From IMG/VR virus record IMGVR_UViG_3300009151_000295, positions 1 through 28,296 of that record: 28,296 nucleotides of DNA; one strand, written 5' to 3'. Each line of letters starts with the position of its first letter. The first letter of the stretch is position 1. Of this stretch, positions 1 through 28,296 are shown in pieces. The position numbers were made by a program, and so were the translations under genes. The notes beneath the pieces were generated by a model, which saw nothing but the letters and a program-made list of their open reading frames with translations, was not told the origin of the DNA and made no database searches. Source of the stretch: a virus.

Positions 1-38
1 GGAATGGGCGGGTAAACAAAAGACGTTTTGATGGTCAT
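1..38 (-). CDS. 5' end of a small early phage protein (cut by window edge)
   Basis: On the minus strand an ATG at 38-36 overlaps the TGA stop of the upstream 63-codon gene (ATGA arrangement). It is preceded by a GGAGG-like Shine-Dalgarno sequence inside the end of that gene, about 4 bases away. The visible peptide is MTIKTSFVYPPI, then the window ends. From memory, many small phage proteins of unknown function begin with a similar short segment ending in a hydrophobic-PPIP motif; that is recall, not a search. It would be the fourth gene of the leftward operon and translationally coupled to the gene at 35-226. Function unknown. Only 12 codons can be seen, so the call rests on the start context. 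Confidence 0.5.
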   Translation of the reverse strand, partial: MTIKTSFVYPPI

Positions 39-226
39 GCTGCCTCCGCAAATTTTATAAGAGCTGCCGCAATCTGCATTGCCTGCTCTTTAGTAAGCAC
101 CGCGCTGCAGGACGCTCGCGGCACGGCGATGTTAAGCCAAACCTTTAACGGTTCGCCGTAAGTGTCCCAAGCATCTACATTGATGCGTGTGTCATCTTCT
201 GCCATGACTGTAATGCCTTCTTCCAT
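35..226 (-). CDS. Small acidic hypothetical protein (63 aa)
   Basis: This is a leftward gene of 63 codons. The reading frame is open further upstream, but I chose the ATG at 226-224 because AAGGAG lies exactly 6 bases before it and the longer version would run into the upstream gene. The protein starts MEEGITVMAEDDTRINVD and ends in an alanine-rich helix (AMQIAAALIKFAEAA). There is no signal peptide or membrane segment and no family I recognise. Its Shine-Dalgarno overlaps the stop codon of the 78-aa gene upstream, so the two are probably translated together. Its own stop overlaps the start of the next leftward gene. Likely an early or accessory protein; no function can be assigned. Confidence 0.65.
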   Translation of the reverse strand: MEEGITVMAEDDTRINVDAWDTYGEPLKVWLNIAVPRASCSAVLTKEQAMQIAAALIKFAEAA

Positions 227-232
227 GATGTT

Positions 233-238
233 CTCCTT
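233..238 (-). promoter_or_regulatory. Ribosome binding site that fixes the start of the 63-aa gene
   Basis: Minus-strand AAGGAG, 6 bases before the ATG at 226-224. The TAA stop of the upstream gene (239-237) lies within this element, so a terminating ribosome would sit on the next start. This supports the short start over the longer in-frame one. Confidence 0.7.
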
Positions 239-473
239 AGTTGCCATACAGACTGCGGGGGTAGCCGGCCTCTTCAGGCTCATCAGTGCCTTCAAGCAGC
301 TCGGCGCTGATCTCATGGACGTAGTAGCCGATGTTGCCAACCATCTTGTCAAGTGCATGCTCTTCTGAGAAGGCTTCGACATCAGAGTGCCAATTGCCGT
401 TCACAAAGATACAATACACACGTGGAATGTGGGGGTGCCGTGTAGGCTGTGGGACGCTGTTTTTCATTTTCAT
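237..473 (-). CDS. Small hypothetical protein (78 aa)
   Basis: Leftward gene starting at the ATG at 473-471, preceded by GAAAGG with an 8-base spacer. The protein begins MKMKNSVPQPTRHPH and its second half is acidic, with GTDEPEEAG near the C terminus. The middle (VYCIFVNGNWHSDVEAFSEE) looks like a small alpha/beta fold. I do not recognise the family. It is 32 bases downstream of the 45-codon gene at 506-643 and its stop overlaps the ribosome binding site of the 63-aa gene, so all three look like one operon. Role unknown; position suggests an early accessory function. Confidence 0.65.
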   Translation of the reverse strand: MKMKNSVPQPTRHPHIPRVYCIFVNGNWHSDVEAFSEEHALDKMVGNIGYYVHEISAELLEGTDEPEEAGYPRSLYGN

Positions 474-505
474 GATAGATGCCTTTCAAAGTTCAGGTTG
501 ATTGA

Positions 506-643
506 TTACAGAAAGTTGTCACCATAAACGGATAGCAATGCTGTTTGTAGTTTAAGAGCTGCTATGCAGATCTCAAAAGTTTCCCCTTCCAATGATAAAT
601 CAATCAGAATTTCTAGGAAGTCATGCAATTGTACGTCGTTCAT
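506..643 (-). CDS. Very small hypothetical protein (45 aa), first gene of the leftward operon
   Basis: A 45-codon minus-strand ORF from the ATG at 643-641 to TAA at 508-506, beginning MNDVQLHDFLEILIDLSLEG. It is acidic and predicted to be largely helical. A weak GAAAG sits 9 bases before the ATG. Support: it fills the space between the control region and the 78-aa gene, has the operon's orientation, and leaves only a 32-base gap before the next gene. No family recognised. It could be a chance ORF, but without it this stretch would be empty. Confidence 0.5.
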   Translation of the reverse strand: MNDVQLHDFLEILIDLSLEGETFEICIAALKLQTALLSVYGDNFL

Positions 644-672
644 GGTGTGTAGCTTTCTATAGTCAAGGTGTC

Positions 673-688
673 ACAGCAACGTTGCTGT
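673..688. promoter_or_regulatory. Perfect 16-bp palindrome, probable operator
   Basis: ACAGCAAC followed directly by its reverse complement GTTGCTGT, no mismatch and no spacer. It starts 6 bases downstream of a leftward TACAAT box, that is, about at the expected transcription start of the leftward operon. This is a typical site for a dimeric repressor. The regulator is not identified in this window. Confidence 0.5.
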
Positions 689-694
689 AAGTGC

Positions 695-723
695 ATTGTA
701 CATCCGCTTTTGCAGCTTTGTAC
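695..723 (-). promoter_or_regulatory. Candidate leftward early promoter
   Basis: Minus-strand TACAAT (700-695, five of six to the sigma-70 -10 consensus) with GTACAA 17 bases upstream (723-718), a poor -35. Transcription would start within the palindrome at 673-688 and read the small leftward genes. Weak -35, so moderate to low confidence. Confidence 0.3.
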
Positions 724-932
724 CGCCCTAGCAAAAAAAGTTTTTAAGCCACCACCCAGCCCCTAGATGGTGTATATTACATAACTTGCGGGGCCATGCT
801 CCGTCCCATCAACTTGACTATTGAAAGGTATCTATGTGAACATCTTTTCCATTTCTATAAGCATCACACCAAAAATAAGGCACCTGAAGTCTATACAACT
901 TCAAAGTGCCCTAAAACCAACCAAGGATCAAC

Positions 933-3062
933 ATGGAACCACAGATTGCGCCGACCGGATTCGGCGCAAGTATAGTAACTCCGCAGCAATTATACACCAA
1001 CTATCTTCAGGACCGAGGCTATGATGCCACTGACATAGCACAATTAGGTCTTGAGTTGCTTGATCGTGAGCAAACCCGTGCTCTGCTTGGGCACACCGGT
1101 GAGTGGAGTATACGCATCCCGTATCGTGACATCGACGGCAAGGACACCGGCTTTGACCGCGTTAGGTTATTGCAGCCTCGGTCCAAGATGAAGTACTCAC
1201 AGGCTCGAGCCAGTGGCAGTCATATCTATTTTCCCATCAAAACCAATTGGCGCCGCGTCATTACGGATGTAGACATTCCCGTCATCATCACAGAAGGTGA
1301 ATTCAAGGCATGGTCCATCACCAAAGTGCTGGTTGCAGACACACTGCCTTACGCATGCTTGGGGTTGGCAGGGGTTACTAGCTGGACGGACAAACAGGGG
1401 CTGCACCTGCACAAAGACTTGATGCAGATCATGTGGCGCAAAAAGACTAGTTTTGAGTCCAAGAGCAGACAGGTCTACATCATCTTTGACTATGACGGCG
1501 CCAAGGCTGAAGGCGAGCCCAATGAGCAGGTGGCATTAGCCGAGACTAAGCTAGCAATCACATTGCGTGGGCTTGGCGCTGAGGTCCATCTTTGCCGTGT
1601 CGGTCGCTTCGGTTATGGCGAAGGCAAGAAGTACGCCATTGATGACCATCTGCAGGCTGGTAAGACGCTGACAGAGGTGCTCACCGCAACCAGCATCGTC
1701 ATGAATGGCGTGGATACACTAGATGTGAAGCTACATGAGTTCTCTACAAAGTATGCCATGCTCAATGGCGATGTCATCCGGTTGATGGACGGGCACATTC
1801 TGAACTTTAACAAAGCACGTATAGACTCAGCTCAGCACATCTTCATTCAGACCAGCACCGTGCAAGGCCGCAATGGCGCACCACCTAAGGTTGTTAGCCG
1901 TGAGATACCTCTCATTGAGGAGTACAAGAAGTGGCCCAAGAGGTGCGATATTAAAAAGGTGGGGATCTACCCACGGTACCAGGGACTTAGGGTCACTCCA
2001 GATGGCTGTTACAACTATCTTAACGCTTGGTCGCACTTTCCTGTGGCAGGTGACATCAATTTGTACGCTGAATTCTGCAAGTACTTCTTTAGAGATGAAA
2101 TTGAGTTTATGGAGTATTGGCATGATTGGGTTGCCAACATAGTCCAATTCCCACACCGGCGAAACAACACCACTCCACAGTTTGTGTCTAACAGTGAGGG
2201 CATTGGCAAATCTGCTGTGGCTGAGTTCATAGCAGAGATGCTGGGTCTTGGTGATGGGGCACCGGCAATCATTGTGGGGCCTGATGAGTTGTTTGGCGCC
2301 TTCAATGGGCTGCTACGCAACAAGATCTTTGTGGTGGTGAATGAGCCTTCATCCGATCGTGATGACCATAGCGCTAAGCTAAAGAACTTCATCACATCTA
2401 AGGAGATTACCATCAACAATAAGTACGGGGCGCAATACTCAATAGAGAACTACATCAACTTTGTCTTCACAACCAACAGGCCTTACGTCACAACGATGGG
2501 CAACAGCGCTAGACGTGAAGCTATCTATAAACCGGAGACACTTACCAACGCGGAGACGCAGCCTCTAGTTGTAGCACTCATGCGGTGGGCAAGGGCTGGG
2601 GGATTTGGCGCGGTGCTTAACTGGTACTACAACCGCGACATCTCAACATTTGACCCTTTCAAGGCAGCACCTAACACTAAACGCAAGGCACAAGTCGTGA
2701 AACTTTCTCAATCCGTCACTCAACAATTCGCCAATGACCTCGTCGAATGGGCTAGAACGCATATAAATGGCGTGGCATTCTTTACCAATCAGCAACTGCA
2801 AATACTCTTTAGAGCTTGGCAAGGTGATGAAAGGATGCCCTCAGCTAAGTACGTTAAGTCTGCTTTGGCCGGCATTGCGCCCGGCGATGAAGCTGTGGTG
2901 TTTATGAAGACAGATGCTGGCGATGTGACAAAAAATATTACGATGCGCGGTTGGTTTATAGGCAAAACCAATGATTGGGAGATTTGTAATAAACGAAATG
3001 CTGCAAAAGCTACTGCTGATGCAGTGGCAAAAGAGGTGCAAAATATTACAGATTCCTTCTAA
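933..3062 (+). CDS. TOPRIM-domain primase/helicase replication protein
   Basis: A 709-aa protein that probably primes and unwinds phage DNA during replication. The N-terminal third looks like a TOPRIM-type domain as in DUF3854 proteins: IPVIITEGEFKA (residues 115-126, with the acidic E of TOPRIM) and VYIIFDYDGA (181-190, the DxD pair). The C-terminal half looks like an SF3/DUF5906-type helicase: Walker A SNSEGIGKSA (419-428), Walker B KIFVVVNEP (464-472), sensor NFVFTTNRP (509-517), and RR at 527-528 as possible arginine finger. The start is supported by AAGGAT 4-5 bases before ATG. It is the only replication gene seen and stands between the divergent control region and the terminase genes. 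I infer combined primase and helicase activity from the domain pair; the exact polymerase or primase chemistry is not shown. Confidence 0.8.
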   Translation: MEPQIAPTGFGASIVTPQQLYTNYLQDRGYDATDIAQLGLELLDREQTRALLGHTGEWSIRIPYRDIDGKDTGFDRVRLLQPRSKMKYSQARASGSHIYFPIKTNWRRVITDVDIPVIITEGEFKAWSITKVLVADTLPYACLGLAGVTSWTDKQGLHLHKDLMQIMWRKKTSFESKSRQVYIIFDYDGAKAEGEPNEQVALAETKLAITLRGLGAEVHLCRVGRFGYGEGKKYAIDDHLQAGKTLTEVLTATSIVMNGVDTLDVKLHEFSTKYAMLNGDVIRLMDGHILNFNKARIDSAQHIFIQTSTVQGRNGAPPKVVSREIPLIEEYKKWPKRCDIKKVGIYPRYQGLRVTPDGCYNYLNAWSHFPVAGDINLYAEFCKYFFRDEIEFMEYWHDWVANIVQFPHRRNNTTPQFVSNSEGIGKSAVAEFIAEMLGLGDGAPAIIVGPDELFGAFNGLLRNKIFVVVNEPSSDRDDHSAKLKNFITSKEITINNKYGAQYSIENYINFVFTTNRPYVTTMGNSARREAIYKPETLTNAETQPLVVALMRWARAGGFGAVLNWYYNRDISTFDPFKAAPNTKRKAQVVKLSQSVTQQFANDLVEWARTHINGVAFFTNQQLQILFRAWQGDERMPSAKYVKSALAGIAPGDEAVVFMKTDAGDVTKNITMRGWFIGKTNDWEICNKRNAAKATADAVAKEVQNITDSF

Positions 3063-3069
3063 TTCGTGC

Positions 3070-3222
3070 AGTATTACAACAGCTGATTACACTGCAAAGT
3101 GCTCTAAGTTGTTGTTTCTAAACTCTAATTACATTATTACATATATTACTACTACTAAAACTAAAGGAATATTTATATATATATACTCCCCCGTATATAG
3201 TTTTCGAGCCCGTTGTAATACT
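3070..3222. repeat. 11-bp inverted repeat flanking the AT-rich gap
   Basis: AGTATTACAAC at 3070-3080 is the exact reverse complement of GTTGTAATACT at 3212-3222, with 131 bases between. The arms contain the ATTAC pentamer of the surrounding cluster. They could be paired operator sites bridged by a looping regulator, or boundaries of an origin. Between the arms lies a small AT-rich hairpin. Confidence 0.5.
3180..3199. other. AT-rich hairpin with C-rich loop
   Basis: TATATAC (3180-3186), loop TCCCCC, GTATATA (3193-3199): a 7-bp perfect stem in the primase-terminase gap. The stem is too AT-rich and the following T run too short to call it an intrinsic terminator with confidence. It may be part of an origin or a regulator site. 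Confidence 0.4.
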
Positions 3223-3244
3223 TTTTGTAATAGGCCAAAAATGA

Positions 3245-3271
3245 TCAACTTTTCACCAGAATGTGTATAAT
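3245..3271 (+). promoter_or_regulatory. Promoter for the terminase genes, apparently giving a leaderless mRNA
   Basis: A perfect TATAAT at 3266-3271 lies 7 bases before the ATG at 3279. The expected transcription start falls at or one base before the start codon, and there is no Shine-Dalgarno (the intervening bases are CTAAGCT). The -35 is poor: TCAACT at 3245-3250 with a 15-base spacer. Confidence 0.45.
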
Positions 3272-3278
3272 CTAAGCT

Positions 3279-3731
3279 ATGACTACTGAAAAACGACCCA
3301 TAGGACGCCCTACAAAGTACAACCCAGCACTTTGCGATAAAATTGCAGACATGGGCAAAGAAGGGCTTTCACGTCATCAAATAGGATCGCGCCTTGGGCT
3401 TCACCCTACTAACATATCAGACTGGGAAGCTGTGCACGAGGAGTTTCGCAATGCCTTGAAAGAAGCGAAGCAGCATGCGCTTGATTATTGGGAGACTTTG
3501 GCCCAGAATCACATGATTGAAAACCCAGGCGGACCGCGGATTAACACCGGGCTTTGGTCTCGGTCTATGGCTGCTAGGTTCCCCAATGAGTACCGCGAAA
3601 ACAACAAAGTCGAGGTCGTTGGTAAGAACGACGGAGCCATTCAAGTCGACGTTATCCACGATTTTGCTAAGGACCTGGTTGCTGATCTGCTAGCTGCACG
3701 ACAAGCCGATGCTGAATCCGGCAACAGCTGA
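3279..3731 (+). CDS. terS: Terminase small subunit
   Basis: A 150-aa protein that would recognise phage DNA and regulate the large terminase during packaging. Seen: a basic N terminus (EKRPIGRPTKYNP), then a helix-turn-helix at about residues 29-50 (GLSRHQIGSRLGLHPTNISD), a helical central part, and an acidic C-terminal helix (KDLVADLLAARQADAES) of the kind that contacts the large subunit. The HTH plus position immediately before terL, overlapping it by 23 bases, supports the call. The start lacks a Shine-Dalgarno but has a TATAAT box 7 bases upstream, suggesting a leaderless transcript. Small terminase subunits diverge greatly, so context carries much of the weight. Confidence 0.82.
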   Translation: MTTEKRPIGRPTKYNPALCDKIADMGKEGLSRHQIGSRLGLHPTNISDWEAVHEEFRNALKEAKQHALDYWETLAQNHMIENPGGPRINTGLWSRSMAARFPNEYRENNKVEVVGKNDGAIQVDVIHDFAKDLVADLLAARQADAESGNS

Positions 3732-5136
3732 ACGACTTGCACAGCGCATAGCGTCTGGTCCTAACCTGAATCAAGCATCGCCTGAATGGCAGGCGGCGTT
3801 GAAAGCTCGCGTTAAGTGGCTGTCAATCGCGAACAAGCATCAGATCACACCAGGCGGAGATTGGTGGGACATTTGGCTTCTGCTTGCTGGGCGCGGTGCA
3901 GGTAAGACTCGGTGCGCAGCTGAATGGACTTGGTGGGAAGCTTGGAGCCAACCTGGGACGCGGTGGCTAGTATCAGCTCCGACAGGCGGAGATGTGCGTG
4001 ATGTTTGCTTTGAAGGTGAGTCAGGCTTGATTGCGGTTATGCCACACACTCTCATTGCAGACTACATCAAATCGCTAAATGAGATCAAGCTTGTCAATGG
4101 CAGCATAATCAAAGGCATCCCAGCGTTTGAGCCTTCACGCTTCCGAGGTCCACAGTTCCATGGCGGGTGGCTGGATGAGCTGGCTGCATGGGACTACCTT
4201 GATGACGCATGGAACATGTTGCAGTTTGGCATGCGCCTTGGTAAGCACCCACGGATCATTGCCACCACAACACCTAAGCCAAGGCCCTTGATTGTTGATC
4301 TGGTCAACCGAGATGGGGATGATGTATGCTATACCTCAGCATCCACGTACGATAACATCAAGAACCTCGCACCGAGCTTCCAAAAGCAGATCTTGCAATA
4401 TGAGGGCACGACACTTGGGCGCCAAGAGATTCATGCTGAGATCATCGACCCAGAAGAAGCCGGCATCGTCAAACGCGACTGGTTCAAGCTTTGGCCCCAT
4501 GAGAAGCCGCTGCCACGCTTTGAGTATATTGTGCAGTCCTACGACATTGCCACGTCGGACAAAACTAAGAATGACCCGACCGCGTGTGTGGTGTTTGGCG
4601 TCTTCAAACCCTCGCCCGATAAGCCCATGTCGGCGATGATTATTGACTGCTGGGAAGAACACCTGCAGTATCCTGACCTGCGACCTAAAGTCGTGGACGA
4701 GGCGACCAGCATCTACGGCGACGAGAATGAGTTTGGCTCAGGCAAGAAGGTCGACATGATTTTGATCGAGGACAAGTCCGCCGGCATCTCCCTCATCCAA
4801 GACTTGCGCCGTGCGGGCCTGCAGGTCAGAGGCTACAATCCCGGCAACGCCGATAAGATGATGAGGCTTAATATCGTTGCGCCAATCATCAAGCGTGGAC
4901 TGATTTACGTGCCTGAGTCTACGAATAACCCTGGCGCGCCACGGACCTGGGTCGAGCCACTACTAAACCAGTTATGCTCGTTCCCAGAGGTCAGGCATGA
5001 TGACCTTGTGGATGCAACCTCACAGGCGTTGCGTCTATTACGGGACCAAGGGTTTTTGAACATCGATCCGGTGTACAATGACGATGACTCGTATGACGAG
5101 GACCGCAGCCCACGTATCAACCCATATGCGCAATAA
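3709..5136 (+). CDS. terL: Terminase large subunit (packaging ATPase and nuclease)
   Basis: A 475-aa motor protein that pumps DNA through the portal into the capsid and cuts the concatemer. ATPase domain: Walker A LLLAGRGAGKTR (residues 57-68), Walker B GGWLDELA (152-159, D156 and E157), and the coupling motif ATTTPKP (185-191). RNase-H-like nuclease domain: SYDIATS (277-283, D279), ILIEDKSAG (351-359, D355) and HDDLVDA (430-436, D431/D432), giving the usual acidic triad. Length is normal for the family. It starts inside the end of the small subunit gene, with no clear Shine-Dalgarno, so translation is probably coupled. The C terminus is acidic (NDDDSYDEDR), a common site for portal docking. 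Confidence 0.95.
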   Translation: MLNPATAERLAQRIASGPNLNQASPEWQAALKARVKWLSIANKHQITPGGDWWDIWLLLAGRGAGKTRCAAEWTWWEAWSQPGTRWLVSAPTGGDVRDVCFEGESGLIAVMPHTLIADYIKSLNEIKLVNGSIIKGIPAFEPSRFRGPQFHGGWLDELAAWDYLDDAWNMLQFGMRLGKHPRIIATTTPKPRPLIVDLVNRDGDDVCYTSASTYDNIKNLAPSFQKQILQYEGTTLGRQEIHAEIIDPEEAGIVKRDWFKLWPHEKPLPRFEYIVQSYDIATSDKTKNDPTACVVFGVFKPSPDKPMSAMIIDCWEEHLQYPDLRPKVVDEATSIYGDENEFGSGKKVDMILIEDKSAGISLIQDLRRAGLQVRGYNPGNADKMMRLNIVAPIIKRGLIYVPESTNNPGAPRTWVEPLLNQLCSFPEVRHDDLVDATSQALRLLRDQGFLNIDPVYNDDDSYDEDRSPRINPYAQ

Positions 5137-5138
5137 CT

Positions 5139-6419
5139 ATGGACTATGATGAAACACTAGCTCGCATGCGTGCTGAGATGCTAGCGCAAGGTCAGCAACC
5201 TCAGGTCTACGATGACGGTGCAAGTCAGTTAGGCCAAGACCCAGATATGCTGCAGGTGGGGCTTTTTGGTAAGCGCCCACCCACTATACGCCCACCTGCT
5301 GTAGCTGAGCCCCCTATTAACTTGGCAAGGCGCTCAATACTTGGCTTGCGCCCTACGTCAAACGAGAACTTACCTGCAGTACGCCCACAAGACGTTCCGC
5401 TTCCCGCATCAGCGCCTGCGCCTGCTGTACAAGCGCCTAAGCCAGACTTAGGAAGTTTTGACCCGGGTAGAGGTAGCTACGACGCGCCCTCTGCATTAGG
5501 CGCGCTGGGTGCACTGGTCAACAAAGCTGCAGCAACGCCTATGTCACGTCGTGAGGTGCTACAACGTGCCGGGCAAGCAGTGGTCAATCAGATGCTGCCT
5601 ACACCCAAGATTGCTGATGTCGTGCCTGAGATTGTTGCGCCTTTGGCTCCCTTGACACAGATGGCGCAAACCGCTGCACCTGCTATCAACAGTGCAAAAG
5701 CTGCCGCAAAGATCGCAGCCTACGCGTCCACGATTTGGGAAAATACTGACAGTGCCAAGAAGGCTTATGAGACGTCCACAGGTCAAAGCGTTGGCGATAA
5801 TTGGGACGACCCAGAAGATGTGCCGCATACACAGCTTTGGGCTTCAGTAGAAGAAGGCGACAACTACACTGATGCTGCTAAAGCCGTAGGACTTGATGCT
5901 GAGACTGTTGCTGCGCAAACAAAACTTCCACTTGCAACTGTAAAAGAGCTTATTGGCGATGGCAGCAAATTGCTTGGTGAAGTTGCTGGAATTTCTAATA
6001 CGCGCAATTCACTGGAAGGCATTATGGAAGATGGGCGAGCAAAAGAAGCTGTTCGCGCAACTTCGTATCTTGACGTTTGGAATGACAACAAGTTCTTAGA
6101 TAAAGCTGCCAAAAAAGCTGTCAAGGAAGAAGGCAATGACGCTGATGGCATGGATGTTTACGACAACTTCATAAATCAAGTTGTTGATCGCTTTCGCGAG
6201 ATGGAGCGCGGACATTCAGAATACAACAGCAAAAGCGGCTATACTAAGTACAAAAAACAAAAAGACGCACTCTCAAATGAACTGCACAAGCATCTTATAG
6301 ATGACAACCTCCTTGACGACATTTGGGGTCAGGCAAACGAGTATGGGGGTACTGAATACGAAGACGCTTTAGATCGGATGCGTAAGCATGGGTGGACTGG
6401 CTCTGTTGACAACGAATAG
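5139..6419 (+). CDS. Proline/alanine-rich protein of unknown function sharing DLGSFDPG with the next protein
   Basis: A 426-aa protein not recognised from a named family. Residues 45-105 are proline-rich and probably disordered. DLGSFDPG follows at 103-110 and occurs exactly again near the N terminus of the next protein. An Ala-rich stretch covers about 160-200, and the C-terminal half is charged and helical (AAKKAVKEEGNDADG, YKKQKDALSNELHKH). There is no signal peptide or hydrophobic membrane segment. The start is 2 bases after terL, without a visible Shine-Dalgarno, so it is probably coupled. Lying between terL and portal and sharing a peptide with the giant neighbour, it may be an internal or ejected virion protein; that is inference. 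SRREVL at 136-141 resembles a Tat motif but is internal. Confidence 0.75.
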   Translation: MDYDETLARMRAEMLAQGQQPQVYDDGASQLGQDPDMLQVGLFGKRPPTIRPPAVAEPPINLARRSILGLRPTSNENLPAVRPQDVPLPASAPAPAVQAPKPDLGSFDPGRGSYDAPSALGALGALVNKAAATPMSRREVLQRAGQAVVNQMLPTPKIADVVPEIVAPLAPLTQMAQTAAPAINSAKAAAKIAAYASTIWENTDSAKKAYETSTGQSVGDNWDDPEDVPHTQLWASVEEGDNYTDAAKAVGLDAETVAAQTKLPLATVKELIGDGSKLLGEVAGISNTRNSLEGIMEDGRAKEAVRATSYLDVWNDNKFLDKAAKKAVKEEGNDADGMDVYDNFINQVVDRFREMERGHSEYNSKSGYTKYKKQKDALSNELHKHLIDDNLLDDIWGQANEYGGTEYEDALDRMRKHGWTGSVDNE

Positions 6420-6421
6420 TT

Positions 6422-9400
6422 ATGGCACTACCTATTGATCTTGGCTCTTTTGACCCTGGGCAAGGCGACAGTTGGGATGGCTCGCCCTTAGACGCAGTAC
6501 GCCAACAAGCACGTACAGGCGCGCAAGCAGGTTCTGATGTAGCACGCGCCATCATTGGCGGGCCTTTATCACTAATTGGCGGGGCTGCGCAAACTTTAGG
6601 GCAGGGTATAAACGCAGGGCCCGGATACTTATACCGCAAGTACGTTGAGAATGACCCTGCAGCTGCTGAAGCGTACCGCAAAGAGCGTATACCTACTGCT
6701 GAAGAAAACATCGCCAATTTGTATAAGCTACTTGGAGAGCCTGTAACAGAACAAGGCAAAAAGTTTGCATACGAAACATTGCCTGATGTTATGTCTGCAA
6801 CAGGTCTTGACAAGCTGCCCTTTCCATTTCCTGAAGCGATGGGATTACCGCGCAGAGGCTTTACGCCTAATGACCTGCGTGTTGTTGGCGCTGAAGCTTC
6901 ACGCATTGGTAAGCAAGTCCGTGATATACCAACTGACTTTGCCAATGCTAAAGCAGGCATTACACGCATTGACCCCATCACCAACGCGCCTACGCTAGGC
7001 ACCAAGCTACAAAGCGTAGCGCCTGGGTTAGATACAGTAGGCGAGTTAGGGCCTGCAGCTGGCTCTGCTGCAGCGCAAATGGGCGCTATTCGTGTGCTGG
7101 GCACTCAAGTTGCACGTGCCAAAGACCCTATGACAGGCAACTTGGCTACACCTACGCAGGCTGAGACTGCAGACTTGGGCGGGCTTACAAACTTGCAAGC
7201 GGCGCCTGTGCACACCATTGACACCAACCAGCCAAGCCGCTCAGTCTTAGGCGACTACATGACTCGGTATCTTGATACAGCTGCAATGGTTGATGCGTTT
7301 AACACGTACAATAAGCAGCGCATGATGGAGATGTACCCTGACGCAACGTCGCCTCGTGTTGCGCAACTGGCGTTTGAGTCACGTCTCGGCGGGCGATCTA
7401 GTAATGAGTACGCGGACGCTAAAGCGCAAATCATTGACGACTTTGCCAAGACACCTGAAGCTCAGCAGTTAGCCCAAGCACAAGGCACGTCATTGCCTAC
7501 TGTGGAGGACTACTTCAACAGGCATGAGGCAGGCATGAAGTGGGTTGCTAACAACCTAACTAACTACGCAAGTAAGTATGTAGGCACTGCTAATGACCCG
7601 CTTCTAAAAGCGGCCTCTGAAGGCTACACATTTAGGCCTGCAGCAGATGTGCGCAGCCAAGGCGAAGTGTCACAGCGTTTTGCAGATACTGCTCGAGAAA
7701 AAGCAGGTATGCCTGGGTCTGCGTTACAAACTGCAATTGACGCTAAGCAAGCTGAGCTTGATCAGGCAACGCAAAACCTAAATGACTTTGCACAAGCTAA
7801 TGTTGGCAACTTAGAAGCAACTAACGCGACTACGCGTATGCGAAATGCGCGTGTAAAAATAGCAAATGAGCTTGAGAACTTAAAGCTTGGCGCCATGTAT
7901 GAGAACCTTGCGGATACAGCAGTATCACCAGTAACTAAAGAGAAGTTTCTTATTGACTTAGCTTATCCTGCAAAGCAGTTCTACCCAGACGTTACGCACC
8001 CTAATGTACCGGATGCAGCAACTTTGTATACGGCAAAGCGGCTTAACGAAATAGGATTACCTGGCATTGCGCAGTCTGTGTACAACGACGTGATGCAAAA
8101 GAAAATCCCACTTGATACGCTAAGCGCAATGACTGTTGAAAAGTATGTCCGGCAAATTGCTACAAAGCGCATACAGGACGAAGCTGCCGCGGGAATTGCG
8201 CGGCAACAATATCTTACAAATGCAACCGCAGCCATTGCTGATCGCACAACCAACGACCCAGAGGCTCAGCAAATTGGCGGCCACATCTTACTTGAGACAA
8301 CTGCCAACACACCACGTAATGTTGGTGAACAGCGCGTAAGTGACGCAACCGCAGTGCTTGATATGTGCGTAGGCGAAAGTGGTAAATATATGGGCAAAGG
8401 CCCACACCCGTTTACAGGTAACGACCCCAATTACGAACCCTACCTTGACCCCATTACAGGCAACAAAAACCCTAAAGGCACAGGCTCGTTACGTAGTTAC
8501 GTTTACAACGCAATGCGCGGCGACTCCATACTTGCGCAAATTCATGATAATGAGACTAAGCTTCCTGTTGCAATGCTTGAACTACACAAGCGAGGCAGCG
8601 ATAAGTACTCATTAGGCTACGTTTCAGGCCCTACAACAAAATCAGGTGCTACCAACGGACCTATTGCTGCGCAATACCACCAAGCAATTGCTGACTACTT
8701 AAATAAGCGTGGCGATATTGCAGGTGTTGAAAGCAACTTAAGCGCAAACACAAGTGTTTTGGATACTGTGCGCAGTTCTGACGCTGCTCGTATACTAGGT
8801 TTACGCAGCGCAAATGACTTGGCAGCTGCGCACCCAGACTTGCCGCGGTTTATGACTAAAGACGCTTTGCGCACGTATGCTGCAACGCTAAAGCAAGAGC
8901 AGCAGGCTACGCCGCAACTGCCTACTGCACGCAGCACCGACACGCTGCAATCATTACAACAAGCACGGGATGTAGCTCTTCGTGATTTGAATGACTTAAC
9001 CAATACGCACCAACAAATACAGGATGCATTAGCGCATATCAATGACATTGATGCACGTATAGCCCGCATAGGAACAGACCAGCGTCTTGCCACTAACTAC
9101 TCAACGCCGTCTGAGTACAACTTTAACGACTTTGCAGGCGTGTATGGCGATGACTTGTCGCCTAATGAAAGACGCACAGGTCAAGCCGCTGTTGACTACA
9201 TCCACCATTACTTTGACGAGCAAGCGCTGCAAGACAATAGGCTATACACAAGTCAGCAAATTGGTATCCCTGCATTAGAAACAGTACTTACCTCTAACGA
9301 AGCGCAACGTGTGTTGGTTGGCCTGTCAGCCGACACACGAGACGCTGTTATAAGATACTTTAGAGAATTGCCTAGTAATGCCGACGCGTCAATGCCTCGC

Positions 9401-10441
9401 GTTTTGTCACGTATGTCTGATGAGGACTTGCATAGTCAACTTAGTGACCCCGACAGGCTTGCAGTGCCTATGCTTACGAATCAACTAGGCCAGCGCTTTG
9501 ATCGCAATAGACAGCATTACCCAACTATCTTGGCGTTTGTAGATGAGATGCGGCATGATCGGCCTTTGCATGTAGGCACCAATGACAGGATTGACCCCGC
9601 TACTCTTGAATCAGCACTGCGGCAACTTGCGCATGAGCGTATGGCAGGCCCACCAGCTGCGCAAGCACCTGCAGCCATACCTGATATACTGCCTGATATA
9701 CATGTAGATGACTGGGAAGTAGATCAGCAGCATGGCGCTAATCAACCTGCTGCTGCGACTGCTGCCCCGCAAGAAGACGCCTTGGCTGCGCGTATGGAGC
9801 GTTTACGTAATGGTGAGTTTGCAGCGTCATTAAACGCAAATGTTAGAGTTATGCCTTATGGTGACCTAAGTCGATCTGTACTACGAAATGCTGAGCAATT
9901 CAATCTTGTCAATGACGCTGCAACGCGTATTATGGAACAAACACGTACGCATGGGGTTGATGACCCGAATGAAGTTGCTAACTTAATTCGTAACGGCAAT
10001 AGGGTTTTTGGTGGCGCCACACTGCAATTAGACACGTTTACACCAAATATGCTTGAGCTACTTGCTCGTGATGTGAGTATGGGCATGGAAGCGCGCAATA
10101 ACGCTGCACGACCTGCGCAGCTGCCCCCTGCAGCGCGTGAAGACATACTTGCCGAACGACATGCAGATCTTGCTGCCGAACGAGACGCAGATCTTGCTGA
10201 TGAACGTACTATGGCTGAAGCGCAGCATCTTTTAGAAATTCTTGATGAGAGCGTGTTTAGCACTATGGCTAGGCCTACTGCAATGCGCCAAATTCGTAGC
10301 TCAATACGCGACCTTGAGAACAATGGTCGTGCAGGCTGGGAAAATGTGTTAGGCATGGCATCAGATGACTATGCGTATAGCACTACTCTTCGTGACGCAC
10401 TAGTTACGCAATTGCGCATGCTACTTGAAGGTTATGAATAA
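6422..10441 (+). CDS. Giant multidomain protein (1339 aa), possible internal virion or polyvalent protein
   Basis: The largest complete protein here, starting MALPIDLGSFDPGQG, 2 bases after the preceding stop and without a Shine-Dalgarno. A Gly/Ala-rich segment lies at about residues 45-65 (GGPLSLIGGAAQTLGQG). Coiled-coil-like regions include AIDAKQAELDQATQNLNDF and ARDVALRDLNDLTNTHQQI. Around residues 645-780 a module begins DMCVG (C649), includes LRSYVYNAMRGDSILAQIHD and then PVAMLELH and NKRGDI. This resembles the MxxCVG...I.SLRD...P..TLE pattern of PcfJ-like modules found in polyvalent phage and plasmid proteins; recalled, not searched. Residues about 1190-1270 contain an ADLAxER repeat. 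I see no transglycosylase or protease motif. Its size suggests a protein injected with the DNA or packed in the head, but this is inference. Confidence 0.8.
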   Translation: MALPIDLGSFDPGQGDSWDGSPLDAVRQQARTGAQAGSDVARAIIGGPLSLIGGAAQTLGQGINAGPGYLYRKYVENDPAAAEAYRKERIPTAEENIANLYKLLGEPVTEQGKKFAYETLPDVMSATGLDKLPFPFPEAMGLPRRGFTPNDLRVVGAEASRIGKQVRDIPTDFANAKAGITRIDPITNAPTLGTKLQSVAPGLDTVGELGPAAGSAAAQMGAIRVLGTQVARAKDPMTGNLATPTQAETADLGGLTNLQAAPVHTIDTNQPSRSVLGDYMTRYLDTAAMVDAFNTYNKQRMMEMYPDATSPRVAQLAFESRLGGRSSNEYADAKAQIIDDFAKTPEAQQLAQAQGTSLPTVEDYFNRHEAGMKWVANNLTNYASKYVGTANDPLLKAASEGYTFRPAADVRSQGEVSQRFADTAREKAGMPGSALQTAIDAKQAELDQATQNLNDFAQANVGNLEATNATTRMRNARVKIANELENLKLGAMYENLADTAVSPVTKEKFLIDLAYPAKQFYPDVTHPNVPDAATLYTAKRLNEIGLPGIAQSVYNDVMQKKIPLDTLSAMTVEKYVRQIATKRIQDEAAAGIARQQYLTNATAAIADRTTNDPEAQQIGGHILLETTANTPRNVGEQRVSDATAVLDMCVGESGKYMGKGPHPFTGNDPNYEPYLDPITGNKNPKGTGSLRSYVYNAMRGDSILAQIHDNETKLPVAMLELHKRGSDKYSLGYVSGPTTKSGATNGPIAAQYHQAIADYLNKRGDIAGVESNLSANTSVLDTVRSSDAARILGLRSANDLAAAHPDLPRFMTKDALRTYAATLKQEQQATPQLPTARSTDTLQSLQQARDVALRDLNDLTNTHQQIQDALAHINDIDARIARIGTDQRLATNYSTPSEYNFNDFAGVYGDDLSPNERRTGQAAVDYIHHYFDEQALQDNRLYTSQQIGIPALETVLTSNEAQRVLVGLSADTRDAVIRYFRELPSNADASMPRVLSRMSDEDLHSQLSDPDRLAVPMLTNQLGQRFDRNRQHYPTILAFVDEMRHDRPLHVGTNDRIDPATLESALRQLAHERMAGPPAAQAPAAIPDILPDIHVDDWEVDQQHGANQPAAATAAPQEDALAARMERLRNGEFAASLNANVRVMPYGDLSRSVLRNAEQFNLVNDAATRIMEQTRTHGVDDPNEVANLIRNGNRVFGGATLQLDTFTPNMLELLARDVSMGMEARNNAARPAQLPPAAREDILAERHADLAAERDADLADERTMAEAQHLLEILDESVFSTMARPTAMRQIRSSIRDLENNGRAGWENVLGMASDDYAYSTTLRDALVTQLRMLLEGYE
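10148..10206 (+). repeat. Imperfect 21-24-base tandem repeat in the 1339-aa gene
   Basis: Units start at 10148 (21 bases), 10169 (24 bases) and 10193 (partial). They encode LAERHAD, LAAERDAD and LADER, a charged helical repeat near the C terminus. Such repeats change copy number by slippage and may vary among relatives. Confidence 0.6.
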
Positions 10442-10449
10442 GGAATACC

Positions 10450-12954
10450 ATGGCTCTTGAAATGCCCATCCCCCAAGACTACGATCGCTTTGTTGACGGC
10501 ATTGCTGATGAGCCTGAGGCGCATAAAGCAGAAATTGATCTCTTTGATCAGAGTGACTCGGACGTTGAGGAGCTAGAAGATGGCTCAGCAATTGTGCGCA
10601 TGCCTGATCTTAAAGGGCCTGATGATGAGCCTGACTTCTATGAGAACTTGGCAGATAAGTTTGACCTACTTATGCTGGACGGTCTTGCAATTAAGTACAT
10701 TGACTTGATTGAGAAAGACAAGGAGGCTCGAGAAGATCGCGATAAGCAGTATGAAGACGGCTTGCGTCGTACGGGCTTAGGCTCTGATGCGCCTGGCGGT
10801 GCGCAGTTCCTAGGCGCTTCAAAGGTGGTCCATCCTGTCATGGCCGAGGCGTGTGTGGACTTCGCGGCACGAGCCATTAAAGAACTATTCCCTGCCGATG
10901 GACCTGTCAAGACCAAGATTGTGGGTGATACTACTGCAGATAAAGTAGATCGCGCAGAGCGTAAGCGCGACTACATGAACTGGCAGTTGACAGAGCAGAT
11001 TGAAGAGTATCGTGATGAGCAAGAGCAGATGCTTACGCAACTACCACTGGGAGGCTCGCAATACATCAAGATGTGGTATGACGAGCAGATGCGTCGCCCA
11101 CGTGCTGAGTTTGTTCCCATTGACAACATCTACCTTCCCTTCTCAGCAGGCAACTTCTACACAGCCAGTCGTATGACTGAAGTGCAAGACATCACGCAAG
11201 AAGAGTATGACTTGCGCGTTTCAACAGGCTTGTACATCGACACAGGCGTGTATAAGACTTCGATGATGCCTGATGAGACTAAGTCAGAAAAAGCTAATGA
11301 CAAGATTGAGGGCCGCCGGCAGAAAGCTGACAACGTTGATGGCGTGCGTCGTGTATTCCATATCTGCACTTGGCTTGAAGAAGCCGATGACAAGTATAGC
11401 CAAGGCGCACGTGCGCCTTACATCATGATGATCGATGAGACATCACGCGATGTTGTAGGCTTGTATCGTAACTGGGAAGATGGCGATGATGCGTATACGA
11501 AGCTTGATTGGATTATTGAGTTTAAGTTTATTCCTTGGCGCGGTGCTTATGCCATTGGTCTTCCCCATCTTATTGGCGGGCTATCTGCTGCTCTTACTGG
11601 AGCTTTGCGTGCTCTGCTTGATTCGGCGCATATTAACAATGCACCTACTATGCTCAAGCTCAAAGGCGCCAAGATCTCAGGGCAAAGCACGGTCATTGAG
11701 CCTACGCAGGTAGCTGAGATTGAAGGCGCACCGGGAGTGGATGACATCCGCAAGATTGCCATGCCTGTGCCTTTCAATGGCCCAAGCCCGGTGCTTCTGC
11801 AGTTACTAGGAATTCTAACTGACGCAGCAAAGGGTGTGGTTACCACCAGTGAAGAGAAGATTGCTGATATCACATCCAATGCGCCTGTAGGCACTACACA
11901 AGCATTGATTGAGCAAGGCGCTGCGGTGTTTAGCTCTATCCACTCGCGGTTGCATGATTCTCAGCGCCGTGTCTTTAAAGTTCTTGCCCGTATCAATCGT
12001 TGGTATCTCAATGACCAGCGCAAGAGTGAGATTGTTGAAGATCTAAAAGTCACAACTGACGACTTCATTTCCAACGCTGATGTCATCCCAGTTAGTGACC
12101 CGCATATCTTTGCTGAGAGCCAACGCTACGCGCAAATCCAAACCCTTGCTGCTCGCGCGCAAGCAAACCCAGACCTGTACAACCGCCTTGAAGTTGAGAA
12201 GCGAATCCTTAAGCAGATTAAGCTTACTGACATAGCCATGGTGTTGCCAGATCCGCAAGAGATGCATGATATGAATCCTGCACTTGAAAACGTGGCCATG
12301 ACCATTGGCAAGCCAGTTGGTGCGTACCCGATGCAAGATCATATTGCGCACTTCAAGGTGCACATTGCTTATGCGTTGGACCCGCTGTTTGGAGGCAACC
12401 CAGCAATTGCCCCGGGGTTTATCCCACAATGTTTAGAGCATCTTAAGCAGCACTTGACGCTATGGTACCTTACCATGGCTGATGGCTACACCAGTACAGC
12501 GCTGGGCCGCCCTTACAATGTGCTTAAGGTTGAGCCTACCATCCGCGAAGCGCAGCAGTTGCTTGCCGTTGCAACACAGCATGTGCACCAAGACGCGGCA
12601 GAGCAGCTTCAGCAAGTTGGGCAGGTTATGGCGCAGCTGATGCAGAAGATGCAGCAACTGTCGCAAGGCATGCAGCAAGGCGCGCCTACTGATCCCAATA
12701 TCATGGCGCAGGTGCAAATGCTTGGGCAAACAGCGATGGCTGAAACACAGCGTAAAACACAAAAAGATCAAGCAGACACCCAACTTGCGCAGCAAAAACT
12801 GCAAGCACAGCAAGTTGAGAATACTGAAAATAACTTGGTACAAGAACGGATCAAGGCAGCCGAACTTTCAAGGGACGCTGTACAGCTGCAACATGAGCAA
12901 CTGCAGACTACACTCGCCGCTCAACAACATCTGCAATCTAATTTAGGAGCTTAA
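10450..12954 (+). CDS. Portal (head-tail connector) protein
   Basis: An 834-aa portal, the dodecameric ring at the capsid vertex through which DNA enters and leaves and on which the terminase docks. The N terminus is acidic (DLFDQSDSDVEELEDGS). The core has features common in P22-like and related long portals, such as LGASKVVHPVMAEACVDFAA (121-140), a stem and wing region, and the conserved TSNAPVGT-type segment (ITSNAPVGTTQALIEQGAAV). From about residue 690 the C terminus is a Gln-rich coiled coil, as in portals with a barrel. Residues 41-53 (ELEDGSAIVRMPD) match a segment of the scaffold-like protein. Start supported by AAGGAA 5-6 bases before ATG. Long C-terminal barrels are typical of podoviruses, consistent with a short-tailed virion. 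Confidence 0.88.
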   Translation: MALEMPIPQDYDRFVDGIADEPEAHKAEIDLFDQSDSDVEELEDGSAIVRMPDLKGPDDEPDFYENLADKFDLLMLDGLAIKYIDLIEKDKEAREDRDKQYEDGLRRTGLGSDAPGGAQFLGASKVVHPVMAEACVDFAARAIKELFPADGPVKTKIVGDTTADKVDRAERKRDYMNWQLTEQIEEYRDEQEQMLTQLPLGGSQYIKMWYDEQMRRPRAEFVPIDNIYLPFSAGNFYTASRMTEVQDITQEEYDLRVSTGLYIDTGVYKTSMMPDETKSEKANDKIEGRRQKADNVDGVRRVFHICTWLEEADDKYSQGARAPYIMMIDETSRDVVGLYRNWEDGDDAYTKLDWIIEFKFIPWRGAYAIGLPHLIGGLSAALTGALRALLDSAHINNAPTMLKLKGAKISGQSTVIEPTQVAEIEGAPGVDDIRKIAMPVPFNGPSPVLLQLLGILTDAAKGVVTTSEEKIADITSNAPVGTTQALIEQGAAVFSSIHSRLHDSQRRVFKVLARINRWYLNDQRKSEIVEDLKVTTDDFISNADVIPVSDPHIFAESQRYAQIQTLAARAQANPDLYNRLEVEKRILKQIKLTDIAMVLPDPQEMHDMNPALENVAMTIGKPVGAYPMQDHIAHFKVHIAYALDPLFGGNPAIAPGFIPQCLEHLKQHLTLWYLTMADGYTSTALGRPYNVLKVEPTIREAQQLLAVATQHVHQDAAEQLQQVGQVMAQLMQKMQQLSQGMQQGAPTDPNIMAQVQMLGQTAMAETQRKTQKDQADTQLAQQKLQAQQVENTENNLVQERIKAAELSRDAVQLQHEQLQTTLAAQQHLQSNLGA

Positions 12955-12955
12955 C

Positions 12956-13300
12956 ATGAGCGATGACGCAATTAACATGCACAAACGTTTGGCCATGGGC
13001 CAAGCAGGCGCTGAAACACACTTAAAGCGCGGCGGTAAAGTCGCCAAGTACGCGGGAGGCGGGGCAGTGAAGAAGCCTGCTGAAGTGATGTGGGATGAGG
13101 CTTCAGGCGCTAAGCACAACACCATGGGTGCTAAGTCTGAAAAACAGTCTCAGACAGCAATTAACGACAGCAGCCAAAAGCTCCCTTACAATAAGCCCAC
13201 GGGTAAGATTGCCACCATGAAAAAAGGCGGGCATGCTAAAGGCGGATTGACTATTGCGATAGTTGCGCCTATGAAGAAGAGTGCCGGTCGAGGACGCTAA
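12956..13300 (+). CDS. Small basic Lys/Gly-rich protein (KKGG type)
   Basis: A 114-aa strongly basic protein with clusters LKRGGKVAKYAGGGAVKK (23-40) and MKKGGHAKGG (88-97), ending MKKSAGRGR. There is no membrane segment or known enzyme motif, and it is probably disordered. AGGAG lies 6 bases before the ATG. It is one base after the portal stop and overlaps the next gene. Two other proteins in the window (18098-18643 and 21347-21892) have related Lys/Gly clusters. The composition would suit binding to nucleic acid or to acidic virion surfaces; I cannot prove either. Similar short KGG-rich proteins are, from memory, frequent in structural operons of uncultured phages. Confidence 0.72.
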   Translation: MSDDAINMHKRLAMGQAGAETHLKRGGKVAKYAGGGAVKKPAEVMWDEASGAKHNTMGAKSEKQSQTAINDSSQKLPYNKPTGKIATMKKGGHAKGGLTIAIVAPMKKSAGRGR

Positions 13301-13485
13301 TGCGAATTAGCGTTCTTATAGACCTGATTAAGCAAAAGCAGTTTGAGATTGCTGATGCAATGGCGCAAGGTCATTGCTCAACTTTTGAAAGTTATTTGCG
13401 CTTAACAGGACGTCACGCAGGTTTGGAAGAAACCTTGCAGATTATCAACAACTTACTTGAAGAGGAAAAAAGAGATGACCTTTGA
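13300..13485 (+). CDS. Small helical conserved phage protein (61 aa)
   Basis: A 61-aa protein starting MRISVLIDLIKQKQFEIADA and ending LLEEEKRDDL. It is all helical in appearance. The pattern of a helix, then MAQGHCSTFESYLRLTGRHA, then a second helix is one I remember from small proteins between portal and scaffold genes in marine and freshwater phages; that is recall only. GAGGA lies 5 bases before the ATG, which overlaps the stop of the previous gene (TAATG). Its end overlaps the GroES-like start by 11 bases. Function unknown; it may assist head assembly, given its place. Confidence 0.7.
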   Translation: MRISVLIDLIKQKQFEIADAMAQGHCSTFESYLRLTGRHAGLEETLQIINNLLEEEKRDDL

Positions 13486-13894
13486 TGCAGAGCAAACGCT
13501 TGAAGAAGCGTTTCCAGTAATCGATCCACTTATGGCGCCGTACGGTGCTCGTGTTCTCGTGCAATTGAGAGCAGTAAAAGATAAGGTGACGAGTTCTGGC
13601 ATTTACATCCCAGAAGAATCGAAAGAAACCGAGAAGTGGAATACCATGATCGGTAAAGTCTTGGCTGTTGGACCTATTGCGTTCAAAAAGCGAGACACTA
13701 TGGAACCATGGCCTGAAGGCGTGTGGTGCCAAGTTGGTGATTACGTTCGCGTGCCAAAGTGGGGCGGCGATCGCTGGGAGATTGACTTTGAAGATGGCAG
13801 CGCAAAAGGCAAGGCGCTGTTTACGTTCTTTAATGACCATGAGATTATTGGCCGAGTGACAGGCGATCCCAGGGCTATTAAAGCTTTCATCTAA
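13475..13894 (+). CDS. groES: GroES-like co-chaperonin (Cpn10)
   Basis: A 139-aa homologue of bacterial GroES, the cap that closes the GroEL folding chamber. YGARVLVQLRAV (23-34) corresponds to the first strand of the Cpn10 barrel. Residues 36-57 correspond to the mobile loop, with SGIYIP (41-46) in the position of the GroEL-binding GGIVL. MIGKVLAVGPIAF (58-70) matches the next conserved strand, and VGDYVRVPKWGG (87-98) the VGDxV motif. At 139 aa it is longer than bacterial GroES (about 97), with extra residues at the N terminus and C-terminal region. I chose the ATG at 13475 because GAGG precedes it by about 8-9 bases; an upstream TTG in frame is less likely. Placed just before the scaffold gene, it probably helps host GroEL fold the capsid protein, as T4 gp31 does. 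Confidence 0.85.
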   Translation: MTFDAEQTLEEAFPVIDPLMAPYGARVLVQLRAVKDKVTSSGIYIPEESKETEKWNTMIGKVLAVGPIAFKKRDTMEPWPEGVWCQVGDYVRVPKWGGDRWEIDFEDGSAKGKALFTFFNDHEIIGRVTGDPRAIKAFI

Positions 13895-13912
13895 GTTTTG
13901 AAAGGAAAACTT

Positions 13913-14905
13913 ATGACATCTACAGATAAAATGGAAATGCAAGTGTCTGAAGACCAAGATGGCAGCGCAGTTGTCACTTTGCCTGATGCTATTGCATCTC
14001 CGCAAGCAAATACTGATTCGTTGATGCACTCAGATGACTCAAGCACCAACGATATGGATAGTCCATCACAACAAAATGATGGGCTGGACCACGACCCTAA
14101 CAGAGAGGCCATTCGAGCCGCTCGACGTGAGGAACGAAAGCTAAAAAAGCAACTTCACCGTGAAAAAGCACGTGAATCTTCGCATTTAGTTAACGCTTTA
14201 CGGCAGCAAAATCAGTCTTTATCAGAGCGCATTGCCCATATTGAGCAACGTACATCAGGCGCCGAGCTTGCACGTGTTGATAAGGCCATTGAAGATGCCG
14301 GCGTGCAGGTTGAGTACGCTAAAATGAAGATGCAAAATGCTGTTGAGTCCAAGGATGGGCACGGCGTAACGTCTGCGCAAGAAATGTGGTTTGAAGCGCA
14401 GCGCAAGTTGGAGTCTTTGACCAGCTTAAAGCATCAAGCTACAAAGCAAATGTCGCAGCCTGCGCAAAACATTACGCAGCCCGACCCTGTTGTCAAAAGA
14501 ATGGCTACTGAATGGATGGAAGACAACCCATGGTACGACCCAAGCGGTAAGAATGAGGAGTCTCAAATTGCCCAAGTCATTGACAAACGCCTTACAAGTG
14601 AAGGCTATGACCCAACATCTGAAGATTATTGGGAAGAACTTACAGATCGTTTGCAAAAGTATATTCCCACAGCTCAAAAACAGGGGTATAATGACTCCGG
14701 TACTCGAACGCAAAGGCCCAGGTCTGTTATGACAAGTTCAGGACGTGAAACCACAGCAACTACTAGATCGAATGAATTTCGATTAAGCCCTCAGCGCGTA
14801 TCTGCGATGAAAGAGGCAGGTTTGTGGGAAAATTCAGAACTTAGGCAGAAAGCCATTCGCAACTACGCTGAATGGGACCGCAGTAACAAGACTAGGAGCG
14901 CATAA
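13913..14905 (+). CDS. Capsid scaffold-like protein
   Basis: A 330-aa protein with the usual features of a scaffolding protein: an acidic, probably disordered N terminus (residues 10-62), a highly charged coiled-coil centre (REAIRAARREERKLKKQLHR, and AIEDAGVQVEYAKMKMQN), and a basic C-terminal region. ATG at 13913 has AAAGGA 6-7 bases upstream; an in-frame TTG at 13898 is rejected. Residues 13-25 (EDQDGSAVVTLPD) match residues 41-53 of the portal. It precedes two small structural genes and the major capsid gene, the classic place for a scaffold. It would build the procapsid core and leave before or during packaging. No protease domain is visible. Confidence 0.72.
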   Translation: MTSTDKMEMQVSEDQDGSAVVTLPDAIASPQANTDSLMHSDDSSTNDMDSPSQQNDGLDHDPNREAIRAARREERKLKKQLHREKARESSHLVNALRQQNQSLSERIAHIEQRTSGAELARVDKAIEDAGVQVEYAKMKMQNAVESKDGHGVTSAQEMWFEAQRKLESLTSLKHQATKQMSQPAQNITQPDPVVKRMATEWMEDNPWYDPSGKNEESQIAQVIDKRLTSEGYDPTSEDYWEELTDRLQKYIPTAQKQGYNDSGTRTQRPRSVMTSSGRETTATTRSNEFRLSPQRVSAMKEAGLWENSELRQKAIRNYAEWDRSNKTRSA

Positions 14906-15438
14906 TGGATGATCGTTTGAAAAGAAATACTCGTGCAGGCCGTGAAACACGTGCGGATGATGATGCATCGCGTCGTCCGCCTGAAGAACAGTTTGTATCG
15001 TCTGAGGAACGCCGTAGGGCATTCCGTTCGGAGTGGCTGCAAGAAGCGCTTCCGACCCCACCCGAGATTCCGGGTTTTCATTTGTGCTGGCTTTCTACTA
15101 CCAACCAGTATGACCCCATCCATAAACGTTTACGACTAGGCTATATGCCTGTGAAAGCCGAAGAAGTGCACGGCTTTGAGACTTATAGAGTCAAGTCAGG
15201 TGAACATGAAGGATTTGTCGCGTGCAACGAGATGATTTTGTACAAACTACCCGAGGACGTCTACCAGGACCTAATGGCAGAAATGCATCATTACGCCCCA
15301 TTGGACGAACAAGAAAAGGTGCAAGTTCAACAAGAGCAAATGCTCGGTGCAAAAGATAGTCGGGGTAAGCCGCTGGTTATGATTGAAGGCGACGGCATGA
15401 AGTTTGACCAAACCGCAAAAGTGCCCGTATTTGGGTAA
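14905..15438 (+). CDS. Hypothetical head-module protein (177 aa)
   Basis: A 177-aa protein whose start overlaps the scaffold stop (TAATG), with AGGAG 6 bases upstream. The first 45 residues are very basic (MDDRLKRNTRAGRETRAD, RRRAFRSEW). The middle is a compact alpha/beta region (GFHLCWLSTTNQYDPIHKR, GYMPVKAEEVHGFETYRV, GFVACNEMILYKLPED). The C terminus is Glu/Gln-rich. I do not recognise a named family, but proteins with an LCW...TNxYDPIxxR pattern next to scaffold genes are known to me from other phage genomes. The position between scaffold and decoration genes suggests a role in head assembly; no function is assigned. Confidence 0.72.
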   Translation: MDDRLKRNTRAGRETRADDDASRRPPEEQFVSSEERRRAFRSEWLQEALPTPPEIPGFHLCWLSTTNQYDPIHKRLRLGYMPVKAEEVHGFETYRVKSGEHEGFVACNEMILYKLPEDVYQDLMAEMHHYAPLDEQEKVQVQQEQMLGAKDSRGKPLVMIEGDGMKFDQTAKVPVFG

Positions 15439-15456
15439 TTTATTTAAGGAGTTAAT

Positions 15457-16032
15457 ATGAGTGCTACCTCTGCTCCGTTCGGTTTGCGCCCCGCGTTTCA
15501 TCCTTCGGGTCTGGATCGCGCGCAAGCGCTTACCAACGGCATTACGTCGGGCTACGGCTCGAACATTCTCAAAGGTCAACCTGTACAATACAGTGCGTCC
15601 GCTGGCGTTATCATTATCGCCACCGTAGGCGCTGTTTGGTCCGGTGCTTTTCAAGGCGTTGAGTTTACTGACACAACTGGCCGTCGTCGTGTTTCCAATT
15701 ACTGGCCTGCCAGTACTGCAGGCACTAACATCATTGCGTATTTCTACAATGACAACAACATTGTCTATGAAATTCAAACCGATGCTACCATTGCGCAAAC
15801 CTCTATTGGTAATGAGTACAACTTCTCCGCCATCGCTGCAGGTTCTACCACCACCGGTTTGTCGCAATGCACCTTGGGTGTTTCGACTGCTGTAGGCAAT
15901 GGCAACCCCGGCGACATGCGTGTCGTTGATATTGGCGCTTACCCTGACAATGCTTGGGGTGATTCATATGTTATCGTTCGAGTTGTGAACCCACGTTCTC
16001 AGTTCTTCGGTACCTTCAACGCTATTGCATAA
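15457..16032 (+). CDS. Capsid decoration-like structural protein (191 aa)
   Basis: A 191-aa protein starting MSATSAPFGLRPAFHPSG, with a typical strong AAGGAG 5 bases before ATG. It is rich in Gly, Ala, Thr and Ser with many short beta strands, for example GVIIIATVGAVWSGAFQGVE, the look of a capsid surface or cement protein. It is immediately upstream of the major capsid gene, with only 12 bases between, so the two are likely made together at a high level. Decoration or head-stabilising role is inferred from place and composition; it could also be a minor capsid protein. Confidence 0.68.
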   Translation: MSATSAPFGLRPAFHPSGLDRAQALTNGITSGYGSNILKGQPVQYSASAGVIIIATVGAVWSGAFQGVEFTDTTGRRRVSNYWPASTAGTNIIAYFYNDNNIVYEIQTDATIAQTSIGNEYNFSAIAAGSTTTGLSQCTLGVSTAVGNGNPGDMRVVDIGAYPDNAWGDSYVIVRVVNPRSQFFGTFNAIA

Positions 16033-16044
16033 GGAGAATAAACA

Positions 16045-16959
16045 ATGGCTGCACCAATGAGAAGTACGGACTTCCGAAGCATCGTCGAGCCCATCCTCAA
16101 CGAAGCATTTGATGGAGTTTACGACCAACGCGCCGATGAATGGTCCACGGTATTCCGTGAGCAATCTGGCATCCCTCGCAACTACCACGAAGAACCTGTC
16201 TTGTACGGATTTGGCGCTGCTCCGCAATTGCCGGACGGCTCGCCTGTTTCTTACCAACAAGGCGGCGTACTCTTCTTGCAACGCTACGTCTATCAAGTGT
16301 TTGGTCTTGCTTTTGCATTGACTAAAGTCTTGGTTGAAGACGGCGACCACATCCGTATCGGTCAAGTTTATGCTAAGCATTTGGCACAATCTCTGGTGGA
16401 AACCAAAGAACTGCTTTGCGCTAACATCTTAAACCGCGCTTTCAATAGCTCTTATACTGGTGGTGATGGCGTTTCTTTGAGCAACTCTGCACACCCCATT
16501 GCAGCTGGTTCGTTTAGCAACTTGCTGTCTACAGCAGCTAACTTGAGCCAAACTTCTTTGGAGCAGATGCTTATCCAAGTTCGTCAAGCAGTTGACAACA
16601 ACGGTAAGAAAATCCGTCTCCAACCTGTGAAGCTGGTTGTTGCGCCTGGTAATGTGTTCCAAGCTGAAGTGCTGTTGAAGTCTGTCCTGCGTGCAGGTAC
16701 TGCTAACAACGACATCAACCCGATCAAATCGATTGGCTTGCTGCCTGAAGGCGCATCTGTTATCAGTCGTTTAACTTCTGCCACCAACTGGTGGGTACAA
16801 ACCGACGCGCCTGAAGGCTTGAAGCTGATGATGCGTCGTGCTTTGGAGAAGACCATGGAAGGTGACTTCGAAACCGATAGCATGCGCTATAAGGCTACCG
16901 AGCGTTACATTCCTAACTGGACTGACCCACGCAGCGTGTACGGCACACCTGGCGTATAA
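16045..16959 (+). CDS. Major capsid protein
   Basis: A 304-aa protein that would form the icosahedral shell. The N terminus (MRSTDFRSIVEPILNEAFDG), the central EEPVLYGFGAAPQLPDGSPV region, the long helix with GDHIRIGQVYAKHLAQS, and a C-terminal PNWTDPRSVYGTPG resemble HK97-fold major head proteins of podovirus-like phages. Length (about 300 aa) fits the fold without a protease-cleaved delta domain. AAGGAG stands 8 bases before ATG. A strong terminator follows the gene, as is common after the most highly expressed structural gene. HK97-fold assignment is by pattern and position; a structure model would confirm it. Confidence 0.85.
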   Translation: MAAPMRSTDFRSIVEPILNEAFDGVYDQRADEWSTVFREQSGIPRNYHEEPVLYGFGAAPQLPDGSPVSYQQGGVLFLQRYVYQVFGLAFALTKVLVEDGDHIRIGQVYAKHLAQSLVETKELLCANILNRAFNSSYTGGDGVSLSNSAHPIAAGSFSNLLSTAANLSQTSLEQMLIQVRQAVDNNGKKIRLQPVKLVVAPGNVFQAEVLLKSVLRAGTANNDINPIKSIGLLPEGASVISRLTSATNWWVQTDAPEGLKLMMRRALEKTMEGDFETDSMRYKATERYIPNWTDPRSVYGTPGV

Positions 16960-16967
16960 GCCAGAGC

Positions 16968-16997
16968 GGGGCTGGCTAATCACCAGCCCCTTTTCTT
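16968..16997 (+). terminator. Rho-independent terminator after the capsid gene
   Basis: GGGGCTGG (16968-16975), loop CTAATCA, CCAGCCCC (16983-16990), then TTTTCTT. An 8-bp perfect GC-rich stem with a T tract, 8 bases after the capsid gene's stop. It probably attenuates read-through into the downstream genes, which have no strong promoter that I can see. Confidence 0.88.
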
Positions 16998-17030
16998 AAT
17001 TCTTGTCATACTTTTCATGGAGCAGACAAA

Positions 17031-18086
17031 ATGCCTCAATTTTCTGATGATCTCTTCTTAGGTACTGCGCAATCTTTTGCCGGTATCAATACCAATAGCA
17101 ATCTTGGTAACCCAGCGCCCATGGATTTGGGTTTTGGCCCTATGGGTCGTGTGTATTTGCTAGATGAAACTCCTGCTACTGTGACAGTTGGCGCAGTTTT
17201 GGCAGCTGTTACGCCAACAGTTGCTACCACGTATAGCGGTAGTGCGCAATTGGCAGCTACAAGTGCAACTGCAGGTACTACGCAAGTTACGCGCACTGAT
17301 GGCGTTGTCGTGGTGCAATTTGACTACCCACGTGCAGTTAGCGTTACCACAGCGGCAGGCTCGCCTACCAACTCTGTAATCACAATTTCTGGTTATGACT
17401 ACTACGGTCAGCCCATGAGTGAGATTATTCAATCTGGCACGGTGGCGTCTACTACAACGTCAGGTCGCAAAGCATTCTTCCAAGTTTCTAGTGTTGCGTT
17501 CTCTGCAGCTACTGCAGTTGCTGTGTCTGTCAATACTACCAAAGTTATGGGCTTGCCTGCCAAAGTGGTCGACCCTTCTTACGTGCTGACTGCAAAATTT
17601 GCTGCAGGTACTATTGATAATACTGGCGGTGTTTTGGCGGGTCTAGGTGGTGGAACCACTTTTTACTCTACGCAAGCTGTTTCTGCATTGACAATTGCCA
17701 CGCCGGGTGTTTTTACAGTGCTTTATTCGCCGCCTAGCGGTACTTTGGTGCAGTTTACTGGCACTATTGGCTCACTTGGTGCTGTGTCTTTGAATACTAC
17801 TTACTGGTGGACCAATGCTTCTGCCACTACAGGTAACATTTCGACTACGCAAGCTAACTACTTGGCCGGTACAAAAGTGACAACCACAGGTTCTTACACT
17901 GCCAACGCGTTGAACTTGGTTCCTTCAAGCGTGTCTAGCCCAGTTACGCCTGATGTGCGCGGTACTTACGCAATTACTGGTACACCAGATGGCAATAAGC
18001 GTTTGCTGCTTAGCATGGGTTTGACTGCAATTCAAGTTGGCCCCAATTCCACTCGTGCAGGCTTGCTTGGCTCTGACCAAGCGTAA
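17031..18086 (+). CDS. Beta-rich virion structural protein (351 aa)
   Basis: A 351-aa Thr/Ser/Ala/Val-rich protein, very likely a virion component. Start ATG has GGAG about 8 bases upstream. The N terminus contains GFGPMGRVYLLDETPATVT. Residues 117-157 hold ITISGYDYYGQPMSEI, close in pattern to VFVSGLDSSYNQITEI in the 269-aa protein at 23694, which suggests a shared small beta domain. From about residue 190 it has Gly-rich segments. There is no signal peptide or enzyme motif. It follows the capsid terminator and leads the second structural block. A head surface or neck/tail role is possible; I cannot choose. Confidence 0.65.
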   Translation: MPQFSDDLFLGTAQSFAGINTNSNLGNPAPMDLGFGPMGRVYLLDETPATVTVGAVLAAVTPTVATTYSGSAQLAATSATAGTTQVTRTDGVVVVQFDYPRAVSVTTAAGSPTNSVITISGYDYYGQPMSEIIQSGTVASTTTSGRKAFFQVSSVAFSAATAVAVSVNTTKVMGLPAKVVDPSYVLTAKFAAGTIDNTGGVLAGLGGGTTFYSTQAVSALTIATPGVFTVLYSPPSGTLVQFTGTIGSLGAVSLNTTYWWTNASATTGNISTTQANYLAGTKVTTTGSYTANALNLVPSSVSSPVTPDVRGTYAITGTPDGNKRLLLSMGLTAIQVGPNSTRAGLLGSDQA

Positions 18087-18097
18087 AGGAGTATATC

Positions 18098-18643
18098 ATG
18101 GCAACAAATTTTAGCCGTAAACCTAAAATGCAAACCACTGAGCCGTCTGTTGATGAGGCGAAGCTGAAAAAAGGTGGTCGTGCGCATAAAAAGCACATGG
18201 CTGATGGGGGTGTACCCATGGTTACGCCTCGAGTAACACCTGCGATGGCATCTCGTGCACGCATGATGGCCCGCCCACGCATGGCAATGCCTGTTGCTGA
18301 GCCTGCAGCGCCTCGTATGGCAATGCCTGTTGCTGAGCCTGCAGCGCCTCGTATGGCAGCAATGCCTATGCGCCCTATGAAAAAAGGTGGCGAGGCTGAA
18401 GGCAGCAAGTCTGACATGGCACAAGATAAGGCCATGATCAAAAAAGCCTTTAAGCAGCATGACACGCAAGAGCACAAAGGCGCTAAGGGCACAAACTTAA
18501 AGCTGAAAAAAGGCGGCAAAATGGCCACTGGCGGCTTGTGCGCCCCAGGCTACAAAGCTGGCGGGCATGTTAAGCACAGCGCAATGCGCATGGATTCATG
18601 CGGGCATACCCCCATGAAAAAAGGCGGCTCTTGCAGTTTCTAA
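18098..18643 (+). CDS. Basic KKGG-repeat protein with a duplicated Met/Pro/Ala segment
   Basis: A 181-aa strongly basic protein with four KKGG motifs (residues 24-27, 95-98, 137-140, 174-177), plus ADGG, ATGG and KAGG. Residues 50-92 are Met/Pro/Ala-rich and contain two exact copies of MAMPVAEPAAPR, coded by an exact 36-base tandem repeat. Cys and His near the C terminus (LCAPGYKAGGHVKH, DSCGH) could bind metal, but there is no clear finger. AAGGAG lies 6 bases before ATG. A terminator follows directly. Related in composition to the proteins at 12956 and 21347. Probably disordered and possibly nucleic-acid binding; no enzymatic motif. Confidence 0.75.
   Translation: MATNFSRKPKMQTTEPSVDEAKLKKGGRAHKKHMADGGVPMVTPRVTPAMASRARMMARPRMAMPVAEPAAPRMAMPVAEPAAPRMAAMPMRPMKKGGEAEGSKSDMAQDKAMIKKAFKQHDTQEHKGAKGTNLKLKKGGKMATGGLCAPGYKAGGHVKHSAMRMDSCGHTPMKKGGSCSF
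18281..18352 (+). repeat. Perfect 36-base tandem duplication
   Basis: Two identical 36-base units, 18281-18316 and 18317-18352, each coding MAMPVAEPAAPR. Identity at the base level, with no synonymous change, points to a recent duplication or active slippage. A partial third copy (ATGGCA) follows. Confidence 0.92.
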
Positions 18644-18647
18644 AAGT

Positions 18648-18671
18648 CAAGGGCTTCGGCCCTTGCTTTTT
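18648..18671 (+). terminator. Rho-independent terminator with UUCG tetraloop
   Basis: CAAGGGC (18648-18654), TTCG loop, GCCCTTG (18659-18665), then C and TTTTT. A perfect 7-bp stem closed by the very stable UUCG loop, 4 bases after the stop of the KKGG protein. Separates it from the next structural gene. Confidence 0.88.
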
Positions 18672-18687
18672 ATTTATTAGGTGAAAT

Positions 18688-21345
18688 ATGTCACAACTAG
18701 TTTCTTACACAGGCCCAACAAGCCAAACAGATAATCAACTACGCACGCAGACTTCGTCGCGTTCAGCGGCATACGATCCTGTAGATAAACTGCGCGTATC
18801 ACAACCGCAAGCATTGATTGACACCGACTTTGAGTACGGGCAGCAGCCTACCAAGTGGGAGTCAATCAATCTGCAAAACAACCGTCAAGGCGCATACTAC
18901 ATCCCTCAGATTTCTACAACGGTCAACAATGGTTCGTCTTCCCTTGGTATCCAGACGACAAGCGCAAGCCGCACCGTAACGGTGTTCATGGCGAGCACCG
19001 CCGCGTATGCGGTGGGTACCCCAATTTTTATTCAAGGCGCGACAAACCCCAACATCAACGGCTGGTGGTTGGTTACGACTGTCACGGCGAGTACATCGGT
19101 ATCGTTCCTCATTGACGCCAATGCCACGGCAACCACCAACGTGTTCAACCCCGGCAAGACCTATGTGTACCCCGGCTACTTTTACAGCAACTGCGGCTTT
19201 CAAGTTGGTTCAAATTGCATTACCGCAAGCGCAACCACTACCCCGCTTTGCACAACTACCTACCCGCACGGGTTGAATGTCGGCGACTACGTTTACATGG
19301 TCGGCTTTACCTCTGACCTTAACGTAAACGGCGCGTGGATCGTTGCGACAACCCCGACGGCCAGCACCTTTACCTTTACGACGGCTTCAGCGGTCACCAG
19401 CCCGCTAAATAGTGCAGGACAAGTTAACGTGTACATGCGCCCTGCGGGATGGGTGGAGTCCCGCCCCTACGACGGCGGGGTAGCGTTTTCCGCTGGCGGC
19501 ACGATTACCAACCAGCAATTGATTCGTCAGACCCGTCGCTACTTCCGGTACCAGTCAGGCAAGGGCATCCAGTTCTCTACCGGCTCGGCGTTGTGCCCAA
19601 CGCTGTTCCAGCCGGTGCTAACAGCGTCTGGGGTTACCGTTACGGTTACCACCTCCGCTCCACACAACCTTGCTGCCGGAGCGGTAATTCAAGTGTCTGG
19701 AGCGACCCCATCGCAGTACAACGGTACGTTTACAATTTTGACTGGTGGGTTTACCAAAACCACGTTCACCTATGCAACTACAGTATTTAATACACCGCCT
19801 TCAACACCTGCAACGGGTAACGCAATTCGTGTTAACCCTGTCGCATGGTACGGCGCGCAGAACTCGGTGGGTATCTTTGACCAGCAAAACGGCATCTTTT
19901 TTAAGTACGATGGCCAGAACCTGACCGCTGTTGTTCGCTCTTCAACCATCCAGACTGCTGGCTATTGCCAAGTCACACAGGGAAACGCAACGGTTACCGG
20001 TGTCGGCACCAACTTTACCACTGCACTCACACCCGGCCAATTTTGCGTACTCCGGGGTCAGTCGTACCGGGTCATTGCAATCGCCAGCGATACATCGCTG
20101 ACTATTGCTCCTGAGTACCGGGGCAACAGCTACAACGCCACCAGCTCGCCAAATGGCGGCTACATCATGTCCGTTACAACGGACACGGCATACCCTCGCT
20201 CCACTTGGTTTGACCCCATGGATGGCACTGGCCCCTCCGGGTACACGCTTGACATATCTCGCATGCAGATGTGGTACATCGACTACTCTTGGTATGGCGC
20301 GGGCTCCATCCGTTGGGGCCTTCGCGGGGAAGACGGCGCGGTTACGTATTGCCATCAAGTGCAGAACAACAACGTCCAGTATGAAGCGTATATGCGTTCC
20401 GGCAACTTGCCGTCGCACTACGAATCCTCGGGTCTGACGCCTACAACTTACCTGACAGCATCAATTGGCGTGGCAGACACGACGATCCCGGTGGCGGATA
20501 CGTCCCTGTTTAATTCCAGTGGAACTGCAAAGCTCACGGCGAGCGGCACGTCTGGCGCAATTGAGTACGTCACATACACCGGCAAGACGGCAACGTCCCT
20601 AACGGGATGCACTCGCGGAGCAACAGGCGGCGCTGCGGCAACTGCGTTTACCTACAGCGCAACGGCATTTGTGACTGTTGAGTACGCTACCCAAGACTCT
20701 GTGCCTTCCATCTCGCACTGGGGCTCATCGGTCATCATGGATGGCCAGTTCAACGACGATAAATCATTAATTTTTAACTACGGCATGACAACCGGATTAA
20801 CGGTGGCAACCGCTGGTTCTTACGCATTGATGGCAATTCGCATTGCCCCATCAGTAGACAATGGCACTACAGATACTTTGGGCCTGAAAGAGAATGTTAA
20901 CCGCATGCAGTTGCAACTTGACTCTGTGTCAATCATTGCTGCAACATCGCAGGTGCTTATTAACTTGGTGCTTAATGGGCGACTTGCCGCAGCGTTTTCT
21001 GGAACGGGCAGCCAAGCTACATTTATCTCGCCGCAGCAGCTTGCTGGAGGTTTTACTTCTTCCTTGGCGCAAATTGCTGTCAATGGTGCCACCGGAACTA
21101 CGGCAACCATTACCGGCGGCGAGTCATTGGCAGCTTCATACGTGCCTATTGGTATTAATACTTTGGACTTGTCACAGGTTCGCGATTTGGGCAACTCAAT
21201 TTTGGGCGGTGGCGTCAACAACACCGTACCTACCACCCAAGCAGGTTTGTATCCGGACGGCCCAGATATCTTGTACGTAGTTGCAACTACAACTGGCGCA
21301 TCTACCATTCAAGCTCGTCTAAGCTGGAAAGAAGCGCAGGCCTAA
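18688..21345 (+). CDS. Large virion structural protein with three repeated beta modules (885 aa)
   Basis: An 885-aa Thr/Ser/Gly-rich protein, most likely in the tail or neck. Start ATG is preceded by AGGTG. Seen in order: N-terminal segment ending DKLRVSQPQALIDTDFEYG (33-51); a beta module repeated three times (about 94-147, 178-232, 315-364), each with a HxLxxG- or YAVGTP-like turn, a [VI]xGxxxxxxNGxW pattern and TxFTF/SFLI ending; a YRGNSYN segment; SRMQMWYIDYSWYGAGSIRW (524-543); and at 585-665 another inserted domain with IEYVTYTGK and LTGCTRGATGG. The C-terminal end (LSWKEAQA) is conserved-looking. GC is higher than in neighbouring genes across much of this gene. Function is structural; exact place in the virion unknown. 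Confidence 0.72.
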   Translation: MSQLVSYTGPTSQTDNQLRTQTSSRSAAYDPVDKLRVSQPQALIDTDFEYGQQPTKWESINLQNNRQGAYYIPQISTTVNNGSSSLGIQTTSASRTVTVFMASTAAYAVGTPIFIQGATNPNINGWWLVTTVTASTSVSFLIDANATATTNVFNPGKTYVYPGYFYSNCGFQVGSNCITASATTTPLCTTTYPHGLNVGDYVYMVGFTSDLNVNGAWIVATTPTASTFTFTTASAVTSPLNSAGQVNVYMRPAGWVESRPYDGGVAFSAGGTITNQQLIRQTRRYFRYQSGKGIQFSTGSALCPTLFQPVLTASGVTVTVTTSAPHNLAAGAVIQVSGATPSQYNGTFTILTGGFTKTTFTYATTVFNTPPSTPATGNAIRVNPVAWYGAQNSVGIFDQQNGIFFKYDGQNLTAVVRSSTIQTAGYCQVTQGNATVTGVGTNFTTALTPGQFCVLRGQSYRVIAIASDTSLTIAPEYRGNSYNATSSPNGGYIMSVTTDTAYPRSTWFDPMDGTGPSGYTLDISRMQMWYIDYSWYGAGSIRWGLRGEDGAVTYCHQVQNNNVQYEAYMRSGNLPSHYESSGLTPTTYLTASIGVADTTIPVADTSLFNSSGTAKLTASGTSGAIEYVTYTGKTATSLTGCTRGATGGAAATAFTYSATAFVTVEYATQDSVPSISHWGSSVIMDGQFNDDKSLIFNYGMTTGLTVATAGSYALMAIRIAPSVDNGTTDTLGLKENVNRMQLQLDSVSIIAATSQVLINLVLNGRLAAAFSGTGSQATFISPQQLAGGFTSSLAQIAVNGATGTTATITGGESLAASYVPIGINTLDLSQVRDLGNSILGGGVNNTVPTTQAGLYPDGPDILYVVATTTGASTIQARLSWKEAQA

Positions 21346-21346
21346 T

Positions 21347-21892
21347 ATGCCGTTGCTTAAAAGCAAGTCTAAAGAAGCATTCAGTAAGAATGTTTCTGCT
21401 GAAGTCAAAGCGGGCAAGCCACAAAAGCAAGCAGTTGCCATTGCGTACTCTGTTAAGAACGCAGTTGGCAAAAAATCCGGAGGCTTGTGGGATAACATCC
21501 ATGCTAAACAAAAGCGTATTGCTGCAGGATCTGGCGAACGCATGCGCAAGCCCGGTAGCAAAGGCGCGCCAACTGCTGCGGACTTTAAAGCATCAGCAAA
21601 AACAGTCAAAATGAAAAGTGGTGGCGACCCAGTACTGTCTGTTAGTCGCGGTGAAAAACTGCCCACAAACAAAGGCGCAGGCTTAACACAAAAAGGTCGT
21701 GACAAGTTTAATAGGGCGACAGGCAGTCACCTTAAAGCTCCACAGGCAAAAGGCGGCAGGCATGATTCTTTTTGCGCACGAATGAGTGGCATGCCTGGAC
21801 CTATGAAAGACGATAAAGGTGAACCTACGCGTAAAGCTGCGTCATTAAAACGCTGGCATTGCGCTGAGGGTGGCAAAATTAAAAACTACTAG
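21347..21892 (+). CDS. Basic three-segment Lys/Gly-rich protein (DUF6496/DUF6321-like)
   Basis: A 181-aa very basic protein in three parts. Residues 1-40 contain KEAFSKNVSAEVKAGKPQKQ and AVAIAYSV, resembling a small family I recall as DUF6496. Residues 41-92 contain GGLWDNIHAKQKRIAAGSGE and RMRKPGSKGAPT. Residues 97-172 contain LTQKGRDKFNRATGSHLKAP, SFCARMSGMPGPM and RKAASLKRWHC, resembling DUF6321. The names are from memory and should be checked. The end, EGGKIKNY, again has the Gly/Lys type of the two other basic proteins. One base after the preceding stop, without a clear Shine-Dalgarno, so probably coupled. Function unknown; common in phage structural operons. Confidence 0.72.
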   Translation: MPLLKSKSKEAFSKNVSAEVKAGKPQKQAVAIAYSVKNAVGKKSGGLWDNIHAKQKRIAAGSGERMRKPGSKGAPTAADFKASAKTVKMKSGGDPVLSVSRGEKLPTNKGAGLTQKGRDKFNRATGSHLKAPQAKGGRHDSFCARMSGMPGPMKDDKGEPTRKAASLKRWHCAEGGKIKNY

Positions 21893-21902
21893 GTAATACT
21901 AC

Positions 21903-22961
21903 ATGTCAACAAGCGGTACTGTTGGTCAAACTGTTATCACTGTACAAAATCTTATTGACAGTGGCGCACGTCGTGCAGGAAAACTTGCTGAAGAGCTAAC
22001 CGTTGAGCAACTGCAAGCGTCAACGCAAAGTTTGTACTACTTACTGTCAAATCTTGTTAATCGCGGCATTCAGTATTGGTGCATTCAAAAAGTTGTGCTA
22101 GGCTTGGTGCCTGATAAGTACATCTACACGCTGCCTGTAGGCGTCAATGATGTTCTAAACTCAAATTACCGCACACTCACAGCTAATACGTCAGGCGGCT
22201 ACAGCTCTTCTGGGAATTCTTCCTACGCGTTTGATGGGCAATACACCAACATCTGTCAACTTACAACAAATACAGGCAATATTGGCATCAATAATGGGGC
22301 TGGTAGTAACATCTACGTGGGCTCCGTGGGTATCCTACCAGCTACGTCGGGTTCTGTGACTCTGAGTGTGCAATACTCGCTTGATAATAGCACTTGGGTG
22401 ACACTTTACAGCCCTGGAGCTACAACTTGGGTTGCGGGCACGTGGATTTACTATGATTTAGACCCATCTGCCTCTGCGCCGTATTGGCGAATACAGCAAA
22501 GCGCAGGCGTAAACATGGGTGTGTACCAAGTAGTGTTTGGCTCTAACGCAACTGAAATACCAATTGCACGTTTGAATCGCGATGACTACACAAATCTGCC
22601 TAATAAGAACTTCACTAGCAATTACCCGCTACAGTTTTGGTTTGATCGCACAATTCCACAAGCGTCAATGTATTTGTGGCCTACACCTGCCACGTACGCG
22701 CCTCAGATTGTGGCGTGGTGTTCATACTACGTACAGGATGTAGGTGATTTATCAGGCTCAATTCAAATACCCCAGCGATGGTATCTAGCCATCCAGAATA
22801 TGCTTGCGCATCAGATGGCTATGGAACTACCTGGCGTGCAGACTGATCGCATTACGTATTGCGAAAATCAAGCTGAAAAGTACTGGTTACAGGCTGAGCA
22901 AGAAGAGCGGGACAAGTCGCCTATCTATTTTGCGCCTAACATAAGCCCATACACAAGATGA
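21903..22961 (+). CDS. Head-tail connector/adaptor protein with inserted discoidin-like domain
   Basis: A 352-aa protein. The helical N terminus (residues 14-60: VQNLIDSGARRAGKLAEELT, ASTQSLYYLLSNLVNRGIQY, WCIQK) is the pattern of neck adaptor proteins that follow the portal in podoviruses and siphoviruses. The C-terminal part (about 220-352: IARLNRDDYTNLPNKNF, FWFDRTIPQASMYLWPTP, AIQNMLAHQMAMELPG) completes that fold. Between them, about 95-218, is a separate beta domain with YAFDGQYTN, SVGILPATSG, SVQYSLDNSTW and YWRIQQS, which resembles the F5/8C discoidin (carbohydrate-binding) fold. AGG stands 9 bases before ATG. The next gene overlaps by ATGA. I infer that the insert faces outward and may bind sugars. 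Confidence 0.72.
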   Translation: MSTSGTVGQTVITVQNLIDSGARRAGKLAEELTVEQLQASTQSLYYLLSNLVNRGIQYWCIQKVVLGLVPDKYIYTLPVGVNDVLNSNYRTLTANTSGGYSSSGNSSYAFDGQYTNICQLTTNTGNIGINNGAGSNIYVGSVGILPATSGSVTLSVQYSLDNSTWVTLYSPGATTWVAGTWIYYDLDPSASAPYWRIQQSAGVNMGVYQVVFGSNATEIPIARLNRDDYTNLPNKNFTSNYPLQFWFDRTIPQASMYLWPTPATYAPQIVAWCSYYVQDVGDLSGSIQIPQRWYLAIQNMLAHQMAMELPGVQTDRITYCENQAEKYWLQAEQEERDKSPIYFAPNISPYTR

Positions 22962-23329
22962 GCGCATGGCTTAATACGCTTGGCAACACTGTTTTATCTA
23001 TTGCTATTTGTGATAGATGCAAAATGAAGCGTGCGTATGCAGACATTTCACAAGATCGCAACATCCCAGGTTTACGCGTTTGCAACAATGGTTGTAATGA
23101 TGAGCGTGACCCGTATAGACTGCCTGCGCGGCAGCCTGAGAAAATTGCTATACGTTTTCCACGGCCTGATGCTGACGTTGCAGAAGTTGATAACGCGCTA
23201 ACAACTGACCCGAACGTTGTAACAGCTGCAGATCAAACCGTTACGCAGACAACTGCAGGTGAGGTTGGCATTGCGCCTGAGACATCGCAAGACTCTATTG
23301 ATGGCAACCTTGATAACTTGAGTCCGTAA
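22958..23329 (+). CDS. Small zinc-ribbon virion-associated protein
   Basis: A 123-aa protein with CxxC (C18, C21: AICDRCKMK) and CxxxC (C42, C46: RVCNNGCND) pairs separated by about 20 residues, a zinc-ribbon-like arrangement. DPYRLPARQPEKIAIRFPRP (51-70) follows, and the C-terminal half is acidic and Thr/Asn-rich, probably disordered. This type of protein, with a zinc ribbon and DPYRLPxRxxE, is one I remember next to connector genes in phages; that is recall. Its ATG overlaps the connector's TGA, and its stop overlaps the next start. It may stabilise the neck or bind DNA, but the role is unproven. Confidence 0.75.
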   Translation: MSAWLNTLGNTVLSIAICDRCKMKRAYADISQDRNIPGLRVCNNGCNDERDPYRLPARQPEKIAIRFPRPDADVAEVDNALTTDPNVVTAADQTVTQTTAGEVGIAPETSQDSIDGNLDNLSP

Positions 23330-23697
23330 TGCCATACAACAATAATCTATTTGTTCCGCGTGCTAAGTATCAAACAGCTACGCCTACATTTATAACGCAA
23401 GCTGCGCTAACTACGTCTGTTGCAGTCTTTTATCTTGCGCCTACGCAAGCATTAACCGCCATACGTGATATTACTGTGGTGAATACTAGTGGCGCTACTG
23501 CAACTTTTAATATACATTTGGTGTCACCTGTTGACACAGCAGGTACAGGCAATGCAATATTCTATAATTGCTCACTTGTAAACGGGCAAACTGTGCAATG
23601 GACAGGCGAGCAAGTGCTTTCAGGTCTTTGGTCTATTCAAGGTAAGGCGTCAACCACAGGGCTCACTGTTACTATTAGCGGGGGGCTGTACATATGA
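23329..23697 (+). CDS. Small beta-rich virion protein (122 aa)
   Basis: A 122-aa Thr/Ala/Val-rich protein starting MPYNNNLFVPRAKYQTATP. The central part (AIRDITVVNTSGATATFNIH, then NAIFYNCSLVNGQTVQWTGE) has alternating strands typical of small tail or neck beta-sandwich proteins. The start overlaps the previous stop (TAATG) and its end overlaps the next start. It is part of a tightly overlapping set of four genes from 21903 to 24503, implying coordinated production of neck or tail parts. No exact role can be given. Confidence 0.65.
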   Translation: MPYNNNLFVPRAKYQTATPTFITQAALTTSVAVFYLAPTQALTAIRDITVVNTSGATATFNIHLVSPVDTAGTGNAIFYNCSLVNGQTVQWTGEQVLSGLWSIQGKASTTGLTVTISGGLYI

Positions 23698-24503
23698 CAA
23701 TTAACTACTTCCCACCGCAAGGCGCTTCAGTAAGTACCCCTGTTTACGTAGTACCCAATAATGAGATTTCAACTGTTTCAGCTGATTGGCTGTCGCAAGT
23801 TGGGCGAGGTAAAGTTGCTGGCACTACAGTTTTTAACTTGTTTGCTCTTGGACCAGCGCAAAGTACTACGATTCGTACTATTTGGGAGTTAGGCGGCAGT
23901 ACTGAGTATGTTTTCCCCGCAGCAGCTGTTACGATGACGCTTGTAAGCTCATCAGCTACTGACACAGGTGTTGCACAAGTTTTTGTTTCGGGGTTAGATT
24001 CCAGCTACAATCAAATTACTGAAATAGTAACGCTAAATGGCGTTACAGGCGTTGCAACCACAAACCAGTTTTTGCGCGTAAACGTGCTTGTGATGCTGCG
24101 GCCTGCTGCTGGGCAAACTGCAAATGTTGGCAACATTTCTTGCACCAATGGCGGCATAACGTATGGGTACATAACAGCAACGTACGGCAAGTCGCAAGGC
24201 GGGTACTACACTGTGCCTAATGGCTACACGTTGCTACTATATCAAATTGACTCGTTTGCAGGTAGTGCAAGTGGCGCAGAGTACATTACATTAGACGTAA
24301 AAACAACTAACAACGCAGGCAGTAACCCGGTAACTTTAACGCTTTTGCAATCAACATTTCAACTATCTTACGTAGTTGCACGTGCTATACCTATTACGCA
24401 GCCACAAAAAACTGACTTGCGTTGGAGAGCCTCAGTGCATAGTGGTACGCACAGTATTACGCTTTTGGCGATTGGATGCTTAATGGATAATACGCAGCCT
24501 TAG
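23694..24503 (+). CDS. Beta-rich tail structural protein (269 aa)
   Basis: A 269-aa Thr/Val/Gly-rich protein starting MTINYFPPQGASVSTPVYVV. Residues 97-120 (VFVSGLDSSYNQITEIVTLN) resemble ITISGYDYYGQPMSEI in the 351-aa protein at 17031, and the region TANVGNISCTNGG (142-154) is a second common virion pattern. The start overlaps the end of the previous gene by 4 bases. There is no enzyme motif. A 45-base gap follows before the tail-fibre gene. Likely tail or neck structural protein; a dispersed copy of the beta domain links it to the earlier gene. Confidence 0.65.
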   Translation: MTINYFPPQGASVSTPVYVVPNNEISTVSADWLSQVGRGKVAGTTVFNLFALGPAQSTTIRTIWELGGSTEYVFPAAAVTMTLVSSSATDTGVAQVFVSGLDSSYNQITEIVTLNGVTGVATTNQFLRVNVLVMLRPAAGQTANVGNISCTNGGITYGYITATYGKSQGGYYTVPNGYTLLLYQIDSFAGSASGAEYITLDVKTTNNAGSNPVTLTLLQSTFQLSYVVARAIPITQPQKTDLRWRASVHSGTHSITLLAIGCLMDNTQP

Positions 24504-24530
24504 CGTTATGCATAGTGTAACTTAACAATG

Positions 24531-24545
24531 TAAAATGCCTATACA
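24531..24545 (+). promoter_or_regulatory. Weak promoter candidate before the first fibre gene
   Basis: The gap 24504-24548 holds TAAAAT (24531-24536) and TATACA (24540-24545), both possible -10 boxes. No good -35 at 16-18 bases and no Shine-Dalgarno before the ATG at 24549. Low confidence. Confidence 0.2.
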
Positions 24546-24548
24546 AGT

Positions 24549-25604
24549 ATGTCAAACATTCGCATATCACAACTACCTGCAGCAGGCGCTATAACTGGCG
24601 CTGAACTTGTGCCCGTCGTGCAAAATGGCGTTACGGTGCAAACCACCGCGTCGGCTTTGGCCGGTGCGATATTATCGCAAACACAAACCTACCTGACGGT
24701 CAACAACGAGCCCACGCTTGCCCAAAGCCGCCAGTTCGGGTATGTAGGCGGCACTGGGTTGGTCCTGACAGACACTGGCGGGCAAGGGGTGTTTAGTATC
24801 GGCCTAACCGGCGCACTTGCCCTGTTCAATGCCCTGAGCACCGGCTTTGTTGTCAAGAACGCGACCGCCACGTTGGTCAATCGATCTATTGCAGTCAGTG
24901 GGTCAGGTATTGCAGTAACCAACGGCTCCGGCGTATCGGGTAATCCTACGGTGGCTTTGTCTGGGCTTACAGCCAATATCGCGTCGCAGTCTGGCACCGG
25001 GTTGCTAGCCATCGCAGGCGCAACTGCCACACCGGTTACCCTTACGGGTTCCACCAACATTACGGTGACCAACGGCAATGGGTCGGGAGGGGCGCCAACG
25101 GTGTCCTTGGCCAACAGCCCTACCGTGTCGGGCACCATGACGGCAAACGCTTTCAGTGGCGCAGGAACGGGCCTTACAGGCACAGCAGCGGCGCTGTCCA
25201 TAGGTGGCAATGCTGCAACCGCCACGCTGGCTACAACAGCCACCACAGCAACTACAGCAACCACTGCTATTACTGTGCCACCGCGTACTACGGTGCTGGC
25301 TGACGGCTACACTATTAACGTAAACGTAGGCACCACTGACGTGGCCGTACAGACCAATACCCAACTTGCGGGCACGCTGATTGTTGCGCAGCCCTCTGGG
25401 ACACCCATAAACGGCCAAAAGTTCATCCTGCGCCTGCAATGCACCAATGCCCAGGTGTTCTCTTGGAACGCCATATTCGCCGGGTCCACCGACCTTGCGC
25501 TGCCCACAGCAACCACTGGGACTTCCAAGTACGACTACGTCGGGTTCATTTACAACTCAACGGCAACCAAGTGGCAGTTGCTGGCTAAAGTCTTTGGGTT
25601 CTGA
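24549..25604 (+). CDS. Tail fibre-like protein (351 aa)
   Basis: A 351-aa protein. The N terminus (IRISQLPAAGAITGAELVPV, VQNGVTVQTTASAL) is the pattern of the head- or tail-attachment part of many tail fibres. The centre is Gly/Thr/Ser-rich with repeats such as ITVTNGNGSGGAPTVSLANS, then SGAGTGLTGTAAALSIGGNA and an Ala-Thr-Thr repeat (about residues 228-239), as in beta-stranded fibre shafts. The C-terminal part (AGTLIVAQPSGTPINGQKF) looks like a distal domain. No clear Shine-Dalgarno. From about 24600 onward GC is much higher than in the preceding gene: 41 of 60 in 25081-25140 against 24 of 60 in 24301-24360. This suggests acquisition by recombination. Role: host attachment, inferred. Confidence 0.75.
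   Translation: MSNIRISQLPAAGAITGAELVPVVQNGVTVQTTASALAGAILSQTQTYLTVNNEPTLAQSRQFGYVGGTGLVLTDTGGQGVFSIGLTGALALFNALSTGFVVKNATATLVNRSIAVSGSGIAVTNGSGVSGNPTVALSGLTANIASQSGTGLLAIAGATATPVTLTGSTNITVTNGNGSGGAPTVSLANSPTVSGTMTANAFSGAGTGLTGTAAALSIGGNAATATLATTATTATTATTAITVPPRTTVLADGYTINVNVGTTDVAVQTNTQLAGTLIVAQPSGTPINGQKFILRLQCTNAQVFSWNAIFAGSTDLALPTATTGTSKYDYVGFIYNSTATKWQLLAKVFGF
25230..25265 (+). repeat. 9-base Ala-Thr-Thr tandem repeat
   Basis: Four 9-base units (25230, 25239, 25248, 25257) each coding Ala-Thr-Thr, with mostly third-position variation. Low-complexity linker in the fibre gene. Confidence 0.7.
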
Positions 25605-25605
25605 C

Positions 25606-25770
25606 ATGGTAAAAATCGACTTTGAGTTTGTTAGCCCCTACGGCAAATACGCGGACGCCATCGTCTTGCTTGATGGCCAAACCATGACTGACGCCGAGAT
25701 CGAAGCCATGAAGCAGGCCCGGTACGATACGTGGCTTGCGGCTATAACCTCACCCCTTTCTGAGGAGTAG
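25606..25770 (+). CDS. Small acidic protein next to fibre genes (54 aa)
   Basis: A 54-codon ORF starting MVKIDFEFVSPYGKYADAIV, ending ITSPLSEE, 1 base after the fibre gene. The pattern FEFxSPYGKYADAI...LTDAEIxAMKxxRxD is one I recall from small proteins located after tail fibre genes in other phages; a possible tail-fibre assembly helper. No clear Shine-Dalgarno, so probably coupled to the fibre gene. A longer ORF in the same frame from 25447 is rejected because it lies inside the fibre gene. Function unknown. Confidence 0.65.
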   Translation: MVKIDFEFVSPYGKYADAIVLLDGQTMTDAEIEAMKQARYDTWLAAITSPLSEE

Positions 25771-25772
25771 TC

Positions 25773-28296
25773 ATGGCAACCTACTACTGGGTTGGCGGGG
25801 ACGGAACTTGGGACGCCACGGATACCACACACTGGGCTACTAGCATCGGAGGCGCTGGCGGTGCTGGCGTACCTACGGCTGCAGATAACGCTGAGTTTAA
25901 CGCCCTATCAAACGCCACTGCATATGCGGTCACGGTGGGAACTAATGCGGTAGCGCAAAACATTACAATTGCTGGCCCTGCCGTTGGTAACGTGACGATC
26001 ACCTCTGCGGCTACTTCAGTAATCAATTGCTACGGAAGTTGGTTAAATGCTGCCACAGGTGTTGTATTCACTACGACCTCCGGCGCAGCCATAAACTTCG
26101 TGGCGTCCACCACTGGAAAAACCGTTACCACAAACGGTAACACCGTGACGTTGGGAACAATGGCGGTTACGTTTATTAATCCAAGCGGGGGATGGACTCT
26201 TGGAAGCACCCTAACAACCACCGGAAACTTTACTGTAACTTCAGGTACGTTTAACACTGGTGCAAATTATGCCATTAACGCTGCATCTTATGGTTCGGCT
26301 AACGGTATTTTTAAGTCTATTACTTTTAATTCTTCGACACTAACTTTTACTGCGACTGGTGGTTTTCAAATAAACCCAAACGCGACCAGCTTAACCTTTA
26401 GCGGAGCGTCTTCTACCATTATTTGCTCAAACGGTTCACCTACGTTTGGGGGTAATGGCCTAACATACGGTACTGTTCAGTTTACAAGCCCAGCTTTAGC
26501 TACTGTCACTATCACTGGTTCAAACACCTACACCGCCTTAACTTTTACTTCTAGAACCTCTAGCGGTATTGGTGCTATAGGTTTTTCAGGAGATCAAACT
26601 GTTACCGGAACGCTGACTATTGGAACCGCAAACACCGCAGTGCGTAGGCTTTGGCTCCGAAGCAGCGCGGTAGGCACTCAGCGGACTTTTACTGTTGCTG
26701 CTATTGCAACCTTAGCGGATGTTGATCTTAGAGACATTGTTGCAGCAGGCGCTGCGGGTACATGGTCAGGCACGCGGCTTGGTAATTGCAGGAACAACAG
26801 CAACATCACGTTTGGCGCGGGGGCCACAAAATACTGGAGTACGGTAAATGGCGCAAGTGCAAGCTGGTCTGGAACTGCATGGGCTACATCTTCAGGCGGA
26901 ACCCCAGCACTAAACAACTTTCCGCTGGCGCAAGACACTTGTATTATTGATAACGCTGGAGCCACAACAGGCGACGGTTTGCGTACTGGAAATACCATCA
27001 CGATTGACGCTAACTGGAACATAGGCGCGCTCGATTTAAGCGGGCGCACATTGGCTTTTAACTGGACACAAGCTAACCTAGACCCTTTCTTCTACGGTGA
27101 CGTGACACTGACAACTGCCATGACGATGACTACCGTTACGGGGTCGCCTACATGGACGTTTTGCGGGCAGGGGGCCATCCAGACCTTAAACTCTGCAGGT
27201 CTTACTATTCGTTTGAGTCAACTTTTTGTAGATTCCCCCGGCTGGGGACTTACCTTGGCTGTAAACACAACAGTAGATTTAAGCCCAGTAACGCTACCCA
27301 ACAACACGGGTAACCTTACATTGACCGCCGGTACTTTAGATTTTGCCAATAAAAATTTATCTGTAGTTAATTTTACTTGCGGCGCTGGGGCGAACACGAT
27401 AGCGTTTGGGTCAACAGGTACCATTACTACCACCCTAACCATAGCGGGCACGGTATTCACCGGAAGTACGACTACCACAGTCAGCGGCACTCCGTTGGTT
27501 ATTGTCAATGCCAATACAGCGTCTACACGAACTATTTCACCCGGCGCGGTTACTGAAACCAATAGCATTTCGTTTAGGATTTCTGCGGGTACTGGAATAT
27601 TAACGATTACTACCGGCTCTGTGCGTGATTTAGACTTTACAGATGGAACAAACCCAACAGGGTACGCAGGCGCACTGGCAAACGCAATCCCAACTATCTA
27701 CGGAAATTTTAAGGCGTCTACTGGAAATGGCTCACAGCCGATGACCAAGACTGCTGGTACTGGAACATTTACCTTTGCTGGGGCGGTAGCGGGGACAAGG
27801 ACTATTACTACCGCTAGTGTTGTGTTTGACAATCCGTTTATCTTCAATAGTACCGCAGCCACTCCAACAGATGTTATTTTCAAGCTTCAAGACGACCTGA
27901 CTTCCGGTGCTGGTCGCATTTGCACTTTAACCGCTGGTGCATTGGATTTAAACGGCTACACGCTAACTACTGGAAGTTTTTACTCAAGCAACACCAACCT
28001 CCGTGTACTTGCATTTGGTACGGGTAAGATTGTTGTTACTTCAAACAACAGCGCGCCAATTAACTTTGACATCGCAACAAACTTTAGTTATACCGGAACT
28101 TCAAATTTTGAAGCTTACTATACTGGCGGTTTTGGCGTAAGATATTTGGATATTGGAGATATTGCAGGCGGTAGTGAAGCAGTAGCAATGAACTTAAAAA
28201 TTACTGCGGGAACTGATACTGTTTATGTTTATGTACATTGGAATAACGTAGACTTTACTGGCTTTTCTGGTACGCTTGGCAACCTTGGAAGTAAGA
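25773..28296 (+). CDS. Large tail fibre/adhesin, 3' end beyond window
   Basis: An open reading frame of 841 codons with no stop, running off the window. ATG at 25773 follows GAGGAG with a 5-base spacer, 2 bases after the previous stop. It is extremely rich in Thr, Gly, Ala, Ser and Asn, typical of beta-helical fibre or adhesin stalks. Two kinds of module recur: YWVGGDGTWDATDTTHWATS (4-23) against KYWSTVNGASASWSGTAWAT (353-372), each followed by a Gly-rich piece; and LTAGTLDFANKNL (about 517) against LTAGALDLNGYTL (about 719), each followed by a TGxITxT-like strand. There is no enzyme motif in the part seen. Likely a receptor-binding structure. GC falls from high at the 5' end to about 22 of 60 in 28141-28200, showing mosaic origin. 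Confidence 0.85.
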   Translation, partial: MATYYWVGGDGTWDATDTTHWATSIGGAGGAGVPTAADNAEFNALSNATAYAVTVGTNAVAQNITIAGPAVGNVTITSAATSVINCYGSWLNAATGVVFTTTSGAAINFVASTTGKTVTTNGNTVTLGTMAVTFINPSGGWTLGSTLTTTGNFTVTSGTFNTGANYAINAASYGSANGIFKSITFNSSTLTFTATGGFQINPNATSLTFSGASSTIICSNGSPTFGGNGLTYGTVQFTSPALATVTITGSNTYTALTFTSRTSSGIGAIGFSGDQTVTGTLTIGTANTAVRRLWLRSSAVGTQRTFTVAAIATLADVDLRDIVAAGAAGTWSGTRLGNCRNNSNITFGAGATKYWSTVNGASASWSGTAWATSSGGTPALNNFPLAQDTCIIDNAGATTGDGLRTGNTITIDANWNIGALDLSGRTLAFNWTQANLDPFFYGDVTLTTAMTMTTVTGSPTWTFCGQGAIQTLNSAGLTIRLSQLFVDSPGWGLTLAVNTTVDLSPVTLPNNTGNLTLTAGTLDFANKNLSVVNFTCGAGANTIAFGSTGTITTTLTIAGTVFTGSTTTTVSGTPLVIVNANTASTRTISPGAVTETNSISFRISAGTGILTITTGSVRDLDFTDGTNPTGYAGALANAIPTIYGNFKASTGNGSQPMTKTAGTGTFTFAGAVAGTRTITTASVVFDNPFIFNSTAATPTDVIFKLQDDLTSGAGRICTLTAGALDLNGYTLTTGSFYSSNTNLRVLAFGTGKIVVTSNNSAPINFDIATNFSYTGTSNFEAYYTGGFGVRYLDIGDIAGGSEAVAMNLKITAGTDTVYVYVHWNNVDFTGFSGTLGNLGSK

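Follow-up and report, generated by a model that had tools for sequence, protein, structure and literature searches.

Phage-encoded GroES is already known, and relatives of the gene described here are annotated as GroES in cultured phages. The co-chaperonin gp31 of T4 has a mobile loop of 22 residues, compared with 16 in GroES, and forms a cage that is about 8% larger; gp31 lacks the roof loops, and its client has a mass of about 56 kDa (excerpts of PMC6318259). The reason given for gp31 is that the T4 capsid protein is too big to fit the normal cage. GroES is one of the 13 core genes of the HTVC023P-type pelagiphages (excerpts of PMC9599517) and is also present in the CRP-901-type phages (excerpts of PMC10149686). 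In the 'Pervagoviridae' flavophages, Cpn10 is a core gene along with portal and structural proteins (excerpts of PMC8776804). In siphovirus B8b, Cpn10 is encoded by ORF19, shortly upstream of the tape measure gene, and GroES was described there as previously known from myo- and podoviruses (excerpts of PMC4294664). GroES has also been named among the genes of viral genomic islands (excerpts of PMC6487183), and PMC10611076 does not mention it.

The stretch of DNA analyzed here (the window) comprises 28,296 bases of the virus record IMGVR_UViG_3300009151_000295 and is a fragment of a phage genome. Its co-chaperonin gene stands beside the gene of an ordinary-sized capsid protein. The nearest annotated relatives, with 49–57% identity over 96–100% of the length, are found in the Caulobacter phages RW, RLK, KcrB and GB2A and in Manatee Spring ctpbd312, and RW and ctpbd312 have the same head module as the window. 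The HTVC023P-type pelagiphages and CRP-901-type roseophages share its gene order as well (a small ORF, GroES, a putative scaffold of about 300–350 aa, two proteins of about 150–195 aa and the capsid protein), and their GroES proteins are 27–38% identical to that of the window. What goes beyond annotation and is worth following is a strict pairing of the co-chaperonin with one capsid clade and a long distal arm of the mobile loop common to the phage proteins. No prior statement of the capsid coupling or of the common loop length was found in the open-licence literature, and earlier statements elsewhere are possible.

Identity and fold of the co-chaperonin

The ORF runs from an ATG at 13475 to a stop codon at 13892–13894 (Table 1). 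The first-pass annotation had proposed that the phage encodes a GroES-like co-chaperonin within its head module, to be checked by a Cpn10 profile search and by fold prediction, and both bear the proposal out. The Cpn10 profile PF00166 matches residues 21–105 with an E-value of 9.6e-10 and 38.8 bits, above the curated cut-off of 21.1, and PHROG 3188 (co-chaperonin GroES) matches at 8.3e-9. Twelve of the stricter NCBIfam GroES models match weakly, each under its own cut-off. The Cpn10 motifs previously picked out by eye (SGIYIP, KVLAVG and VGDYV) are all present in the ORF. Compared as a single sequence with solved structures, the protein matches Chaperonin 23 of 7ekq best (E 5.7e-5). When a profile built from 61 phage relatives was run against PDB sequences, the 18 best matches were all GroES/Cpn10 chains, including E. 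coli GroES at 3.2e-8; gp31 was absent from these matches at an E-value of 10.

The window gene is under purifying selection, with NG86 dN/dS values of 0.04–0.05 in the three of 12 pairs for which dS could be computed, and it has 343 relatives in viral contigs. A chance ORF is ruled out by the profile match, these relatives and these dN/dS values. In a tree with phage Cpn10, ten cellular sequences are set apart, the branch having a support of just 0.111, too low to argue for separate origins of the phage and cellular proteins.

The AlphaFold2 model of the co-chaperonin, built on an alignment of 61 diverse relatives, has a pLDDT of 86.9 and a pTM of 0.82 and shows the GroES beta-barrel. The lowest confidence in the interior of the chain falls on the mobile-loop blocks (75 for residues 31–40 and 74 for residues 41–50). 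In a VIA-align comparison, the first 16 rows are all GroES, Cpn10 or gp31 chains, row 14 (7ekq_R) being a Cpn20 co-chaperonin. The top match is 8wuc, with a Z-score of 9.2, an rmsd of 3.6, 94 aligned residues and 29% identity, followed by human mitochondrial Cpn10 (4pj1, Z 8.8), M. tuberculosis Cpn10 (Z 8.7), E. coli GroES (1aon_O, Z 7.6) and T4 gp31 (Z 7.5 and 6.5), which shares the fold as a phage-encoded co-chaperonin. From Z 6.1 downwards, the matches are mainly dehydrogenases and reductases. A plain Foldseek search was weak, returning gp31 alone at 3.3e-3 and nothing under 1e-3. In a library of viral models, the top matches are uncultured-virus proteins named GroES, with E-values down to 1.8e-16.

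Table 1 Positions of the head-module genes and of the co-chaperonin segments in the window
Feature	Position	Strand	Basis or remark
Terminase large subunit, 475 aa	3709..5136	+	PF03237 E 2e-22, PF17289 E 3.5e-9
Portal protein, 834 aa	10450..12954	+	PHROG 1216 portal E 5.3e-10
Lys/Gly-rich ORF, 114 aa	12956..13300	+	No Pfam or PHROG match
61-aa ORF	13300..13485	+	Overlaps co-chaperonin start by 11 nt
Shine-Dalgarno-like AAGAGG	13460..13465	+	Sequence; upstream of co-chaperonin ATG
Cpn10/GroES-like co-chaperonin, 139 aa	13475..13894	+	PF00166, PHROG 3188, AlphaFold2 model, GroES fold
N-terminal extension, residues 1–17	13475..13525	+	No counterpart in aligned bacterial GroES; hand count
Mobile loop, residues 33–58	13571..13648	+	Distal arm exceeds that of bacterial GroES by 4 residues
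Hydrophobic tripeptide I43-Y44-I45	13601–13609	+	Within mobile loop
Roof loop, residues 67–87	13673..13735	+	Retained; 4 residues more than most aligned bacterial GroES
Putative scaffold protein	13913..14905	+	Position, charged Gln/Glu-rich composition; same-place proteins align
177-aa head-module protein	14905..15438	+	Similar-sized protein in same place in 8 phage records
191-aa head-module protein	15457..16032	+	PHROG 37556 (unknown function); similar size and place in 8 phage records
Major capsid protein, 304 aa, HK97 fold, probable client	16045..16959	+	PF10124 Mu gpT-like E 3.5e-5; PHROG head proteins

Mobile loop, roof and additional length

The window protein shares with bacterial GroES/Cpn10 the beta-barrel, the mobile loop, the roof loop, the Y/W-x-G segment and the C-terminal strand. 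It had been estimated to be about 40 residues longer than bacterial GroES, and the difference is indeed 43 residues when it is set against a betaproteobacterial GroES of 96 aa. In the alignment, counted by hand, these residues are distributed over the N-terminus (17), the mobile loop (5), the roof (4), the C-terminal hairpin (8) and the C-terminus (9). The roof segment has 22 residues in the window and 18 in 66 of 69 bacterial GroES proteins. The co-chaperonin of HTVC027P has a shorter roof and a shorter hairpin than that of the window. Unlike gp31, the window co-chaperonin keeps its roof.

In the 61-row alignment, the mobile loop ranks among the better conserved parts of phage Cpn10. A Gly occupies position 42 in 94% of the sequences (weighted), and position 43 is Ile, Leu or Val in 79, 15 and 5%, respectively. 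The loop keeps the GroEL-binding pattern of a Gly followed by a hydrophobic tripeptide. The loop of the window reads TSSGIYIP, compared with TASGIVIP or similar in the cellular GroES of metagenome-assembled genomes (MAGs) that hold related contigs. Part of the phage Cpn10 family deviates from this pattern: of 235 distinct phage proteins, 64 have Lys or Arg at the third hydrophobic position. A basic residue at this position could weaken GroEL binding. Loops with Lys in place of the hydrophobic residue (e.g. GLIKAD) form a subgroup of the capsid-seeded loci described below, such as L201, L274, L302 and L326, and may reflect a different host GroEL.

The distal arm, measured from the Gly of the loop to that of the following strand, is 18 residues long in the window, compared with 14 in bacterial GroES. 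It has 18 residues in 221 of the 235 phage proteins, 19 in 12, 17 in one and 14 in one (L095, an archaeal-virus protein), so that 233 of 235 resemble gp31 in having a longer mobile loop. Among bacterial GroES proteins, 14 residues were counted in 10 of 10 sequences and in 57 of 59 added ones (67 of 69 together), the added ones being the best-scoring matches of 90 genomes, in which odd GroES paralogues are under-sampled. The two exceptions are L522, with 16, and L504, scored as 21 after the wrong part of a long ORF had been trimmed. In a mixed set of 16 sequences (15 further MAG copies and L414), the arm has 18 residues in 14, 14 in one and 22 in one. The longer arm may alter the cage or the affinity for GroEL; by analogy with what has been suggested for gp31, it may raise the lid or tune affinity. 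The first-pass annotation had raised an altered chamber as a possible purpose; a mobile loop lengthened across the family, as in gp31, would be compatible with it, whereas the roof loop, missing from gp31, is kept.

Tandem Cpn10-like ORFs are present in one locus (L133:7002-7310 and 7295-7804), the sole one with two plus-strand matches among 331 loci scanned for ORFs of at least 55 aa. The first ORF (E 2e-8) seemingly has no mobile loop and might encode a partner subunit that does not bind, or else be a structural relic.

Head module and gene order in related phages

The co-chaperonin gene had been placed between the portal and scaffold genes, overlapping its neighbor. It does lie in that interval and overlaps the ORF upstream of it, and the portal gene is not adjacent but separated by two small ORFs of 114 and 61 aa (Table 1). 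The capsid protein, earlier put at about 300 aa, has 304. The ORF of the putative scaffold opens at a TTG at 13898, with an ATG at 13913. The AlphaFold2 model of the capsid protein has a pLDDT of 87.7, and its best structural matches are encapsulins and phage capsids, the HK97-fold matches reaching Z-scores of 13.1–15.7 among the matches listed. The model is an ordinary HK97 fold and shows no feature that would account for a special folding need. Sequence searches of solved structures gave nothing for the capsid and portal proteins and only matches to a streptococcal surface protein for the 191-aa protein (best E 9.5e-4).

A small ORF of 55–79 aa lies immediately upstream of GroES in 12 of 13 module loci (the window and 11 of 12 phage records), and none is annotated in OK172329. 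These small proteins occupy the same place, are 18–41% identical with a majority consensus of Y-x4-G-R-x2-G-L, and are at most putative homologues. Lys/Gly-rich stretches (KKGG- or KSGG-like) are common to the window ORFs at 12956-13300, 18098-18643 and 21347-21892, the last of which matches DUF6321.

By tblastn, the co-chaperonin was found in 14 phage records and the capsid protein in 21, which include all 14. Eight of the 14 co-chaperonin regions were examined gene by gene; for the other six, the tblastn coordinates put the spacing between GroES and the capsid gene at 2.0–2.3 kb. The spacing in OQ594354 is counted across the start of the record, which was taken to be circular because OL906435, of equal length, is. 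In another four records (OK172329, MW202785, MW202796 and MW202675), a gene annotated as GroES precedes that of the capsid protein. Of the 21 capsid-matching records, all but MW202604 (equal in length to MW202601) were inspected, and Cpn10 was seen in each of these 20, in 18 of them in the head module. In 12 module records, the order is GroES, a putative scaffold of about 260–350 aa, a protein of about 140–180 aa, a protein of about 180–220 aa and the capsid protein. Some of these records have additional small ORFs; in HTVC027P, for example, several separate the portal gene from GroES, and in MW202675 several precede the capsid gene.

Among the recorded hosts are Caulobacter, Roseobacter, Pelagibacter, Planktothrix, Alcaligenes and a gammaproteobacterium. 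Bacterial genome bins contain 23 related contigs; nine are in MAGs titled Betaproteobacteria (or an order or family thereof) and the rest are varied, which points weakly to a betaproteobacterial host of the window phage. Genes resembling groES also occur in unannotated records named 'Listeria phage' or 'Enterococcus phage' (OR847265, OR848861, OR846807, OR848137, OR846590 and PQ520251), which are possibly host contigs filed as phage. One record of 110,994 bases (L004, IMGVR_UViG_3300027747_000004) has two PF00166 matches about 55 kb apart; it is roughly double the length typical of this phage group and represents either a chimeric assembly or a larger phage.

Pairing with one capsid clade

Loci were gathered from viral contigs by the capsid protein alone in three scans, the best 80 of each being taken as a sample. 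Loci were kept only if 4.5 kb or more of sequence preceded the capsid gene, which left 115 of 236 distinct loci and 114 after removal of one duplicate. Cpn10 was found upstream in 40 of 40, 32 of 32 and 34 of 43 loci of the three scans, 1.8–3.2 kb before the capsid ORF. With the duplicate removed, it is present upstream in 105 of 105 loci of a core capsid clade (worst E 6.9e-11) and in none of the nine loci of a neighboring clade. Because capsid-seeded loci alone were counted, a pairing produced by fetching loci through Cpn10 was avoided.

The capsid tree contains 190 proteins, including some phage records first found by Cpn10. Because it is midpoint-rooted, the second clade is called neighboring rather than ancestral. 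The ten loci without upstream Cpn10 (the nine and L094) fall into one group of 11 with a branch support of 0.998, the eleventh member being BK063670. When the whole records of this group were searched with PF00166, MW202601 and BK063670 gave matches above the cut-off and L254 a weak one, whereas the remaining eight gave none. L254 is one of the nine neighboring-clade metagenomic records, and its match, under the cut-off, lies outside the head module. Both phage records examined have Cpn10 elsewhere in the genome; what tracks the capsid clade is therefore the copy in the head module. MW202601.1 is a siphovirus of the neighboring clade that has no head-module GroES and carries a divergent cpn10 near its SSB gene (13699-14163). 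BK063670.1, a virus assigned to Methanomicrobiales (archaea), has groS just upstream of its terminase gene (L095:1027-1383), with a short loop of the bacterial type.

As a control, the same profile was applied to loci with the T7-like capsid of Pelagibacter phage HTVC011P, and no Cpn10 was found in 80 loci, 35 of which had enough upstream DNA. PF00166 matched none of 31 control records (29 of the 80 control contigs together with P-SSP7 and HTVC011P). Used alone on 52 capsid-family records, PF00166 gave matches in 37 at an E-value of 1e-3, 34 of them over the cut-off. Of the 15 records with no match, eight belong to the neighboring clade and seven to the core clade (L073, L102, L107, L111, L201, L302 and L326); in these seven, Cpn10 was detected only by the more sensitive phage profile, the seed of which contained phage relatives.

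Pairwise distances between capsid proteins and between Cpn10 proteins are correlated over 73 loci, with r of 0.82 compared with at most 0.15 in 999 permutations. For 50 of the 73 loci, some of which were first fetched by Cpn10, the nearest neighbor by capsid protein ranks among the five closest by Cpn10. The correlation and the shared neighbors indicate that the capsid protein and Cpn10 have largely been inherited together. This capsid type probably relies on its own folding lid.

Probable partner and client, and proposed mechanism

The Cpn60 profile PF00118 has no match in the window, itself a fragment, and none in 52 records chosen as long or as lacking a head-module copy, several of which are fragments. 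PF00166 matches 15 of the 17 MAGs that hold related contigs, and ten have a cellular-type GroES scoring above 100 bits. With no phage Cpn60 found and GroES present in these MAGs, the lid most likely works with host GroEL.

With a probability of about 77%, we read the window protein as a co-chaperonin of the Cpn10/GroES family that acts as a heptameric lid on host GroEL and folds head proteins, chiefly the 304-aa capsid protein. The co-chaperonin would be made together with the head proteins and assemble as a seven-subunit ring. Its mobile loop would bind the apical domains of host GroEL, and the lid would compete with host GroES for GroEL–ATP and displace it. The folding cage would then close over head proteins, and the folded capsid protein would be let go for assembly with the putative scaffold. 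The major capsid protein is the most abundant head protein. Because the head-module lid tracks its phylogeny and because of this abundance, the capsid protein is, small as it is, the best candidate for the main client. The genes of the portal, the putative scaffold and the 177-aa and 191-aa proteins are equally near, so linkage alone cannot single it out.

The same gene could be a general replacement of host GroES, which would keep up folding capacity or retune GroEL, its place in the head operon setting only timing and dose. T4 gp31 substitutes for GroES with all E. coli clients (excerpts of PMC6318259), and in MW202601 and BK063670, both outside the core clade, Cpn10 lies away from the head genes, as would suit such a helper. 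However, a general helper has no need to stay within 1.8–3.2 kb of the capsid gene, nor to occupy the head module throughout one capsid clade (105/105) and in none of its neighbor (0/9). General replacement is therefore unlikely. The location in the head operon and the linkage to the capsid clade also speak against a decoy or regulator, that is, a phage lid that jams or redirects host GroEL, for instance to counter host proteins or defence. The longer loop might give the lid an altered affinity for GroEL, as would suit such a function, but we consider a decoy or regulator very improbable.

The permanent position amid structural genes would also suit a Cpn10 fold that has turned into a virion or assembly component, such as a portal ring or a decoration protein, and no longer works with GroEL. 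The additional N- and C-terminal tails and the first Cpn10-like ORF of L133, with seemingly no mobile loop, would fit this as well. However, conservation is comparatively high in the GroEL-binding loop, and the nearest folds are GroES proteins. A virion component is accordingly less probable still than general replacement, if not as improbable as a decoy.

GroEL–GroES is said to take clients well above 304 aa. The 304-aa capsid protein is far under this limit, and the argument of a client too large, made for T4, thus fails here. It is conceivable, at somewhat below even odds, that host GroEL–GroES is unable to fold the capsid protein of this lineage, which, though small, would depend strictly on its own long-loop lid.

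Perspectives

The capsid lineage includes widespread marine pelagiphages of the HTVC023P type, and GroES was present in every locus checked. If the capsid protein needs the lid, this locus would provide a small system, for which cultured Caulobacter phages are available, in which roles of co-chaperonins beyond chamber size can be studied, and it would give a practical hint for the expression of such capsids. If the dependence is strict, the lid would owe its effect not to size but to the shape of the chamber, the dwell time or the handover to the scaffold, and a client too big for the cage would be overturned as the general reason for phage co-chaperonins. The lid and the capsid protein would then form a co-inherited unit in phages of Alphaproteobacteria, other bacteria and cyanobacteria.
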